NCBI RefSeq assembly: GCF_005222485.1
Contig: NZ_CP029078.1
Span: forward strand, 4,739,501 to 4,803,500
From: Streptomyces griseoviridis
GTDB lineage: Bacteria > Actinomycetota > Actinomycetes > Streptomycetales > Streptomycetaceae
Reading direction: 5' to 3'
Length of the DNA: 64,000 nucleotides
Below are positions 1-64,000 of the stretch, piece by piece. The translations under genes and the position numbers were made by a program. A model generated the notes under the pieces. It saw only the letters and a list, made by a program, of their open reading frames with translations, had not been told where the DNA came from and searched no databases. Within the stretch, counting starts at the first letter, position 1; every line of letters begins with the position of its first letter.

Positions 1-117
1 TCCGCCGCCCCGGCCCTGGCCAGGCTGCGCGCCCACGCCTTCGCCGAGGACCGCACGATCCTCGACCTGGCCCACGAGGTGATGCGCGGCCGGGTGCGGT
101 TCGACGGGGAGGGGTGA
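1..117 (+). CDS. ANTAR-domain protein, C-terminal end only
   Basis: Only the last 38 codons lie in the window; the frame is open from base 1 and stops at TGA 115-117. The visible peptide (LRAHAFAEDRTILDLAHEVM and on) has the shape of the last helices of an ANTAR RNA-binding domain, with the RAHAFA core and a helix ending near the C-terminus. ANTAR proteins bind dual-hairpin leader RNAs and act as antiterminators, usually downstream of a GAF or receiver domain. The sensor part is outside the window, so the input is unknown. Two more ANTAR proteins lie near 39 kb. Confidence 0.72.
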   Translation, partial: SAAPALARLRAHAFAEDRTILDLAHEVMRGRVRFDGEG

Positions 118-214
118 GGGGCGAGCAGGGGCGGGAGCCGGTGAGCGGGCGGAAAGGCGGGCGGAAGAGGCGCCCTCGCGACCACGGGCGCGGGGCGCGG
201 GCAGACGCCGTCAC

Positions 215-258
215 CGCGCCCGCTGTCGTCGTGTCTCGCGCCCGCTGTCGTCGTGTCT
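215..258. repeat. 22-bp unit, two tandem copies
   Basis: A 22-bp unit beginning CGCGCCCGCTG occurs at 215-236 and again, without change, at 237-258. It lies in the 228-bp space between the ANTAR gene end and the lipoprotein gene end (convergent), so it is outside any supported coding region. It could be a simple slippage duplication. Confidence 0.85.
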
Positions 259-345
259 CGCGCGCCGGCTGGAACGCCCTGCCGGGCCCGCGCCCCCCCG
301 CTCCCGCTCCCGCGCCCGCGCCCACTCCCGCCGCCCCGCCCGCTC

Positions 346-1143
346 TCAGATCTGCACCCGTCCCTGCTTGCGTACCTCCGCCAGCCGTTGGGCGCCCAGT
401 TGGGCCACCGCGCCCGTCACGTCGGCGGAGACGTCGCCGAGGCCGCCGTCCGTGACGGTGATCGTGTCGTCGCCGACCCGGACCGCGGCGACGTCCAGGG
501 TGAGGACCTGCGCGTCGTCCTGGCCGGCCGGTCCCGTCAGGGTGACGCGCAGGCCCTGGCGGGCGTCGCCGACGTCGGGCAGCTTCGCTTCGGTGACCTC
601 GACGGTGTGGGTGGCGCCGCCCGCGCCCTTGGCGGTGAAGTGGCGGCACCTGCCGGGCAGCGCCTTCAGCCAGGCCAGTGTCCGGTCCACGTCGGCGCGG
701 GGCAGCGCGAGCACCTGGTAGCGGAGCTGGGCCTCGTCCATGGAGTCGTCGAGGCCGATCACCGCGCGGGTGCCGGGCGCCGCGCCGAACAGGTCGTCCG
801 TGTAGAGCGCGTCGAGCAGCCGCCGGCAGTCGGGCGCGTCGGCGGTGGCCTTCAGCATGCTGTCCCGCCAGGTCGCCGCGCCCTGGGTCGGCGTCCAGGG
901 GTCGCCCAGGTCGGCCGGGGTGACGAGGGCGGCGTGCGCCTGCGCGTCGGTGAGGGCGCCCGCGGCCGGGGCGGCGGGCGCCGACGAGCGGGCCGAGGGC
1001 GCGGGCGAGGCGTGCGCGCGGCCCTCGCGCGCCGGTCCGCCCGCGGGCGGACCGGCGGAGCAGCCGGCCGTGGTCGGCAGCGCGGTCGCGGCCAGTACGG
1101 CGAGCGCGGCGGAGGAGAGAACGCGGGCCGGGGTTCGGGGCAT
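346..1143 (-). CDS. Secreted lipoprotein of unknown function
   Basis: A 265-residue protein with a typical lipoprotein signal: MPRT, a hydrophobic stretch, then TTAGC with the lipidated cysteine at about residue 28. A Ser/Ala/Pro-rich linker follows to about residue 60, then a globular domain of about 200 residues with a predicted alpha/beta pattern. I do not recognise the domain; it resembles the sensor-like lipoproteins common in Streptomyces. The frame is open further upstream, but ATG 1141-1143 is preceded by AGGAG at good spacing and starts exactly at the signal peptide. It is divergent from the nucleoside hydrolase gene. Confidence 0.85.
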   Translation of the reverse strand: MPRTPARVLSSAALAVLAATALPTTAGCSAGPPAGGPAREGRAHASPAPSARSSAPAAPAAGALTDAQAHAALVTPADLGDPWTPTQGAATWRDSMLKATADAPDCRRLLDALYTDDLFGAAPGTRAVIGLDDSMDEAQLRYQVLALPRADVDRTLAWLKALPGRCRHFTAKGAGGATHTVEVTEAKLPDVGDARQGLRVTLTGPAGQDDAQVLTLDVAAVRVGDDTITVTDGGLGDVSADVTGAVAQLGAQRLAEVRKQGRVQI

Positions 1144-1403
1144 CGGGGTCTCCTGGGAACCATGAGCGGCGACGACGGGACGGACGGCGACCGCGCGGCC
1201 GGTCCGGGTTCCCAAGGGATCACCGCGCCGGTGGCTCCACCACCGAGCCGACCCGTCCGGGTTACCCCGGCCCGTCCGGGTTGCCGGGAAGGCCCGCTCC
1301 CGCCCCCGCTCCCGCCCCCCGCTCACCCTCGCCCCCGTCCCCCGCGCACCCCGTAAGGTCGCCTTCAGCAGGGCCTTCCCGGGCCCGTGAGAGGAGTTCC
1401 GCC

Positions 1404-2390
1404 GTGCCGACCGGTCAGCCCATCCCGGTGATCATCGACTGCGACACCGGTGTCGACGATGCCCTGGCCCTGCTGTTCGCGGTCCGGCACCCCGGGATCG
1501 ATCTGCGGGCCGTCACCTGTGTCGCCGGGAACACCGACGTCGACGGTGTCGTCCGCAACACCCTGACCGTCCTGGAGATCGCGGGCGCCGCTGACGTCCC
1601 GGTCGCGCGGGGGGCCGCGCGTCCGCTGATCGAGCCCGCCAGGTCGGCCCAGCACGTGCACGGCGCCGACGGCATGGGCGACCTCGGGCTGCCCGCGCCC
1701 ACCCGGCGGCCCGCCGACGTCGACGCGGTGACGCTGCTGCGCCGCGAGATCCTCGCGTCCCCGCGCCCGGTGACGCTGGTGCCCACCGCGCCGCTCACCA
1801 ACATCGCCCTGCTGCTGCGCACCCACCCGGAGGTGACGCGCAACATCGAGCGGATCGTCTTCATGGGCGGCGCGGTGGCCACCGGGAACGCCACCCCGGT
1901 CGCGGAGTTCAACGTGTGGCACGACCCGGAGGCGGCGGCCGTGCTGCTCACCGCGGGGGTGCCGATCACGATGTACGGGCTCGACGTGTTCGAGCGGGTC
2001 GTGGTGCCGGGTGAGCAGGTGCGGCGGCTGCGCGGGAGCGCGGAGCCGGGCGCGCGGCTCGCGGGGGCGCTCCTCTCGCACCGCCCGGCGGGACCTGGCA
2101 CGGTCGCAAGCGCGGACCCCGCCCGCGACGCCGACCCGGCCGGCGGGATCGGGGACGCGGGCGCGGTCTGCGCGGTCGTCGACCCGGCGGGGATCACCAC
2201 CCGCCTGCTGCCGGTCGAGGTCTCCCTCGCCCCGGGGCCCGCCCGCGGTCAGACCGTCGTCGACCGCCGCGCGCGTCCCGGCGAGGCCGAGATCCACGAG
2301 GGCACCCGCGAACAGGCCCTGGTGGACGTCGCCCTCGACGTGGACGTCGACCGGTTCGTGCGGCTCTACCTCGACACGGTCGCCGGGTAG
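1404..2390 (+). CDS. Nucleoside hydrolase (IunH superfamily)
   Basis: A 328-residue enzyme of the inosine/uridine-preferring nucleoside hydrolase fold, expected to split ribonucleosides into base and ribose for salvage in the cytosol. The N-terminal Ca2+/ribose site is clear: DCDTGVDDAL at residues 12-21. The central MGG and AEFNVWHDPEAA motif (Asn near 170) is also present. The usual late HDP motif is altered to GDAGAVCAVVDP, a variant I associate with an actinobacterial branch, so the substrate base may differ from that of classic IunH. The start is GTG 1404 behind GAGGAG; an in-frame ATG at 1281 would add a low-complexity Pro-rich leader and is rejected. Confidence 0.92.
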   Translation: MPTGQPIPVIIDCDTGVDDALALLFAVRHPGIDLRAVTCVAGNTDVDGVVRNTLTVLEIAGAADVPVARGAARPLIEPARSAQHVHGADGMGDLGLPAPTRRPADVDAVTLLRREILASPRPVTLVPTAPLTNIALLLRTHPEVTRNIERIVFMGGAVATGNATPVAEFNVWHDPEAAAVLLTAGVPITMYGLDVFERVVVPGEQVRRLRGSAEPGARLAGALLSHRPAGPGTVASADPARDADPAGGIGDAGAVCAVVDPAGITTRLLPVEVSLAPGPARGQTVVDRRARPGEAEIHEGTREQALVDVALDVDVDRFVRLYLDTVAG

Positions 2391-2393
2391 GGC

Positions 2394-3425
2394 TCAGGCG
2401 GCCGAGCGGTCCGCCGACGGCCTGCGGCGCAGCGCGGGCTCGGTGATCGGCGGGGTGTCGTAGGCCATGTCGAGCCTGCTGACGTCGGTGCCGGGGGCGA
2501 CGACCCCGTCGATGCGGTCGAGCGTCTCGTCGTCGAGGGTGAGGCCGGCGCCCGCGAGCAGGTCGTCGAGCTGCTCCATGGTGCGCGGGCCGATGAGCGC
2601 CGAGGTGACGCCCGGGTGGGCGACGGCGAACGCCATGGCGAGGTGGGTGAGGGACATCCCGGCCTCCTCGGCGATCGGGATCAGCTGTTCGACGGCGTCG
2701 AGCCTGGCCTCGTCGGAGAAGTGCCGGAAGCCGCGGGCGGCCCGGCGGCTGTCGGTCGGCAGGCCCTTGCGGAAGCGGCCGGTCAGCATGCCCTGGGCGA
2801 GCGGGCTCCAGACCAGGGTGCCCATGCCGTACCGCTCGCAGACGGGCAGCACCTCGCGCTCGACGGAGCGGTCGAGGATCGAGTACGGGGGCTGCTCGGT
2901 GCGGAACCGCTGGAGGCCGCGCCGCTCGGCCGTCCACTGCGCCTCGACGATCTCCGAGGCCGGGAAGGTCGAGGTGCCGATGGCCCGCACCTTGCCCGCG
3001 CGCACCAGGTCGGTGAGGGCGGAGAGGGTCTCCTCCACGTCGGTGTCGGGCGCGGGCCTGTGCAGTTGGTACAGGTCGACGTGGTCGGTGCCGAGCCTGC
3101 GCAGCGAGTCGTCGAGCGCCCGGACCAGCCAGCGCCGCGAGTTGCCGCGCTGGTTGGGGTCGTCGCCCATCGGCAGATGCGCCTTGGTGGCCAGGACGAC
3201 GTGGTCGCGCCTGCCGCCCTTGAGCGCCTTGCCGACGATCTCCTCGGACTCGCCGCCCGAGTAGACGTCGGCGGTGTCGATGAAGTTGACGCCCGCGTCC
3301 AGCGCCTTGTGGATGATCCGGGCGCAGTCGTCGTGGTCGGTGTTGCCGAAGGCGCCGAACATCATCGCGCCCAGGCAGTAGGGGCTGACCTTGATTCCGG
3401 TGCGGCCCAGCGTGCGGTACTTCAT
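2394..3425 (-). CDS. Aldo/keto reductase
   Basis: A 343-residue NADPH-dependent aldo/keto reductase of the YajO/Tas-like class. It starts MKYRTLGRTGIKVS. The catalytic tetrad can be read as Asp and Tyr in FIDTADVYSGG (about residue 50-56), Lys in VVLATKA (about 82) and His in YQLHRPAP (about 120); late motifs for the NADP phosphate (SALIGPRT) are present. ATG 3423-3425 follows GAGGAG. The substrate is unknown. A pair of dyads in the promoter (3507-3539) matches the operator region of the TetR/LLM pair near 34.4 kb, which suggests repression by a TetR-type protein. Confidence 0.93.
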   Translation of the reverse strand: MKYRTLGRTGIKVSPYCLGAMMFGAFGNTDHDDCARIIHKALDAGVNFIDTADVYSGGESEEIVGKALKGGRRDHVVLATKAHLPMGDDPNQRGNSRRWLVRALDDSLRRLGTDHVDLYQLHRPAPDTDVEETLSALTDLVRAGKVRAIGTSTFPASEIVEAQWTAERRGLQRFRTEQPPYSILDRSVEREVLPVCERYGMGTLVWSPLAQGMLTGRFRKGLPTDSRRAARGFRHFSDEARLDAVEQLIPIAEEAGMSLTHLAMAFAVAHPGVTSALIGPRTMEQLDDLLAGAGLTLDDETLDRIDGVVAPGTDVSRLDMAYDTPPITEPALRRRPSADRSAA

Positions 3426-3506
3426 GGCTCTCCTCGGGGACGGCGGCCCTCCGCGGGCGCCCCGGTCGCGGGGCGCGGGAGAACGGCCCGCCGAAAAACG
3501 GGACAT

Positions 3507-3539
3507 CGTTCCGTTACGACGATACGGAACGACGTACCG
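3507..3539. promoter_or_regulatory. Candidate TetR-type operator upstream of the aldo/keto reductase
   Basis: Two overlapping dyads are visible. The first is CGTTCCGT, 9 bases, ACGGAACG (3507-3531), with perfect 8-bp arms. The second is CGGAAC-GAC-GTACCG (3525-3539), with one mismatch. The second site is 13/15 identical to CGGAAC-AAC-GTTCCG at 34368-34382, between the TetR gene and its divergent oxidoreductase. It sits about 80-115 bp upstream of the reductase start, where a repressor would block transcription. Binding is inferred. Confidence 0.6.
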
Positions 3540-3587
3540 TTTATCAAGCTCCTGCCGTGGCCGCCCGGCCACCCGCACCGGGACAGA

Positions 3588-3623
3588 CGAACGCCCCGGA
3601 ACGGGGGAGGTCCGGGGCGTTCG
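3588..3623. terminator. Rho-independent-like hairpin
   Basis: A perfect 13-bp inverted repeat, CGAACGCCCCGGA (3588-3600) and its complement at 3611-3623, encloses a 10-base loop. It lies 20 bp beyond the stop of the LAETG surface-protein gene, which runs towards it on the - strand. There is no long T-tract, as is usual in Streptomyces. Confidence 0.8.
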
Positions 3624-3643
3624 GTTCAGGGGTGACGGCTCGG

Positions 3644-4603
3644 TCAGGCGCGGGTCGCCCCGCGCCGCCGCTTCGACATCACGAGGAACGCGGCGCCGCC
3701 CGCGACCAGCACCGCGGCGCCCGCCGCGAGCAGGCCGGAGTTGCCGCCGCCACCGGTCTCGGCGAGGTCGCCACCGCCGCCGTTCGGCGTGGCCGCGGGG
3801 GCGGCCGACTCCTTCGGCGAGTCCGACGCCTCCGGGGTGGTGGACGGCGCGTCGCTCGGGCTCGGGGTGCCGGCCGACGGCGTCGAGGAGGCCGGCGGGG
3901 TGGACTCCGCGGCCGGCGTCGACGGCTCCTGCGAGGCGGGGGCAGACGGTGAAGGCGAGGCGGGCGGCTGGGACTCCTCGGCCGTCGTGCAGTCCTTCGT
4001 GCCGCCGTTCCAGGCCGCGATCAGCTTGTCCTTGATGACCGGGCGGTCCGGGCCCTTGGGCAGGTCGCCGTGGTGGAAGCCGTCCTTCGCGTCCTGCTCG
4101 CCGTCGAACTTCACGGCACCCCGGTACAGGTCGATCTGCGCGAAGCAGCCCGCGTCCGGCACCGCGATGTCGAGCGAGTCGGTCTGGCCCGACTTCACCG
4201 TCACGGTGTCGAAGTCGACGAAGACCTGCTCGCCCGAGGTGGCGAAGGAGGCGCCGTGCGCCAGGTAGGAGGCGAGCGAGGCGGTGCAGGTGGTGGCGTC
4301 GCCGGCGGCGCGCACCTTGATGTGCGCCTTGCCGTCGTCGGTGGGCTTCAGGTTCTGGTCGTCGACCCGCACGGAGTCGGAGAACCCGGCGCCGTCGAGC
4401 GAGAACTGGCAGCGGTCGGTCTCGGTGACCGTGCCCGCGCCGGAGCCGGGGCGGTAGCCGCCGCCGTGCTTCCAGCCGTCACCGCCGGGGGTTCCGTGGG
4501 CCCAGGCGCCGGAGGCGGAGGCGACGGTGGCGGCGCACAGGACGAGCGACGCGGCGCCCGTTCCCAGCAGACGGCGCGCGGTGACACGACTCACTTTGGA
4601 CAT
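3644..4603 (-). CDS. LAETG sortase-anchored cell-surface protein
   Basis: A 319-residue secreted protein. A signal peptide (residues 1 to about 36, ending ASGAWA) is followed by a 170-residue extracellular domain with paired cysteines, a Pro/Ser/Thr-rich stalk (about 205-275), and a C-terminal sorting signal. The sorting signal is LAETG at about residue 280, a hydrophobic segment, and KRRR near the end. LAXTG is the motif cleaved by class E sortases in Streptomyces, so the mature protein should be joined to peptidoglycan. The function of the ectodomain is unknown. ATG 4601-4603 follows GGGGA. A strong hairpin lies just downstream. Confidence 0.9.
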   Translation of the reverse strand: MSKVSRVTARRLLGTGAASLVLCAATVASASGAWAHGTPGGDGWKHGGGYRPGSGAGTVTETDRCQFSLDGAGFSDSVRVDDQNLKPTDDGKAHIKVRAAGDATTCTASLASYLAHGASFATSGEQVFVDFDTVTVKSGQTDSLDIAVPDAGCFAQIDLYRGAVKFDGEQDAKDGFHHGDLPKGPDRPVIKDKLIAAWNGGTKDCTTAEESQPPASPSPSAPASQEPSTPAAESTPPASSTPSAGTPSPSDAPSTTPEASDSPKESAAPAATPNGGGGDLAETGGGGNSGLLAAGAAVLVAGGAAFLVMSKRRRGATRA

Positions 4604-4991
4604 GCGTTCCCCATGATGCGTGTGCGGAACCCCGGCGGCGGGCGGCGCGGGACGGCGCGCGGCGGCCGGCCGCGGGGGCGAATGGTCTCGGGAGCACCGG
4701 GCTCATCGGTCGGCTCATCGCTCACATGCGCCACAGTGCCTTCACATCCTGGATCGCCCGGAGACAGGTGTCAACCTGCGGTGACTGAAAGGGAGTTCAA
4801 CAAGTCGACGCATTTCCGTCACATGGGGAACGGGTGGCTCCGGTCCGTGCCGGGTTCCGCGACGGACGATATGGACAGAGATCCCCTTACCGACTCCACC
4901 GCCGACCGCACCGACCGACCCGGCACCGAGTCCACCGCCGACCTCAGCACCGAGTCCACCGCCGAACGCTCGTCGCCGACAAGGGGAGCAC
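4604..4991. promoter_or_regulatory. Divergent promoter region, 388 bp, no gene seen
   Basis: This space separates the surface-protein gene (leftward) from the alpha-glucosidase gene (rightward). It has a less GC-rich stretch near 4780-4830, as promoters here often do. Near the right end, CGA(C/G)TCCACCGCCGA recurs three times (4891, 4926 and 4951), encoding nothing supportable. A 93-codon frame on the - strand here has no homology that I recognise and was not called. Confidence 0.5.
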
Positions 4992-6647
4992 GTGACCGAC
5001 CCCAAGCCCGACCTCTCGTCCAAGGACCCCGACTGGTGGCGGCAGGCCGTCGTCTACCAGGTCTACCCGCGCAGCTTCGCCGACGCCGACGGCGACGGAC
5101 TCGGTGACCTCAAGGGCGTCACCGAACGCCTCGGCCACCTGGCCGCGCTCGGCGTCGACGCCCTCTGGCTCAGCCCGTTCTACCCCTCCGAACTCGCCGA
5201 CGGCGGCTACGACGTCGCCGACTACCGCGACGTCGACCCGCGCCTGGGCACCCTCGACGACTTCGACGCGCTGGCCGCCGAGGCGCACCGGCTCGGCCTC
5301 AAGGTGATCGTCGACCTGGTGCCCAACCACACCTCCCACCGGCACCCGTGGTTCCGCGAGGCCCTCGCCGCCGGGCCCGGGTCCGACGCCAGGAACCGCT
5401 ACGTCTTCCGCGACGGACGCGGCACGGCAGGCGAACTCCCGCCCACCGACTGGCAGTCCGTGTTCGGCGGCAGCGCCTGGCGTCGGGTGCCCGACGGGCA
5501 GTGGTACCTGCATCTGTTCACCCCCGAACAGCCCGACCTCAACTGGGACCGCGAGGAGGTCCGCGACGACTTCCGCACCACCCTGCGGTTCTGGTCCGAC
5601 CGGGGCGTGGACGGCTTCCGGGTGGACGTCGCCCACGCCCTCACCAAGGAGCTGGGCGAACCGCTGCGCGACCTCGGCGGCCCCGAGTCGAGCCATGAGA
5701 GCGCCCTGCTCACCCTCCCGCCCGGCACCCACCCCTTCTACGACCGCGACGAGGTGCACGCGATCTACCGCGACTGGCGGACGGTCTTCGACACCTACAC
5801 CCCGCCCCGCATGGCCGTCGCCGAAGCCTGGGTGCCGGGCGCGCGGCGGGCCCTGTACGCCCGCCCCGACGAACTCGGCCAGGCCTTCAACTTCGAGTAC
5901 CTCCAGGCGGGTTGGGACGCCACCGAACTGCGCGCCGTCATCACCGAGTCCCTGGAGACGGCCCGCGCCGCCGGGGCGTCGGCCACCTGGGTGCTCTCCA
6001 ACCACGACGTCGTGCGGCACGCCTCCCGGCTGATGCTGCCGCCCGGCACCGACACCGGCGCCTGGCTGCTCTCCGACGGGCTTGAACCCCCCGTCGACCT
6101 GGCGGCCGGGCTGCGCAGGGCGCGCGCGGCGACCCTGCTGATGCTGGCGCTGCCCGGCTCCTCGTACCTCTACCAGGGCGAGGAACTCGGCCTGCCCGAG
6201 GTCGCCGACCTGCCGCGGGAGGCGCTCCAGGACCCGGTGTGGGAGCAGACGGGCCGCACCTCCAAGGGGCGGGACGGCTGCCGGGTGCCGCTGCCGTGGA
6301 CGCCGGAAGGACCCTCGTACGGCTTCGGCGCCGGCGGTGCCTGGCTGCCGCAGCCCGCCTGGTTCGGGCGGTACGCGGTCGCCGCGCAGGACGGCGCCGA
6401 GGGCTCCACCCTGGAGCTGTACCGGGCCGCCCTGAAGCTGCGCCGCAAGCTGCTCCAGGGCGAGTCGCTGACCTGGGCGCCCGACGCCCCGGACGGAGTG
6501 CTGCACTTCGCCCGCACGGACGGCTGGCGGTGCGTCGCCAACCTGTCCGCGAGGGACGTGCGACTCCCCACGGGCGAGGTGCTGTTGAGCAGCGCCCCGG
6601 TGGCGGACGGCAGGCTGGGCCCGGACACCGCGGTCTGGCTGGCCTGA
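4992..6647 (+). CDS. Alpha-glucosidase, glycoside hydrolase family 13
   Basis: A 551-residue cytosolic GH13 enzyme of the oligo-1,6-glucosidase/alpha-glucosidase type (AglA-like). It starts with the typical DWWRQAVVYQVYPRSFAD. Conserved regions are DLVPNHTS (about 115), GFRVDVAH with the nucleophile Asp (about 210), MAVAEAW with the acid/base Glu (about 280) and LSNHD (about 337). It should release glucose from malto- or isomalto-oligosaccharides after import. No ABC sugar transporter or LacI regulator is beside it in this window, which is unusual for this enzyme. GTG 4992 is preceded by AAGGGGAG. It ends 6 bp before the convergent DUF4142 gene. Confidence 0.95.
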   Translation: MTDPKPDLSSKDPDWWRQAVVYQVYPRSFADADGDGLGDLKGVTERLGHLAALGVDALWLSPFYPSELADGGYDVADYRDVDPRLGTLDDFDALAAEAHRLGLKVIVDLVPNHTSHRHPWFREALAAGPGSDARNRYVFRDGRGTAGELPPTDWQSVFGGSAWRRVPDGQWYLHLFTPEQPDLNWDREEVRDDFRTTLRFWSDRGVDGFRVDVAHALTKELGEPLRDLGGPESSHESALLTLPPGTHPFYDRDEVHAIYRDWRTVFDTYTPPRMAVAEAWVPGARRALYARPDELGQAFNFEYLQAGWDATELRAVITESLETARAAGASATWVLSNHDVVRHASRLMLPPGTDTGAWLLSDGLEPPVDLAAGLRRARAATLLMLALPGSSYLYQGEELGLPEVADLPREALQDPVWEQTGRTSKGRDGCRVPLPWTPEGPSYGFGAGGAWLPQPAWFGRYAVAAQDGAEGSTLELYRAALKLRRKLLQGESLTWAPDAPDGVLHFARTDGWRCVANLSARDVRLPTGEVLLSSAPVADGRLGPDTAVWLA

Positions 6648-6653
6648 CCGGGC

Positions 6654-7412
6654 CTATCCGACGGTCGGGCCGGGGTTCGCGTTCACCGCGCCGCTGATGT
6701 CGACGGGGGTGGAGGTGGCGGTCGGCGGCGGGGTGAGGACCACCTCGGGCTGACCGGCGGACGGGGGCGGCGGCGTCAGGTCGCTCTTGGGCAGCTTGGG
6801 CGGGGTGGTCTGGGTGAACAGCGCGGTGTCGAAGTCGACCAGGCCGGTCTTCTCCATCACCGTGATGTGGTCGAGGACCGTGTTGTTGGCCTGGTCGGCG
6901 AGCGCCCGCACCAGGCTGTTCTTGGTCGTGGAGCGGACCTTCGCGATGGTGTTGAAGATCGAACCGTGGGTGATGCGCAGGATGTTGGCGAAGTCGCTGT
7001 CGAACTTCTCGCCGCTCTCCGCGTTCAGCGTGTTCACGAAGCCGATCTGCTGCGGGCTGGCCACGTTGGGCAGCGTGATGTTGAGCATCGGGGCGATCTT
7101 GCGGCAGGTGGTGTCGAGCGCCGCGTGCCCGTCGATGAGGTGCTCGGACGCGGTGAGCACCGCCTTGCTCGTGCCCTTCTTCAGGCCGATCTGCCCGACC
7201 GGGTACTCCCACAGCCCCGCCGCCCGCACCTTGACCACGAAGTCCCGGTCGAGCTCGGTCAGCGGCCCCCACTGGGTGGTGGCGATGACCCGGTCCTGCG
7301 CGGTCGTCACGTTGCTCACGCCCAGCATCGACGGGTAGGCGAGAGCGGCGAGGGTCAAGGTCAGGGCGCCACCCACGAAGAGAGTTCCCACCGCGTTCCG
7401 CGAAAAGCGCAC
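6654..7412 (-). CDS. DUF4142 secreted/membrane-anchored protein
   Basis: A 252-residue protein with one N-terminal membrane segment or uncleaved signal (about residues 8-30). A DUF4142 helical domain (about 45-200) follows, recognisable from TELDRDFVVKVRAAGLWEYP, alternating helices and an HITVMEK end. A Pro/Thr-rich tail closes the protein. DUF4142 proteins are ferritin-like helical bundles outside the membrane with no established reaction. GTG 7410-7412 was chosen because AGGAGG lies 4 bases upstream and the signal starts there; an ATG 42 bases earlier has no such site. Confidence 0.88.
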   Translation of the reverse strand: MRFSRNAVGTLFVGGALTLTLAALAYPSMLGVSNVTTAQDRVIATTQWGPLTELDRDFVVKVRAAGLWEYPVGQIGLKKGTSKAVLTASEHLIDGHAALDTTCRKIAPMLNITLPNVASPQQIGFVNTLNAESGEKFDSDFANILRITHGSIFNTIAKVRSTTKNSLVRALADQANNTVLDHITVMEKTGLVDFDTALFTQTTPPKLPKSDLTPPPPSAGQPEVVLTPPPTATSTPVDISGAVNANPGPTVG

Positions 7413-7661
7413 CGTGCCTCCTGCCCGATCGTGGACCCCGCCGGCGTGCGGCAAGGGGCGAACGCAGGGGAGTACGGATCAGAGGCCGCCACGACTCTGT
7501 CGTTTCGGCAAAATCCCCGGGATGTGAGCCACGTCTCCCCGAACTCCCCCGCCGGCCACCTCACCTGGCCGGTCCCGTTGGCGCAGTGTTGACCAACTCG
7601 CGGGCGATTCAAGACGCGTTGGCGGGAGAGTCGTTAGAGGGACCCGACCTAGATTCGGCTC

Positions 7662-8366
7662 ATGCCCCCACACCTGCCGCAGCGGCACCCCGGGTCGACG
7701 GCGCGCGCGGCCCTGCCGGTGCTGCCCTACCGCAAGCCCACCAGGGGACGCGACTACTGGGTCCTCGACGACGTCCTGCCCGACGCGGACGCCGTGCGGG
7801 AGCGCTGCCTCGCCAGGGACGACTGGGTCGAGGGCCACCCGTACACCGCGGAGAGCTGGCCGGGACTGCGCACCATGCCCGGCCTCGACGCCGGTGAACT
7901 CGCCCGCGTGGAGCGGCTGGTGCGCGCGGCGACCGGAGCGGAGAGGCTGTGGGTGCAGCGGGCGCCGGGCGGCGGCACCCTCAACCACAACTGCGTCCAG
8001 GTGGTCGGCGCGGGCGAGAGCGAGCCGCGCCCGCACACCGACTCGCGCGCCCTGTGCCGGTACGCGGCCGTGCTGTACCTCAATCCGGCGGTGCCGAAGG
8101 ACTGCGGCACCAGCTTCTACCGCCAGTCCATGCCGGGCGGCCGGCTCGGCGGCAACACCGTGCGGGCACCGCACCACAATCTCGTCGAGGCGCTCGGCAC
8201 CCGGTTCGTCGCCCCCGACGCCTTCGAGGAGGACGTGCGCGTCCCGCACCGCCACAACCGGCTGCTCCTCTACCACGCCAACCTCGTGCACAGCGCGACC
8301 GGTTACTGCGGCAGCACGATGGAGGACAAGAGGATGACGGCGGTGTTCTTCTGGATGGCGGGGTGA
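7662..8366 (+). CDS. 2OG-Fe(II) oxygenase-like protein (DUF6445-like)
   Basis: A 234-residue protein that fits the cupin-like fold of small 2-oxoglutarate/Fe(II) oxygenases. The first metal pair can be read as His and Asp in RPHTDS (about residue 127). AVLYLNP, DCGTSFYR and the distal YHANLVHSATGY supply the strand pattern and the second His. The closest match by eye is the DUF6445 type seen beside tryptophan-modifying or peptide-modifying genes, but no peptide substrate gene is adjacent here. It is probably monocistronic. The ATG at 7662 has only a weak ribosome site, so the start is not certain. Confidence 0.7.
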   Translation: MPPHLPQRHPGSTARAALPVLPYRKPTRGRDYWVLDDVLPDADAVRERCLARDDWVEGHPYTAESWPGLRTMPGLDAGELARVERLVRAATGAERLWVQRAPGGGTLNHNCVQVVGAGESEPRPHTDSRALCRYAAVLYLNPAVPKDCGTSFYRQSMPGGRLGGNTVRAPHHNLVEALGTRFVAPDAFEEDVRVPHRHNRLLLYHANLVHSATGYCGSTMEDKRMTAVFFWMAG

Positions 8367-8452
8367 ACGGGGCTCCTCCGGACGGCGGTTGAACCGGCCG
8401 CCCGGCGCAGCCGTCCTCTCCCCGGACGGGACCGACCGGAGGGAACAGCGGC

Positions 8453-9535
8453 ATGGCGGAGCGGACACCGCGCGACGACACGGGCACCGACACCGACACC
8501 GACGCGGGCACAGGCACCGACGCCGCGACCGGAGCCGGGGCCGGTGACCGTGTCGGGGGCGGGCCCGACGGCGGCCCCGAGGCGCCGCGGTGGCGTCCGG
8601 CCGGTCCGCTCTCCTGGCGGCGCGGCCGGGTGCTCGCCGCGCTCGCGGTGCTGACGGCGGCCCTGCTGGCGTTCCACCGGCAGGTCCCGCAGACCCCCGG
8701 CAGGCTCGGCAGCCTGCTGGAGTCGTTCCTGCCCTGGCTCGGGGCGCCGGTGCTGCTCCTGCTCGCCCTGGCCCTGCTGCGCCGGGCGCCCCTGGCGCTG
8801 GCCGCCCTGGTCCTGCCGACGGCGGCCTGGGCGTACGTCTTCGGCGCCCTGCTGCTGCCTGGCTCCGCGCCCGGCGCGCGCGACCTGGTCGTGGCGCAGC
8901 ACAACGTCAGCGACGAGAACACCGACCCGCAGGCCACCGCCCGCGTGCTGGCCGCCGCCGACCCGGACCTGATCGCCCTGGAGGAACTGGTCCCGCCGGC
9001 GCTCGCGGCCTACGAGCAGACCCTCGCGCCCGACTATCCGTACCACGAGGTCCGCGGCACCGTCGGCCTCTGGTCGAAGCACCCGCTCTCCGGCACCCGG
9101 CAACCGGACATCAGGCCGAGGGGGTTCGGGGACGACTGGAGCCGCGCCCTGCGCACGGTCGTCCGCACGCCCCGCGGTGACGTCGCCGTGTACGTCGCGC
9201 ACCTGCCGTCGGTCAGGGTCTTTCCGCGCGGCCTCGCGTCGGCCGGCCGCGACGAGAGCGCCGTCCTGCTGGGGAGGGCGGTGGCCGCCGAGCCGGTGCG
9301 GCGGGTGATCCTGCTGGGCGACCTCAACGGCACCGTCGACGACCGCGGCCTGGCCCCGCTGACCTCGCGCCTGAACACCCCGGAACGCGGCTTCGCCCTC
9401 AGCTTCCCGAGGGCCTTCCCGCTGGTCCGCGTCGACCAGGTGATGGCCCGCGCGGCGAGAGTGCCCCGTATCGGCACCCTCCCGGGCACGAGTGGCGACC
9501 ATCTGCCGGTGCTGGCCAGGGTCAGCCTGGGCTGA
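8453..9535 (+). CDS. Membrane-anchored endonuclease/exonuclease/phosphatase-fold protein
   Basis: A 360-residue protein. A Thr/Asp-rich cytosolic head (1-40) is followed by three hydrophobic segments (about 60-145) and an EEP domain exposed to the outside (about 148-360). EEP motifs are AQHN, ALEEL (metal Glu), YVAHLPS, LLGDLNGTVDDRG and the final SGDHLPV (Asp-His). Family members hydrolyse phosphodiesters; extracellular ones may act on DNA or lipids, and the substrate is not evident. ATG 8453 follows GGAGGGAA. A strong bidirectional hairpin lies 27 bp downstream. Confidence 0.9.
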   Translation: MAERTPRDDTGTDTDTDAGTGTDAATGAGAGDRVGGGPDGGPEAPRWRPAGPLSWRRGRVLAALAVLTAALLAFHRQVPQTPGRLGSLLESFLPWLGAPVLLLLALALLRRAPLALAALVLPTAAWAYVFGALLLPGSAPGARDLVVAQHNVSDENTDPQATARVLAAADPDLIALEELVPPALAAYEQTLAPDYPYHEVRGTVGLWSKHPLSGTRQPDIRPRGFGDDWSRALRTVVRTPRGDVAVYVAHLPSVRVFPRGLASAGRDESAVLLGRAVAAEPVRRVILLGDLNGTVDDRGLAPLTSRLNTPERGFALSFPRAFPLVRVDQVMARAARVPRIGTLPGTSGDHLPVLARVSLG

Positions 9536-9562
9536 GCCAGGACTCGCCCGGCCGGGGCCGTG

Positions 9563-9599
9563 CCGCCGCCCGGGTCGGTGAGGCCGACCCGGGCGGCGG
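9563..9599. terminator. Bidirectional hairpin terminator
   Basis: A perfect 16-bp inverted repeat (CCGCCGCCCGGGTCGG at 9563-9578, complement at 9584-9599) with a 5-base loop. It fills the 73-bp gap between two convergent genes, so it can end transcription from both sides. Confidence 0.85.
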
Positions 9600-9608
9600 T
9601 GGTCCCGC

Positions 9609-9980
9609 TCAGCGCCGGCCCAGGCCGCCGCTGCCGAAGGAGCCGCTCGACCCGGGGAGCCAGCGTTTGCGCTTCTGGTCCTCGCCGGTCCTGCTGCCCG
9701 TGTGATGGATCTCGTGCGGGGTCAGCCGTTCCCGGCCCGTCGTGACGGGCATCTCGTCCGGCTCCCGCATCTCGCGGATCTCGTGGACCGCTCCGGTGTC
9801 GGGGAGGTGGGGCTGCTCGTCGGGGCGGGGACGCGGCGACTCCCGGTCCCGCACCCGCATGCCGAACTGCACGGCCCAGATCAGGGCTCCCACGATGATC
9901 AGGCCGCCGACCAACGCGGCGGTCACCTTGAGCCATCCGTTCGACCCGGCCGCCAGAAGTACATACGTCGCGGTACTCAT
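9609..9980 (-). CDS. DUF6479-type small membrane protein
   Basis: A 123-residue protein. One N-terminal membrane helix (about residues 13-36) is followed by a charged cytosolic tail with RDRESPRPRPDEQPHLP and REPDEMP, ending in a Gly/Ser-rich segment. This layout matches the DUF6479 family of Streptomyces, for which no function is known. ATG 9978-9980 begins right before the membrane helix; an ATG 18 bases upstream is possible. It is divergent from the luciferase-like gene. Confidence 0.75.
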   Translation of the reverse strand: MSTATYVLLAAGSNGWLKVTAALVGGLIIVGALIWAVQFGMRVRDRESPRPRPDEQPHLPDTGAVHEIREMREPDEMPVTTGRERLTPHEIHHTGSRTGEDQKRKRWLPGSSGSFGSGGLGRR

Positions 9981-10025
9981 GCACCTATTGTCCCGCAATA
10001 TGACGGAATGTATATTCGAGGGCCC

Positions 10026-10043
10026 GGTGAACCCGCGTTCACC
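10026..10043. promoter_or_regulatory. Palindrome upstream of the luciferase-like gene
   Basis: GGTGAACCCGCGTTCACC has 7-bp perfect arms around CCGC. It is 80 bp before the start of the luciferase-like gene and 46 bp before the divergent DUF6479 gene. A near copy lies at 10528-10545, before the next gene. Confidence 0.55.
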
Positions 10044-10122
10044 CGGCTCGCACCGGGTCTCCTCCGGGTTACGTATCGCTCAATCCCTGGTGGCCGGGCG
10101 GTGAGCGGCCCACCATGAGGGC

Positions 10123-10521
10123 ATGACACCGGCCGAGACCGCCCTTCAGCAGCTGGAGACATGGCCCGACCTCAGCCGCTGTCCCGCCGCGTGCGGAACG
10201 GGCCTCGCGCTGCGCTCGGACCGGGACGAGATCGTCCACTTCCACTCCGCCCGGGACGTCGACCTGCACCTCACCGGCCAGGCCATCGCCCGCCTGCACC
10301 ACGACATCGCCGGCTCGACGGCCCTGCGCATGGTCCCCGGCTCCCGCTGGGTCACCGTCCACCTCGACTGCGCCACCGACGTCGACCTGCTGCTCAGCCT
10401 GGTCAGCGTCGCCCTCAAGGCCCACCAGAGCGGGCCGGCGCCGCTCGGGCCCGTCGTCACGGCGATGTGCAACTTCCACCGGGTCACCGTGCTGCCGCGC
10501 GAGCACGGCGCCGACGTGTGA
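10123..10521 (+). CDS. Luciferase-like (DUF5519) small protein
   Basis: A 132-residue protein of the short luciferase/DUF5519 family. The core is GTGLALRSDRDEIVHFHSARDVDLHLT split around a HLT/RLH segment, then SRWVTVHLD and a helical C-terminus. Despite the family name it is far shorter than true luciferases and lacks an evident flavin-binding barrel; its reaction is unknown. ATG 10123 follows ATGAGGGC. It lies between the two matching GGTGAA-N6-TTCAC palindromes, one upstream and one downstream. Confidence 0.75.
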   Translation: MTPAETALQQLETWPDLSRCPAACGTGLALRSDRDEIVHFHSARDVDLHLTGQAIARLHHDIAGSTALRMVPGSRWVTVHLDCATDVDLLLSLVSVALKAHQSGPAPLGPVVTAMCNFHRVTVLPREHGADV

Positions 10522-10527
10522 GCGACC

Positions 10528-10545
10528 GGTGAAAACGCGTTCACA
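10528..10545. promoter_or_regulatory. Second copy of the GGTGAA-N6-TTCAC palindrome
   Basis: GGTGAAAACGCGTTCACA matches the 10026-10043 site at 15 of 18 positions and keeps the 6-base spacing. It is 140 bp before the large secreted-protein gene. Confidence 0.5.
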
Positions 10546-10684
10546 ACTGTCACAGCCATGACATAGGCTCCCGAACAGCAGCCGCGCCCCACGCGCCACC
10601 GTGAAAGAACGGTCGCGAGGGTGCCGCGCGGCGCTCTCAACCGCCCGGTTCCGTACCGGGTTTCCTCGTGGGGGTATCACACCT

Positions 10685-12637
10685 GTGCGTACGCGCAGCA
10701 TCTCGGCCGCGACAGCGCTCGCGGTCCTCTTCGGCTCGGCGGCGCTGAGCGTCACCGTGGCCGGCACCGCGACGGCGGCCACCACCGCGTCGGTCGCCAC
10801 ACCCGGCGGGCTCGTCGCCAACGGCACCCTGAGGCGGGTGTACGTCGGCGACCGGTCGAGCGGCGCGATCACCGCCGCCGACTACGCCGGCACCGTCATC
10901 GGGTCGGTGCGCGGCATCGGCGGGGTCAGCGACCTCGCCCTCTCCGCCGACGGCGGCACCCTCTGGGCCGCGGCCTCGACCAGCCACGAGATCGTCGCGA
11001 TCGACGCGGCCACCCTCGCCGTCACGGCCCGCTACCCCGTCGACACCGACACCGGACCGCGCCACCTCGCGGTCACCGCCGACCGGGTGTGGTTCACCTA
11101 CGGCGCCCAGTGGGACGGCGACCTCGGCTCCGTCGACCCGGCCGCGGACCCCGCCACCGGCACCGGCCAGGTGACGCTGGGCCGCCTCTCGCAGGTGCAC
11201 TCCACCATCTCGGGTCCCGGACTGCTCGACACCGACCCGGCGCGGCCCGGCGTGCTCGCCGTCGCCCAGACCGGCCTCTCCACCGACTCGATGGCCGTCC
11301 TCGACGTCACGGGCCCCGACCCGCGGCTCACCGCCTGGCACACCGGCGACTACAGCCTCAACTACGGCATCTCCGACATCGACCTGGTGCCCGGCGCCCA
11401 GGAAGTCCTGGTCGGCGGCTCGGCGCGGAACTCCTACGCGGACGGCGGCTTCAAGAAGGCCGGCGCCTACCCGGCGGGCCAGAGCGCCGACATCGGCCCC
11501 GGCGGCCTCGTCGCGCAGGTCGACGGCGGCACGATCGCGACCTACCGCGCCAACGCCGCCAAGCCGCTGCGCACCTGGAACAACGGCGTCGCCCACACCT
11601 CCGACCTGGCCTGGGCACCGGACGGCTCGCGGGTCTTCGCTCTGGTCGCGGGCGCGGGCGGCCGCTACACCCTGAAGGCGCTCACCGACCCGACGAAGAA
11701 CAACCCGACCCTCACGGTCAACGCCCCGACGTCGGCGCCCCGCGCCAAGAAGCTCACCGTCACCGGCAAGCTCACCGCCACGGTCGCGCTGCCGGCCGGC
11801 GCGAAGCTGACCGTCACCCGCACCGACCTGGACAGCCCGAACGGCAAGGCGCTGCCCGCGGTCACCGTGAAGTCCGACGGCACCTACTCCTTCTCCGACA
11901 CCCCGCCGGCCGGCGGCACCGTCACCTACACCGCGCGGTACGCGGGCGACAGCGCGCACACCGCGGTCAGCGCGAGCGACAAGGTCGCGGTCTCCCGGGC
12001 GAAGCCGACGCTGAGCCTGAACAACAACGGCAAGCTCTACGACTACAGCGCGGACGTGAAGTTCACCGCGCACCTCGGCACCACGTACAAGAACCGCACG
12101 GTCGAGATCTGGGCCAACCCCTTCGGCGCCGACAAGCCCAACAAACTCATCAAGAGCGCCAAGGTCAACTCCAGCGGCAACATCAGCGCGACCGTCGACA
12201 TGACCCGCGACACCGACGTCACCGCCGTCTTCAAGGGCGACGCCCGCTACGCGCCCAGGACCGTCAAGTCCACCGCGTACGCCAGGGTGAAGGTCTCCAC
12301 GGCCGTCTCCAGGCACTACAAGACGGCCAAGATCGGGTCGACGTCGTACTACTGGTTCCACAAGAAGACCGACCCGATGCTCACCACGAGCATGACCTAC
12401 TACCCGGGCCGCCAGCAGCGGTTCGACCTCCAGGTCTACTACCAGGGCCAGTGGTACGCGCTGGACTCCGAGTACTTCCCGGTCGGCAGCAACGGCAAGT
12501 CCGCCGTCAGCCTGGAGGCCCCGGGCGAGTCCGGCATCCGGGTCAGGATGCGCTCCGCCTACCTCAACGGCGGCTCGGGCGACACCGTCAACTCGACGAC
12601 GTACGGCTCCTGGAAGTACCTGTACTTCTCCAACTGA
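10685..12637 (+). CDS. Secreted beta-propeller plus Ig-like repeat protein
   Basis: A 650-residue secreted protein. The signal peptide covers about residues 1-32 (VRTRSISAATALA to TATAA). Residues 40 to about 340 form a YncE/lactonase-like seven-bladed propeller, with blade motifs such as ISDLDL-type turns, LALSADGGTLWAA and LAWAPDGSRVFAL. Two Ig-like/bacterial surface domains follow at about 345-440 and 445-540 (TYTARYAGDSAH and TAVFKGDARYAPR). A C-terminal domain with many Tyr and Trp residues (HKKTDPMLTTSMTYYPG) ends at 650. It is likely an extracellular binding or scaffold protein. GTG 10685 was chosen because it starts the signal peptide; a longer frame from 10601 lacks support. Confidence 0.88.
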   Translation: MRTRSISAATALAVLFGSAALSVTVAGTATAATTASVATPGGLVANGTLRRVYVGDRSSGAITAADYAGTVIGSVRGIGGVSDLALSADGGTLWAAASTSHEIVAIDAATLAVTARYPVDTDTGPRHLAVTADRVWFTYGAQWDGDLGSVDPAADPATGTGQVTLGRLSQVHSTISGPGLLDTDPARPGVLAVAQTGLSTDSMAVLDVTGPDPRLTAWHTGDYSLNYGISDIDLVPGAQEVLVGGSARNSYADGGFKKAGAYPAGQSADIGPGGLVAQVDGGTIATYRANAAKPLRTWNNGVAHTSDLAWAPDGSRVFALVAGAGGRYTLKALTDPTKNNPTLTVNAPTSAPRAKKLTVTGKLTATVALPAGAKLTVTRTDLDSPNGKALPAVTVKSDGTYSFSDTPPAGGTVTYTARYAGDSAHTAVSASDKVAVSRAKPTLSLNNNGKLYDYSADVKFTAHLGTTYKNRTVEIWANPFGADKPNKLIKSAKVNSSGNISATVDMTRDTDVTAVFKGDARYAPRTVKSTAYARVKVSTAVSRHYKTAKIGSTSYYWFHKKTDPMLTTSMTYYPGRQQRFDLQVYYQGQWYALDSEYFPVGSNGKSAVSLEAPGESGIRVRMRSAYLNGGSGDTVNSTTYGSWKYLYFSN

Positions 12638-12765
12638 CCCGTCAGCGCGGCGTCAGCGTCGGGGCCCCCGCCGTCAGCGTCGCGTCATGAACCGAGGGCA
12701 AGTACCCGCCTCCGGGCATAGCGTCCTGCGTGACCCACGAACCGACGCTTCCCGGAGGCACCTCC

Positions 12766-13143
12766 ATGACCGCGACCCCGCACGACGAGGACCCCGACCC
12801 CGCTGAACAGGACCCGGCTCCGGCCGGACTCCTGTACGTGCCGGTCAGGCCGGGCCCCGCGGGCCTGGCGGCGCGGATGTTCCGCACCCCGCTCGGCCCG
12901 CGGACCGCCGTCGCCTTCACCTCCGCGCACCGGCTGACCGCGACGCTCGGCACGGGACAGCCCTGGATCAGGCTCGCGGAACCGGCCCTGCGGAGGCTCA
13001 CCGCACCGCTCGGCGTGGCCCGCCTCACCGTCGACCCCACCCTCTGCGCACCCGCTCCCGCCCCGACACCGCCGTCCCCTCCGCGGGCGGCGCCGCTCAA
13101 GGACCCGGCCGCCGTGACCGCGACCGCCGCCCCGGTCGGCTGA
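12766..13143 (+). CDS. SAV_915 family protein
   Basis: A 125-residue protein with the SAV_915 core (YVPVRPGPAGLAARMFRTPLG, then VAFTSAHRLTATLG and QPWIRLAEPALR) and a Pro/Ala-rich tail. The family resembles the SseB N-terminal fold and is common in Streptomyces; its role is unknown. ATG 12766 is preceded by GGAGG, and it begins 22 bp before lysA, so the two may be co-transcribed. An upstream GTG at 12730 is rejected because the ribosome site serves the later ATG. Confidence 0.82.
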   Translation: MTATPHDEDPDPAEQDPAPAGLLYVPVRPGPAGLAARMFRTPLGPRTAVAFTSAHRLTATLGTGQPWIRLAEPALRRLTAPLGVARLTVDPTLCAPAPAPTPPSPPRAAPLKDPAAVTATAAPVG

Positions 13144-13164
13144 GCACGGAACGGGAGACCAGCG

Positions 13165-14505
13165 ATGACCACCCTGCCCAGGCCCGCGCACCCCGCCCCC
13201 GCCGCACCCCCCGACCTGACGGTCTGGCCCGCCTCCACCGAGGAACCCCGGCCGGGCTCCCTCACCGTCGCCGGAGTGCCGCTCCAGGAGATCGCCGAAC
13301 GCTTCGGCACCCCCGCCTACGTCCTCGACGAGGACGAGGTCAGGACCCGCTGCCGCACCTACCTGAGCGCCTTCCCCGACACCGAGGTCCTCTACGCGGC
13401 CAAGGCGTTCCTGTGCCGCGCGATGATCCGCTGGATCGACGAGGAGGGCCTCGGCCTCGACGTCTGCTCGGCGGGCGAACTGGAACTCGCCGTCACCGGC
13501 GGCTTCCCGCCGCACCGGATCGTCCTGCACGGCAACGCCAAGTCGCCCCAGGACCTGGCCCTCGCCCTGCGGCTCGGCGTCGGCCGGATCGTCATCGACA
13601 GCCCCTCGGAGATCGCCAGGCTCGCCGCGGCCGTCGGACCCGCGGGACGGCAGCGGGTGATGGTCCGCGTGGTGCCGGGCGTCAGCGCGGGCGGCCACGA
13701 CAAGATCCGCACCGGCACCGAGGACCAGAAGTTCGGCCTGTCGATCAGGGACGGCCACGCGCAGCACGCGATCACCCGCGTCCTCGGCCAGAAGCAGCTC
13801 GAACTGACCGGCCTGCACTGCCATGTGGGCTCCCAGATCACGGACGTCAGGCCGTACCTCGCGGCGGTCCGCCGGATGGTCGGCCTGATGGCGGCCGTGC
13901 ACCGGCGGCACGGGGTCGTGCTGCCCGAACTCGACCTGGGCGGCGGCCACGGCATCGCCTACCGCCCCGGCGAACAGGCCCTGGACATCACGGAGTTGTC
14001 CCGCGCGGTGCGCGCCGAACTCGCCTCGGCGTGCGCGACGGCGGGCCTGCCGGTACCGCGCCTGATCATCGAACCGGGACGCGCGCTGGTCGGCCCCGCG
14101 GGCGTCGCGCTCTACCACGTGCTGGCCGTGAAGCACACCGGCGACCGCGTCTTCGTGGCCGTCGACGGCGGCATGAGCGACAACCCGCGCCCGGCCCTGT
14201 ACGGCGTCCGCTACGCGCCCCGCCTGATCGGCCGGGCCACCGAGGCGCCCGCGGCCAGGATGACCGTGGTGGGCCGGCACTGCGAGGCGGGCGACATCCT
14301 CTCCCCCGACGCCACTCTCCCCTCGGACCTGCGGCCGGGCGACCTCCTCGCGGTGCCGGTGGCGGGCGCCTACCACCTGTCGATGGCGTCGGCGTACAAC
14401 CTGGTGGGCCGGCCCCCGGTGGTGGCGGTGCGCGAGGGCAGGGCCCGCCTGCTGGTCAGACGGGAGTCCCTGGCGGACCTCACCGCGCGGGACGTGGGAG
14501 TGTGA
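13165..14505 (+). CDS. lysA: Diaminopimelate decarboxylase
   Basis: A 446-residue PLP enzyme of fold type III that converts meso-diaminopimelate to lysine plus CO2, the last step of lysine synthesis. The PLP lysine is in LYAAKAF (about residue 76); HVGSQ (about 222), DLGGGHGIAY (about 260), EPGR (about 312) and HCEAGDIL with the active-site Cys (about 373) are all present. An N-terminal extension of about 35 residues precedes the fold. The motif pattern (AVDGGMSDNPRPALYG) is that of LysA rather than of an ornithine or carboxynorspermidine decarboxylase. Streptomyces often carry a second lysA near thrC/hom, so this may be an additional copy. Confidence 0.93.
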   Translation: MTTLPRPAHPAPAAPPDLTVWPASTEEPRPGSLTVAGVPLQEIAERFGTPAYVLDEDEVRTRCRTYLSAFPDTEVLYAAKAFLCRAMIRWIDEEGLGLDVCSAGELELAVTGGFPPHRIVLHGNAKSPQDLALALRLGVGRIVIDSPSEIARLAAAVGPAGRQRVMVRVVPGVSAGGHDKIRTGTEDQKFGLSIRDGHAQHAITRVLGQKQLELTGLHCHVGSQITDVRPYLAAVRRMVGLMAAVHRRHGVVLPELDLGGGHGIAYRPGEQALDITELSRAVRAELASACATAGLPVPRLIIEPGRALVGPAGVALYHVLAVKHTGDRVFVAVDGGMSDNPRPALYGVRYAPRLIGRATEAPAARMTVVGRHCEAGDILSPDATLPSDLRPGDLLAVPVAGAYHLSMASAYNLVGRPPVVAVREGRARLLVRRESLADLTARDVGV

Positions 14506-14600
14506 CGGACCCGCGGGTGTGAGCGCGGGGTGCGGCGAGGAGATGACGCCGCAGTCCGAGCGAGCGTGAGGTGACGCGGGCGTCCGCCGGGACGGCCGCG

Positions 14601-15134
14601 TCATCCGGCGCGGCGCCCGCCGTCGCGCGGGGCCGTGCCCACCAGCTCCGACGCCCGCTCCACCCCTCTGACCGCCTCCCCGTCCATCTCCTCGGACAGG
14701 CGTTCGATTATCTGTTCGCCCTCGACCAAGGTGCCCGCGCGCACCGACCGGTGCACCCCGGTCTCCAGCGCGTGCCAGAGGAACGGGGACGCCGTCAGGG
14801 CGCGCGGGTCCACCTGGACGTGGCGGCCGTCCACGTCGTGGAGCGTCAGCTGGGCCGAGACGCCGTCCTGCTGCCGTACCGACACCAGCGCGTCCGTGCG
14901 GACCGCGCGGACGCGGAGCCCGCAGCGCACCGTGAGCCGCCCCGGCGCCACCCTGATCCCTGGCGGCACCAGGACGGCCAGGAACACCGCCGCCAGGGCC
15001 GTCCACAGCAGGGCCCGCGGGACGGTCAGCGTGCCCGCGGCCCAGTCGGTCAGCAGGATCAGCGCCAGGAACAGCAGGGCGCAGCCCGCCCCGAACCCCG
15101 CCTGGCTCCGCCGACGGCGGTCACGGCATCGCAC
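14601..15134 (-). CDS. Membrane protein with PH-like C-terminal domain
   Basis: A protein of about 177 residues. Two hydrophobic segments (about 12-30 and 40-58) are followed by a beta-rich domain (VPPGIRVAPGRLTVRCGLRVR) resembling the bacterial PH-like domain of small actinobacterial membrane proteins. An acidic helical tail ends the protein. No function is known. The start is uncertain: GTG 15132-15134 has a weak GAAGG just upstream, and the frame stays open to 15242. It is divergent from the kdp operon. Confidence 0.65.
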   Translation of the reverse strand: MRCRDRRRRSQAGFGAGCALLFLALILLTDWAAGTLTVPRALLWTALAAVFLAVLVPPGIRVAPGRLTVRCGLRVRAVRTDALVSVRQQDGVSAQLTLHDVDGRHVQVDPRALTASPFLWHALETGVHRSVRAGTLVEGEQIIERLSEEMDGEAVRGVERASELVGTAPRDGGRRAG

Positions 15135-15264
15135 ACCTTCGACGGTAGCCGCCCAGGCCCGTCCCGGCAGGGGCGCTGACGGGACCCTGACGCCCGGGGC
15201 GCGGTCGCTCGTTCGGCCGCACCGGGGGCCGTCGATCCGCACCGACCGGAATCGGCCCCCACCC

Positions 15265-15314
15265 CCGTAAGAGTCCCGTCAAGGCGGTGGCACGCGCCGT
15301 AAGAGAGGCGTCAA
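15265..15314 (+). promoter_or_regulatory. Direct repeats in the kdp promoter region
   Basis: CCGTAAGAG-NNN-CGTCAA occurs at 15265-15282 and again at 15297-15314, 32 bp apart (about three helix turns), on the same strand. OmpR-class regulators such as KdpE bind direct repeats, so this is a candidate KdpE operator about 85-130 bp before the first small gene. This is an inference from spacing only. Confidence 0.45.
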
Positions 15315-15397
15315 CGGAGGGCGGGAGTGTTCGAACCCGGGTTTTCCTCGAACCGTCCGAGCCGTTCCCGTTCCCGAACCTCACCCAGGAGTCAGCG

Positions 15398-15481
15398 ATG
15401 GCCGATCTGGCCTTCGTCCTCGTCACCCTCGCGGTCTTCGCGCTGGTGGCCCTCGTCGCCAAGGGGGTGACCAAGCTGTGA
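15398..15481 (+). CDS. 27-residue membrane peptide before kdpF
   Basis: MADLAFVLVTLAVFALVALV and a short Lys-containing end: one membrane helix and nothing else. ATG 15398 follows AGGAGTC at 7 bases. The stop overlaps the kdpF GTG (GTGA at 15478-15481), so translation is coupled. A KdpF-sized hydrophobic peptide just before kdpF itself suggests a second small subunit or stabiliser of the KdpABC pump. Confidence 0.7.
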   Translation: MADLAFVLVTLAVFALVALVAKGVTKL

Positions 15482-15567
15482 CCGTCGAGAACATCGTCGG
15501 CCTGGTCGTGGCCGTCTCCCTGTTGGGTTACCTCGTCCTCGCCCTGATCTTCCCGGAGAGGTTCTGA
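15478..15567 (+). CDS. kdpF: KdpF, small subunit of the K+-transporting ATPase
   Basis: A 29-residue single-helix peptide ([20 protein letters not shown], then ALIFPERF). KdpF stabilises the KdpABC complex in the membrane; the FPERF ending is typical. The start GTG overlaps the previous stop, and the gene ends 7 bp before kdpA. Confidence 0.9.
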
Positions 15568-15574
15568 ACCGGAC

Positions 15575-17239
15575 ATGGGTCCCGTCCTCGCCGGAGTGCT
15601 CCAGCTGCTCGCTCTGACAGCGGCCCTCGCACTCGTCTACGTCCCCCTCGGCACCTACATGGCCAGGGTGTACACCTCCGACCGGCACTGGCGTGTCGAG
15701 AAGTGGATCTACAAGGGCATCGGTGCCGACCCCGACACCCAGATGCGCTGGCCCGCCTATCTGCGCGGGGTCCTCGGCTTCTCGCTCGTCGGCGTCCTCT
15801 TCCTCTACCTGCTCCAGCGGCTCCAGGGCGTGCTGCCCGGGTCGCTCGGGTTCTCCTCGATCGAGCCCGCGCAGGCGTTCAACACCGCCGCCTCCTTCGT
15901 GACGAACACCAACTGGCAGTCGTACGCGGGCGAGCAGGCCATGGGCCCGCTCGTGCAGACCGGCGGCCTCGCCGTGCAGAACTTCGTCTCCGCGGCCGTC
16001 GGCATGGCCGTCGCGGTGGCGCTGGTGCGCGGCTTCGCCCGCTCCCGCACCGGTGACCTCGGCAACTTCTGGGCCGACCTGGTGCGCGGCACCGTCCGGG
16101 TGCTGCTGCCGCTGGCGTTCGTCGCCGCGATCGTGCTGGTCGCCTGCGGGGTCCTGCAGAACTTCTCCGGCATCCACGAGGTCGGCCAGTTCCTCGGCGG
16201 CGGCCAGCAGTGGAACGGCGGCGCGGTCGCCTCCCAGGAGGCCATCAAGGAGCTGGGCACCAACGGCGGCGGCTACTTCAACGCCAACTCCGCCCACCCC
16301 TTCGAGAACCCGACGCCGTTCTCCAACCTGTTCGAGATCTTCCTGATCCTGGTCATCCCGTTCTCGCTGACCCGCACCTTCGGCGTGCTGGTCGGCTCGG
16401 TCCGCCAGGGCTGGGCGATCCTCGCCACGATGGCCACCATCTGGGTCGGCTTCGTCGCCCTGATGATGTGGACCGAGTTCGCCCACCACGAGGGCGCCCT
16501 GCGGATCGCGGGCGGCGCCCTCGAAGGCAAGGAACTGCGCTTCGGCGTCGGCGCCTCGTCGATCTTCGCGGTCTCCACGACCCTGACCTCGACCGGCGCC
16601 GTCGACTCCTTCCACTCCTCCTACACCGGCTTCGGCGGCGGCCTCACCATGCTGTCGATGATGCTCGGCGAGATCGCGCCTGGCGGCACCGGCTCCGGCC
16701 TCTACGGCATGCTGATGCTCGCGGTCATCGCGGTCTTCATCGCCGGTCTGATGGTCGGCCGCACCCCGGAGTACCTGGGCAAGAAGATCGGCTCCCGCGA
16801 GATCAAACTGGCCGCCGTCTACATCCTGATCACCCCCGCCCTCGTGCTGGTCTTCGCGGCCCTCTCGATGGCCCTGCCGACCCCGCCGCACTCGATCCTC
16901 AACCCGGGCGCGCACGGCTTCTCCGAGGTCCTGTACGCGTTCACGTCCGCGTCCAACAACAACGGCTCGGCCTTCGCGGGCCTCAACGCGAACACCGACT
17001 GGTACAACACGACGACCGCGCTCGCGATGCTCCTCGGCCGGTTCCTGCCGATGGTGTTCGTCCTCGCCCTGGCCGGCTCGCTCGCCCGGCAGCAGCCGGT
17101 CCCGGTCACCGCGGGCACCCTGCGCACCGACAAGCCCCTCTTCGCCGGACTGCTGCTCGGCGCCATCCTGATCATCGTCGGTCTGACGTACTTCCCGGCC
17201 CTGGCGCTCGGACCGCTGGCCGAGGGGCTGGCGTCATGA
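15575..17239 (+). CDS. kdpA: K+-transporting ATPase subunit A
   Basis: A 554-residue polytopic protein, the usual KdpA length, forming the K+ channel-like subunit of the high-affinity P-type pump. Selectivity-filter-type segments are seen as [11 protein letters not shown] (about 110), [19 protein letters not shown] (about 230), [10 protein letters not shown] (about 345) and [12 protein letters not shown] (about 465), corresponding to the four P-loops. The stop overlaps the kdpB ATG (ATGA), indicating tight co-translation. Confidence 0.97.
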
Positions 17240-19362
17240 CCGCCCGTAGCGAAAGCCGAGAGAGCGAGATGTCCACCCCCACCCGGGCCCCGCACAGCGA
17301 CCTGCCCACCGGGCACCGGACGGCCGACAGCCGGGTCGGCGCCGGACTCTTCGACGTCAGGCAGCTCCTCGCCGCGCTGCCCGACGCCGTCCGCAAGCTC
17401 GACCCGCGGGTGATGGTCACCTCGCCCGTGATGTTCGTGGTGTGGGTGGGGTCCCTGCTGACCACCGTCTTCGCCTGCACCGACCCGGGCGACTGGTTCG
17501 GCTGGGCGATCAGCGCCTGGCTCTGGCTGACCGTCGTCTTCGCCAACCTCGCCGAGGCCGTCGCCGAGGGCCGCGGCAAGGCACAGGCCGAGACGCTGCG
17601 CAGGGCCAAGACGGACACCGTCGCGCGCCGCCTGACCGACGGCAGCGAGGAGCCGGTGCCCGGCACCGCGCTGCGCATCGGCGACCTGGTGGTCTGCGAG
17701 GCGGGCGACGTCATACCGGGCGACGGCGACGTCGTCGAGGGCGTCGCCTCCGTCGACGAGTCGGCGATCACCGGGGAGTCCGCGCCGGTCATCCGGGAGT
17801 CGGGCGGCGACCGCTCGGCCGTCACCGGCGGCACCAAGGTGCTCTCCGACCGGATCGTCGTCCGCATCACGACCAAGCCCGGCGAGACCTTCATCGACCG
17901 CATGATCAGCCTGGTCGAGGGCGCGGCCCGGCAGAAGACCCCCAACGAGATCGCCCTCAACATCCTGCTGGCCGCCCTCACCCTGGTCTTCCTGCTGGCC
18001 TGCGCCACGCTGCCGCCGTTCGCCGACTACGCGGGCACCCGGCTCACGATGGTGGTGCTGGTGGCCCTCCTGGTCTGCCTCATCCCGACCACCATCGGCG
18101 CCCTGCTCTCCGCCATCGGCATCGCCGGCATGGACCGGCTGGTGCAGCGCAACGTGCTCGCCATGTCCGGCCGCGCGGTCGAGGCCGCGGGCGACGTCTC
18201 CACGCTGCTCCTCGACAAGACCGGCACCATCACGCTCGGCAACCGGCAGGCCGCCGAGTTCGTGCCGGTGCGCGGCACCACCGAGGCCGAGGTCGCCGAC
18301 GCCGCCCAGCTGTCGTCGCTGGCCGACGAGACCCCCGAGGGCCGCTCCATCGTCGTCCTCGCGAAGGACGGGTACGGGCTGCGCGAGCGGCACCAGGGCG
18401 AGATCGTCGGCGCCGAGTGGATCGCGTTCACCGCGCAGACCCGGATGTCGGGCGTCGACGTCGACGGACGCAGCATCCGCAAGGGCGCCGCGGGGTCCGT
18501 CGTCGCCTGGGTGCGCGAGCGCGGCGGCGAGATCGCCGACGACGCCGACGACGCCGTCACGGCCATCTCCGAGTCCGGCGGCACCCCGCTGCTGGTGGCC
18601 GTCGCCGACGAGCGCGGACCGCGCGTCCTGGGCGTCATCCACCTCAAGGACGTCGTCAAGGACGGCATGCGGGAGCGGTTCGCCGAGCTGCGCCGGATGG
18701 GCATCAGAACCGTCATGATCACCGGCGACAACCCGCGCACCGCGAAGGCCATCGCCGACGAGGCCGGCGTGGACGACTTCCTCGCCGAGGCCACCCCCGA
18801 GGACAAGATGGCCCTCATCAAGCGGGAGCAGGCGGGCGGCAAACTGGTCGCGATGACCGGCGACGGCACCAACGACGCCCCGGCGCTCGCCCAGGCCGAC
18901 GTCGGCGTGGCGATGAACACGGGCACGTCGGCCGCGAAGGAGGCCGGCAACATGGTCGACCTCGACTCGAACCCGACCAAGCTCATCGAGATCGTCGAGA
19001 TCGGCAAGCAACTCCTCATCACCCGGGGCGCGTTGACGACATTCTCGATCGCCAACGACGTCGCGAAGTACTTCGCGATCATCCCGGCGCTGTTCGCGGC
19101 GGTCTACCCGGGCCTCGACCGGCTGAACATCATGGCGCTCTCCTCGCCCGACTCCGCGATCCTCTCCGCCGTCATCTTCAACGCGCTGATCATCGTCGCG
19201 CTGGTGCCGCTCTCCCTGCGGGGCGTGCGGTACCGGCCGATGAGCGCCGACCGGATGCTCCGCCGCAACCTCGCGATCTACGGACTCGGCGGCCTGGTCG
19301 CCCCGTTCGTCGGCATCAAGATCATCGACCTGCTCATCTCCCTCATCCCCGGAATCGGCTGA
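17236..19362 (+). CDS. kdpB: K+-transporting P-type ATPase subunit B
   Basis: A 708-residue catalytic subunit. The phosphorylated Asp is in [11 protein letters not shown] (about residue 330). The TGES dephosphorylation motif is in [11 protein letters not shown] (about 180), and [14 protein letters not shown] and [21 protein letters not shown] complete the nucleotide and phosphatase sites. An N-terminal extension of about 40 residues precedes the first membrane helix ([17 protein letters not shown]). The start ATG overlaps the kdpA stop. Confidence 0.97.
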
Positions 19363-19367
19363 TCGCC

Positions 19368-20036
19368 ATGAACAACTCGGTATCCCACACGGCCCGGTTG
19401 CTCGGCGCGGGACTGCGCGCCCTGCTCGTCCTGACCCTGCTGACCGGCGTCGCCTACCCGCTCGTCGTCACCGGCATCGCGCAGGCCGCGTTCAGCGGCA
19501 AGGCCAACGGCTCCCAGGTGAGCGCGGACGGCCGGGTCGTCGGCTCGTCCCTGATCGGGCAGTCCTACCGACTCCCGCTGGGCGAGGGCCGGCAGACACC
19601 CGAGGCGGACCTCAAGTGGTTCCAGGGCCGCCCCGCGAACGGCCTCGGCACCAACACCGTCAACACCCGGTACAAGCTGCTGCTGTCCGGCGCGACCAAC
19701 CTCGCCGCCGACAACAAGGTCCTCATCGAGCAGGTCGAGGCCGCCAGGTCCGCCGTCATCAAGGACAATTCGGTGCCCGGCTACACCGTGCGGCCGGAGC
19801 AGGTCCCGGCCGACGCGGTCACCTCCTCCGGCTCCGGGCTCGACCCCGACATCTCCCCGCAGTACGCGGACCTCCAGGTCCACCGGGTCGCCGCGAAGAA
19901 CGGCCTGCCGGTCGCGCGGGTGGCACACCTGGTCGAGGAGCACACCGAGGGCCGCACCCTCGGCTTCATGGGCGAGCCCCGGGTCAACGTCCTCGAACTC
20001 AACATCGCCCTCAAGGCGTTGGAGGCGAGCCACTGA
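19368..20036 (+). CDS. kdpC: K+-transporting ATPase subunit C
   Basis: A 222-residue protein with one N-terminal membrane helix (about 12-35). The KdpC periplasmic/extracytoplasmic domain follows, with VVGSSLIGQ, FQGRP, SSGSGLDPDISP and NVLELNIALKAL. It is somewhat longer than the enteric form (about 190 residues), owing to an insert around 95-130. It stabilises ATP binding by KdpB. The start is 6 bp after the kdpB stop. Confidence 0.96.
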   Translation: MNNSVSHTARLLGAGLRALLVLTLLTGVAYPLVVTGIAQAAFSGKANGSQVSADGRVVGSSLIGQSYRLPLGEGRQTPEADLKWFQGRPANGLGTNTVNTRYKLLLSGATNLAADNKVLIEQVEAARSAVIKDNSVPGYTVRPEQVPADAVTSSGSGLDPDISPQYADLQVHRVAAKNGLPVARVAHLVEEHTEGRTLGFMGEPRVNVLELNIALKALEASH

Positions 20037-20136
20037 CGGGACACTGGGACGGACGGGGGGAGAAGGGACACCGCCGGCGCCCGCCGGAAGCCCCTCCCCC
20101 CTCCCATCGACGGGTGACGACACGAAAGGCACGCCC

Positions 20137-20820
20137 ATGACCCGGGTGCTCGTGGTGGAGGACGACCCGCAACTCGTACGGGCCCTCGTGATCAACCTCC
20201 AGGCCCGCCAGTACGGTGTCGACTCGGCGCCCGACGGCGCCACCGCGCTCCGCCTCGCCGCCGACCGGCGGCCCGACGTCGTGCTCCTCGACCTCGGACT
20301 GCCCGACATGGACGGCGTCCGCGTCATCCGGGGGCTGCGCGGCTGGTCCCGGATGCCGATCCTGGTCCTCTCGGCCCGGCAGACGTCCGAGGAGAAGGTG
20401 GCCGCGCTCGACGCGGGCGCCGACGATTTCGTCACCAAGCCGTTCAGCATGAACGAACTCCTCGCCCGGCTGCGGGCCGCCGTCCGCCGCACCGAACAGC
20501 AGCCGGTGCCGCCCGCGACGACCCGGGTCGGGACGGCGGACTTCACCATCGACCTGCTGGCGAAGAAGCTGGTCCGCGACGGCCACGACGTACGCCTGAC
20601 ACCGACCGAGTGGCAGCTCCTGGAGATCCTCGTCACCCACCCGGGCAAGCTGGTCACCCAGCGGCAACTGCTCCAGGAGGTGTGGGGCGTCTCCCAGAGC
20701 GGCAAGACGAACTATCTGCGGGTGTACATGGCACAACTGCGCAGAAAACTGGAGAGGGACCCGTCGAGCCCGCGCTACCTGATCACGGAGGCAGGCATGG
20801 GCTACCGCTTCGAACCGTGA
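20137..20820 (+). CDS. kdpE: KdpE-like OmpR-class response regulator
   Basis: A 227-residue regulator: a receiver domain (1-120, acidic pocket E8/D9, phospho-acceptor D52, switch Ser in VLSARQ, Lys in VTKPF) and a winged-helix DNA-binding domain (about 130-225, ending RYLITEAGMGYRF). Position and sequence fit KdpE, which activates kdp under K+ limitation. The cognate kinase KdpD, normally next to it, is missing: only 100 bp separate kdpC from this gene and no kinase follows. The regulator must be phosphorylated by a kinase encoded elsewhere, or by cross-talk. Confidence 0.88.
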   Translation: MTRVLVVEDDPQLVRALVINLQARQYGVDSAPDGATALRLAADRRPDVVLLDLGLPDMDGVRVIRGLRGWSRMPILVLSARQTSEEKVAALDAGADDFVTKPFSMNELLARLRAAVRRTEQQPVPPATTRVGTADFTIDLLAKKLVRDGHDVRLTPTEWQLLEILVTHPGKLVTQRQLLQEVWGVSQSGKTNYLRVYMAQLRRKLERDPSSPRYLITEAGMGYRFEP

Positions 20821-20860
20821 CCCTGCCGGACCGCGGGTGCCGTACGGCGTGTGCCCTGCG

Positions 20861-20990
20861 GCCTGTACCGGCCTGTACCGGCCTGTACCGGCCTGTACCG
20901 GCCTGTACCGGCCTGTACCGGCCTGTACCGGCCTGTACCGGCCTGTACCGGCCTGTACCGGCCTGTACCGGCCTGTACCGGCCTGTACAG
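20861..20990. repeat. 10-bp tandem array, 12 perfect copies
   Basis: The unit GCCTGTACCG repeats 12 times without a mismatch (20861-20980). One variant copy (GCCTGTACAG, 20981-20990) and a decayed one follow. The unit length is one helical turn, and each copy contains GTAC and forms CCGG/GGCC at the joins. It lies 40 bp after kdpE and 58 bp before the convergent universal-stress gene end. Long frames across it are artefacts of the repeat. Confidence 0.95.
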
Positions 20991-21047
20991 GCCTGCCCGC
21001 TGTGCCGGGGGCGCGGGGCTGTGCCGCCCGACCGCCGGGTCCCCGCC

Positions 21048-21611
21048 TCACCGGCCGTCGCTCAACTGCCGTATCTCCGAGCGGAGTCGGCGTCCGCCGC
21101 CCAGGCCGCGGATCGCGGTCATCTCGGCGGCCAGCGGTGACGGCGGGACCGCGAGGACCGGGCAGGTGGCGTGGGCCAGGCAGTAGCGGCTCACGGACGG
21201 CCCGCACATCCGGCGCAGCCGTCCCCGCCGCCCGGTGCCGATCACCAGCAAGTCGCTCTCGTCCGAGGCGAGTTCGACCAGCGCCCGGCCGGCCGAGCCA
21301 CGGGAGGTGATCGCCGACAGCGGCACCCCCGGGCCCTCGGCGGCCGGGAACGCGTCCGCGAGGACGCCGAGCAGCCGCCCCTCGGCCAGGTCCCGCCACT
21401 CCCGCAGCAGCGACTCGGGCGCGGCCGACCGGCTCATCGGACCGTCGCCGCCCGGCGGCTCCCAGGCCAGCACCGCCCACAACTCCGCACGCCTGCACCG
21501 GGCCTCCTCGGCGGCGCGGGCCAGCGCGGTGAGCCCGCCCAGCGAGCCGCTCACCCCGACCACCACCCGGCGGGTCCCGGTGCCTTCCCCTCGCGCCCTG
21601 CCCATGCCCAT
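21048..21611 (-). CDS. Universal stress protein, single UspA domain
   Basis: A 187-residue cytosolic protein. The UspA fold begins at RVVVGVSGSLGG, and the ATP-binding signature is seen late: GTGRRGRLRRMCGPSVSRY, then CPVLAV (about residues 130-160). The C-terminal 30 residues are an Arg-rich extension. Most Streptomyces Usp proteins have two domains; this has one. It lies beside kdpE, and Usp domains are part of full KdpD kinases, which makes the pairing notable. ATG 21609-21611 follows GGGGAG at 4 bases. Confidence 0.88.
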   Translation of the reverse strand: MGMGRARGEGTGTRRVVVGVSGSLGGLTALARAAEEARCRRAELWAVLAWEPPGGDGPMSRSAAPESLLREWRDLAEGRLLGVLADAFPAAEGPGVPLSAITSRGSAGRALVELASDESDLLVIGTGRRGRLRRMCGPSVSRYCLAHATCPVLAVPPSPLAAEMTAIRGLGGGRRLRSEIRQLSDGR

Positions 21612-21971
21612 GCCGCTCCCCACGTCACGGTTGCCGGGCCCGGCACACCTCCGACGGGCCCTCGCCCCATCAGACTCCCGTACGACGCCCCCGACCACCC
21701 CGCGCGCAGCTTTTTGCCGCCCTTCTGACAGCGCGGGACCGCGCGGCCACGCGATCCATCAACGTCCCGTCAGGACGGGGTGCATATGCCGTCGACGCGC
21801 TTAGGATCGTTCCCGAGCCCCGGCCGCCTCCCCGCGTACCGGGGCTCTGGCCATGGAAGGAACCCGGTCGGCGGGGCGCGGCCCCGCGCCGGTTTCCACC
21901 GGGAGCGACGCCCGCTCCGACGACGCACCAGCCACCACCGGAGCGGGCGCTCGCACCGCGGGGGAGCCCGG
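21612..21971. promoter_or_regulatory. 360-bp upstream region of the stress-protein gene
   Basis: No gene is supported. A short dyad CCCGTC-AG-GACGGG lies near 21766-21779, about 155 bp upstream of the stress-protein start, with a less GC-rich stretch (GCATATGCCG) beside it. This is the likely promoter area for the leftward gene. Confidence 0.4.
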
Positions 21972-22160
21972 CTACCGCCGCAACGCCCGGTAGCGCCTCA
22001 GGAGTTCGGTGATGCGGGCCGGGTCGGCGGCGCCGTTCAGCTCGGTGAGGAGATCGTCCGGGCACAGCTCGTAGAGGTCGCCCCAGGTCCGTCGCCCCCG
22101 GTTGTCCCAGATGCGGTAGCCGCCCGGCACCCCGCGCGCCACGTAGCGTCGTCTGCTCAC
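21972..22160 (-). CDS. Small conserved protein, 62 residues
   Basis: A basic N-terminus (SRRRYVARGVPGGYRIWDNR) is followed by a helical acidic/basic segment (LYELCPDDLLTELNG) and an Arg-rich end. The RIWDNRxxRxWG pattern recurs in short Streptomyces proteins of unknown role. The GTG start at 22160 has no strong ribosome site. It is divergent from thyA. Confidence 0.5.
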   Translation of the reverse strand: MSRRRYVARGVPGGYRIWDNRGRRTWGDLYELCPDDLLTELNGAADPARITELLRRYRALRR

Positions 22161-22214
22161 CGGCCGAACCCTACGCGGCTGCCGACGGCTGAGCCACGGG
22201 TTTCGACCGGAACC

Positions 22215-22237
22215 CCGCGAGAATTCCGCGAGAATTC
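22215..22237. repeat. 11-bp tandem duplication with GAATTC-like core
   Basis: CGCGAGAATTC is followed at once by a second copy with the same 11-bp period. It lies in the AT-richer space between the 62-residue gene and thyA, where a promoter is expected. The area 22200-22460 has clearly lower GC than its surroundings. Confidence 0.6.
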
Positions 22238-22438
22238 CGCGCGAAAGCGAAAACCCCGGAAAGGGGGGGCGAATTCCGTGCGGATTCTCCTGTGAATTAA
22301 CGGCAGGGCGGCGAGTCGAATGGGTCGGTCGGCGGTGGGTCGGTGGGGCAGCAGGTCAGAGTGGGTGTGAGGAAGCTGACTGCTAGCATGGCGGGCAGCC
22401 CTGCCGGGAGCGGCGGCGGGCCAGGAAAGGAAAACCTC

Positions 22439-23335
22439 GTGGAATATGCTGCGTTCGCGGACCGGACGCCGGATTCGCAATACCGTACGATCCTGGAGAA
22501 CATCCTCGATCACGGAGAACCGGTGCCCACCCGACAGGGCCCGGACGCGTTGACGCTTATGCAGCAGACCATGAGCTTCGACCTCGCGAACGGATTCCCG
22601 GTCATCACCGACCGGAGCATGGCCCGATTCTGGCGCAAGCCGATCGGGGAACTCTGCGCTTTCATCAACGGCGCCACCACCCTCGACGAATTCGCCGAGT
22701 TCGGCTGCGACTGGTGGGGCCCCTGGGCGAGCGAGAGCAAGACGTCCAAGCGCGGGCTGCCGCCCGGCGACATCGGGCCGGGCTCGTACGGCGGGGCGTT
22801 CCACGACTTCCCCACGGCGGAGGGCGGCGGCTTCGACCAGTTCAGGCATCTGGTCGAGCAGATCTCCGAACTCCCCGCCGACCGCACGCACTTCGTCAGC
22901 CCGTGGATCCCGCAGTACCAGGTCCGCGGCGCGGGGAAGACCCCGAGGACGACCATCGCGCCCTGCCACGGCTGGGTGCACGTCCGGGTCATCGGCGGCC
23001 GTCTGCACCTGCACATGTTCCAGCGCTCCGGTGACGTCCCGGTCGGCGTCCCGTCGAACATGGTCCAGTACGCGGCGCTGCTGCTGATGCTGGAGCACCT
23101 CACCGGCTTCCCCGCCGCCCGCTACTACCACACGATCTCGGACGCCCACATCTACGCCGACCAGGTCGGCGGCGTGAAGCTGCTGCTCGACCGCGAGCCG
23201 CGCCGGCTGCCCACCGTCACCCTCAACGACGCCGGGCGCGCGGTCACCGACATCCACGACTTCCGCGGCGAGCACTTCGACATCGCCGACTACGAGCCCC
23301 ACCCGGGCATCGGCTCCATCCCGGTGTCGACATGA
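22439..23335 (+). CDS. thyA: Thymidylate synthase, ThyA family (divergent actinobacterial type)
   Basis: A 298-residue ThyA-fold enzyme expected to methylate dUMP to dTMP with methylene-tetrahydrofolate. Key residues seen: catalytic Cys in TIAPCHGW (about 180), phosphate Arg in FQRSGD (about 203), Asp of the same motif, Asn in PSNMVQYA that reads the uracil ring, and the His/Tyr pair in SDAHIYAD. The second Arg of the usual RR phosphate pair is Thr (DRTHFVSPW). An insert SKTSKRGLPPG follows the WW segment. The Asn argues for dUMP over dCMP. GTG 22439 follows AGGAAAGG. Its stop overlaps the folA ATG. Streptomyces generally rely on ThyX, so this would be an additional route. Confidence 0.85.
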   Translation: MEYAAFADRTPDSQYRTILENILDHGEPVPTRQGPDALTLMQQTMSFDLANGFPVITDRSMARFWRKPIGELCAFINGATTLDEFAEFGCDWWGPWASESKTSKRGLPPGDIGPGSYGGAFHDFPTAEGGGFDQFRHLVEQISELPADRTHFVSPWIPQYQVRGAGKTPRTTIAPCHGWVHVRVIGGRLHLHMFQRSGDVPVGVPSNMVQYAALLLMLEHLTGFPAARYYHTISDAHIYADQVGGVKLLLDREPRRLPTVTLNDAGRAVTDIHDFRGEHFDIADYEPHPGIGSIPVST

Positions 23336-23874
23336 TCAGGTCCCTGATCGTCGCGGCGGCCGAGGACGACGTCATCGGCGTGGACGGCGACCTGCCCTGG
23401 TACATCCCGGGCGACCTGCGGTACTTCAAGGAGGTCACGCAGGGCCACGCGGTGGTCCTCGGCCGCCGTACCCACGAGTCGATCGTCGCCCGTCTGGGCC
23501 GCCCGCTGCCGCGCCGCGCCAACGTCGTCGTCAGCCGGTCCCCGGCGCCCGAGACGGCACCGGAGGCGGCACCGGCGGGCGAGGTGCACTGGCGCACGTC
23601 GGTCGAGGCCGCGTTGGAGACCGCCGTCGCGCTGGAGCGGGCGGCCGGGCTCGGCGAGGTGTTCGTGATCGGCGGGGCGTCCGTCTACCGCCAGGCCCTC
23701 GCCTCCGTCGACCGGATCTACCTGACCCGGGTGCACACCGTCGTCGCGGGCGACACCCGGATGCCCGCGGGCTGGCTCGACGGCTTCGCCCCGACGTCCC
23801 GCACGGACGTCCCGGCGCAGGGCGAGACCCCCGCCCACTCGTTCCTGGTCCTGGAGCGGGAGCGGCCGGCGTGA
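23332..23874 (+). CDS. folA: Dihydrofolate reductase
   Basis: A 180-residue NADPH-dependent reductase regenerating tetrahydrofolate from dihydrofolate. It has GVDGDLPWYIPGDLRYFK (Asp/Trp of the substrate site), VVLGRRTHESI, NVVVSR and VFVIGGASVYRQAL. ATGA overlap with thyA and GTGA overlap with the HIT gene show one co-translated unit. Coupling with a ThyA makes sense, because ThyA (not ThyX) releases dihydrofolate. Confidence 0.93.
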   Translation: MIRSLIVAAAEDDVIGVDGDLPWYIPGDLRYFKEVTQGHAVVLGRRTHESIVARLGRPLPRRANVVVSRSPAPETAPEAAPAGEVHWRTSVEAALETAVALERAAGLGEVFVIGGASVYRQALASVDRIYLTRVHTVVAGDTRMPAGWLDGFAPTSRTDVPAQGETPAHSFLVLERERPA

Positions 23875-24338
23875 GCCTCTACTACTTCGGCAACTGCCGT
23901 ACGGAGGAGCAGCGCGCGGAGATGGAGCGGCTCGACCGCGCCGGGGTCTGCCTGTTCTGCCCTGACGTCATCAGGGCCCACGAGAAGCAGCAGATCGTGG
24001 CGGAGACCGGCCACTGGATCGTCACGCCCAACGAATTCCCTTACGCCGGGGCCCGGTTGCATCTGCTGCTCATCCCGAAGGAGCACGTCACCGACCTGGT
24101 CGAGCTGTCGGTCCCGGCCCGCGCCGACCTCTTCGAGGCGCTGCGGTGGGTGAAGGACACGTACGGCCTCGACCACTACGGCCTCGGCGCCCGCAACGGC
24201 GACAGCCGCTTCACGGGCGGCACGATCCGCCATCTGCACCTGCATGTGCTGGTCGGTGAGGGTGACGAACAGCCGGGCGGCGCGGGGGACTTCACCCCGG
24301 TCAGGATGAAGTTCAGCTCCCGCCCGAAGGACCGCTGA
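23871..24338 (+). CDS. HIT-family nucleotide hydrolase/transferase
   Basis: A 155-residue protein with the histidine triad HLHLHV (about residue 125) and the upstream LLLIPKEHVTDL. An N-terminal zinc-knuckle-like CLFC lies at about residue 30. HIT proteins cleave nucleotidyl-X bonds (ApnA, AMP-lysine, nucleotidylated sugars). The start GTG overlaps the folA stop, so it is the third gene of the operon. Its 3' end overlaps the convergent deaminase gene by 26 bp. Confidence 0.88.
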   Translation: MSLYYFGNCRTEEQRAEMERLDRAGVCLFCPDVIRAHEKQQIVAETGHWIVTPNEFPYAGARLHLLLIPKEHVTDLVELSVPARADLFEALRWVKDTYGLDHYGLGARNGDSRFTGGTIRHLHLHVLVGEGDEQPGGAGDFTPVRMKFSSRPKDR

Positions 24339-25320
24339 GGGCGCTGCCGGCTCCGTCGGTGCCGTCGGTGCCGTCGGTTCCGTCGGGGCCGTCGGGGCCA
24401 TTGGTGCCGTCGGTTCCGTCGGCGCTTCCGGGTCCTCCGCGTTCCCTTCCGGGCCCTCCGGGTTCCGGGGCGGGCTCCGGGTCCATGTCCACCCACACCA
24501 GCTCGACCCCGCCTGCCCGCAGGACGCCCTCCCCGTCGAGCATCGAGTACGGTCCGGCGAAGTAGCAGCGCAGGAAGCCGGATTCGACGACCAGCCGGGC
24601 GCAGGCCGGGCACGGGAACGTACTGACGAACAGCTCGGCGCCCGCCAACTCCAGCCCCTGGCGGGCCGCTCGGGCGATCAGGGACGCCTCGGCGTGGATG
24701 GCGGTGGACAGGTCGGGGCGCAGCCCGCGGCTGAAGTCGTTGCGGGGATCGCCGTCGACGTAGGGCGCGTACTCGGTCGGGTGGTGGTGGTTGAACGCGG
24801 TCGCCAGCACCCGTCCGTCGCGCGCGGCGACCGCGCCGACCTGCCGCCACCAGTCCGAGCTGCGCCGCGCCTCGCCCTGCGCGCGCGCCATGAGCCGGCG
24901 GTCGAGGGCCGTGCGGGAGATCCGGCCGTCGAAGCGGGCGGGCCGGGTGGCCCGGCTCCACTCGCGGTCCCACCGCAGGAACGTCGGTTCGAAGCGCACC
25001 TCGGCCCGGCCGGGGGAGCCGGGCAGCTCGACCAGCCGGTGCATGATCTCCTCGTCGGGCAGCACGACGAGGTCGGCGTCGAGGGCGGCGGGCAGCTCGC
25101 CTGGCTCCACGACCCGCACCGGCGTGCCGGGCACGACGAGACGGGCGTGCGCGGCGGCCCGCTCGGGGCTCAGGGCGCGGATCTCCTTGGCGAGCTTGGG
25201 GAAGACGGTGTGGAAGCCCGACCCGAGGACGAGGATCTCGTCGGAGTCGGCGTGCCGGGTCAGCAGGGCCTCGTACCCGGAGTGCAGGACGGGCAGGTAG
25301 AGCAGGGTGCGCTTGGTCAC
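24313..25320 (-). CDS. dCMP-deaminase-like protein with an N-terminal domain of unknown function
   Basis: A 335-residue protein in three parts. Residues 1 to about 140 (VTKRTLLYLPVLHSGYEALL and on) form an alpha/beta domain I do not recognise. Residues of about 150-295 are a zinc cytidine/dCMP deaminase domain: AIHAEASLI supplies the zinc His and catalytic Glu, and STFPCPACARLV the two zinc cysteines. The tail (about 295-335) is a Gly/Asp/Thr repeat. A dCMP-deaminating role (dCMP to dUMP) would feed the ThyA next door. GTG 25318-25320 overlaps the stop of the nucleotidyltransferase gene. Confidence 0.82.
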   Translation of the reverse strand: MTKRTLLYLPVLHSGYEALLTRHADSDEILVLGSGFHTVFPKLAKEIRALSPERAAAHARLVVPGTPVRVVEPGELPAALDADLVVLPDEEIMHRLVELPGSPGRAEVRFEPTFLRWDREWSRATRPARFDGRISRTALDRRLMARAQGEARRSSDWWRQVGAVAARDGRVLATAFNHHHPTEYAPYVDGDPRNDFSRGLRPDLSTAIHAEASLIARAARQGLELAGAELFVSTFPCPACARLVVESGFLRCYFAGPYSMLDGEGVLRAGGVELVWVDMDPEPAPEPGGPGRERGGPGSADGTDGTNGPDGPDGTDGTDGTDGAGSALSGPSGGS

Positions 25321-25910
25321 GGAGTGCCCTGGTCGTCGTTGAGCCCGAGCTGGATGCGGCGCAGCCGGGCCGAGGTGCTGACGGTCGCCATCCGGTCCAG
25401 GACCTCGACCCGGGTGCAGTACTTCGACTCCAGCTCGGCGATCTCCTCCGGGCTGTACGTGTCGGCGGTCGCGACCAGCACATCCGGGCGGACGGCCTCG
25501 ATCAGGCTCCACCGGGGGTGATCAGGCTGCTTGAGGGTGACGAGTCCGACGCCCCGCTGGTGGGTGACCATCCGCAGCCGTTCCATCTCGGGCACGGCCG
25601 GACGGTTGGGGCCCTTGCGCTGCCTGATCTTCTCGTCGCTGTCGAGGCCGACGATCAGGAAGTCGCCGAACTTGCGGGCCGCCTCCAGATACATCGAGTG
25701 GCCCTCGTGGATGATGTCGAACGACCCGCTCGTCAGCACGACCTGCATGCCGAGGACCCGCAGCGCCTCCACGATCTCGGTGATGCGCCGGTAATCCGCG
25801 ATGAACCGCAAGTCGAAGTTCGACTCGTCAGCGAAGAGCCCCTTGGCGTACATGGACCCTTCGTGGATCAAGTCATTGGCCCACCGGGCTTTTCCGAGCT
25901 TGCTGGTCAT
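25317..25910 (-). CDS. RfaE/TagD-type nucleotidyltransferase
   Basis: A 197-residue protein. An N-terminal helical extension (1-55) precedes a Rossmann nucleotidyltransferase domain with SGSFDIIHEGHS (HxGH) at about residues 70-82 and the second site VLDRMATVSTS replacing the usual ISSTxI. Relatives transfer AMP or CMP to sugar or glycerol phosphates. The acceptor is unknown; no LPS heptose pathway or teichoic acid genes are adjacent. ATG 25908-25910 follows GAGGGA; an upstream ATG at 26039 would add a Pro/Arg-rich leader. It is coupled (GTGA) to the deaminase gene, so the two proteins likely act together. Confidence 0.82.
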   Translation of the reverse strand: MTSKLGKARWANDLIHEGSMYAKGLFADESNFDLRFIADYRRITEIVEALRVLGMQVVLTSGSFDIIHEGHSMYLEAARKFGDFLIVGLDSDEKIRQRKGPNRPAVPEMERLRMVTHQRGVGLVTLKQPDHPRWSLIEAVRPDVLVATADTYSPEEIAELESKYCTRVEVLDRMATVSTSARLRRIQLGLNDDQGTP

Positions 25911-26115
25911 TTCCCTCTTGGCCTCGCTCCGGGTGTGGTAACGCCTCGATGGTAGCGGGGCCGCGGTGCCGCCGGGGGTGACGGCGGGGCGGCGGGGCGG
26001 GCGGCGGCGCCCGGTGACCCTGTGCGAGGAGGTCACCACTCCCGCCGCCCCGCCCCCGCCCGCCCCGCCCCCGCCCGCCCCGCCTCCCTCCGGGAGAGGG
26101 CCGGGCCGCGATCCG
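25911..26115. promoter_or_regulatory. Promoter of the nucleotidyltransferase-deaminase pair, with a C-rich repeat
   Basis: A 205-bp space. The left half contains the expected leftward promoter. At about 26043-26092 the sequence is a run of CCCGCCCCCGCC-type repeats; the other strand is G-rich and could form a quadruplex. It lies downstream of the ABC ATPase gene. Confidence 0.4.
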
Positions 26116-26865
26116 TCACCGGCCTCCGAGCGACGCGAGGCGCGAGGCGAGGCCCGGAGCCGTCGGGGTCTCCACCGACTCGACGACCTTGCCGCCCGCC
26201 ATCACCAGCGCCCGGTGCGCGCGGGAGGCCGCCGCCGGGTCGTGGGTGACCATCACGACGGTCTGGCCGAGGTCGTCGACGAGGGTGCGCAGCAGGTCGA
26301 GGACCTGGTGGGCGCTGGACGGATCGAGCGCGCCGGTCGGCTCGTCGGCGAAGACCACCACCGGCCGTCCCGCCAACGCCCGCACCACGGCGACCCGTTG
26401 CTGTTCGGCGTCGGTGAGTTCGGCGGGCCTCGCGGCCAACCGGCCGGTGAGGCCGACGCGTTCGACGAGCGTGGCGAGCCACTCCCGGTCCGGGTCGCGG
26501 CCGGCCAGCCGCAGCGGCAGCGTGATGTTCTCCTCGGCGGAGAGGGACGGGATCAGCTCGTAGGTGCGGAACACGAACCCCACGCGCTCCCGCCGCAGTT
26601 CGCCGCGCCGGGACTCGCTCAGACCGGACATCTCCTGCCCGTCCACCCGCACACTGCCCGACGTCGGCGCGTCGAGGCCCGCCGCGCAGTGCATGAGGGT
26701 GCTGGTGCCCGACCCGGGCGGCCCGGTCACGGCCACGAACGTGCCGTGCTCCACGGTCAGCGACACATCGTCGAGGGCCCGGACACCGCCCGCGTAGACC
26801 CGGCCGACACCGGTCAGCGTGACGGCGGGCGCGCGGTGGCCGCGCCCGAGGACGGCCGTGCTCAT
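26116..26865 (-). CDS. ABC-type ATPase with degenerate nucleotide site
   Basis: A 249-residue protein with the overall pattern of LolD/MacB-class exporters. Three hallmark sites are altered. The P-loop reads GPPGSGTST, with Thr where the essential Lys should be. The Q-loop reads FVFRTYEL, with Arg for Gln. The signature LSGGQ is LTDAEQQ. Walker B (VVVFADEPTGALD) and the switch His (VMVTHDPA) are kept. It may bind but hardly hydrolyse ATP. ATG 26863-26865 overlaps the stop of the small upstream membrane gene. No FtsX-type permease is adjacent. Confidence 0.88.
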   Translation of the reverse strand: MSTAVLGRGHRAPAVTLTGVGRVYAGGVRALDDVSLTVEHGTFVAVTGPPGSGTSTLMHCAAGLDAPTSGSVRVDGQEMSGLSESRRGELRRERVGFVFRTYELIPSLSAEENITLPLRLAGRDPDREWLATLVERVGLTGRLAARPAELTDAEQQRVAVVRALAGRPVVVFADEPTGALDPSSAHQVLDLLRTLVDDLGQTVVMVTHDPAAASRAHRALVMAGGKVVESVETPTAPGLASRLASLGGR

Positions 26866-27104
26866 CGGCGTCCCCCGCGGGCGCGCAGGGCGCGGACGGC
26901 CAGCGCGGTCGCGCTCAGCGCCGTCACCGCGCCGCACGCCAGGTGGGTCCAGGTGCCGGCGCCGGTGGCCGAGGCGACCGCGTTGGCGAGCCCGCTGATC
27001 ACCAGCAGTGACCAGAGCAGGAAGGCCGCGAGGTCGGCGCGGCCGGACCGTTCGGCCGTTCCGGTGCGCCGGTGACTGTCGTCGTGAGGGACGGTGTTCG
27101 CCAT
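26862..27104 (-). CDS. 80-residue two-helix membrane protein
   Basis: A charged N-terminus (about 1-22) and two membrane helices (AAFLLWSLLVISGLANAV, then LACGAVTALSATALAV) with a basic C-terminus. ATG 27102-27104 follows GGAGG. ATGA overlap with the degenerate ATPase gene suggests a dedicated pair. The family is not recognised. Confidence 0.8.
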   Translation of the reverse strand: MANTVPHDDSHRRTGTAERSGRADLAAFLLWSLLVISGLANAVASATGAGTWTHLACGAVTALSATALAVRALRARGGRR

Positions 27105-27413
27105 GGGGGACCTCCTGCGGTGGCCGCTGGGTTCGTCGGACACTGACGCTACGGATCTCGGCCCCAGGTGGCCCATCCCGGCTGCTGCCGTTCCCCGGTA
27201 CGGCAGGCTGTACCGCCGCCAGGCCACGGGCGCGGGGTCCTTCCGGGCGGTGCGATCGGCCGGTCGGCCTGACCCGACACGGTCCAGTGACGTTTCTTCG
27301 GTGAACCGGTTGCGCCATTGAGGTGAGTAAAGCGCGCGTAGAGGGAGGGTCACGTGATCACCTAGACATTCTCTTGTTCCGGTAAAGGAACCCCCCTTCG
27401 GAGGTATCGCTCC
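27105..27413. promoter_or_regulatory. Divergent promoter region, 309 bp
   Basis: Between the small membrane gene and the lyase gene. Visible elements are a palindrome GTGATCAC at 27354-27361, a short dyad GTTCC-N6-GGAAC at 27376-27391, and the ribosome site CGGAGG about 10 bases before ATG 27414. No gene is supported. Confidence 0.4.
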
Positions 27414-28283
27414 ATGAACGCGACCCACGGCACGAAGCTGCGCGAACAGATCGCCGCGCCCGGCACGACGCCCCTCATCGGCGTCTACGACATGTACTCG
27501 GCGTCGATCGCCGCCCAGCACTACGACGGCATGTTCGTCTCCGGGTTCGGATTCGCGGCCTCGCACTACGGGCTGCCCGACATCGGGTTCATCGCCTGGC
27601 CCGACATGGTGGCCTTCGTCCAGCGGCTGCGCGGCGCCTTCCCGCACCACCACCTGCTGGTGGACATCGACGACGGCTACGTCGACCCGGAGGTCGCCTG
27701 CCACGTCGTCGAGGGCCTCGAACGGATCGGCGCCTCCGGAGTGATCCTGGAGGACCAGAAGCGGCCCCGCCGCTGCGGGCACGCCGACGGCAAGCAGGTG
27801 CTGCCCCTCGAGGAGTACCTGGAGAAGCTGGAGCAGGTCCTCGCGACCCGCCGCGACCTGGTGGTGGTGGCCCGCACCGACGCCACGGACGAGCGCGACA
27901 TCCTGCACCGGGCCGAGCGGCTGGCCGCCACCGACGCCGACGTCGTGCTCGTCGACGGGGTCCGCAGCGTGGAGTGGATCCGCCGCATCCGCGAGGTCGT
28001 CGGCGGCAAGCCGCTGCTGTTCAACCAGATCGCGGGCGGCAAGTCGCCCCGGCTCTCCCTGGGCGAGCTGTCCGACCTCGGCGTGGACGTGGCGATCTAC
28101 AGCACGCCCTGCCTGTTCGCCGCCCACGAGGCGATGGACTCCGCGCTCACCGGGCTGAAGGAGCGCGACGGCCGGCTGCCCGAGGTGGACGCGGCGAGCG
28201 GGGTCGGGGTGCAGGTCTCCACCCGGCTCCTTGAGCGGAACATCGCCCGCCAGCTGAGCCGGCCCGAGGGCGTGGGCGTGTGA
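27414..28283 (+). CDS. Isocitrate lyase/PEP mutase superfamily enzyme
   Basis: A 289-residue TIM-barrel enzyme. The superfamily site EDQKRPRRCGHADGK (about 118-132) is of the lyase type (RCGH) rather than the EDK-NS type of PEP mutase. VDIDDGYVDP supplies the Mg2+ Asp residues, and VVARTDA follows. Likely activity is carbon-carbon cleavage of a 2-methylisocitrate- or dimethylmalate-like acid; the substrate is unknown and no methylcitrate genes are nearby. Its stop overlaps the start of a small secreted-protein gene. Confidence 0.87.
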   Translation: MNATHGTKLREQIAAPGTTPLIGVYDMYSASIAAQHYDGMFVSGFGFAASHYGLPDIGFIAWPDMVAFVQRLRGAFPHHHLLVDIDDGYVDPEVACHVVEGLERIGASGVILEDQKRPRRCGHADGKQVLPLEEYLEKLEQVLATRRDLVVVARTDATDERDILHRAERLAATDADVVLVDGVRSVEWIRRIREVVGGKPLLFNQIAGGKSPRLSLGELSDLGVDVAIYSTPCLFAAHEAMDSALTGLKERDGRLPEVDAASGVGVQVSTRLLERNIARQLSRPEGVGV

Positions 28284-28537
28284 GCCGTGTCGTGCCCCGG
28301 CTGCGGCTGGCCACGACGGTCGCGGCGGCGCTCCTCGGCGCCGCCGCGGCGCCCGCCGCCGCGAACGGCAGCCTCATCACCGTCATCGACAACTCGCAGG
28401 CCGACTCGATCCTGGAGATCGACCGCACGGCGAACGTCGAGACCGGCGGCGGCACCGCGGGCAGCGACCACGACGGCAGCGCCGTCGACGCCATCCAGGC
28501 CCTCATGGGCGACCTCGAACCGGACGGTGACGACTGA
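28280..28537 (+). CDS. Small secreted protein, 85 residues
   Basis: A signal peptide (GTG start, Arg-rich head, hydrophobic core, AAPAAA cleavage zone at about residue 28) is followed by a mature acidic peptide of about 57 residues: LITVIDNSQADSILEIDRT, a Gly/Asp-rich turn, and VDAIQALMGDLEPDGDD. There are no cysteines. The GTG overlaps the lyase stop (GTGA), so the two are co-translated. Not recognised; the mature part could be a signalling or surface peptide. Confidence 0.72.
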   Translation: MSRVVPRLRLATTVAAALLGAAAAPAAANGSLITVIDNSQADSILEIDRTANVETGGGTAGSDHDGSAVDAIQALMGDLEPDGDD

Positions 28538-28589
28538 CGGGACGCCGACGACCACTTCCTTCGCGAACGGCGGACAGCGGACGGCGAAC

Positions 28590-28883
28590 GGCGGAGCCTC
28601 CCGGGCCTGCGGCGGAGCCTCCCGGGCCTGCGGCCGAGTCTCCCGGGCCTGCGGTCGAGTCTCCCGGGCCCGCGGTCGAGCCTTCCGGGCCCGCGGTCGA
28701 GTCTCCCGGGCCCGCGGTCGAGCCTCCCGGGCCTGCGGCCGAGTCTCCCGGGCCTGCGGCCGAGTCTCCCGGGCCTGCGGCCGAGTCTCCCGGGCCTGCG
28801 GTCGAGTCTCCCGGGCCTGCGGTCGAGTCTCCCGGGCCCGCGGTCGAGCCTTCCGGGCCCGCGGTCGAGCCTTCCGGGCCCGC
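28590..28883. repeat. 21-bp tandem array, 14 copies
   Basis: Fourteen units of exactly 21 bp, each of the form GG-N-CGAG-CCTCCCGGGCC-N-GC, differ at four or five positions. Because 21 is a multiple of three, the array stays open in several frames: Glu-Pro/Ser-Pro-Gly-Pro-Ala-Val/Ala on the + strand, in frame with the kinase gene that starts at 29059, and an Ala-Gly-Pro-Gly heptad on the - strand. There is no ATG/GTG in the kinase frame upstream of the array (only a CTG at 28534), so I treat it as non-coding. Confidence 0.93.
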
Positions 28884-29058
28884 GGTCGAGCCGTCGCCGC
28901 CCGGCCCCGCGACCGCCGCGGCCCGTACCGGCGTCCGGAACCGGGGCCCGTGCCGCGGGCGTCCCCCGCCCATGAGATCGTCCACGGCGACGGCATGGTG
29001 CCGCGGGCCTGACAGTCCCGACAGGCCGAGCGGTCACGGGACCACAGGGGAGACGACG

Positions 29059-30372
29059 ATGGTGACGGCCCGACCGGGCACGACCGGGGCGCGCGAGACC
29101 GCGCCGACCGCCCGCCCCGACACCCCCCAGACCCCCCAGGCCGCGCTGCCGTACATCCTGGGCGCCGCCCGCGCCGCCCTCTCCGCCCTGCGGGAGCTGC
29201 TCGGCGGGCTCGCCACGGCCCTCGGCGCGCTCCTCGTCCTGGCCCTGGTCGCGGTGACCGCACTCACCGCGCCCCTCGGCGCGGGACTGCTCCTGGCCCC
29301 CCTCACCCTGCGCGCCCTGCACGCGCTGGCCCGCAGGGAACGCGCCCGCCTCACCCGGACAGGACCCGAGGTGATCCCCCCGCCCACGCCCCCGAACCGG
29401 CTCCGCGCCGCCCTCGGCGACCCCACCACCCGCCGCGAACTGCGCTGGCTGCCCAGACACGCCGCGACCGGCCTGCCGCTCGGGCTGCTCGGCCTGCTGC
29501 TGGCGATGTCCGCCGTCCGCGACACGACGTTCCCGCTGTACTGGCGGCTCGCGCCCAAGGACGCGACGGCGACGTCCGTCGGGATCGGCGTCGCGCACTC
29601 CTGGCCCGACGCGCTCGCCGTGGCGCTGCTCGGGGTGGGCGCGCTCGCCGTCCTCGTCGGGCTCGGGCCCGCCATGGCCCGGCTCCAGGCCCGCCCGGGA
29701 CGCGCCCTCCTCGCGGCCGGCCCCGACCAGGACCTGTCGCTGCGGGTCGCCGAGCTGACCGCGACCCGGGCCGCCGCACTGGACGCCCACGCCACCGAAC
29801 TGCGCCGTATCGAGCGGGCGTTGCACGACGGCACCCAGAACCGGCTGGTCTCCGTCACCGTCCTGCTCGGCGCGGCCCGCCGCCAGGTGGCCAGGGACCC
29901 GTCCCGCGCGGACGAGATCCTGGAGCGCGCCCAGTCCGCCGCCGAGCAGGCGCTGGCCGAGCTGCGCACCGTCGCGCGCGGCATCCTGCCGCCCGTCCTC
30001 GACGACCGCGGGCTGTCCGGCGCGCTGTCCGGCCTCGCCGCCGAGAGCCCCGTGCCGTGCCGGATCGACGTCGACGTGCCGCAGCGGTGCGCCGCCTCCG
30101 TCGAGGCCACCGCCTACTTCGTGGCCGCCGAGGCGCTCACCAACGTCGCCAGGCACAGCGGCGCCGGCCAGGTCACCGTCACCGTCCGCGGGCGCGGCGA
30201 CCGGCTGCTCCTGACGGTCGCCGACGACGGCCGCGGCGGCGCCGACGAGGGCGCGGGATCGGGCCTGACCGGCATCCGCCGCCGGGTGGCGGCCCACGAC
30301 GGCACCCTCCGCCTGACCAGCCCGGCCGGCGGCCCGACGACACTTGAGGTGGACCTTCCCCGTGGAGCCTGA
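29059..30372 (+). CDS. Sensor histidine kinase, NarL class
   Basis: A 437-residue membrane kinase. N-terminal hydrophobic segments lie at about 45-85 and further ones at about 135-210. The HisKA_3 dimerisation helix follows with the phospho-His in RIERALHDGTQNRL (about 260). The HATPase domain (about 340-437) shows AEALTNVARHS, VADDGRGG and GSGLTGIRRRV. ATG 29059 follows AGGGGAG. The stop lies 8 bases inside the response-regulator gene, so the pair is coupled. The signal sensed is unknown. Confidence 0.92.
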   Translation: MVTARPGTTGARETAPTARPDTPQTPQAALPYILGAARAALSALRELLGGLATALGALLVLALVAVTALTAPLGAGLLLAPLTLRALHALARRERARLTRTGPEVIPPPTPPNRLRAALGDPTTRRELRWLPRHAATGLPLGLLGLLLAMSAVRDTTFPLYWRLAPKDATATSVGIGVAHSWPDALAVALLGVGALAVLVGLGPAMARLQARPGRALLAAGPDQDLSLRVAELTATRAAALDAHATELRRIERALHDGTQNRLVSVTVLLGAARRQVARDPSRADEILERAQSAAEQALAELRTVARGILPPVLDDRGLSGALSGLAAESPVPCRIDVDVPQRCAASVEATAYFVAAEALTNVARHSGAGQVTVTVRGRGDRLLLTVADDGRGGADEGAGSGLTGIRRRVAAHDGTLRLTSPAGGPTTLEVDLPRGA

Positions 30373-31078
30373 CGCACGACGCCGACAGCCGTCCCCGGCA
30401 CCGGAGCCCGGTGCCCTGCGGGTCGTGATCGCCGAGGACGACCCGCTGCTGCGCGAAGGGCTCGCCCTGCTGCTGCGTGCCGAGTCCCTCGACGTGGCGG
30501 CCACCGCGGGCACCCCGCAGGAGGCCCTCGACGCCATCGACGCGCACCGCCCCGACGTCGCCATCCTCGACGTGCGGATGCCGCCGACCCACACCGACGA
30601 AGGCATCCGCGCGGCCGTGGCGGCCCGCGACCGGCACCCGGGACTCGCCGTCCTGGTGCTCTCCGCGTACGTCGAGCAGAGCTTCGCCACCCAGCTGCTC
30701 ACCGGCGGCGTCGGCGGACTCGGCTATCTGCTCAAGGAACGGGTGGGCCGGGTCGAGGAGTTCCTCGACGCGCTGCACCGGGTGGCGTCGGGCGGCACCG
30801 CCATCGACCCCGAGGTGGTCGCCCAACTCTTCACCCGCACCCGCAAGGACAGCCGTCTCGAGCGCCTGAGCCCGCGTGAGCGCGAGGTGCTCGCGCTGAT
30901 GGCCGAGGGGCTCGGCAACACCGCGATAGCGGGGCGGCTCGTGGTCACCGACGGTGCCGTCCACAAACACATCCGCAGCATCTTCGCGAAGCTGGACCTG
31001 TCCCCCGCCGACCAGTCGGACCGCAGGGTCGCGGCGGTCCTGCGCTACCTGGAGGACGCCCGCCGCGCGACGCCGTAG
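30362..31078 (+). CDS. LuxR/NarL-class response regulator
   Basis: A 238-residue regulator. An 18-residue disordered head precedes the receiver domain (about 20-140, acidic pair E25/D26 and phospho-Asp D70 in VAILDVRMP). A LuxR helix-turn-helix follows (about 170-235, LSPREREVLALMAEGLGNTAIA, then VHKHIRSIFAKL). It overlaps the kinase gene by 11 bases. It partners the preceding kinase. Confidence 0.93.
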   Translation: MEPDARRRQPSPAPEPGALRVVIAEDDPLLREGLALLLRAESLDVAATAGTPQEALDAIDAHRPDVAILDVRMPPTHTDEGIRAAVAARDRHPGLAVLVLSAYVEQSFATQLLTGGVGGLGYLLKERVGRVEEFLDALHRVASGGTAIDPEVVAQLFTRTRKDSRLERLSPREREVLALMAEGLGNTAIAGRLVVTDGAVHKHIRSIFAKLDLSPADQSDRRVAAVLRYLEDARRATP

Positions 31079-31188
31079 CCCCGGGGGAGGGGCAAGTGCG
31101 GTCCGCTGTGCGGGATTCGGGGGCGCGGTGCGCGAAGTGCGGTCCCTTGCCCGGGAGTCGGTGGCCGGCGTCCGTCAGGTGGCGTGAA

Positions 31189-31204
31189 GTACAGCCTGCT
31201 GTAC
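31189..31204. promoter_or_regulatory. 16-bp palindrome upstream of the CPBP gene
   Basis: GTACAGCCTGCTGTAC has 7-bp perfect arms around CT. It is 88 bp before the GTG start of the CPBP protease gene, in a 214-bp space. It resembles a dimeric repressor operator; no repressor gene is adjacent. Confidence 0.5.
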
Positions 31205-31292
31205 CTGAGTCGGGGTGTGCGCGGCAATGACCCGGGCCTGCCGCGCTGATGTGCTGGTCGCACCCCGTCAGCCCCGTCCGGAGGAACCCGAC

Positions 31293-32237
31293 GTGACCAC
31301 GCACACCCCCGTCGACCACGACCCCCACCAGCCCCGCCCCACCGAGCAGGCCCCGGGCGGGAAGCCCCCCGGCGGCCCGGGACCGCGCCGCGTCCTCGCC
31401 CGCCACCCGGTCACCTGGTTCTTCACCCTGGCGTTCGCCCTGAGCTGGCTGGCCTGGACGCCGTACATCCTCTCCGGCAACGGCCTCGGCCTCTGGCACT
31501 TCACCTTCCCCGGCGGCGCCCTGGGCAGCCAGCTCCTCGGCGTCCTGCCCGGCGCCTACCTCGGCCCGATCGGCTCGGCCCTCCTGGTGACCTGGTGCGC
31601 CGAGGGCCGGGCGGGACTGCGTGCCTGGCGGCGCCGGATGACCAGGTTCCGGGTCGGCGCCCGCTGGTACGCGCTCGTCCTGGTCTCGGTCCCCGCCGCG
31701 CTGATCGTCTGCACGGCGGCGGTGTCGGGCCAGGACCCCGTGCTGCCGCCCGCCGCCGTCCTCCTCGCGTATCTGCCCGCCCTCGCCCTCCAGATGGTCA
31801 CCACCGGCCTCGCCGAGGAGCCCGGCTGGCGGGAGTTCGCGATGCCGCGCCTCCAGGACCGGTACGGACCGCTGGGCGCCACCCTGGTCGTCGGCCCGCT
31901 GTGGGGCGCCTGGCACCTGCCGCTGTTCCTCACCGAGTGGGGCGGCGGGCCGCACGTGGACCCCGTCAAGCCGGTGGAGTTCATGGCGACCACGCTCGCC
32001 TTCAGCGCCGTGCTGACCTGGCTGTTCAACCGCTCGGGGGAGAGCATGCCGCTGGTGATGCTGGCGCACACCAGCGTGAACAACTACTTCTCGACGGCGT
32101 GGACGGACATGTTCCCTTCCGTCCCCGACGCGGTGACCGGCCACGCCTTCCTGCTCGCCTCGGTGACCGCGGCCCTGATCCTGCTGGTGGTCACGAGGGG
32201 CAGGCTCGGGCTGCGCCCGGCACCGGTCACAGGGTGA
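31293..32237 (+). CDS. CPBP-family intramembrane metalloprotease
   Basis: A 314-residue polytopic protein of the CAAX-protease/bacteriocin-processing (Abi) family. The first motif is AEEPGWREF (EExxxR, about residue 185). The second is GAWHLPLF (His, about 220), and the third zinc-type motif is HTSVNNYFSTAW (about 285). About six to eight membrane helices are seen. These enzymes cleave membrane-embedded substrates or protect against bacteriocins. The GTG at 31293 follows GGAGG; the head is a Pro/His-rich cytosolic segment. It ends 11 bp inside the convergent beta-helix gene. Confidence 0.9.
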   Translation: MTTHTPVDHDPHQPRPTEQAPGGKPPGGPGPRRVLARHPVTWFFTLAFALSWLAWTPYILSGNGLGLWHFTFPGGALGSQLLGVLPGAYLGPIGSALLVTWCAEGRAGLRAWRRRMTRFRVGARWYALVLVSVPAALIVCTAAVSGQDPVLPPAAVLLAYLPALALQMVTTGLAEEPGWREFAMPRLQDRYGPLGATLVVGPLWGAWHLPLFLTEWGGGPHVDPVKPVEFMATTLAFSAVLTWLFNRSGESMPLVMLAHTSVNNYFSTAWTDMFPSVPDAVTGHAFLLASVTAALILLVVTRGRLGLRPAPVTG

Positions 32238-33411
32238 CCGCGCGGCCCCCGAAGGTCACCGCGAGCTTCCCGTCGGACGCGAACGACCAGCCGAGGGCGC
32301 CCGCGTAGGTGGCGCAGCGGGCGCCGTTGGTACCGGTCCAGAACTGGTTGGTGCCGTCGGCGTCGCCCACCGTCTTGTCGTTGGAGCCGTCGACGGCGAA
32401 CCGGCACGAGGTGTCGGTGCGGAACACCGAAGTCCCGCGGTCGAAGGAGAAGTTGCGCTCCGCGTTGTCGATGCCGACGTTGTCCGAGACGGTCAGCGTG
32501 CCGGGGTTGCTGTTGTAGGTGAACCCGTGGTGCCCGTTGCCGTAGGCGAGGTCGTGCCGCACGACGTGGTTGACGGCGATGTCGTCGCCGCCGAGCTTGT
32601 AGCCGTTGCGGTCGCCGTTGTCGTTGACGGTGCCGTCGCTGAGCGTGCCGTTGCTGTAGGAGAGCGAGTACTCGATGGTCACCGGGCCGATGGCACCCGT
32701 GGCGGTCTTGGTGTACAGGTCCCAGCCGTCGTCGATGTTGTGGTGGGAGACGTCGTAGCGGAACACGTTCCCGGTGCCGGTGGTCAGCTTGGCGGCGAAG
32801 CCGTCGGCGTCCTCGCCGTCGGAGTCGGCGTTGTCGTGCGACTCGGAGCTGATGACGAGGTTGTCGGAGGGCCACTGGCTGCTCGGTGTGGTGGAGGCGA
32901 TCCGGCCGAGCTGGAGCCCGGTGTCGTGGTTGTACGCCGTCACGGTCCGCTCGATGACGTTGTGGCTGCCGCCGACGTAGATGCCGTTGTCGCCCGCGTG
33001 CTGCACGGTGAGGCCGTACAGGTGCCAGTACGAGGCGTAGAGCTGGATGCCGCGGTTGGTCGAACTCTCCGTCTGGGCGCCGAAGTCGAGGACCGGCTTC
33101 TCGCCCGGGTAGGCGGAGAGGGTGGTCGGGGCGGCGGAGGTGCCGTCGGTGCCGGCCGGGACCGTGATCGTCGAACCGTAGGCGTAGGTGCCGCCGCGCA
33201 GATAGATCGTGCCGCCGGACGTGACCCGGCTGATCGCCGAGGCGAGGGTGGTGGGCGCGGACTGGGTGCCCGCGGCGGCGTCGGTGCCGCCGGGTGCCAC
33301 GTAGAGCACGGTCGCGGCGGCCTGCGGTGCGGCGCCCGCGCCGGTGCCCGACAGTCCGACGAGCGCGCCGGTCAGCAGTCCTGCGGACGCGAGAAAGAGC
33401 CTCAAGTGCAT
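32227..33411 (-). CDS. Secreted right-handed beta-helix protein, pectate lyase family 9-like
   Basis: A 394-residue secreted protein. A signal peptide (1 to about 28) is followed by the parallel beta-helix, whose coils carry YVAPGGTDAAAGT, HLYGLTVQHAGDNGIYVGG, HDNADSDGEDADGFAAK, HHNIDDGWDLY, NGYKLGG and HHGFTYNSNPG. The DGFAAK, DDGWDLY and NGYKLGG coils are characteristic of PL9 pectate/rhamnogalacturonan lyases, including the Asp-rich Ca2+ site and the catalytic Lys. It should cleave plant pectin outside the cell. A LacI-type palindrome lies upstream. Confidence 0.88.
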   Translation of the reverse strand: MHLRLFLASAGLLTGALVGLSGTGAGAAPQAAATVLYVAPGGTDAAAGTQSAPTTLASAISRVTSGGTIYLRGGTYAYGSTITVPAGTDGTSAAPTTLSAYPGEKPVLDFGAQTESSTNRGIQLYASYWHLYGLTVQHAGDNGIYVGGSHNVIERTVTAYNHDTGLQLGRIASTTPSSQWPSDNLVISSESHDNADSDGEDADGFAAKLTTGTGNVFRYDVSHHNIDDGWDLYTKTATGAIGPVTIEYSLSYSNGTLSDGTVNDNGDRNGYKLGGDDIAVNHVVRHDLAYGNGHHGFTYNSNPGTLTVSDNVGIDNAERNFSFDRGTSVFRTDTSCRFAVDGSNDKTVGDADGTNQFWTGTNGARCATYAGALGWSFASDGKLAVTFGGRAVTL

Positions 33412-33502
33412 CGTTCGTCTCCAGAGGTGCGGGTCGGCTCGTTCGCATGGATGAACAAGCCCCAGGTGTCTGTGCGAGCGTGCGGATGCGCATGCAGTGC
33501 AG

Positions 33503-33512
33503 TAAGCGCTTT
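33503..33512. promoter_or_regulatory. Candidate LacI-family operator
   Basis: TAAGCGCTTT, about 90 bp before the lyase start, has the central CG and inverted halves typical of LacI-family operators controlling plant-polymer degradation in Streptomyces. No regulator gene is adjacent. Confidence 0.4.
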
Positions 33513-33690
33513 CGGTGCGACGCTAAAGGGGCTTGTTCGACCCGTCAACTGTCATGGACACGTTTTTAGTTCATCTATGTGATCGGATGGGCCGCTGATG
33601 ATGCGGCAGCCGCCGTGCGGACCGGCCCTGTCGGCCGGCCGGCCAGCCGGTCGCCCCCGTCGGCCCGTCAGCCCGTCAGTCAGCCGGTCA

Positions 33691-33735
33691 GCCCTCGGCC
33701 CTTCAGCCCTCGGCCCTTCAGCCCTCGGCCCTTCA
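33691..33735. repeat. 15-bp tandem repeat, three perfect copies
   Basis: GCCCTCGGCCCTTCA occurs at 33691-33705, 33706-33720 and 33721-33735, then decays into related CCGTCAG/CCGTCCG units on both sides. It lies just beyond the TetR gene stop (33755). Confidence 0.85.
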
Positions 33736-33754
33736 GCCCTCAGTCCGTCCGCCC

Positions 33755-34336
33755 TCAGCCCGTCCGCCGCAGCCCCGCCACCAGGACCCCCACCAGCCGC
33801 CGGGCGTCGTAGTCGACGCTCCTCTCCGCGCCGATGCAGAGGTTCCCGACCCCGCGCATGAGTTCGAGGGCGCTCAGCGGGGTGCTGATCTCGCCCGCCG
33901 CCTTCGCCGCGTCGAGGAGCTGGGTGCAGACCGGCACCAGGCGGTCGATGAAGTACGCGTGCAGGTTCTCGAACCCCGCGTTGTCCGACTGGAGCACGCC
34001 CGCGAGGCCGTGCTTGGTGACCAGGAAGTCCACGAACAGGTCGATCCAGCGCCCCAGGGCCGCGTACGGGCTCGGGCAGCTCGCCAGCAGTGCGGGGCCC
34101 GCGTCCGCGCACGCCTCCACCTGGTGCCGGTAGACGGCGATGATCAGGTCGGCGCGGGTCGGGAAGTGGCGGTAGATCGTAGCCGTCCCGACGCCCGCCT
34201 CGGCCGCGATGTCCCGCACCGGGGCCTCCACGCCGGACGCGACGAAGACCGTGGCGGCGGCGTCCAGGAGGGCGCCCTCGTTGCGCCGGGCGTCCGCCCG
34301 CCGGGGTCGCCGCGCGCTCTGGTCGCCGTCGCTCAT
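33755..34336 (-). CDS. TetR-family transcriptional repressor
   Basis: A 193-residue regulator. The helix-turn-helix is at about 25-60 (DIAAEAGVGTATIYRHFPTRADLI), followed by an all-helical ligand/dimer domain of the kind found in the TetR_C_33/SbtR-like group. ATG 34334-34336 is preceded by GGAGG. It is divergent from an F420-type oxidoreductase gene, with two dyads between them, so it probably represses itself and that gene. The same dyad occurs before the aldo/keto reductase at 3.5 kb. Confidence 0.92.
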   Translation of the reverse strand: MSDGDQSARRPRRADARRNEGALLDAAATVFVASGVEAPVRDIAAEAGVGTATIYRHFPTRADLIIAVYRHQVEACADAGPALLASCPSPYAALGRWIDLFVDFLVTKHGLAGVLQSDNAGFENLHAYFIDRLVPVCTQLLDAAKAAGEISTPLSALELMRGVGNLCIGAERSVDYDARRLVGVLVAGLRRTG

Positions 34337-34367
34337 CGCCGTGTTCCTCCGGTCTCGGCTTGCCAAG

Positions 34368-34412
34368 CGGAACAACGTTCCGTACGGTCAAACGGGACGG
34401 GGTTCCGTTTGA
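34368..34412. promoter_or_regulatory. Paired dyads between TetR and LLM genes
   Basis: The first dyad is CGGAAC-AAC-GTTCCG at 34368-34382. The second is TCAAACGG, 9 bases, CCGTTTGA at 34388-34412. Both have perfect arms. They lie 32-76 bp upstream of the TetR start and 89-133 bp upstream of the LLM start, as expected for a shared autoregulated operator. Confidence 0.65.
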
Positions 34413-34500
34413 CGATGATGCCAGAGCGGCGCACCGCCCGCCAAGCCACCCCCTCCGCCACCGCCCCGGCGGCGACGGCGGCACCGAAAGGACCACCGCG

Positions 34501-35430
34501 ATGCCCCCCACCCCAGAACCGGCCACCCGAGCCGACTCGCCAGTCCGGCGCGGGAGTTCACGCCCGAGCTTCGGCATCATGACCGCCCCGATGAACGTCG
34601 GCTACGACGACGTCCTGCGGGTCTGGCAGGAGGCGGACGCGATCCCGGAGATCGAGCACGCCTGGCTCTTCGACCACCTCATGCCGATCGCCGGCGACCC
34701 GGACGGACCCGCCTTCGAGGGCTGGACCCTGCTCTCCGCGCTCGCCGCGCAGACCCGGCGGCTGCGGCTCGGCCTGCTGGTGACCAGCAACCGGTTCCGG
34801 CCGCCCGCGATGCTGGCGAAGATCGCCACGACCGTCGACGTCGTCTCCGGCGGCCGGCTCGACTTCGGTATCGGCGTCGGCTCCCGGCCGCACCCGCCGG
34901 CCGCCCGGCGCGAGTACGCGGCGCACGGCCTGCCCTTCCAGGACACCGCCGACGCCGTGGCGAGCCTCGCCGAGGCGTGCACGGTGATCCGGAGGCTGTG
35001 GACCGAACCGGAGCCCTTCGACCACGACGGCACGTACACCAAGCTGACCGGGGCGTTCGGCAACCCCAAGCCCCTCCAGCGGCCGCATCCGCCGCTGCTG
35101 ATCGGCGGGCGCTCGGCGGCGACCCTGCGGGTGGCCGCCGAACACGCCGACCTGTGGAACATCCCGGGCGGCGACCTCGAGGACGCGATCGGCCGCAGCG
35201 CCCTGCTCGACCGGTACTGCGCACAGATCGGCCGCGACCCCGCGTCGATCGTCCGCTCGATGCACCTGGGGATCTCCTACGAGGATCCCGCCGGTGCCCG
35301 TGCGGCGATCGCGGCGGCGACCGCGGCCGGTTTCAGCCATATCGTCCTGGGCCTGCCCGCCCCGTACCCGGCGGGCGTCGCCCGCTGGGCCGCGGACGAA
35401 CTGATCGGCGCCGCGCGCCCGGGGCGCTGA
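34501..35430 (+). CDS. LLM-class F420-dependent oxidoreductase
   Basis: A 309-residue protein of the luciferase-like monooxygenase superfamily with a TIM barrel. Motifs: HAWLFDHL (about 50), RRLRLGLLVTSNRFRPPAMLAK (in parts, about 80-105), GRLDFGIGVG, and PHPPLLIGGRSAATLRVAAEHADLWNI split across the C-terminal half. These match F420-using alkanal/lactone reductases and relatives. The substrate is unknown. ATG 34501 follows AAAGGA. Control by the divergent TetR protein suggests induction by a toxic or signalling small molecule. Confidence 0.88.
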   Translation: MPPTPEPATRADSPVRRGSSRPSFGIMTAPMNVGYDDVLRVWQEADAIPEIEHAWLFDHLMPIAGDPDGPAFEGWTLLSALAAQTRRLRLGLLVTSNRFRPPAMLAKIATTVDVVSGGRLDFGIGVGSRPHPPAARREYAAHGLPFQDTADAVASLAEACTVIRRLWTEPEPFDHDGTYTKLTGAFGNPKPLQRPHPPLLIGGRSAATLRVAAEHADLWNIPGGDLEDAIGRSALLDRYCAQIGRDPASIVRSMHLGISYEDPAGARAAIAAATAAGFSHIVLGLPAPYPAGVARWAADELIGAARPGR

Positions 35431-35450
35431 ACGCCCGGGTCACCGACGGG

Positions 35451-35774
35451 TCAGTTGTCCCAGATGATGGCGCCCTGGTGCTGCTCCGCGGACGGCTGCG
35501 AGGGGCTCGGGAACAGCGGGTCGGGGGCGGGTTCGGGCGCGGGCCGGCTGTGGCAGGTGAAGCCCAGCCGCTCCATGGCCCTGATGACCTCACCGCTGTT
35601 GAAGTCGCGGCGGTCCTGGCGGGTGATGACCTCGCCGACCTGCATCACGGGGTAGCGGCGACGGCCGATGGTCACCGAGAACCCGGTGATCAGCTCGGGA
35701 GTGACGCCGGACATCGCGGCCAGCACCCCCTCCTTGGTCAGTTCGAACGGATACCGGGCGATGACACAGCGCAT
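35451..35774 (-). CDS. SCO5918 family protein
   Basis: A 107-residue protein with MRCVIARYPFELTKEGVLAAM, VTIGRRRYPVMQVGEVITRQDRRDFNSGEV (in parts) and a Pro-rich tail ending AIIWDN. The family is a regular companion of an RNA helicase and a cold-shock gene in Streptomyces, as here. Its function is unknown; small basic folds of this kind may bind RNA. Confidence 0.85.
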   Translation of the reverse strand: MRCVIARYPFELTKEGVLAAMSGVTPELITGFSVTIGRRRYPVMQVGEVITRQDRRDFNSGEVIRAMERLGFTCHSRPAPEPAPDPLFPSPSQPSAEQHQGAIIWDN

Positions 35775-35823
35775 GATGCCTCACAGGGGAGAGGGGACGG
35801 ATCCGAACCCCGGCGGGAACGGA

Positions 35824-36129
35824 TCAACCGGAAACGGCGGCGACGGCGGTGCCGGGCGCCGGGAACGGGACGTCGAGGACGTCCCGCAGCCGGTCCCGGT
35901 CCGGGTGGCCGGAGTTGCCACGGTGGACGGCGAGTCCGGCCCGGGTGACCGAGCCCGTCCGCTCGTCGTCCCCGTCGCACAGGAGCGGCTGCTCCACGCG
36001 GGCCCCGGCCGTCACGGACAGGGCCACCTCGACAGTCGTGTCGTCACACACCCGCGGCGCGGACGCGTCCCGGCGGTCGCCGCCGGTCGCGGGGCCGGCC
36101 GGGTGGCGTCGTATCTGAACCGGGGTCAC
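35824..36129 (-). CDS. Small hypothetical protein in the helicase cluster
   Basis: A 101-residue protein beginning VTPVQIRRHPAGP. It has a TTVEVALSVTAGARVEQPLL strand-rich centre with a Cys-Asp-Gly-Asp turn, and a C-terminal hydrophobic end. GTG 36127-36129 follows AGGAGG, a strong ribosome site that fixes the start. It lies 82 bp after the helicase stop and 49 bp before the SCO5918-type gene, in a likely operon. Not recognised beyond its genomic position. Confidence 0.65.
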   Translation of the reverse strand: MTPVQIRRHPAGPATGGDRRDASAPRVCDDTTVEVALSVTAGARVEQPLLCDGDDERTGSVTRAGLAVHRGNSGHPDRDRLRDVLDVPFPAPGTAVAAVSG

Positions 36130-36211
36130 GGCTACCTCCTGCGGGGTGTGCGAACGGTCTGCTCGTGCCGGTTCCGGGCGGGCCACCGGGTCGCGGCGGC
36201 CCGCCGTCAGG

Positions 36212-37699
36212 TCACGCGGCGCGGCGCTTCGCGGCGGCGGGCCTGCCCTGGCCGCCACCGGCACCGCCGCCACGGCCGCCGCGGCGTCCCCTGGACGAAC
36301 CGGAGCCGCCGCCCGGGGCGCGGCGCGGCCGCTCGGCGGCCGGGGAGGAGATGACGACCGGGACGCCGGAGGGCGCCTGCGCGCCGGTGATGCGGCTCAG
36401 CTCCTCCTCGCCCGAGCGGACCGCGGTGATCGTCGGGATGATGCCGGCCGACTCCATGAGCCGGCTGACCGCGCGCCGCTGGCCGGGCGTCACCAGGGTG
36501 ACGACGCTGCCCGACTCACCCGCGCGGGCGGTACGGCCGCCGCGGTGCAGGTAGTCCTTGTGGTCGCTGGGCGGGTCGACGTTGACGACCAGGTCGAGGT
36601 TGTCGACGTGGATGCCGCGGGCGGCGACGTTGGTGGCGACCAGGACGGTGACATGGCCGTCCTTGAACTGCGCCAGCGTCCGGGTGCGCTGCGGCTGGGA
36701 CCTGCCGCCGTGCAGGGCGGCGGCGCGGACGCCGTTGCCGAGCAGGTGCTTGGTCAGCTTGTCCACCGCGTGCTTGGTGTCGAGGAACATGATCACGCGG
36801 CCGTCGCGGGCGGCGATCTCCGTCGTCGTCCGGTACTTGTCCGTGTCGTGGACGTGCAGCACGTGGTGCTCCATCGTCGTGACGGCGCTGGCCGACGGGT
36901 CGACGGAGTGCACCACCGGGTCGCTGAGGTAGCGGCGGACCAGCAGGTCGACGTTGCGGTCGAGGGTGGCCGAGAACAGCATCCGCTGCCCGCCCGGACG
37001 CACCTGGTCGAGGAGCGCGGTGACCTGCGGCATGAAGCCCATGTCGGTCATCTGGTCGGCCTCGTCGAGGACGGTGATCTCGACGGTGTCCAGTCGGCAG
37101 TCGCCCCGGTCCACGAGGTCCTTGAGGCGTCCGGGCGTCGCGACGACGACCTCGACACCGGCGCGCAGCGCGCTGGTCTGCCGGCCGATCGACATGCCGC
37201 CGACGACGGTGGCGAGCCGCAGCCGCACGGCGCGCGCGTACGGCGTGAGCGCGTCGGTGACCTGCTGGGCCAGCTCACGGGTGGGGACCAGGACGAGGGC
37301 CAGGGGCTGTCCCGGCTCGGCGCGGCGGCCGGAGATGCGGGCCAGCGTGGCGAGGCCGAACGCGAGGGTCTTGCCGGAGCCGGTGCGGCCGCGGCCGAGC
37401 ACGTCACGGCCTGCCAGGGAGTTCGGCAGGGTGGCGGCCTGGATCGGGAACGGGTCGGTGACGCCCTGCTGGCCGAGCGCGGTCAGCAGCGGCGTGGGCA
37501 TCCCGAGGTCGGCGAACGCCTCGACCGCGGGGAGCGCGGGAGTGATCGTCTTCGGCAGGGCGAACTCGCCCTGCGGCGCGGACGGCCTAGAGCCGCCGCC
37601 GCCGCGCGAGGAGCGCCGGGGCGCCGGGGGACGGCCCATCGTGGAGCCGGAGCGGCGGTCGTGCTGGCGGGCGGGGCGGGGCGTGCGTGCGCGGTTCAA
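36212..37699 (-). CDS. DEAD-box RNA helicase
   Basis: A 495-residue ATP-dependent RNA helicase. A basic, Gly/Ser-rich head (1-45) is followed by the Q-motif region, GRGRTGSGKT (Walker A, about 95), PTRELAQQ, TPGRL, VLDEADQM (DEAD), SATLDRN, VATNVAARGIHVDNL and HRGGRTARAG. A Gly/Arg-rich RNA-binding tail ends the protein. It unwinds structured RNA, which fits the neighbouring cold-shock gene. The start is probably TTG 37697-37699, since GGAAGG precedes it and the conserved head begins there; an ATG at 37639 is the alternative. Confidence 0.92.
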   Translation of the reverse strand: MNRARTPRPARQHDRRSGSTMGRPPAPRRSSRGGGGSRPSAPQGEFALPKTITPALPAVEAFADLGMPTPLLTALGQQGVTDPFPIQAATLPNSLAGRDVLGRGRTGSGKTLAFGLATLARISGRRAEPGQPLALVLVPTRELAQQVTDALTPYARAVRLRLATVVGGMSIGRQTSALRAGVEVVVATPGRLKDLVDRGDCRLDTVEITVLDEADQMTDMGFMPQVTALLDQVRPGGQRMLFSATLDRNVDLLVRRYLSDPVVHSVDPSASAVTTMEHHVLHVHDTDKYRTTTEIAARDGRVIMFLDTKHAVDKLTKHLLGNGVRAAALHGGRSQPQRTRTLAQFKDGHVTVLVATNVAARGIHVDNLDLVVNVDPPSDHKDYLHRGGRTARAGESGSVVTLVTPGQRRAVSRLMESAGIIPTITAVRSGEEELSRITGAQAPSGVPVVISSPAAERPRRAPGGGSGSSRGRRGGRGGGAGGGQGRPAAAKRRAA

Positions 37700-37820
37700 G
37701 CGGCACCTTCCTTGATGCTGGCGCGTATCAAGGAATTTCCGCAGCAAAATGAACGACGCAGAGAATCGCGAGAACGGGCCGAGTTCGATGGGGGCGGAAA
37801 AACGCCCCGAAAATTCCACG

Positions 37821-37856
37821 AGCTGGGGCCCGCACCCCTAGGTGCGGGCCCCAGCT
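37821..37856. terminator. Strong hairpin after the cold-shock gene
   Basis: A perfect 16-bp inverted repeat, AGCTGGGGCCCGCACC at 37821-37836 and its complement at 37841-37856, with a CCTA loop. It lies 25 bp beyond the cold-shock stop, so it should end that leftward transcript and protect its 3' end. The helicase promoter must lie between this and 37700. Confidence 0.9.
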
Positions 37857-37880
37857 GCGAAGTATGCGTCAGAGCCGAGA

Positions 37881-38084
37881 TCAGGCGGGAACGATGTTCT
37901 CAGCCGTCGGGCCCTTCTGGCCCTGGCCGATGTCGAACGTCACCTTCTGGCCCTCCTGGAGCTCGCGGAAGCCCTGGGTGGCGATGTTCGAGTAGTGGGC
38001 GAAGACGTCGGGGCCGCCGCCGTCCTGCTCGATGAAGCCGAAGCCCTTTTCCGCGTTGAACCACTTCACAGTGCCGTTAGCCAT
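37881..38084 (-). CDS. Cold-shock protein (CspA/ScoF family)
   Basis: A 67-residue OB-fold RNA chaperone: [20 protein letters not shown] (RNP1 KGFGFI), then DVFAHYSNI (RNP2-like) and [18 protein letters not shown]. It binds single-stranded RNA and DNA and prevents structure in mRNA at low temperature. ATG 38082-38084 is preceded by AAGGGG. The leader to the next gene is 219 bp and includes an A-rich run; cold-shock mRNAs commonly have long 5' leaders, though this one was not folded here. Confidence 0.97.
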
Positions 38085-38303
38085 GTTTTTTCCCCTTCGA
38101 GGACGGAGCTCGGAGAACGCCCTGTGCGGACTCCGCGTCGCCGCGATGATCAGCCCGTCGGAAAAAAAACCTTTTGGCAACCACAACTGCAACCTGCTTC
38201 GACAGTAGCACGCCGTGGTGGGCGACGCCCGGTGAAAAAGATCAGGTCACCCCTGCGGGTACGGGAATATCCGGCGTCCCGGCATGTCGACTTTTGGCCC
38301 GGG

Positions 38304-39059
38304 TCAGTCGCGGGGCTCCCGCGCCGCCGGGCGTGGCCCCGGGATCGTGGCGGTGTCGAAGGAGCCGTCGATGATGCGGCTCGCGAAGTCCGCGAGCCGC
38401 AGGTGGTGGGCGCGGGCGTAGGCGCGGAAGGCGGCGAACGCCTCGTCCACCCCGCTGTTCCAGCGCTCCGCCAGGATGCCCTTGACCTGCTCGATGCGGA
38501 CGCGGCTGGCGAGCGCGTGCTCGACCTGGCTCTTGTCGACGTAGGCCTGTTCCAGGGTGCGCTGCTGGAGAATCGTGATCGTCGCCACGTCGGCGAGTGC
38601 CTGGGCGAGGGCGATGTCGTCGTCGCCGAGCGGGACGGGCCCCGTCTGGAACAGGTTGAGGGCGCCGACGACCCGGTGGCGCAGCCGCAGCGGCACGGCG
38701 TGCGTGGTCAGGTAGCCGGTGGCGCGGGCCCGGGGGGCGAAGCTCGGCCAGGCGGCGGCCGCCTCGGGCCCGGTCAGGTCGATGTTGGAGCGGGCGGCGC
38801 CCGAGCGGTAGCACTCGACGCACGGGCCCTGGTCGTGCTGGAGCGCGAACAGCTCCAGGAGGTGGGTGTGCTCGTCGGAGGCGGCGATGGTCTGCAACTC
38901 GCCGTGCGCGTCGGCGAGCATGATGCCCGCGGCGGCGACGTCGAGGAGTTCCACGCACCGGGCGGACAGCCGTTGCAGCAGGTCGATGACGTCGAAGTCG
39001 TCGATGAGGGAGTCAGCCACCTCAACGAAGACTTCCGCGAGGCGTCGTTCGCGGGCCAT
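38304..39059 (-). CDS. GAF-ANTAR RNA-binding regulator
   Basis: A 251-residue protein. A GAF sensor domain (about 15-160) contains VAAAGIMLADAHGELQTIAA, DQGPCVECYRSG and RVVGALNLF. An ANTAR domain (about 175-240) contains ASRVRIEQVKGILAERW and AFAAFRAYARAHHLRL. It is predicted to antiterminate target mRNAs in response to a GAF ligand. ATG 39057-39059 has AAAGGG at 9 bases; an earlier ATG (39066-39068) overlaps the stop of the preceding gene. It forms an operon with the next GAF-ANTAR gene. Confidence 0.92.
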   Translation of the reverse strand: MARERRLAEVFVEVADSLIDDFDVIDLLQRLSARCVELLDVAAAGIMLADAHGELQTIAASDEHTHLLELFALQHDQGPCVECYRSGAARSNIDLTGPEAAAAWPSFAPRARATGYLTTHAVPLRLRHRVVGALNLFQTGPVPLGDDDIALAQALADVATITILQQRTLEQAYVDKSQVEHALASRVRIEQVKGILAERWNSGVDEAFAAFRAYARAHHLRLADFASRIIDGSFDTATIPGPRPAAREPRD

Positions 39060-39064
39060 GACGA

Positions 39065-39814
39065 TCATCCCTTTCCACGGTCGGGCGAGTTCGGCCCGGT
39101 TCCATCGTCGTCGAAACGGAGGGTGCGGGTCACCACCTCGGCGGCCACCTCTCCGATGTCCAGTCCGCTGCCGTAGGCGTGGGCGCGCAGCCGCAGCAGC
39201 GCTTCCGCCAGCGGTACGCCGAGCTGGACGCTGATCATTCCGGTCGCCTGGTGCACGGCCGCCCGGTTCAGTCCGACGGGCCCCGGCAGGGCGCCCGGGG
39301 TGCTGGGGGCCCCGGTGAGGCCGCCGTTGAGGACGGCGCAGGTGAGGGCAGCCGCCAGGGCCTGCGCGTCGTCGAACTGCTGGTCGGAGAAGTGGCGCTT
39401 CTCGTCGCACAGGACGGTGAGCACCCCGAGCCGGATGGCGCCCACCCCGAGCGGGAAGCAGCACACGCCGTGCACGCCCAGCTCTCGCGCCCCGGGCAGC
39501 AGCGCGGGCCACCTCTCGGGCCGCACCCGGTCGAGGTCGGGCTCGACGACGGGCACCCCGGCCCGCAGCGCGTCGGGCCCCGGGCCCTCGCCCACGGTGA
39601 ACTGGAGGTTCTCGAAGCGTTCGCTCGCCGCGGGGTGGGACCAGAGGAGTTCGGCGACGCGGTCCTCGCCGACGAGTACCGACACCGCGACACCCGCCGC
39701 GCCCAGGGCCCGCGCGCACGCGGCGGCCGGCGCGTCGCCGCCGCCGTCTTCGAGGCGCAGCGAGCGCAGCAGGTCGGCCATGCCGTCGCTGATCACCTGG
39801 CTCCGTTCCGCCAC
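39065..39814 (-). CDS. GAF-ANTAR RNA-binding regulator, upstream paralogue
   Basis: A 249-residue protein. The GAF-like domain (about 30-165) includes VSVLVGEDRVAELLWSHP and GVCCFPLGVGAIRLGVLTV. A shorter ANTAR domain (about 180-235) contains AAVHQATGMISVQLGVPLAEALLRLRAHAY. The ANTAR end strongly resembles the fragment at the start of the window. The start is GTG 39812-39814 with a weak ribosome site. The pair may form homo- or heterodimers. Confidence 0.88.
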   Translation of the reverse strand: MAERSQVISDGMADLLRSLRLEDGGGDAPAAACARALGAAGVAVSVLVGEDRVAELLWSHPAASERFENLQFTVGEGPGPDALRAGVPVVEPDLDRVRPERWPALLPGARELGVHGVCCFPLGVGAIRLGVLTVLCDEKRHFSDQQFDDAQALAAALTCAVLNGGLTGAPSTPGALPGPVGLNRAAVHQATGMISVQLGVPLAEALLRLRAHAYGSGLDIGEVAAEVVTRTLRFDDDGTGPNSPDRGKG

Positions 39815-39904
39815 GATCGAGAAGCTCTGGGTGCCGTACCCACGATCACCCGCGAACCCTACGCGCCCTCCGGGTACCCGCCCCGTCGTCCGTGAGACCG
39901 CGCG

Positions 39905-39950
39905 GGGCCCGACGGTGGTCTCACCGCGGGCCCGACGGTGGTCTCACCGC
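39905..39950. repeat. 23-bp tandem duplication
   Basis: A 23-bp unit (GGGCCCGACGGTGGTCTCAC and three more bases) occurs twice without change at 39905-39927 and 39928-39950. The second copy contains the stop codon of the acetyltransferase-like gene (39944-39946). Confidence 0.85.
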
Positions 39951-40567
39951 GGCGGCCTGCGGACCCACACCTCGCGCCCGGAGCCGGGACCCGCGGCCCC
40001 GCCGGTGCCGACGTCCGTGCCATAGTGCGCGCCGATGTCGGCCGCGCCGGGGGCCGGGCGCGGCGGCAGCTCGCCGAGTTTCGACCACCCCCAGGAGTGC
40101 AGGGTCTCGGCCGCCGCGTTCACCCGGACCGGTGCGTCGGGCCGGTCGACGGCCGCGACCACCAGGTCGGTCCTGAGGCGGGCCAGCAGCAGTTCGGTCA
40201 TCCGGGTCGCGACGCCGGTGCGCCGGTGCGCGGGCCGCACCATCAGCTCGGCCAGCAGGAACGCCCGCCCGGACGCGGTGAGTTCCTCGATCTCCGACGG
40301 CAGCCCGCCGCGCAGCCCCGACCACCAGTCGTCGCCGCGTTCGAGCCGGAATCCGTAGGCGGCGCCGACCAGGCTGCCGCCGTCGGCGACCACCATGTCG
40401 AAGCCGGTGCGCTGCACCTGCCGTTCGAAGCGGTCGAGGAAGCCCCGCCGGTCCCGGTGGTCGTCGCCCGTGGCGCCCTGGTAGGCCGCCATGTGGACGT
40501 CGGCGACGGCGTCCCTCTGCTGCTCGGCCTGCCAGCGGGACAGTCTGCGCAAGTACGCCTCAGCCAT
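39944..40567 (-). CDS. GNAT-fold acetyltransferase
   Basis: A 207-residue protein with a GNAT domain. The acetyl-CoA loop is in VRPAHRRTGVATRM (about residue 120), preceded by the beta-4 strand AFLLAEL. The substrate is unknown. The head LRRLSRWQAEQQRDAVADV and the tail SWGWSKLGE closely resemble the neighbouring 40670-41347 gene, so the two are paralogues. ATG 40565-40567 was chosen; GGGGGAGG lies 12 bases upstream, slightly long. Confidence 0.85.
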   Translation of the reverse strand: MAEAYLRRLSRWQAEQQRDAVADVHMAAYQGATGDDHRDRRGFLDRFERQVQRTGFDMVVADGGSLVGAAYGFRLERGDDWWSGLRGGLPSEIEELTASGRAFLLAELMVRPAHRRTGVATRMTELLLARLRTDLVVAAVDRPDAPVRVNAAAETLHSWGWSKLGELPPRPAPGAADIGAHYGTDVGTGGAAGPGSGREVWVRRPPR

Positions 40568-40669
40568 AGCCCTGTGAACCTCCCCCGACGGCGGGGCGAA
40601 CACCCCGGAACCGGCATGGTGCCAGGTGGAACGGGTGCGGTAAACCGCGCGAAGCGGCGCACGCGCCGT

Positions 40670-41347
40670 TCAGGCGCCCCCGTCGGCGGGCGCGGTGCCG
40701 TGGGGCGGCGGATCGGGGGAGGCGGCCGGGGCCCGCGGGTCCCGCGCCAGCACCAGCGCGCGCCGCACGACGGGCCCGGGGTACCGGACGACGTCCCCGA
40801 TGTCCTGCCAGCCCCAGGACCTGAAGGCTGAGCGGACGGCCCGGTCGGCTGGGTCGACGAGGGTGAGCCCGAGGGCGGCGCCGTGCACGGCGAGCAGCCG
40901 GTCCTGGAGGCGCTGGGCGACGGCGCGGCTCTGGCCGCGCGGGTCGGCCACGACCTGGGTGACGGCGAGGACCAGGCCCCCGGTGGTGAGCCGCGCCGCG
41001 TCGTGCCGTCTGCCCGGGTCGACGCCGCGCCACCACAGGTCGCCGCGGCCCACGGGGACGCCGAAGGCGCAGCCGACCACGGTCGTCGTCTCGGCGACGA
41101 GCAGGGCGAAGCCGGGCCGTCTGATGTCGTCGTCGAGCCGGTCGAGGAAGTGCTGCCGGTCGTGGCAGCCACCGCCGGCCGCCGGGGCGGACACCTTGGG
41201 CTGGACGGCTTGGACGGCCGGGTCGGCGAGGTCGGCGAGGTCGTCGCGGAGGTCCTGGGTCTGCCAGCGGCTGAGCCTGCGCACCCGTATGCCGTCCCGG
41301 TGGGCCGCCGCCCGCGGGCCGCCCGCGGCGGGTAGCGGCTCGGTCAC
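40670..41347 (-). CDS. GNAT-like protein, paralogue of the previous gene
   Basis: A 225-residue protein sharing VRRLSRWQTQDLRDDLADL, a central FALLVAETTTVVGCAFG strand pair and SWGWQDIGDVVRYPGP with the adjacent gene. The CoA-loop equivalent (DPRGQSRAVAQRL) is less typical than the classical R-G-x-G/A. It may have reduced or altered activity. GTG 41345-41347 overlaps the stop of the upstream 65-residue gene (GTGA). Confidence 0.75.
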   Translation of the reverse strand: MTEPLPAAGGPRAAAHRDGIRVRRLSRWQTQDLRDDLADLADPAVQAVQPKVSAPAAGGGCHDRQHFLDRLDDDIRRPGFALLVAETTTVVGCAFGVPVGRGDLWWRGVDPGRRHDAARLTTGGLVLAVTQVVADPRGQSRAVAQRLQDRLLAVHGAALGLTLVDPADRAVRSAFRSWGWQDIGDVVRYPGPVVRRALVLARDPRAPAASPDPPPHGTAPADGGA

Positions 41348-41541
41348 GGCCGCGGGGGTGTGGCGCGGTCGTCGGGGCGGCCGGTGGCCCTGGAGCGGCG
41401 CAGCCTGCGCAGCCCGTGCAGGAAGCCGGCGGAGCGGTGCGCGACGACCCGCCCGGACTCCTGGGCGTTGAGCCGGTGGATCACGTAGACGCCCACGGTG
41501 ACGAGCACCAGGAACGCCGCGACGGTGTAGTAGGGGGCCAT
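41344..41541 (-). CDS. 65-residue single-helix membrane protein
   Basis: MAPYYTVAAFLVLVTVGVYV forms one membrane helix near the N-terminus, then a basic Arg-rich cytosolic tail (LHGLRRLRRSRATGRPDD). It is coupled by GTGA overlap to the GNAT-like gene. The start has only a distant GGGAGA. Not recognised. Confidence 0.65.
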   Translation of the reverse strand: MAPYYTVAAFLVLVTVGVYVIHRLNAQESGRVVAHRSAGFLHGLRRLRRSRATGRPDDRATPPRP

Positions 41542-41836
41542 GGCGCTGACCTGTCTCCCGGCGGGGCGCGCGGGCGCGGTCCGGGGTACGTCGCTCACCG
41601 AGGACGACCCGGCACGGCAGCCGGTGTCGAAGTGCCCTCGGTGCTGTCCACGGTACTCCCGGCGGCGCGCCGGGACCGGGGGCACGAAGCCCGTGGGGGC
41701 CCGTGGGACAAGGGGTGCGGGGGCGGCCGGGAGTAGGGTGGGGGTGTCGAGGGCACCTCGTACACCGGCTGCCGTGCCGGTCTCGTCCTCGACGCGCACC
41801 GATACGGGCCGTTCGGTCCGGGGCAGGTTCGGTCCT

Positions 41837-42154
41837 ATGACGTTCGAGACCATCGAGCCCCCGGAGTCTGACAAGGCGCGGGTCGAGCCGGGCGAGCCGG
41901 ACGGCCTCGGCCGGGTCGAGGTGCGGATCGTCTCCGCCGACGCGGAGGCCGCGAGGAACGTCGCGGACGCGCTGCGGCTGCTGTTCGCCGGCGGTGAGCA
42001 GCGCAGTTATCCCGCGGGCCCCTCGGGTCACGGCACCCGGCTCCACCTCACGCTCGACGCCGCACAGGCCGCGCGGGCGGCGGGTCCGCTCCGCTCGTGG
42101 CTCGACAGCAGCAGGCCGACGACGGACCGCACCCACGCGGACGAGACGGCCTGA
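41837..42154 (+). CDS. Small hypothetical cytosolic protein
   Basis: A 105-residue protein. An acidic head (MTFETIEPPESDKARVEPGE) precedes a compact alpha/beta core, VEVRIVSADAEAARNVADAL, LLFAGGEQRSYP and RLHLTLDAAQ, typical of a small ferredoxin-like fold. It is probably a Streptomyces-specific conserved protein. ATG 41837 has a weak site upstream. Confidence 0.6.
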   Translation: MTFETIEPPESDKARVEPGEPDGLGRVEVRIVSADAEAARNVADALRLLFAGGEQRSYPAGPSGHGTRLHLTLDAAQAARAAGPLRSWLDSSRPTTDRTHADETA

Positions 42155-42294
42155 GCCGCACGGCGCTCCCGCCGGTCCCTTCCGTCCCGCGGTCTCTTCC
42201 GTCGCACTACGGCCGCCGTCCCGTCCGCGGGTTCCCGCGCGGGCGGGACGGCGGCCGTACCCGCAGCGCACCCGCCCACCACCCAGGAGTCGTC

Positions 42295-42690
42295 ATGACG
42301 CTTGCCCCGCCGCCGTCAGGACCGGTCCCGACCGGGGTCAGACTGCGGCTCGCCGCGCAGCCCCCGCACGGTCGGCAGGCCCGCCGCATCGACGGCGCCT
42401 GGTGGCCGCGCTCGCACGATCTGATGGCCGAACTGACCGCCCTGCTGGGCGGGTTGCCGCGCGACTGGGGCCACATCAGCAGCGTCGTCGTGAACGGCGG
42501 GGGCTGGTCCGACTCCCCCGGCCGGATGTTCGTCGCCGGTCAGGTGGTGCGCCTGCGCCGGACGGAGTCGCCGCGGGCCGCCGACTCGGTCTGCCTCCTC
42601 GCCCCCGGCCTCGGCCGCTGGGACCTGCTGGTGGTGTCCCCCGACGCGGGCGCCGCGGAGGCCGGGGAGCTGATGGCCGCCGGGGTCTGA
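42295..42690 (+). CDS. DUF5994 family protein
   Basis: A 131-residue protein. The family signature is plain: RRIDGAWWPRSHDLMAELTALL, GLPRDWGHISSVVVNGGGWSD split across, and a C-terminal SVCLLAPGLGRWDLLVVSPD. DUF5994 proteins accompany stress and ANTAR-type genes in Streptomyces, but have no assigned role. ATG 42295 follows CAGGAGT. Confidence 0.85.
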   Translation: MTLAPPPSGPVPTGVRLRLAAQPPHGRQARRIDGAWWPRSHDLMAELTALLGGLPRDWGHISSVVVNGGGWSDSPGRMFVAGQVVRLRRTESPRAADSVCLLAPGLGRWDLLVVSPDAGAAEAGELMAAGV

Positions 42691-42750
42691 GCCGGGGCGA
42701 GGCGGCCTGCGGCCCGCTGCGGGGAGCGTTGTTGACATTCTTCCCTGCCC

Positions 42751-42792
42751 TCCACCATGCTTGTGCTAATTCATTAATACAAGCATGGTGGA
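42751..42792. promoter_or_regulatory. Large inverted repeat: GntR operator, with TTGACA upstream
   Basis: Arms TCCACCATGCTTGT (42751-42764) and ACAAGCATGGTGGA (42779-42792) are exact 14-bp complements, spaced by 14 AT-rich bases. A TTGACA element lies at 42732-42737. The right arm ends 4 bp before the GTG of the GntR gene, so binding would block both transcription and the ribosome site. The size fits a YtrA-type GntR dimer operator. Confidence 0.8.
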
Positions 42793-42795
42793 ACC

Positions 42796-43221
42796 GTGGA
42801 AGGTGACGTGGTCGCGTACCGGATCGACCGGGGCAGTGGCGTACCCGCCTACGTGCAGATCGTCGAGCAGACCGAACGGGCGCTGCGGATGGGCACGTTG
42901 AAGGTCGGGGACAAGCTGCCCACGGCCAGGGAAGTGGTGGCGGCCACCGCCATCAACCCCAACACCGTGCTCCGCGCCTACCGCGACATGGAGCAGGCCG
43001 GACTGGTCGAACTCCGGCGCGGGCTCGGGACCTTCGTGACCAGGTCGCTCGCGCGGCCGGGCGCGGAGGACGACTCCCCGCTGCGCGCGGAGCTGACCGA
43101 CTGGACGGCACGCGCGCGGACGGCGGGACTCGAACGGGCCGACATCCTCGCGCTCGTCACCGCCGTCCTCGACGCCCAGGACAACGAAGAAACACAGCAC
43201 AGCACAGAGGAGGACGCATGA
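42796..43221 (+). CDS. GntR-family repressor, YtrA subfamily
   Basis: A 141-residue regulator. The N-terminal winged helix (about 10-78) reads YVQIVEQTERALRMGTLKVG, LPTAREVVAATAINPNTVLRAYRDME split across, then LRRGLGTFV. The C-terminal domain is a short helical tail, as in the YtrA group controlling ABC exporters induced by cell-wall antibiotics. It starts at GTG 42796 with almost no leader, next to the 14-bp inverted repeat, so autoregulation is likely. The stop overlaps the ABC gene ATG. Confidence 0.93.
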   Translation: MEGDVVAYRIDRGSGVPAYVQIVEQTERALRMGTLKVGDKLPTAREVVAATAINPNTVLRAYRDMEQAGLVELRRGLGTFVTRSLARPGAEDDSPLRAELTDWTARARTAGLERADILALVTAVLDAQDNEETQHSTEEDA

Positions 43222-44159
43222 CCGGGCCTGACGCGCCGGCCGCGTTGCGCGCCACCGGACTCGGATTCCGGTACCGCACCCGGGGCGCCCCGCCCCTGCG
43301 GGACTGCGGGTTCACCGTGCCCGCGGGACACATCACCGCACTCGTGGGCCGCAACGGCGCGGGCAAGAGCACCCTGCTGCACCTCGCGGGCGGCCTGCTG
43401 CGCCCCCGCACCGGGGAGATACGCGTCCTGGGCGACCTCCCCGGATCGCCCAGGGCACGCGCCCGGGTCGCGCTGCTCACCCAGGACAAGCCGCTCTACC
43501 CCCGCTTCACCGTCGCGGACACCCTCCGCATGGGCGCGAAGCTCAACCCGGCCTGGGACCAGCCGGCCGCCGCCCGGATCGTCGAGGAGGGCGACATCGC
43601 GCCGGACGCCCGGGTCGGCGAGCTGTCGCCCGGCCTGCGCACCCGCGTCGCCCTCGCCCTCGCCCTCGGCAAGCGCCCCGAACTGCTGCTGCTCGACGAG
43701 CCGTTGGCCGACCTCGACCCGGTCGCGCGCGGCGACCTGATGGCCACCCTCATGGCCGAGGCCGCCGAGCACGGCACCAGCATCGTGCTCTCCTCGCACG
43801 TCCTGCCCGAACTGGAGCAGACCTGCGACTGGGTGCTGCTGCTGCGCGACGGCCGGATCGCACTGAGCGAGGACGCCGACGCGCTGCGCGACAGCCATGT
43901 CGTCGTCACCGGCCATCTCGACCAGGCCGACTCGCTCGACGGACCACCGGGACCCGAGGGGGCCGCCCGGCGGCACACCGTCGTCCACCGGCGGGTCAGC
44001 GGCCGGCAGCTCACCGCCCTGGTGCGGCGGCGCGGTTTGCTGCGCGGGGAGTGGCACGTCGAGCCCGCCAAGCTGGAGGACATCCTCGTCGGACACCTCC
44101 AGGCCGACGCCACCGCCGGGCCCACGACGGCCGGCGCCCGTGCGGAGGCCGCCGCGTGA
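43218..44159 (+). CDS. ABC transporter ATP-binding protein (YtrB-like)
   Basis: A 313-residue ATPase. The sites are intact: Walker A GRNGAGKSTLL (about 45), Q-loop LLTQDK, signature LSPGLRTRVALALAL (variant LSPGL for LSGGQ), Walker B LLLLDEPLADLD and SSHVL. A C-terminal extension of about 80 residues follows the cassette. ATGA overlap with gntR and GTGA overlap with the permease gene show one operon. Confidence 0.93.
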   Translation: MTGPDAPAALRATGLGFRYRTRGAPPLRDCGFTVPAGHITALVGRNGAGKSTLLHLAGGLLRPRTGEIRVLGDLPGSPRARARVALLTQDKPLYPRFTVADTLRMGAKLNPAWDQPAAARIVEEGDIAPDARVGELSPGLRTRVALALALGKRPELLLLDEPLADLDPVARGDLMATLMAEAAEHGTSIVLSSHVLPELEQTCDWVLLLRDGRIALSEDADALRDSHVVVTGHLDQADSLDGPPGPEGAARRHTVVHRRVSGRQLTALVRRRGLLRGEWHVEPAKLEDILVGHLQADATAGPTTAGARAEAAA

Positions 44160-45112
44160 AGGGCTCCCTCTGGCTCGCCTGGCGCCAGCAGCGGCTGGCC
44201 GCCGCGTCGGCCGCCGCCGTCCTCGCCGTCGTCGCCGGGCTCGCCGTGTACTTCCGCTCGGCCATGGTCGACGACCTGGCCACCGGCAGGTTCGACGCGT
44301 GCGACCCAGGACCGCTGTACTGCTCGCAGCCGGGCACCGGCCTGCCGATGCTGCTCGACGTCCAGCCGCTCCAGTACCTCGGCTGGCTGAACATCGTCCT
44401 GCCCGTGCTGATCGGCGTCTTCTGGGGCGCCCCGCTCCTCGGCCGCGACCGCGAACTCGGCACCCACCGCATGGTCCTCGCCCAGGGCGTCAGCCGCGGC
44501 CAGTGGTTCGTGGCCAGGTTCGGCCTCGCCGCCGTCACCACGGTCGCCCTCTCCGGGCTGCTCGCCTGGTTGTTCGCCTGGTGGCGGCACCCGGCCGCCG
44601 ACCGCAGCTACGGCCTGTTCTGGTACGAGAGCCCGGCCCTCAGCGGATCGGGACCCCGGGTCGTCGCCGCCGCCCTGTTCGGGCTCGCCGCCGGCACCCT
44701 GCTGGGGCTCCTGGCCCGCCGGGTGCTCGCCGCGATGGGCCTGACCCTGCTGGTCACCGGCGCGCTGACGCTCGCCGTCGAGTGGGCGCACCGGGCGCGG
44801 TGGCTGGTCCCGCCGCACACCTACGTCAGCGCGGGCAGCGTCCCCAAGGCGCCCATGGGCGAGAAGTGGTCGACCGGCGACTACGGCCTGATCACCGCGT
44901 CCGGCCACCACGACACCGTGCTGACCTGCCCGTTCCCCTCCGGCGCCGAACTCCGCGGGTGCATGGCCCAGCACGGCTACGTCTCCCGCTTCTACCGCGC
45001 CAACCCGGCCGGCGACTACTGGAACTTCCAGTGGACCGACACCGCCGTCCTCGGCGGCCTCGCCGTCCTGCTCACCGTCGTCACGGTGCTGCTGCTGCGC
45101 CGCCGCGTCTGA
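44156..45112 (+). CDS. ABC transporter permease subunit
   Basis: A 318-residue membrane protein with about six helices: one near residue 15-35, a pair around 80-100, and GLAAVTTVALSGLLAWLFAW at about 122-141. A large extracytoplasmic loop containing two Cys (TCPFPSGAELRGC) lies before the last helix. It is typical of the two-component exporters controlled by YtrA-type regulators. The cargo is unknown. Confidence 0.9.
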   Translation: MKGSLWLAWRQQRLAAASAAAVLAVVAGLAVYFRSAMVDDLATGRFDACDPGPLYCSQPGTGLPMLLDVQPLQYLGWLNIVLPVLIGVFWGAPLLGRDRELGTHRMVLAQGVSRGQWFVARFGLAAVTTVALSGLLAWLFAWWRHPAADRSYGLFWYESPALSGSGPRVVAAALFGLAAGTLLGLLARRVLAAMGLTLLVTGALTLAVEWAHRARWLVPPHTYVSAGSVPKAPMGEKWSTGDYGLITASGHHDTVLTCPFPSGAELRGCMAQHGYVSRFYRANPAGDYWNFQWTDTAVLGGLAVLLTVVTVLLLRRRV

Positions 45113-45255
45113 CCCGTCCGGCACCGGCACAGCACACCTCAGCACCGCACGGCGGTCACCACCCGGGCCCTCGGCCCACCCCCGGCCGGCCCACGCGCCG
45201 GTCCCGACCCCGGTCCCGTCCCGGGCATCCCCATGCCCGGGACGAGACCCTCGCC

Positions 45256-45281
45256 GATTCCCTCGATTCCCTCGATTCCCT
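45256..45281. repeat. 9-bp tandem repeat, three copies
   Basis: GATTCCCTC occurs at 45256 and 45265, and as GATTCCCTG at 45274. It lies in the 190-bp space between the ABC permease stop and the methyltransferase gene, about 20 bp before the latter's start. Confidence 0.7.
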
Positions 45282-45302
45282 GAGCACGGAGGTCACTTCG
45301 TC

Positions 45303-46106
45303 ATGCCCGCAGACGCCGGATCGCCCGAGAAGCTGCGCAACAACCGCGCCGCCCTCACCCACAAGATCGGCTACGCGCTGAGCCACCCCGGCCGCGTCAC
45401 CCCCTACCTCCGCCGGGCGGGACGGGACGCCTGGCTGCGGCTCAAGCACCCCGACCACGTCGGCTACTACCGCGCCGTGATGGCCTCGGACACCCGCCGC
45501 GACCCCGAGGCCGCCGTCGGCAGCCGCACCCACGACCGCTGGCTCGCCCTCGGGCAGATGCAGTTCGACTACCTCGTCGAGCACGGGCTGCGCCCCGAGC
45601 ACCGGATGCTCGACATCGGCTGCGGCAACCTGCGCGGCGGCTGGCGCTTCATCAGCCACCTCGACGCCGGCAACTACTACGGCATCGACATCTCGCCAGA
45701 CATCCTGATGGCCGCCAAGAAGACCCTCAGCGAGCGCGAACTCCAGGACAAACTGCCGCACTTGACCATCACGGGCGACCTCACCCTGGAGTTCCTGCCG
45801 AGCGACCACTTCGACGTCGTCCACGCCCACAGCGTCTTCTCCCACTCGCCCCTGCACGTCATCGACGAGTGCCTCGCGCACGTCGGACGGGTGCTGACCG
45901 ACACCGGGTTCTTCGACTTCACCTTCGACCGCACCGAGGGCACCGAACACCAGGTGCTGCGCGAGGACTTCTACTACCGCACCGAGACCCTCCTCGCCGT
46001 CGCGCGCGCCCACGGGCTGCACGCCGCGTTCATGGCGGACTGGGAGGAGCGCCCGCACGGCCAGTCGAAGATACGGGTCAGCCGCTCACCCCTGCCGGCC
46101 GGCTGA
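45303..46106 (+). CDS. SAM-dependent methyltransferase, class I
   Basis: A 267-residue methyltransferase. Motif I is MLDIGCGNLRGG (about 103), with the acidic ribose-binding residue in YYGIDISPDIL. HFDVVHAHSVFSHSPLHVID follows as motif IV and HVGRVLTDTGFFDFTFD after it. An N-terminal helical part (1-90, AGRDAWLRLKHPDHVGYYRA) precedes the fold. The substrate is unknown; a lipid or glycan acceptor is plausible given the membrane glycosyltransferase gene only 3 bp downstream. Confidence 0.88.
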   Translation: MPADAGSPEKLRNNRAALTHKIGYALSHPGRVTPYLRRAGRDAWLRLKHPDHVGYYRAVMASDTRRDPEAAVGSRTHDRWLALGQMQFDYLVEHGLRPEHRMLDIGCGNLRGGWRFISHLDAGNYYGIDISPDILMAAKKTLSERELQDKLPHLTITGDLTLEFLPSDHFDVVHAHSVFSHSPLHVIDECLAHVGRVLTDTGFFDFTFDRTEGTEHQVLREDFYYRTETLLAVARAHGLHAAFMADWEERPHGQSKIRVSRSPLPAG

Positions 46107-46109
46107 GCC

Positions 46110-48287
46110 GTGGCCGCCACCGCCGTCGCGCGGGCCCGGGTCGGGGAGCGGGACCTGACGGACGGCACCGGCCGGCCCCCGACGACGCCGGCGCCCGCCC
46201 CGCCCCCGCCACGGGTGCGGACGGTCGTCGCCGCGGTGCCCGCCGGGCTCGCTCTCGGGCTCGGCGTGTGGGGGATCGGACGGCAGCACAGCATGTGGCG
46301 CGACGAGGCCGCCACCTGGCAGGTCGCCCACCGGAGCCTGCCCGAGGTGGAGCGGCTGCTCGGGCAGGCGGACGTCGTCCACGGGCTCTACTACGCGCTC
46401 ATGCACGGGGTGTTCGCGGTCTTCGGCGACGGACTCACCACCCTGCGGATGCCGTCCGTCCTCGCCACGGCCCTGACCGCCGCGCTCACCGCCGATCTCG
46501 CCGGCCGCCTCGCCGGCCGGTGGAGCGGGCTCGGCGCCGGGACCGCCGTCGCGCTGCTGCCCCCGCTCCAGGTGTACGCGCAGGAGGGCCGCCCGTACGC
46601 GCTGGTGACGGCCGCCGTCACCCTCGCCTGCCTGCTGCTCGTGGCCGGGACGCGTCGGCCGCGCACCGCCGGGACCTGGGCCGCCTACACGGCCGCCGTC
46701 CTGGTCGGCGCGCTGCTCAACTGGTTCTCGCTGCTCGCGCTGCCCGCGCACGCCGTCGCCCTCGCGCTCGCCCGCGCGCCCCGCGCCACCTGGACGCGCT
46801 GGCTGCCGGCCGCGGCCACCGCCGTGCTCGGCGCGCTCCCGCTGATCCTCGCCAGCCGCGGCCAGTCGGGACAGGTCTCCTGGATCCGCCCGCCAGGCCT
46901 CGGCACGGTGGCCGCGGTCGCACTCACGGCCACCGCGGCCATCGCCTTGACGGCGGGCGGCCGGGCTCTGACGGCGGGCGGCCGGGCTCTGACGGTGGGC
47001 GGCGGGGCCTTGGCGGGCGGCCGGGCTCTGACGGCGGGCGGCCGGGCTTTGACGGTGGGCGGCCGGGCCCTGGCGGGCGGCCGGGCCTCGGCGGGCGGAC
47101 GGCGTGGGAGCGGGCGTGGGGACGTGAGCGGTGGCCGACGCGAGCGGGCCGCTCCCGCCGCCCCTCTGCCCGCTCCCCCTCCCGCCCTGTCCCTCCCGGC
47201 TCTCGCGCTCCCTCTCGTCGTCGTGCCCCAGGCGCTGCTCCTCGCCGTCTCCTTCGTCTGGCGGCCCCTCTACGTGGAGCGGTACGTGCTGTTCTCGTAC
47301 GTCGGTCTCGCGCTGCTGCTCGGGCCTGTGGTCGGCGCGCTGGTCACGCGGTGGCGGGCCCGCCCGGCCGCCGTCCTCGCCGCCGTCACCGCACTCGCCC
47401 TCCTCGCCCTGCTCCCGCTGGAACTGCGCGGCCGGAGCGCGGACGGCCGGATCGACGACGTCCTGGCCGCAGCCGACGCCGTCGACCGGGCACCCCGGCG
47501 GGACGGCGCCGTCCTCTTCGTGCCCGCCGCCCGGCGGGACACCGCCCTGGTCTCGCCCGGCGCGTTCCACGGGCTGCGGGACATCGCGCTCGCCCGCGGC
47601 CCCGCCGCCTCCGGAACCCTGCACGGCGTCGAGACCGACCCGCGCACCCTCGCCCGCGCCCTGCTGCGCGAACGGCACGTCGTGCTCGTCGGCGACCCGG
47701 AGGTGCACGCCCGCAACGCGCGCGACCGCGCCAAACTCCGCGTCCTGCGGGACCGTTTCGTCGTCCGCTCCCGCACGGTGCTGCGCGGTCGGAGCGTCAC
47801 CTTCTACGCGCGGGCCGACCGGCCGCGCCCCCGGTCACGGGCGGTCGGCTCAGCGGTCGTCGAGCATGCCCGCGTCATGGGCCAGGACGGCGGCCTGGAC
47901 GCGGTTGGCGCAGCCGGTGCGGGTCAGGATGCGGCTGATGTGCGCCTTGACCGTGCCCGCGCTGAGACGCAGGTGGTCGGCGATCTCCGCGTTGGACAGT
48001 CCCGTACCGAGCAGCCGCAGGATGTCCCGTTCGGCCGGGGTCAGTTCGTCGATCCGGCGCCGGGCGGCCTCGGCGCGCTGCTCCGACCTGACGTGCCGGT
48101 CGAGGAGCCCGCGGGTGATCCGGGGGGCCAGCACCGGTTCGCCCTTCGCGGCGAGCCGCACGGCGTGGATCAGTTCGGCGGGACCGGTGTCCTTGAGGAG
48201 GTAGCCGCTCGCCCCGGCCCGCAGGGCGCGCGCGACGCTCGTCTCCTCGCCGAAGGCCGTCAGCATCACGACGCAGGTGCGGGGTGA
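46110..48287 (+). CDS. Family 39-type membrane glycosyltransferase
   Basis: A polytopic protein of the ArnT/PMT superfamily. The catalytic Asp-Glu follows the first helix as QHSMWRDEAATWQVAHR (about residue 65), and VYAQEGRPYALV supports the loop. It should transfer sugar from a polyprenyl-phosphate donor outside the membrane. Residues of about 280-330 are a repeat of Ala-Leu-Thr-Ala-Gly-Gly-Arg units. The conserved part ends near residue 570 (SVTFYARADRP, about 47820), but the frame continues without a stop for another 150 codons, antisense to the response-regulator gene. Either the tail is real or a frameshift removed the normal stop. Confidence 0.8.
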   Translation: MAATAVARARVGERDLTDGTGRPPTTPAPAPPPPRVRTVVAAVPAGLALGLGVWGIGRQHSMWRDEAATWQVAHRSLPEVERLLGQADVVHGLYYALMHGVFAVFGDGLTTLRMPSVLATALTAALTADLAGRLAGRWSGLGAGTAVALLPPLQVYAQEGRPYALVTAAVTLACLLLVAGTRRPRTAGTWAAYTAAVLVGALLNWFSLLALPAHAVALALARAPRATWTRWLPAAATAVLGALPLILASRGQSGQVSWIRPPGLGTVAAVALTATAAIALTAGGRALTAGGRALTVGGGALAGGRALTAGGRALTVGGRALAGGRASAGGRRGSGRGDVSGGRRERAAPAAPLPAPPPALSLPALALPLVVVPQALLLAVSFVWRPLYVERYVLFSYVGLALLLGPVVGALVTRWRARPAAVLAAVTALALLALLPLELRGRSADGRIDDVLAAADAVDRAPRRDGAVLFVPAARRDTALVSPGAFHGLRDIALARGPAASGTLHGVETDPRTLARALLRERHVVLVGDPEVHARNARDRAKLRVLRDRFVVRSRTVLRGRSVTFYARADRPRPRSRAVGSAVVEHARVMGQDGGLDAVGAAGAGQDAADVRLDRARAETQVVGDLRVGQSRTEQPQDVPFGRGQFVDPAPGGLGALLRPDVPVEEPAGDPGGQHRFALRGEPHGVDQFGGTGVLEEVAARPGPQGARDARLLAEGRQHHDAGAG
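46948..47100. repeat. In-frame low-complexity repeat inside the glycosyltransferase
   Basis: Units of about 18-21 bp (GGCGGGCGGCCGGGCTCTGA and variants) repeat about eight times and encode LTAGGRALTVGG-like segments between membrane helices. Surrounding parts of the protein are normal, so this looks like a repeat expansion in a loop. Confidence 0.85.
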
Positions 48288-48503
48288 GAGGCGGCTGATG
48301 TCCTCGGCGGCCGTGACGCCGTCGGCGACCGGCATCTGGAGGTCGAGGAGGGCGACGTCGATCTGCTGGGAGCGGCAGGCGGCCGCGGCCTCCCGGCCGT
48401 CGCCCGCCTCGGCGACGACCTCGATGTCCTCGGCGTTCTCCAGGATCAGCCGGATGCCGACGCGCATCAGCGCCTCGTCGTCGGCGATGAGGACTCGGAT
48501 CAT
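47850..48503 (-). CDS. LuxR/NarL-class response regulator
   Basis: A 217-residue regulator. The receiver has the D8/D9 pocket and D54 in VALLDLQMPV; the helix-turn-helix reads LTPAERDILRLLGTGLSNAEIA, then AGTVKAHISRILTR. It pairs with the kinase gene 30 bp upstream (DesK/LiaS-like). Its whole 3' two-thirds is overlapped antisense by the long frame of the glycosyltransferase gene. Confidence 0.94.
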   Translation of the reverse strand: MIRVLIADDEALMRVGIRLILENAEDIEVVAEAGDGREAAAACRSQQIDVALLDLQMPVADGVTAAEDISRLSPRTCVVMLTAFGEETSVARALRAGASGYLLKDTGPAELIHAVRLAAKGEPVLAPRITRGLLDRHVRSEQRAEAARRRIDELTPAERDILRLLGTGLSNAEIADHLRLSAGTVKAHISRILTRTGCANRVQAAVLAHDAGMLDDR

Positions 48504-48533
48504 CAGCTCATCCTAGGACGCCGGTCGGACGGC

Positions 48534-50327
48534 TCACTTCACGAGCGACATCACCAGCAGGACGACGAGGAAGCCGACGGTGGGCAGCACGACCAGCGCC
48601 GCCACGCACCCGGCGCCCAGAACCCGCGGCCAGGTCAGAACATCGGCGGACATCGGCGGGCGGACGCCACCGGGGTAGGAGAGGGAGGAGGAGGGGGGAG
48701 CCGGGGGAGGGGAGGGGGTGGCGAGGGCGGAGTGCGGGCCGGCCGTCTCGACGCCAGGCGGCTCGATGCCAGGCGGCTCGATGCCAGGCGGCTCGACGCC
48801 AAGCGGCTCGGCCGGCCACTCGACCTCGGGCGCCAGGGAACGGCCGGCCTCGACCGGCGTGGACCTGTTGCCGTCGACTGGTGCTTGCCGGTTGCCGTCG
48901 ACCGGCGTCGGCCTGCCGCCGTCAACCCGCGTCGGCCTGCCGCCGTCAACCCGCGTCGGCCTGCCGCCGTCAACCCGCGTCGGCTCACGGTGCTCCGCCG
49001 ACGACGGCCCGCCCTGCTCCGCAAGCGATGGCCCGCCGTGCTCCGCCGACGACGCCCCGCCGTGCTCCCTCGACGACGCCCCGCCGCCCCCGACCGGCAG
49101 CCAGGCCCCCATCCGGAAGCCGCCGTTCGGCAGGGCGGACGCCTCGAACGTGCCGCCGAGGAGGGAGACGCGTTCCTGAAGTCCCGCCAGTCCGCTGCGC
49201 GTTCCCCCCTGTGAGCGCCCCGGCCCGCGCGGCACCCCGTTGCTGACGGCGACCTCGATCCCGGTGGCCGTGCCGCGCACCTCCACCCGGGCGGGCGCCC
49301 CGGCGGCGTGTTTGAGGACGTTCGTCAGCCCCTCCCGCACCACGCGGTGGATCGCCTGCCTGGCCCGCACGCCGACCTCGACGGTGTCGTCGACCGCCCA
49401 CTCCAGCTCGACGTCGCCGCCGCCCGCCCGCGCGGACTGCGTCACCAGGGCCGTGATGTCCGCCCTGGTGCCCCGCTCGCCCCCGGCCGTGTCCGCGTCC
49501 GCGAGGTCGGCGTGGCGCAGGACGCCGAGGATCTCGCGCAGTTCCTCCATGGCCGTCCCCGCGGTGGTCCGCAGGAACTCCACCTGCCCGGCGAGCGGCG
49601 GCGCCTGCCGGGCCGCGGCCAGTTCCAACGCCCCCGCGTGCACCGAGATCAGGCTCAGCCGGTGGCCCAGCAGATCGTGCATCTCGCCCGCGATCCGGGT
49701 CCGCTCCTCCAGCCGGGCCGCCTCGGCGGTGAGCGTCCTGGTCCGCTCCAGATAGGCGTTGCGCTCCCGCAGCAGATCGGCGAGTGGCCGCCGCTGCCCG
49801 AGCAGGGTTCCGGAGAGGGTGGGGAGCAGCAGCAGGAGCACCACCGAGATCGCGTTGCCGCCCACCGCCTCCAGCGGGTCCTGCGCTCCGGTCAGCAGCA
49901 GGACGCCGGTCAGCAGCGCGACGAGGCCGCAGGCCACGCCCGTCACCCGCCATGCGCGGCGGGCCGGCGCGATCAGCCGGGTGGCCGTCAGCACGATCAG
50001 CGGCGCGACGGCCAGCGTCCACAGGTTGCCGCCCACGAGCAGCACCGAGGCGCCCAGCACCGCGAAGACCGGCCGCCCGCGCCGCACCCCGACGAGCAGC
50101 GCCGCCCACAGCGCCTCAAGGACGGCGAGGACCGGGCGGTGCGGATGCGCGAGGAGCAGCGGCAGCAGCCCGAGGGCGGCGGTGAGCGCGCTGAGCAGCA
50201 GCTCGGTGGCGACGGTACGGCGGGCGGCGGCCCGCACATCGCCCCAGACCGCGAGAGCCTCGCGCCGCGCCCACCGCACCGCGCTGCCCGACCTGCCCTG
50301 TCCGTACCGCACCTGACGCACCCTCAT
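48534..50327 (-). CDS. Sensor histidine kinase with repetitive tail and C-terminal membrane helix
   Basis: A 597-residue protein. The N-terminal part has five to six membrane helices (about 40-180). The HisKA_3 phospho-His is in RIAGEMHDLLGHRLSL (about 215). The HATPase domain has REGLTNVLKHAAG and TRSGLAGLQERVSLLGGTF (about 320-410). A Pro/Glu/Arg-rich low-complexity region with PTRVDGGR x3 and GIEPP repeats follows (about 415-555). A final hydrophobic helix (LGAGCVAALVVLPTVGFLVV) lies at about 570-592. NarL-class kinases normally end after the ATPase domain, so this tail is unusual. Confidence 0.9.
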   Translation of the reverse strand: MRVRQVRYGQGRSGSAVRWARREALAVWGDVRAAARRTVATELLLSALTAALGLLPLLLAHPHRPVLAVLEALWAALLVGVRRGRPVFAVLGASVLLVGGNLWTLAVAPLIVLTATRLIAPARRAWRVTGVACGLVALLTGVLLLTGAQDPLEAVGGNAISVVLLLLLPTLSGTLLGQRRPLADLLRERNAYLERTRTLTAEAARLEERTRIAGEMHDLLGHRLSLISVHAGALELAAARQAPPLAGQVEFLRTTAGTAMEELREILGVLRHADLADADTAGGERGTRADITALVTQSARAGGGDVELEWAVDDTVEVGVRARQAIHRVVREGLTNVLKHAAGAPARVEVRGTATGIEVAVSNGVPRGPGRSQGGTRSGLAGLQERVSLLGGTFEASALPNGGFRMGAWLPVGGGGASSREHGGASSAEHGGPSLAEQGGPSSAEHREPTRVDGGRPTRVDGGRPTRVDGGRPTPVDGNRQAPVDGNRSTPVEAGRSLAPEVEWPAEPLGVEPPGIEPPGIEPPGVETAGPHSALATPSPPPAPPSSSLSYPGGVRPPMSADVLTWPRVLGAGCVAALVVLPTVGFLVVLLVMSLVK

Positions 50328-50341
50328 CTCATCGTGTACCG

Positions 50342-51508
50342 CTAGCGCTTGGCCGGAGTGGCGCTCAACTCGGCCCGCAGCGCCTCGACATCGACGCCCT
50401 CGGCTTCGAGCAGCCGCGCGACCTCCCCGGAGTCGCCCTCCAGCACGGCGGCCAGCAGATGGACGGTACCGACCGTGGCCGATCCCCCTTCGGCGGCCCG
50501 GAGTTGGGCGACCGACTTGGCCCGCTCAGCGGCGTCGGAGAACCTCATCTCGTCGCCGGTGCCGTGGGCCGCGGGGGAGGTGATCGACGAGCGGGTGAGG
50601 GAGTCCTGCCGCACTCCGTGCCGACGCAGCAGCCCGGCGGCCGAGTTGACGTCCGCGAGGCTGTCGGGAAGCGCCAGGCCCGCGACGTCGAGCGCCCGCT
50701 CCAGCGCCAGCGCCCCCAGCAGCAGATCGATGGGCTCGGCCGCCGGACGCCCGCACCGCACCGCCTGCCGCCTGGCCTCGATGGACACGGCGAACACGAC
50801 GGGTGAGCCGTACGGCTGGGAACCGGAGAGCCACGATGTCAGCGCCCTGGAGAGGGCGTTGCCGCTCCTGCCGAGCGTCCCGGCGCGGCGCAGCAGGGCG
50901 ACGGAGGGGGCCTCGGCCGGGTCCTCGGCGGCGGTCGCGGCGAGCGCGGTGGCCGCCGCGGCCAGGTCGGTGCGGCGCAGTAGGAGAGCCTCCCGCGCCC
51001 TGCTCTCCGGGAGGTCGAGCAGGGCCTGTGCCACCTGCCGGCACCGCACGGAGACGGTGCCCTCGGCGCGGGCCGTGTCGAGGGCCAGCCGCAGACACCG
51101 GCGCAGCGCACCGGACATCGCGGCCGGGAGCTTCCCGGCCTCCTTCGGGTGGGAGAGGGCGAACCGCCACCGGGTCTCGCGCCAGACGTACCCGATCTCG
51201 TCGTCGTCGGGGACGGGCGGCTGCCCCTCGTCGTCGTCGGCGCTCACCCAGCCCTCGCCGCCCCGCCCGGCGATGAGACCGCTGAGCGCCCCGGCCTTCC
51301 GCATCCCGGGCGCGAGCGCCGCACCGGCGTCCGAGTCGCCCATGACGAGGGCGGACAGCAGGTGTTCGCTGCCCACCACCGGGGCGTCCTGCCTGCTGGC
51401 GCTCCGGGTGGCCGCCACCAGCAGCTGCACGACGTCCGTCTCGAACTCGACGGTCGTCCCGTCGCCGCCCGTGGTGCCGCCGGCTGCCGTCCTCGTCCGC
51501 TGCTCCAT
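50342..51508 (-). CDS. Clp N-domain protein without ATPase
   Basis: A 388-residue protein made of Clp_N (ClpC/ClpA N-terminal) repeats. One copy is recognisable at about 22-85 (VVQLLVAATRSASRQDAPVVGSEHLLSALV, in part), a central one at about 115-290, and a last one at about 325-385 (ERAKSVAQLRAAEGGSATVGTVHLLAAVL, in part). There is no Walker motif anywhere. Such proteins may be adaptors that bind Clp substrates or the ClpC machine. It is divergent from the DUF4232 lipoprotein gene and ends 14 bp before the kinase gene start on the same strand. Confidence 0.85.
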   Translation of the reverse strand: MEQRTRTAAGGTTGGDGTTVEFETDVVQLLVAATRSASRQDAPVVGSEHLLSALVMGDSDAGAALAPGMRKAGALSGLIAGRGGEGWVSADDDEGQPPVPDDDEIGYVWRETRWRFALSHPKEAGKLPAAMSGALRRCLRLALDTARAEGTVSVRCRQVAQALLDLPESRAREALLLRRTDLAAAATALAATAAEDPAEAPSVALLRRAGTLGRSGNALSRALTSWLSGSQPYGSPVVFAVSIEARRQAVRCGRPAAEPIDLLLGALALERALDVAGLALPDSLADVNSAAGLLRRHGVRQDSLTRSSITSPAAHGTGDEMRFSDAAERAKSVAQLRAAEGGSATVGTVHLLAAVLEGDSGEVARLLEAEGVDVEALRAELSATPAKR

Positions 51509-51849
51509 CGCCTGTTCCCCTCACCCCGTGCTGTGCTGCCGTCCCTCCCGACTCTAGGAGCGACCCGCGCGCCCCCGCGTCGGCCGACCGTCCAGACCCT
51601 CGGTCCGACCGGCCAGGTCCGGTGGCCGACCGGCCCGCGGGACCTCCCCGCCCGGCCTCCGTCGGCCCGTCCCTGGCCGTCCCGCGTCCCGTCCCGCGTC
51701 CCAGAAGCAGGGCGTTTCGGCTGGTCAGAGTGGGTTCCGGCGGTTCGGCGTCCCTAACTCGCCGTGGAGCATGGTCCCCGGCACGGATCACCCTGCAAGC
51801 TTCGGTCATCGCGGCACACCGCCACCCGACGCCGAAGGGGCACCGTCAC
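51509..51849. promoter_or_regulatory. Divergent promoter region, 341 bp
   Basis: Between the Clp-N gene (leftward) and the lipoprotein gene (rightward). It is rich in CCG/CGTCC motifs with GGTCCGACCGGCC-type dyads near 51600-51625. No gene is supported. The ribosome site GAAGGGG precedes ATG 51850. Confidence 0.4.
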
Positions 51850-52614
51850 ATGTCCAGCACCCGCACCTCCCGTACCCGTCTTCTCGCCGCCGCCGCTACC
51901 GTCGTCGTCGCGGGGCTCTCACTGACCGCCTGCGGTGGCGGAACGGGCGTCCACGACGAGGGCGCGGCGAAGGTCTCCTCCGGCAGCGAACTGGCCGCGG
52001 CCGGCATCTCCGCGAGGCCCACCTCCGACGCCGGATCGGAGTCGGAGCCGGGTGCGAAGACGGAGCCGGACGCGAAGACGGGCGCCGGGTCCTCGGCCGT
52101 CGAGACCGCCTCCCTCACCGGGCGGCCCGCCGCCAAGGCCCCCGCGAAGGGGACGGCGACGAAGGCGAAGGCGCCCGCCGCCGCCAAGTCGGTCACCTGC
52201 GAGGGCTCCACCACCAAGACGGTCGCCGCGCCGCTCTCCCGGCCCCTGAACCACCTGCTGCTCACGGTCACCAACACCGGCAGCAAGAACTGCGACCTCT
52301 ACTACTACCCGGCGGTCCAGTTCGGGCAGTCGCAGTCGGTGCCGCCGGCCATCGAGGACTCGATGCCGCAGGCCGTCGTCACCCTCGCGCCGGGCGAGTC
52401 CGGCTACGCCGCGGTGATCCTGTCCGCCGCCGACGGCAGCGGCAAGCACGGCTACACCTCGAAGTCCCTCGACGTCTACTTCATGGGCCGCGACAACGCC
52501 GGGAGCGTGGGCAAGGGCGCCCACCCGGCGCTGCCCGCCAAGGGGGTCTACGTCGACGACTCGGTCAAGGTGACCTACTGGCAGCAGAAGATGGAGGACG
52601 CCATCAACTGGTGA
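51850..52614 (+). CDS. DUF4232 lipoprotein
   Basis: A 254-residue lipoprotein: signal peptide, lipobox LTAC with the lipid-bearing Cys at 28. A long Ala/Lys/Glu-rich linker (about 32-115) and the DUF4232 domain follow (about 120-250). The domain has LLLTVTNTGSKNCDLYYYP, VVTLAPGESGYAAVIL and KVTYWQQKMEDAI. DUF4232 is a beta-sandwich of unknown function exposed on the outer membrane face; the two Cys of the domain may pair. Confidence 0.92.
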   Translation: MSSTRTSRTRLLAAAATVVVAGLSLTACGGGTGVHDEGAAKVSSGSELAAAGISARPTSDAGSESEPGAKTEPDAKTGAGSSAVETASLTGRPAAKAPAKGTATKAKAPAAAKSVTCEGSTTKTVAAPLSRPLNHLLLTVTNTGSKNCDLYYYPAVQFGQSQSVPPAIEDSMPQAVVTLAPGESGYAAVILSAADGSGKHGYTSKSLDVYFMGRDNAGSVGKGAHPALPAKGVYVDDSVKVTYWQQKMEDAINW

Positions 52615-52636
52615 CGTCCGCCAAGCGGCTCACGCG

Positions 52637-52720
52637 CGGGCGCCCGACGAGGTTTCGGCCACGGCGGGTGCCCGACGAGGTTTCGGGCGCGGCGGGTGCC
52701 TGACGAGGCTTCGGAGGCGG
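52637..52720. repeat. 28-bp tandem repeat, three copies
   Basis: Three 28-bp units of the form CGGG-YGCCYGACGAGGYTTCGG plus a variable end at 52637-52664, 52665-52692 and 52693-52720. They lie just after the DUF4232 stop, in the convergent gap with the FG-GAP gene. A pyrimidine-rich stretch (52750-52800) follows. Confidence 0.85.
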
Positions 52721-52831
52721 CGGGCGTCGTCCGGATCGAGCGCGCGCCCTCCCCCCGTCCCCGCCGTCTCCCCCCCGTCCCCGCCGCCCCCGTCCCCCCG
52801 TCTCCCCCGTCCCCGCCGTATCGCCGTCCGC

Positions 52832-55800
52832 TCAGAACAGTCCCTTGTACCCCTGCCACCCCGTGGCGATCTTCGTGCGGCCGCCGAAGGAGCCCTTCCC
52901 GTTGCCGTTGTTGCGCCACAGGGTGCCCGAGGTGTCGCGGGAGACGAGGTCGGGCCTGCCGTCGCCGGTGATGTCGCCGACGCCCACGACCACGTTGTAC
53001 GACGAGCCCCAGCCGGAGAAGACCTTCACGCGGCTCTTGAACGTGCCCTTCCCGGTGCCGTCGTAGCGCCACAGCGTGTTCGACCTGTCCTGTACCAGCA
53101 GGTCGCCGTGGCCGTCGCCGTTGAGGTCACCCGCGCCCACGATCTTCTTGTAGCCCGTCCACTTGGACGCGATCTTCACCCGGGCGGAGAGCTTGCCGGT
53201 GCTCGTCGCCTTGAAGAGGTAGACGTCGCCGGTCGACGCCCGGCGGGCGATCAGGTCGGCGCGGCCGTCACCCGTGACGTCGCCGGGCGAGGTCAGCACG
53301 TCGTACTGGTTCCAGCCGGTGCCGAGCGAGGTGTACGGCGTCGACGGTGTCACCGCCGCCCCGCACGCGGGCCGGTAGGCGCGCAGCGCGCCGCTCGTGA
53401 ACCGCACCAGCATGTCGTTGCAGCGGTCGCCGTTCAGGTCGCCGAAGGGCACCGCCTTCACCGTCGTCGGCCACTTCGAGCCGGTCCGCTTCCCGGTGAA
53501 CGTGCCTTTCCCCGCGCCGTACTGGTACGTCAGGCCGCCCGAGCCGTTCAGGGTCACCAGCTCGCCGAAGCCGTCGGACCCGACGAAGTCGCGGCGGCCC
53601 GCCGCGGCTCCGGTCACCTTGACCGTGCCCGACCTGGTCAGGGCCGCGCCCCGCCCGTCCGCCGGGGTGGCGGTCAGCTTCCAGGTGTACGCGCCGTCGG
53701 GCACCAGCCGTCCCGCGCCGTCCTTGCCGTTCCAGGCGGCGGCCACCGCGCCCCGCGCCTGGCCGCCGGTGAGGGTGCGCACGGTCGCGCCCGCCCGGTC
53801 GCCGAGCACGAGCTTCCAGGAGGCCGCCGGCTTGTTCAGCCACCACTTCGGACTCCACGGCGCGGCACCGCCCTTGACGTCCGCGGCGGCGGCGACGGTC
53901 GCGTCCTGCTGGGCGAGCGCGGAGACGGGCACCTCGCTCGGGGTCAGCCGGACGGAGTGGTCGGAGCGGCGCTGGGCGATCACGCCGGTGTACGGATCGA
54001 CGTCCCACTCGCCCCACTCGAACGCCCCGGCGGTGTGCGCCACCGGCGTCCCGCCGCGCACGTCGATCACCTTGAGCCGTCCCGCGTCGACCGTCGCGAC
54101 GAACCCGTCGCCGAGCCGCGCCTGCTCCCAGTCGGACCCGGCGATGGTCACGTGCCGCCCGGTCACGGTGTCATGGACGCCCATCCCCTCGGAGCCGAGG
54201 ACGCAGTTCCACAGCAGCCAACGGCCCACCGCCTGGAAGTCGTTGAGCAGACAGCCGCGCCCGAACCACACCGACTCGCCGCGCTGCCCGGTCAGCAGGT
54301 CCACCGGGACGACGCCGTCGTTGCCCGACATCACCCACAGGGTGGTGCCCCAGATCGCCCGCACCCGCTCCGTCGTCGTCAGCACCGTCCGCCCGGAGTC
54401 GAGATCGACGACCCGGGTCTCCGCCTTCCCGGTGCTGTCCTCCGGCCTGGTCAGCGCGGCGAACCGGCCCCGCGCCGCGGCGACGGACCGGTAGACGCGG
54501 GAGGCGTCGATCCGGGTGCCGGGCAGCGACTGGCCCGCGGCCAGGACCCGGGGCTGCTGCGCGAGCCCGGTGCCGTAGCCGGAGACGACCGTCCGGCCGT
54601 CGCCGGTGTCCACGAGCCGCGGGCCGCCCGCGCCCAGAAGCTCCGGCGCGAGCTGCCCCCGGGTGGTGCGCGCGCCCACCGTCGAAGAGCCGGTCGCACC
54701 GGTCTCGCGGGTGTGCAGATACGTCGAGCCGCCCACCGGGTCCTCCTCCACGGTCGTCAACCGCCCCTGGGACAAGAGGAGTCGGGAGACCGGGTGGACA
54801 CCGCGCGGCTGGTCGGCGGCCACGATCCGGCGCACGGTGACCTTGCCGCCCGCGCCCGCCGCGCCCGCTTCGATCAGCGAGACGCCCCAGTGGTCGGTGT
54901 CGGTGCCACCGGCCACCAGCAGCCCGCCGTCCGGGGTCGCCACGGCCTGCCGCGCCGTCCTGGCCAGCAGCGTCCGCGGCGCGGAGCCGTCGAGCGGGAC
55001 GGCTTCGAGCCGGGAGACCGCGCGGTCGCTGCTGTACGGGCCGAGGGCCGGGTCGTTGCGGGAGACGACGACGGTGTCACCGACCAGGCCGAGCACCTGC
55101 GTGACGTCGCCGATCGGCACGGTCCGCGGCGCGGCGGCCGGGTCCGCGCGGGAGGCGACGTGCAGGACGCCGTCGTAGCACCACACCAGGTGGGTGGGGC
55201 TCAGCGCGACCAGGTCGTACCACGGCAGCAGCGCGTACGGCAGCGCGGTGAAGCGCCCCCGCTCGACGTCGAGCCACCCGGTGACCTCGTCGTCGCCCGC
55301 CCGGTACCGCACGACCTGGCCGCGCGCGTCACCCAGCCCGGCGGCGGCCCACAGCCGGGCGCCGGCGGGGACGCCGGTCACCGCGCGGTCGGTGACGGAG
55401 CCGTCGGCCCCGACGTCGAGCAGATGCCACGTCGAGTCGGTGCCCGGGGTCCCGGCCGTCGTGACGACCGTCGAGCCGAGCGTGCTGAAGTACGTCTGCC
55501 CTGCCGGCAGCGTGACCGTGCTGACCTGCCCCGACGCCATGTTCCGCAGCGTCACGGTGCCGGCCGCGCGGTCGTGGCGGGCGACGACGTCCGAGCCCGC
55601 GCCCGCGCTCGTGACGCCGTACGCGTCCGTGCCCGACGCGTCGACGACGGTCTCGGCGCCCGCGTACGTGGTCCACACCTGGCCGCGCCCCGCCTCGTAG
55701 CGGAGGAACCCCGAGGGCCCCGCGCTCAGCAGGCCCGTGCGCGGGACCGCGGACGTGGTGGCCGGTACGGTCACCTCGCCGGCGACCGGCTCGGCGTACG

Positions 55801-55891
55801 CGTCGCCCGCGGTGAGCGGGCCGAGCCCGACGGCGAGCGTGAGGGAGACGGCGGCGGCGGTGGCGCCTCGTACGTGGGCGCGTCTGCCCAT
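52832..55891 (-). CDS. Large secreted protein: propeller plus FlgD-like and FG-GAP domains
   Basis: A 1019-residue secreted protein. A signal peptide (1 to about 34) is followed by a long beta-propeller-like region (about 60-640). A FlgD-Ig-like domain (about 690-770, AAWNGKDGAGRLVPDGAYTW) and four FG-GAP/VCBS repeats (about 780-1019) complete it; the repeats read DLNGDRCNDMLVR, DVTGDGRADLIAR, DLNGDGHGDLLVQ and DITGDGRPDLVSR with Ca2+-type DxNGDG loops. The set is typical of large Streptomyces extracellular proteins with unproven roles in adhesion or carbohydrate binding. ATG 55889-55891 follows GGAGAGG. Confidence 0.9.
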   Translation of the reverse strand: MGRRAHVRGATAAAVSLTLAVGLGPLTAGDAYAEPVAGEVTVPATTSAVPRTGLLSAGPSGFLRYEAGRGQVWTTYAGAETVVDASGTDAYGVTSAGAGSDVVARHDRAAGTVTLRNMASGQVSTVTLPAGQTYFSTLGSTVVTTAGTPGTDSTWHLLDVGADGSVTDRAVTGVPAGARLWAAAGLGDARGQVVRYRAGDDEVTGWLDVERGRFTALPYALLPWYDLVALSPTHLVWCYDGVLHVASRADPAAAPRTVPIGDVTQVLGLVGDTVVVSRNDPALGPYSSDRAVSRLEAVPLDGSAPRTLLARTARQAVATPDGGLLVAGGTDTDHWGVSLIEAGAAGAGGKVTVRRIVAADQPRGVHPVSRLLLSQGRLTTVEEDPVGGSTYLHTRETGATGSSTVGARTTRGQLAPELLGAGGPRLVDTGDGRTVVSGYGTGLAQQPRVLAAGQSLPGTRIDASRVYRSVAAARGRFAALTRPEDSTGKAETRVVDLDSGRTVLTTTERVRAIWGTTLWVMSGNDGVVPVDLLTGQRGESVWFGRGCLLNDFQAVGRWLLWNCVLGSEGMGVHDTVTGRHVTIAGSDWEQARLGDGFVATVDAGRLKVIDVRGGTPVAHTAGAFEWGEWDVDPYTGVIAQRRSDHSVRLTPSEVPVSALAQQDATVAAAADVKGGAAPWSPKWWLNKPAASWKLVLGDRAGATVRTLTGGQARGAVAAAWNGKDGAGRLVPDGAYTWKLTATPADGRGAALTRSGTVKVTGAAAGRRDFVGSDGFGELVTLNGSGGLTYQYGAGKGTFTGKRTGSKWPTTVKAVPFGDLNGDRCNDMLVRFTSGALRAYRPACGAAVTPSTPYTSLGTGWNQYDVLTSPGDVTGDGRADLIARRASTGDVYLFKATSTGKLSARVKIASKWTGYKKIVGAGDLNGDGHGDLLVQDRSNTLWRYDGTGKGTFKSRVKVFSGWGSSYNVVVGVGDITGDGRPDLVSRDTSGTLWRNNGNGKGSFGGRTKIATGWQGYKGLF

Positions 55892-56203
55892 GGGGGACCT
55901 CTCCGGAGACGGTGCGAAGCCTCGGAGAGACATCTGGAGACGTCTGGAGTCGTCTGGACGTCGGGAGACGTCTGGACGTCGGGACGTCTGCGGACGCCGT
56001 CGAGCCGCACGTCAACGACGCGCGGCGAAGACGACGTTCACCCCCCCGGGCAAGTGGCCGGATCGTAGCAGTTGCCCTGTGTATGACCTGTGGGGTGGGT
56101 TTCGCCCACGCACCCGGGCTGACCTGGGGACGGGAGGAACAGCGGCCGGAGAGCGGGAGTTCGGCGCACGGGAGCGGCAAGTCGGCGTCCCGTGCGGGGG
56201 AGT
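55892..56203. promoter_or_regulatory. 312-bp upstream region with ACGTCT repeats
   Basis: The promoter region of the large secreted protein. From 55930 to 55995 the motif TCTGGAGACG/TCTGGACGTCGGG recurs five or six times with a period near 10-12 bp, and contains the palindrome AGACGTCT. The remainder, towards the deacetylase gene stop, has no gene and no clear hairpin. Confidence 0.5.
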
Positions 56204-56974
56204 TCAGCGCACCGGGAAGCCGAAGGAGTACCCCTGCCCCTTGAGCCAGGGCAGCAGCCGGCGCAGCGCCTCGACGGTCTGCGAGCGGTCGCCGCCCGCG
56301 TCGTGGAAGAGGAGCGTCGGACCGCCCGACAGCTCCCGCTCGGCGGTGGCGACGATGGCGTCCGTGCCCGGCCGCTCGAAGTCCTTGGTGTCCACGTTCC
56401 AGCCCAGCGGACGCATGCCGTGGGAGGCGGCCAGCTTCCGGCTGTAGGGGGTGAACGCGCCGCCGGGCGCCCGGTAGTACATCGGCCGGACGCCACCGGA
56501 CGCCTCGATGATCATGCGTTCGGCGTCGAGGATCTCCCGCGACTGGTACGCCTCGGACTTCTTGTCCATGCCGGTGTCGTGCGACACCGAGTGGTCGCAC
56601 AGCCGGTGCCCGGCCGCGACGACCTTCTTCACCAGGTCCGGGTAGGTCCGCGCCTGCGTGCCCGTCATGCAGAACGTGGCCTTCACCCCGGACTCCCGCA
56701 GCAGGTCGAGCACTTGGGGCGTCCAGGTGGGGTCGGGGCCGTCGTCGATGGTGATGTTGACGCCCCGCGCCCCCTGGTCGGAGGCGTGCGCGATGGTCTC
56801 CGCGACCGGCTTGACGTCGCCGCCGCGCGAGGCCGCCGCGTTCGCCTTCGGCGCGCGGTGCACGGCGTCGGCCTGCGCGGTCCACATCGAGGCGCCGGTG
56901 GCGAGCAGGGTCACCCCGAGCGCCGCCCCGACGACCTTGCCGTACCAGCCACGTCCGTTGCCGTGCCGTGCCAT
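56204..56974 (-). CDS. Polysaccharide deacetylase (carbohydrate esterase 4)
   Basis: A 256-residue secreted or membrane-anchored enzyme. The N-terminal hydrophobic segment (about 12-32) is followed by the NodB domain (about 70-256). Motif 1 is NITIDDGPDP (metal/catalytic Asp pair), motif 2 HSVSHD (zinc His), motif 3 RAPGGAF, and LLFHDAGG carries the late His. It should remove acetyl groups from peptidoglycan, chitin or xylan. ATG 56972-56974 starts at MARHGNGR; GTG 57028 is a less likely alternative. Confidence 0.93.
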   Translation of the reverse strand: MARHGNGRGWYGKVVGAALGVTLLATGASMWTAQADAVHRAPKANAAASRGGDVKPVAETIAHASDQGARGVNITIDDGPDPTWTPQVLDLLRESGVKATFCMTGTQARTYPDLVKKVVAAGHRLCDHSVSHDTGMDKKSEAYQSREILDAERMIIEASGGVRPMYYRAPGGAFTPYSRKLAASHGMRPLGWNVDTKDFERPGTDAIVATAERELSGGPTLLFHDAGGDRSQTVEALRRLLPWLKGQGYSFGFPVR

Positions 56975-57202
56975 GTCCGCCCCGCCTCCACGCAGTTCCT
57001 CGCCGACCTTCGGTCTCCGTGCGACCACCTGACAGGACGAGCGAACCCGACGGCGGGCTGCCTCCGTTACCGATCACGGACAATTCCGGGGAAGTTCGCG
57101 GACAACCCGAGCGGACGTCGGCGTCCCGGAGGGGCGTTGAGGGCTCCGCCGATCCGAGGCGCCGGGGGGAGCTGCCCGTGCGGGCGCGCTCCGCACGCGG
57201 CG

Positions 57203-58624
57203 CTATCCGCGCGGGGTGCGCGGCACGCAGGGGTCGCAGCAGGAGGGCGCCGGTTCGACGCAGACGACGGTCGAGTCGCTGTTGTCGGCCGGGTCGGGAT
57301 CCTTCTCGTTGGCGCTCGCCGTCGCGGTGTTGGTGACCCGGCCGGTCGCGGTGGCCTTGGCCCGCAGCACCAGGTCGGCGGTGGCGCCCACGGCGAGGTC
57401 GCCCACCGTCCACTGCCCGGTGGCGGGGTCGTAGCGCCCGGGGGAGCCGTCGGCGGACAGGAACGTGAGGCCGGCGGGGAGCCGGTCGGCGACCGTGACG
57501 CCGGTCGCCGCGTTCGGGCCCGCGTTGTGGACGGCGATCCGGTAGGTCACCGTCTGCCCGACGGTGACGCCGGTCGCGTCGGCCGCCTTCGCCACCGTCA
57601 GGTCGGCGGCCGGTCTGACCACGGTGACCTGCTCGTTCGAGGTGGCCGTCAGCGGTTCGGGGGTCTCGCCGAGGCGGTTCTCGTAGGACGCGGTCGCGGT
57701 GTTGCTGATCCGCCGGCCGCCCGCGGCACGGTCGATGACGACCCGGTACTCGACGGTCGTCCCCGCGGGCAGGGTCTCGGTGCTCGGCAGGCTGCCGCCC
57801 TCCGTACCGGAGGCGCCCGCGCCGAGCCGGAAGACGACCTTGCGCGCGGCGGCGTCGAAGTACGCCTGGTCGTCGCCGTCGGCGTCGGTCTTCGCCCCGG
57901 CGTTCGGGCCGTCGACGATGTGCAGCGACCCGGGCAGATACGTGGTGCCGTCCGGGACGGTGTCGCTCAGCACGAGGTTCTCGGCCGCGCCGCCGCCCTC
58001 GTTGCGCGCGGTGATCCGGTAGGTGATCACGTCACCCACCTCCAACGGGCCCTCGGGGACACCGATCTTGCCGAGCACCACAGAGGGGGCGGTGCCGAAG
58101 AAGATGCCGTCGAGGAAGTTGCCGATGCTGCGGTTGCCGCCCGCCGCGGAGACGGAACGGAAGGCGAACCGCGTCGTCGTCTGGTCCACCGGGACGGTGT
58201 AGACGCCCGTGTAGTAGCCCCAGGCGGTGTTGCCGTCGGTGAAGCTCCGCTGCTCCACCACGGCGCCCGGCGCCCCGATGTCCAGCGCCATGGTGTCCTC
58301 GCCCTGGCGCCCGCGGTGGTAGAGCCGCCAGTACAGCTTCGTGCCGGGGGTGGTCGGCAGATCCTGGTAGAGCGTGGAGACCTCGCGCGCGTTGAGTTCG
58401 GCGAACTGGAGGCCCTCGGCGGACGGCACCCCGTTGAACCCGGAGTGCCACAGCTCGATCAGGTGGTCGGACGCGGTGGTGAGCCAGCCGGGGACCCGCT
58501 TGGACGCCTGCGTCTGCGAGGAGTCGGGCAGGATCTCCACCCCGGTCACGGCGGGTTCCTCGAAGCTGCCGTTGGCCAGGGCGACGCGGAGCGGAGCGGT
58601 GGGAGGCGTCGGAGGTGTGGTCAT
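57203..58624 (-). CDS. DUF11-repeat protein without signal peptide
   Basis: A 473-residue protein. Residues of about 10-170 form a galactose-binding-like/DUF642-type domain (ANGSFEEPAVTG, VPGWLTT, FAELNAREVSTLYQD, DTMALDIG). Residues 180-320 and 330-450 are two DUF11 beta-sandwiches (YRITARNEGGGAAENLVLSD and YRIAVHNAGPNAATGVTVAD). The tail is unusual: CVEPAPSCCDPCVPRTPRG. DUF11 proteins are usually secreted wall-linked proteins, but this begins MTTPPTPPTAPLRVALANG with no signal. ATG 58622-58624 follows AAGGGGAA. Confidence 0.85.
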   Translation of the reverse strand: MTTPPTPPTAPLRVALANGSFEEPAVTGVEILPDSSQTQASKRVPGWLTTASDHLIELWHSGFNGVPSAEGLQFAELNAREVSTLYQDLPTTPGTKLYWRLYHRGRQGEDTMALDIGAPGAVVEQRSFTDGNTAWGYYTGVYTVPVDQTTTRFAFRSVSAAGGNRSIGNFLDGIFFGTAPSVVLGKIGVPEGPLEVGDVITYRITARNEGGGAAENLVLSDTVPDGTTYLPGSLHIVDGPNAGAKTDADGDDQAYFDAAARKVVFRLGAGASGTEGGSLPSTETLPAGTTVEYRVVIDRAAGGRRISNTATASYENRLGETPEPLTATSNEQVTVVRPAADLTVAKAADATGVTVGQTVTYRIAVHNAGPNAATGVTVADRLPAGLTFLSADGSPGRYDPATGQWTVGDLAVGATADLVLRAKATATGRVTNTATASANEKDPDPADNSDSTVVCVEPAPSCCDPCVPRTPRG

Positions 58625-59062
58625 CGCAGTTCCCCTTACGTCGACGTTCCGGTACGGCGCCGTCGACCGGCCGCGCAGCAGCGGGCCGGGGCGGAGCCGG
58701 GACATCCCGTAGCGCAACGCATCGGAAGGGGCGCGTAAAGCGGCGGACGCGAGGGTCAGGCCAACCCGGCGCGGCGGGTTTGCGCGCCCCTCCGGGGACC
58801 GATCCCGGTGACGGCGCCGTCCGCGCCACCGGCTCCGCGTCACAGCCGTCGCACCCGTCCCGCGCCACCCATCCGCCCGGCCCGTCCTGTCCGAAAGCCC
58901 CCGCGAACCCGCTCCTGACCAGGGTGATTAACGGAACGTGAGATTGACGCCGCCGAACCGGCCGCGCGCCGGAGCGCACGACCGGGAGCGGACCGGACGG
59001 CCGTACCGGAGCGCGTGCGTGGGTACGGGCCGCGGGGAGCCGGGGTGCGCTCCCTCGCCGGG
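58625..59062. promoter_or_regulatory. 438-bp region upstream of the DUF11 gene, no gene seen
   Basis: Third-codon-position bias does not favour any frame for long. A less GC-rich stretch at 58915-58945 (GGGTGATTAACGGAACG) could be part of a promoter. No hairpin or repeat stands out. Confidence 0.35.
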
Positions 59063-59275
59063 CTACCCGAGAACCTGACGGAGCCGGGCGACGGCCCGGC
59101 GCAGATCCTCGAAGGAGCGTTCCTCCTCGCGCGGGCCGACACGAGAGGCGGACAGAAGACTGTCCCGCGCCCCACGGACCCGCTCGTAGCTGTCGAAGCG
59201 AATGAGGACCTCTTGAACGACGTCCTCGGGCGACATAGAGGAACCGTGCGGAGGAGAAGCGTTCTGAGGCGACAT
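59063..59275 (-). CDS. Small helical protein, 70 residues
   Basis: It begins MSPQNASPPHGSSMSPEDVV, then an all-helical remainder VQEVLIRFDSYERVRGARDS and FEDLRRAVARLRQVL. ATG 59273-59275 has only GACGAGAG before it, so the second ATG (14 codons on) is also possible. Third-position GC and the helical pattern support a real gene; the family is not recognised. Confidence 0.55.
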   Translation of the reverse strand: MSPQNASPPHGSSMSPEDVVQEVLIRFDSYERVRGARDSLLSASRVGPREEERSFEDLRRAVARLRQVLG

Positions 59276-59306
59276 CGTCGAACTCTCGTCTCGGTGAGCG
59301 CGCGGG

Positions 59307-59392
59307 GGACGCGGGAGGGGAAGGGGCGGGGGATGCGGGAGGGCAAGGGGGACGCGGGAAGAGGCGGGGGAGGGGGCGGGGGCGGGTCGCAG
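59307..59392. repeat. G-rich low-complexity tract
   Basis: An almost pure purine stretch of GGGG/GCGGGAGG units, with more than six runs of three or more G. It could fold into a G-quadruplex on the + strand. It lies upstream of the 70-residue gene. Confidence 0.6.
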
Positions 59393-59422
59393 ACGAACAC
59401 GGGGATCACAGGGCCCACGTGG

Positions 59423-59476
59423 ACAACGCGAACAACGCGAACAACGCGAACAACGCGAACAACGCGAACAACGCGG
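59423..59476. repeat. 9-bp tandem array, six copies
   Basis: ACAACGCGA occurs five times without change from 59423 to 59467, then as ACAACGCGG at 59468-59476. It reads Asn-Asn-Ala on + and Cys-Ser-Arg on -, but neither frame belongs to a supportable gene. Related GGTTCACG/GACCACG motifs continue to about 59620. Confidence 0.85.
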
Positions 59477-59843
59477 ACCATGAGGTTCACGTGGACCACG
59501 AGGTCCACGGGATTCACGCGGACAACGGAGAACTTCGGGAATCACAGAGATCCCGGGGACACCACGGGGGCCACCAGGGTCATGGGGACCACGGGGACGA
59601 CCACGGGCGTGGCGAGGGTCGCGGCGGTCACCAGGATCGCAGGGGTCACGGGAAGCCTTCCGGGCACGACGGACACGTCGCCGACCAGACTTCCCGGCAC
59701 ACCACCCGCCTCGGAACGAGGACGGGCTGCCCTCACTGTACGGCCGGACGCCCCCGGCACCAGCCCAGAGCCCGGCAGTCTCCAGCCCACCCTCCCTGCT
59801 GGCCTCTCACACCTCGCGGGGCGGCGATGCCCGAGGCGGGGCG

Positions 59844-60060
59844 GTGGGTGCGGAGGCTGAGGAGATCGCCCTGACATCCGGCGCGACGGTGTTCCACGCC
59901 CCGGACGTCACGGAGGGCCCCCTCAGCCTCACCCGCCGCACGATCCCGCTCGCGGAGCTGCGCCGCCCGCTGCTGCCGTCGAGGATCTCCCGCGCGACGG
60001 TCGCGGCCTTCCTCTTGGACGAGGCGGAGGCAGCCGGCGCGGTGGCGGGATCGTCGTACC
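59844..60060 (+). pseudogene. Possible remnant of an NAD(P)-binding oxidoreductase
   Basis: The + frame here reads VFHAPDVTEGPLSLTRRTIP and then ISRATVAAFLLDEAE, which resembles the C-terminal segment of atypical SDR/NmrA proteins (RISRADVAAFLLDEAE type). The first 150 or so residues of such a protein are missing, there is no start with a ribosome site, and the frame runs on without a stop. I read it as a decayed fragment; the similarity is by eye only. Confidence 0.35.
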
Positions 60061-60116
60061 GCTGGGCTGAAGGCGACGACGGAGCGAAGCAGCGGGCGAC
60101 TCACCCGACCCCCGTC

Positions 60117-60938
60117 TCAGACGAGGTTCTTCTCCAGCGCGGTGACGTAGTTCGTGACGAAGTGGTCGCGTACGCCGTCGCTCGCCGGGGCGAACGGGTC
60201 GGCGGTCAGGCCCTTGCCGCGGTCGAGGAGTCCGCCGGTGAGCGTCATGGACTCGCGCAGCCGGCCGGCCGAGTCGATGTACCTGAGCCTGTCGACGTGC
60301 GTGTACGCGGGCTCGGGCGGCAACTGCGGGACGATGTCGTTGTTGTTGACGAAGCGGTGCATGCGGTCGGCGAAGCCCTTGTTGTAGGCGGCGGCCAGGA
60401 GCCGGTCGCAGGTGCGGGGCTGGCCGTAGGTGAAGACGCCGTCGGCCTGGAGCCGCGGCTCCTCCAGATACATGCGGGCCCCCGCGAGCATCGCGAGCGC
60501 GCCACCGAGGCTGTGCCCGGTGAACCACACGCTCTGCCCCTCCGTCCGCAGCTCCGCGAGGGTGTCACGGACGGGCGGGAAGATCGCGTCCAGGGCCTCG
60601 GCGAAGCCGTAGTGGACGTACCCCGTGCGGGCGGGACCCGGCCAGGGAGGCGTACCCGCGTCGGAGAGCCAGTCCCGGATCTCGGCCGGCTGGGTACCGC
60701 GGAACGCGGTGACGATCATGTGGTCGCTGGCCGCGGTGAACCCCTGTGTGTCGGTCAGCGGGAACGGCGGGGTGAACGAGGTCCGGTGGTGCCGCACCTC
60801 GTCGAACCCCCAGGACCTGGCCTGCTCGTCGATGACGGCCTCGTCCTGGTAGGCCAGTTCGGCGGCGCGGGCCATCCAGTAGGCGTGCGGGAGGCTGTAG
60901 GCGGTGACGTGGTGATCGACCGTGGCGGGGACGGGCAT
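60117..60938 (-). CDS. Class 3 lipase-like alpha/beta hydrolase
   Basis: A 273-residue protein of the lipase class 3 family. The nucleophile elbow is FTGHSLGGALA (Ser at about 141). The oxyanion segment VTAFRGTQ lies at about 78, a candidate Asp in NNNDIVPQLPP at about 192, and His in the following THVDRLRYID. No signal peptide is seen. ATG 60936-60938 follows AAGGGAG; a longer frame upstream is Arg-rich and not supported. It probably hydrolyses lipids or esters in the cytosol or at the membrane. Confidence 0.9.
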   Translation of the reverse strand: MPVPATVDHHVTAYSLPHAYWMARAAELAYQDEAVIDEQARSWGFDEVRHHRTSFTPPFPLTDTQGFTAASDHMIVTAFRGTQPAEIRDWLSDAGTPPWPGPARTGYVHYGFAEALDAIFPPVRDTLAELRTEGQSVWFTGHSLGGALAMLAGARMYLEEPRLQADGVFTYGQPRTCDRLLAAAYNKGFADRMHRFVNNNDIVPQLPPEPAYTHVDRLRYIDSAGRLRESMTLTGGLLDRGKGLTADPFAPASDGVRDHFVTNYVTALEKNLV

Positions 60939-61286
60939 CGGGACTCCCTTGTCGTGCGGATCCGGCGCGCGGCCCCGCCAGGCGACGGCACCAGCGCTCG
61001 CCCCTGTCGTATCGGCCACCGCCCGGAGCCGGGTCTCACCGCGCCGGTCGGTCACTCGTACGGGCACCACCGGCACACGGGTACGCGGGCACCACCGGCA
61101 CACGGGCAGGAGCGGCGCACCGGCCGCGAAGATCGGACCCGCCGGGGAGGTGGACTCGCCAGGGAGCCCGGATCAGCAGCCGGGGATTCGGATCAGCCAG
61201 GGACCCCGGATCGGACGGTTCCGACCAGATCGGACGGTTCCGACCGGATCAGACGGTCACAACCAGATCGACCGGATCAGTCCGGA
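60939..61286. other. 348-bp gap with GATC-rich tandem repeats
   Basis: Between the lipase start and the kinase stop, both leftward. At 61060-61105 an ACACGGG/CACCGGC motif repeats. From 61209 to 61265 a 19-bp unit GATCGGACGGTTCCGACC-N is present three times (third copy decayed), amid further GGATCAG motifs. No gene is supported; the left part should hold the lipase promoter. Confidence 0.6.
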
Positions 61287-63509
<2,223 letters not shown>

Positions 63510-63725
63510 CGCCGATCACCCTTCCCAGCGCCTGCCTGCGTCACGGGGATCAGCGTAGGGCCTGCGGCGCGGGATGGAAGCGGCGGACGTCGGGCGGCGG
63601 CGTTCCCGTGCCCCGGCCGGCCCGAACTCAGGGGGCCCGCCCCGGCCGCACCCTCCGGGCTAAAGGCACCCCCGCGTATCCGACATACACCACTTCGGTA
63701 CATGAACTGCGGTTGGTACATGTCC

Positions 63726-63980
63726 ATGAAGCGCACGAACGTCTACGCCGACCCCGAGGACCTGGCGATCATCAAGGAGGCCGCCAGACGGCGGGGCGTA
63801 AGCGAGGCCGAGATCATCCGCCAGGGGATCCACCTCGCGGCGATGGCGAACCGGGTCTGGGACGAGCCGTTGTTCTCGCGGACCTTCGAGGGACCGGGCC
63901 GTACGCCGTCCAGGACCGACGTCCGTGACGCGGTCGTCGACGCGGTCCGACGCGAGACGGACCCCGGAACCGCCGCGTGA
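63726..63980 (+). CDS. Ribbon-helix-helix (CopG/Arc) antitoxin-like protein
   Basis: An 84-residue DNA-binding protein. MKRTNVYADPEDLAIIKEAA supplies the ribbon strand and first helix, RRRGVSEAEIIRQGIHLAAM the second helix. The rest (WDEPLFSRTFEGPG) is a tail that could bind a partner. ATG 63726 is chosen by the conserved MKRTNVY start; in-frame ATGs at 63702 and 63720 are alternatives, and no good ribosome site is visible. A repeated GGTACATG (63698 and 63716) lies at the start. The stop overlaps a GTG of the next gene (GTGA), as in toxin-antitoxin operons. Confidence 0.85.
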   Translation: MKRTNVYADPEDLAIIKEAARRRGVSEAEIIRQGIHLAAMANRVWDEPLFSRTFEGPGRTPSRTDVRDAVVDAVRRETDPGTAA

Positions 63981-64000
63981 TCATCGTCATCGCGGACCCG
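63977..64000 (+). CDS. Start of a probable PIN-domain toxin gene (partial)
   Basis: Eight codons are inside the window: V-I-I-V-I-A-D-P, from GTG 63977, overlapping the antitoxin-like stop by 4 bases. The beta-strand-plus-Asp start (IVIAD) is how PIN ribonuclease domains (VapC type) begin. The identification rests on this and on the RHH gene before it. Confidence 0.5.

What the first reader, a model, noticed from the sequence alone, without database searches (positions are those of the whole stretch)
22439..25910. Nucleotide island: ThyA, DHFR and HIT facing a fused deaminase and a nucleotidyltransferase
Five genes in 3.5 kb form two coupled units that meet tail to tail: thyA-folA-HIT (ATGA and GTGA overlaps) and nucleotidyltransferase-deaminase (GTGA overlap). 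Seen: intact catalytic residues in ThyA (Cys, Arg, Asn), DHFR, HIT and the deaminase zinc site. Known: ThyA makes dihydrofolate, DHFR recycles it, and dCMP deaminase supplies dUMP. Inference: a self-contained dCMP to dUMP to dTMP route, plus an unexplained pair, a nucleotidyltransferase that would join a nucleotide to an acceptor and a HIT enzyme that would split such a bond. The set could make or control a modified nucleotide or nucleoside, or be an emergency thymidylate supply beside ThyX.
Basis: partly seen in the sequence, partly recalled or inferred. Interest (0 to 1): 0.75.

Follow-up and report, generated by a model that had tools for sequence, protein, structure and literature searches.

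The report
Mobile five-gene thymidylate-making cassette
A set of five genes that looks built to make the DNA building block thymidylate is shared between soil bacteria and tiny Patescibacteria, and in this Streptomyces relative it appears to have replaced the usual enzyme (ThyX), bringing along two partner enzymes whose job is not known.

Summary
In detail: genes at 22439-25910 encode ThyA, DHFR, HIT, a fused dCMP deaminase (DEAM) and a nucleotidyltransferase (NTase), in two coupled units meeting tail to tail. They are a conserved unit: 30 of 35 related loci, from Actinomycetota and three Patescibacteria, hold all five. NTase and DEAM are one protein in two Actinomadura loci, DHFR and HIT one in a Patescibacterium. 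Gene distances agree.

"Emergency supply beside ThyX" fails here: the genome has no ThyX match, and at the usual site beside dapA thyX is missing between matching flanks. ThyX occurs in 321 of 343 genus genomes; 21 of the 22 without it have a ThyA, two of them (this genome, G086) the island type; the exception is 79% complete. So island ThyA is the likely thymidylate synthase: the only other ThyA-like gene has Asp at the dUMP-Asn position. I read this as a ThyX-to-ThyA swap by cassette.

Unexplained: why an HldC/cytidylyltransferase-like NTase and a HIT enzyme are tied to dTMP synthesis. I propose, as inference only, that they carry the pyrimidine nucleotide in masked form. Nine limited paper searches found no description of the set.

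The parts
22439..23335 (+). island-type ThyA (thymidylate synthase), 298 aa
   Evidence: PF00303 205.9 bits; TIGR03284 153.2 bits over its cut-off 108.35; E71, W93, Y117, C176, R196, S197, D199, N207, H237, Y239 invariant in an alignment of 21 island ThyAs
23332..23874 (+). DHFR (FolA-type dihydrofolate reductase), 180 aa, ATGA overlap with ThyA
   Evidence: PF00186 136.3 bits; in one ORF with HIT in Patescibacteria locus L097
23871..24338 (+). HIT-family nucleotide hydrolase/transferase, 155 aa, GTGA overlap with DHFR
   Evidence: PF01230 34.9 bits; H121, H123, R108 and R145 invariant, H125 in at least 90%, in an alignment of 19
24313..25320 (-). DEAM: about 125-aa N-terminal domain of unassigned family + dCMP-deaminase domain, 335 aa; low-complexity C-terminal tail
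25317..25910 (-). NTase: nucleotidyltransferase of the cytidylyltransferase/HldC kind, 197 aa, GTGA overlap with DEAM
   Evidence: PF01467 59.4 bits; TIGR02199 103.3 bits, under its cut-off 181.5; family profile hits human ECT and HldC-type chains in the PDB; in one ORF with DEAM in L080 and L083 (Pfam on L080)
24313..24338 (.). tail-to-tail overlap of the two units (HIT stop and DEAM stop)
   Evidence: ORF coordinates

Best explanation
A horizontally shared thymidylate-supply cassette. DEAM makes dUMP from dCMP, ThyA methylates dUMP to dTMP giving dihydrofolate, and DHFR regenerates tetrahydrofolate. In this Streptomyces-like genome it has taken over from ThyX, whose gene is missing from its usual place beside dapA, so island ThyA is the likely thymidylate synthase. 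SHOWN by sequence: the five-gene unit, its spread over Actinomycetota and Patescibacteria, the gene fusions, no ThyX match with both flanks of the site present, conserved active-site residues. INFERRED: the enzyme activities, the takeover and the transfer. For the NTase and HIT pair the working mechanism (inference, about 1 in 5 in some form) is a masked-nucleotide relay: NTase transfers a (deoxy)cytidylyl group to a phosphorylated acceptor, DEAM (fused to NTase in two loci) deaminates it, and HIT (fused to DHFR in one locus) releases the monophosphate as dUMP for ThyA. The 0.8 below is for the cassette and takeover, not for this relay.
For: No ThyX match in the genome. The dapA site: flanks of a thyX-bearing relative match at 78% and 87% identity and 171 bp stand where 937 bp, including thyX, stand in the relative. 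In 343 genus genomes ThyX is in 321; 21 of the 22 without it have a ThyA match at E below 1e-20 and the exception is 79% complete (Fisher p about 3e-23 on lists I transcribed). G089 and G332 have both island ThyA and ThyX: a possible intermediate. All five genes in 30 of 35 loci. 16 of 35 island genomes have no ThyX match; island ThyA is the best PF00303 match in all 35, and in 13 of those 16 the only one. Pairwise distances of the five genes agree (Spearman 0.73-0.90, 0 of 500 permutations reaching the value for each of ten pairs). In Patescibacteria the set lies beside a serine hydroxymethyltransferase gene (L097, L099; PF00464) and a dUTPase (L099). TS residues invariant against the residue table of PMC6005164 (passage).
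Against: The counterpart of E. coli Arg127' (dUMP phosphate) is Thr150, invariant in the family, and Lys48 is Arg59; a Vibrio TS with Gly at the Arg127' position is still active with weaker binding (passages of PMC6005164). 17 of 35 island genomes keep a strong ThyX, so there the cassette is extra and may have another role. Three of the 16 genomes without ThyX (G480, G496, G507) have a further, weaker PF00303 gene, and G000 itself has one, with Asp at the Asn position and no counterpart of Trp93. Kineosporia (L084, L086) has ThyA alone in the fetched DNA; L089 and L096 show no DHFR there. Thymidine salvage and other DHFR genes were not searched for in G000. Several genomes without ThyX are MAGs. 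Nothing shows what NTase and HIT do. The distance agreement partly reflects species kinship.
Confidence: 0.8

Rival explanations
1. A modified-nucleotide pathway: ThyA is a hydroxymethylase or methylates another pyrimidine nucleotide, NTase attaches the product to a carrier and HIT splits it.
For: NTase, DEAM and HIT are linked to ThyA even where no DHFR is found (L089, L096). Three loci (L077, L089, L100) also carry a second protein with PterinBD-DUF4346 and a weak ThyA match, with a HAD phosphatase and a Parb-CE protein (Pfam run on the L077 set). The family has PSN/PAN where PFN is usual. 17 of 35 carriers also keep ThyX.
Against: Asn207, Trp93, Cys176, His237 and Tyr239 are invariant in 21 island ThyAs. 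In G000 no ThyX was found and the only other PF00303 gene has Asp at the Asn position. The Patescibacteria sets lie next to serine hydroxymethyltransferase and dUTPase genes and ribosomal protein L11.
Confidence: 0.1
2. An ordinary thyA-folA operon that happens to sit beside an unrelated NTase-deaminase pair.
For: Distant ThyA-DHFR pairs without the other genes are common in this family of genomes: 30 of 34 short loci with a ThyA of about 30% identity have a DHFR next to it; five still more distant ones (L014-L018, 22-26%) show none. Phage contigs carry ThyA, HIT and NTase-DEAM apart.
Against: 30 of 35 loci keep all five, in convergent, divergent (L073, L080, L083, L100) or otherwise altered order (L099 DHFR moved), and across two phyla; chance linkage would not be expected to survive rearrangement and 38-49% divergence of ThyA.
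Confidence: 0.05
3. An anti-phage or conflict system using nucleotide depletion.
For: DEAM has weak matches to anti-phage dCTP deaminase models (63.2 bits against a cut-off of 400; PADLOC dCTPase 63.6 bits, best stretch 56 residues). HIT has a 19-bit match to ThsC. Parts occur in phage contigs.
Against: Of the five proteins only these two match PADLOC at E 0.01, both weakly. Absence of ThyX in carriers suggests a housekeeping role at least there.
Confidence: 0.04

Closest known systems
thyA-folA (dfrA) operon of actinobacteria, e.g. mycobacterial thyA-dfrA (PMC3352284, passages seen)
   Same: ThyA followed by DHFR, dTMP synthesis with folate recycling; both ThyA and ThyX can occur in one genome
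   Different: Island ThyA is about 30% identical to the other full-length ThyAs found in the family's genomes and forms its own clade (SH-aLRT 100, quick tree); HIT, DEAM and NTase are added
dCMP deaminase (S. mutans 2hvw, cyanophage S-TIM5 4p9c/4p9e, phage T4 1vq2)
   Same: deaminase domain and zinc motif; best structural matches
   Different: extra conserved N-terminal domain of about 125 aa with no Pfam match at E 0.1 in 15 members (best 0.11) and no PDB sequence match better than E 0.014
HldC / RfaE domain II and ethanolamine-phosphate cytidylyltransferase (ECT)
   Same: NTase family and HxGH motif; best PDB profile hits 3elb E 2.7e-29 and 5x9q E 8.8e-24
   Different: below the curated cut-offs for heptose-1-P adenylyltransferase and glycerol-3-P cytidylyltransferase; acceptor unknown
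HIT family (HINT, GalT, Ap4A phosphorylase kinds)
   Same: HxHxH active-site motif
   Different: scores far below the cut-offs of the GalT and Ap4A models it touches; best PDB hit E 2e-5

Membership tests
Thymidylate synthase ThyA (PF00303 / TIGR03284) | curated profile cut-offs | tested here: met
   PF00303 205.9 bits (cut-off 24.3); TIGR03284 153.2 (cut-off 108.35). Seven other TS equivalog models match below their own cut-offs
Thymidylate synthase ThyA (PF00303 / TIGR03284) | catalytic Cys, dUMP-selecting Asn, His/Tyr for ribose, Trp80 | tested here: met
   C176, N207, H237, Y239, W93 invariant in 21 sequences, placed by the alignment and compared with the table in PMC6005164 (passage, which prints the E. 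coli Asn as 178; I know it as 177)
Thymidylate synthase ThyA (PF00303 / TIGR03284) | both Arg126' and Arg127' for the dUMP phosphate | tested here: not met
   R149 kept, second position is Thr150, both invariant; the Vibrio TS of PMC6005164 departs at the same place and is active
Thymidylate synthase ThyA (PF00303 / TIGR03284) | dTMP-forming activity | not testable with these tools
   needs complementation or assay
dCMP deaminase | zinc motif HAE...PCPxC and fold | tested here: met
dCMP deaminase | dCMP rather than CMP, cytidine or dCTP as substrate | not testable with these tools
   fold neighbours also include RibD, TadA and a dCMP/dCTP deaminase
Heptose-1-P adenylyltransferase (HldC/RfaE II) | TIGR02199 cut-off | tested here: not met
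   103.3 bits against 181.5
HIT family | PF01230 cut-off and HxHxH | tested here: met
   34.9 bits against 21.5; H121 and H123 invariant, H125 in at least 90% of 19
Anti-phage dCTP deaminase / PADLOC systems | NF041025 cut-off | tested here: not met
   63.2 bits against 400; PADLOC dCTPase match, best stretch 56 of 630 positions
HxGH nucleotidyltransferase family for the DEAM N-terminal domain | profile similarity to NTase | tested here: inconclusive
   hhalign puts PVLHxGY on the HxGH region, probability 14%, E 0.0019 for this one comparison

The most novel reading that the evidence does not exclude
A previously undescribed route to dUMP that never passes through free dUTP: NTase makes a (deoxy)cytidine diphosphate-X from dCTP and a phosphorylated acceptor, DEAM deaminates the masked nucleotide, HIT releases dUMP and returns the acceptor phosphate, and ThyA/DHFR finish dTMP. 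It is exchanged as a cassette between Patescibacteria and Actinomycetota and can displace ThyX.
Probability: 0.15. Interest if true: 0.87.

Novelty: new variant of a known kind. Interest (0 to 1): 0.62.

Why it matters
It looks like a completed swap of an essential enzyme family (ThyX to a distinct ThyA) by a portable cassette, with likely before, during and after states in present-day Streptomyces, and it links Patescibacteria and Actinomycetota by a shared essential pathway. It also ties two enzymes of unknown role to dTMP supply, which makes a possible missing step in pyrimidine metabolism directly testable.

Tried and rejected
Emergency supply beside ThyX: rejected for this genome. Modified-base ThyA: disfavoured by invariant TS residues. 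Defence system: only two weak PADLOC matches. NTase as heptose or glycerol-3-P enzyme: below the curated cut-offs. N-terminal domain of DEAM as a degenerate NTase: only weak support; Pfam and PDB profile searches of that domain found nothing convincing, and the VIA list barely tested it. The fold of the NTase-DEAM fusion had low global confidence (pTM 0.42), so I draw nothing from its domain arrangement. NTase over 296 phylum genomes: 39 have a match at E <= 1e-10, but every listed match other than G000's own scores under 90 bits, and I did not examine their linkage. No Rfam match in 20500-28000 and no tRNA in the window. Close copies were not found on plasmids (ThyA: 257 records, all under 60% identity) or in the phage collection (DEAM: 414 records, all under 60%, none covering 80%). 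The viral-contig scan with NTase gave 32 loci of 27-35% identity; it missed the NTase of L221, so these scans are not exhaustive. In the ThyA viral scan 204 stretches encoded relatives and 80 were kept; all but L141 are at most 34% identical. Nine paper searches listed nothing that describes the set; the library holds only open-licence papers and I saw only listings and passages, so absence from print is not shown.

Sampling limits: the 35 loci come from one scan anchored on peptide words of the window ThyA, so distant members and unlinked DEAM/NTase are under-sampled. A test of whether DEAM occurs without ThyA across the genus was not obtained. The gene caller is home-made; for L097, L099 and L101 a cruder one was used. 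In the tree, 17 of 34 canonical ThyA rows were dropped at even steps and 7 viral rows were chosen by hand; the search was quick, with long-branch warnings. In one search I transcribed the genome lists; the two genomes without ThyX that one search does not print were taken to be G451 and G454, because neither is in its printed list of matches. G350 has a ThyX match only below the family cut-off (E 9.7e-4) and was counted as positive.
Full report
WHAT IS THERE. The five ORFs are as described. They form two units with stop-start overlaps: thyA-DHFR-HIT on the plus strand and NTase-DEAM on the minus strand, whose ends overlap by 26 bp. The window is G000:C1:4739501-4803500 of an 8.96-Mb, single-contig genome. 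The nearest named relatives of its ThyA are from Streptomyces.

THE SET IS A UNIT. A genome scan with ThyA alone gave 35 loci. tblastn with all five proteins plus gene calling (recounted) shows all five in 30 of 35. L081 (contig end), L089 and L096 (no DHFR found) have four; the two Kineosporia loci have ThyA alone. The layout is mostly convergent as here. In L073, L080, L083 and L100 the NTase-DEAM unit stands divergently upstream, L096 is rearranged, and in L099 DHFR has moved. So linkage survives rearrangement. Hosts include Streptomyces, Actinokineospora, Planosporangium, Actinomadura, Klenkia, Phycicoccus, Trebonia, Conexibacter, and three Patescibacteria (L097, L099, L101; ThyA 62, 54 and 51% identical). 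NTase and DEAM are one ORF in the two Actinomadura loci (PF01467 + PF00383 in the 469-aa ORF of L080). DHFR and HIT are one 332-aa ORF in L097; Pfam sees only DHFR there, and the HIT part rests on 33% tblastn identity and the histidine motif. Pairwise distances of the five genes correlate (Spearman 0.73 to 0.90; for each of ten pairs 0 of 500 permutations reached the value); species kinship contributes to this.

IT HAS TAKEN OVER FROM ThyX. PF02511 has no match in G000. Over 150 family genomes ThyX is in 145; the five without are G000, G086 (island ThyA 84%) and three genomes of one other genus with a distant ThyA. Over 343 genus genomes (a sample overlapping the first) it is in 321; of the 22 without, 21 have a ThyA, two of the island type (G000, G086) and 19 canonical, and the last is 79% complete. 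Fourteen genomes have both kinds, among them G089 and G332 with the island type. The DNA around thyX of a ThyX-bearing relative matches G000 on both sides (87% on the dapA side, 78% on the other), with 171 bp where the relative has 937 bp including the 246-codon thyX. Gene names at this site are read from the sequence. Among the 35 named island genomes, 17 have a strong ThyX (161 bits or more), 2 (Kineosporia) only a 40-bit match and 16 none; some of the 16 are MAGs. Island ThyA is the best PF00303 match in all 35; four genomes have weaker extra matches, three of them among the 16. The one other PF00303 gene of G000 scores 63 bits; aligned here it keeps the Cys but has Asp at the dUMP-Asn position and no counterpart of Trp93 or Tyr239.

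WHAT ThyA DOES. Aligned to solved thymidylate synthases and 20 relatives, the residues for catalysis and dUMP selection (table of PMC6005164, passage) are invariant. Arg127' is replaced by Thr and Lys48 by Arg. Passages seen say that ThyA chemistry needs high DHFR activity and that most ThyX-dependent bacteria lack folA (PMC3352284) and that most bacteria without a recognisable DHFR use ThyX (PMC1971073). This fits a cassette that carries its own DHFR.

THE UNEXPLAINED PAIR. DEAM's C-terminal domain is closest to dCMP deaminases by fold. Its N-terminal 125 aa have conserved PVLHxGY and LRWD motifs and no assignment; similarity to NTase is weak. NTase is nearest to ECT and HldC. The two kinds of fusion, and virus contigs that carry NTase-DEAM (L221), ThyA (L141) or HIT (L257, with a terminase-like gene, and the same sample number as L141), suggest two functional halves: NTase+DEAM and ThyA+HIT(+DHFR). 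No PF00303 match was found in the whole L221 record, and no ThyA, DHFR, HIT or ThyX in the 36.6 kb of it that I held. From this I infer a masked-nucleotide relay from dCTP to dUMP. It predicts testable activities but has no direct support.

HISTORY. Island ThyAs are one clade (SH-aLRT 100) with the Patescibacteria rows and Conexibacter at its base, unresolved. In Patescibacteria the set stands by serine hydroxymethyltransferase (L097, L099), dUTPase (L099) and ribosomal protein L11 genes (L097, L099, L101). Transfer between the phyla is likely; its direction is not settled. A 2025 study mentions one thyA received by Patescibacteria (PMC12455944, passage); the passages seen do not mention this set.

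Noticed in passing
G000:C1:3240012-3240689 (L037:9931-10986): A second, distant ThyA-like gene (19% identical) with Cys kept but Asp at the dUMP-Asn position (a signature that I recall from cytidylate hydroxymethylases), followed by a duplicated nucleoside-diphosphate-kinase-like gene and a radical-SAM-like gene.
   Followed up: partly
L141:7739-8662; L257:2283-2699; L221:7477-8837: Virus contigs carrying island-type ThyA (63%), HIT (43%) and the NTase-DEAM pair (73%/60%) separately; L141 and L257 bear the same sample number.
   Followed up: partly
L077:3945-6882, L089:7553-11742, L100:11827-14835: A three-gene module near or inside the island: protein of about 520 aa with PterinBD-DUF4346 and a weak ThyA match, HAD phosphatase and Parb-CE protein (Pfam run on the L077 set only); in L089 it interrupts the island and no DHFR was found.
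   Followed up: partly
L068, L070, L071, L072, L078 flanks of the island: Five of the seven named Streptomyces islands have a 250-aa protein with C-terminal HTH upstream and a dCTP-deaminase-like protein downstream; the window, L067 and L069 lack both.
   Followed up: partly
ThyX rows (e.g. G125, G030, G060): In some genomes of the family ThyX matches come in two pieces breaking near profile position 78-81 within ORFs of about 420-720 aa, as an intein would give.
   Followed up: no
window 20837-21000: Short tandem repeat between a KdpE-like regulator gene and a small minus-strand gene (repeated TGLYRPVPAC in translation).
   Followed up: no
window 24316-24470: DEAM of the window has a low-complexity DGTDG-rich C-terminal tail; most of the 20 aligned relatives have a much shorter one.
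   Followed up: no
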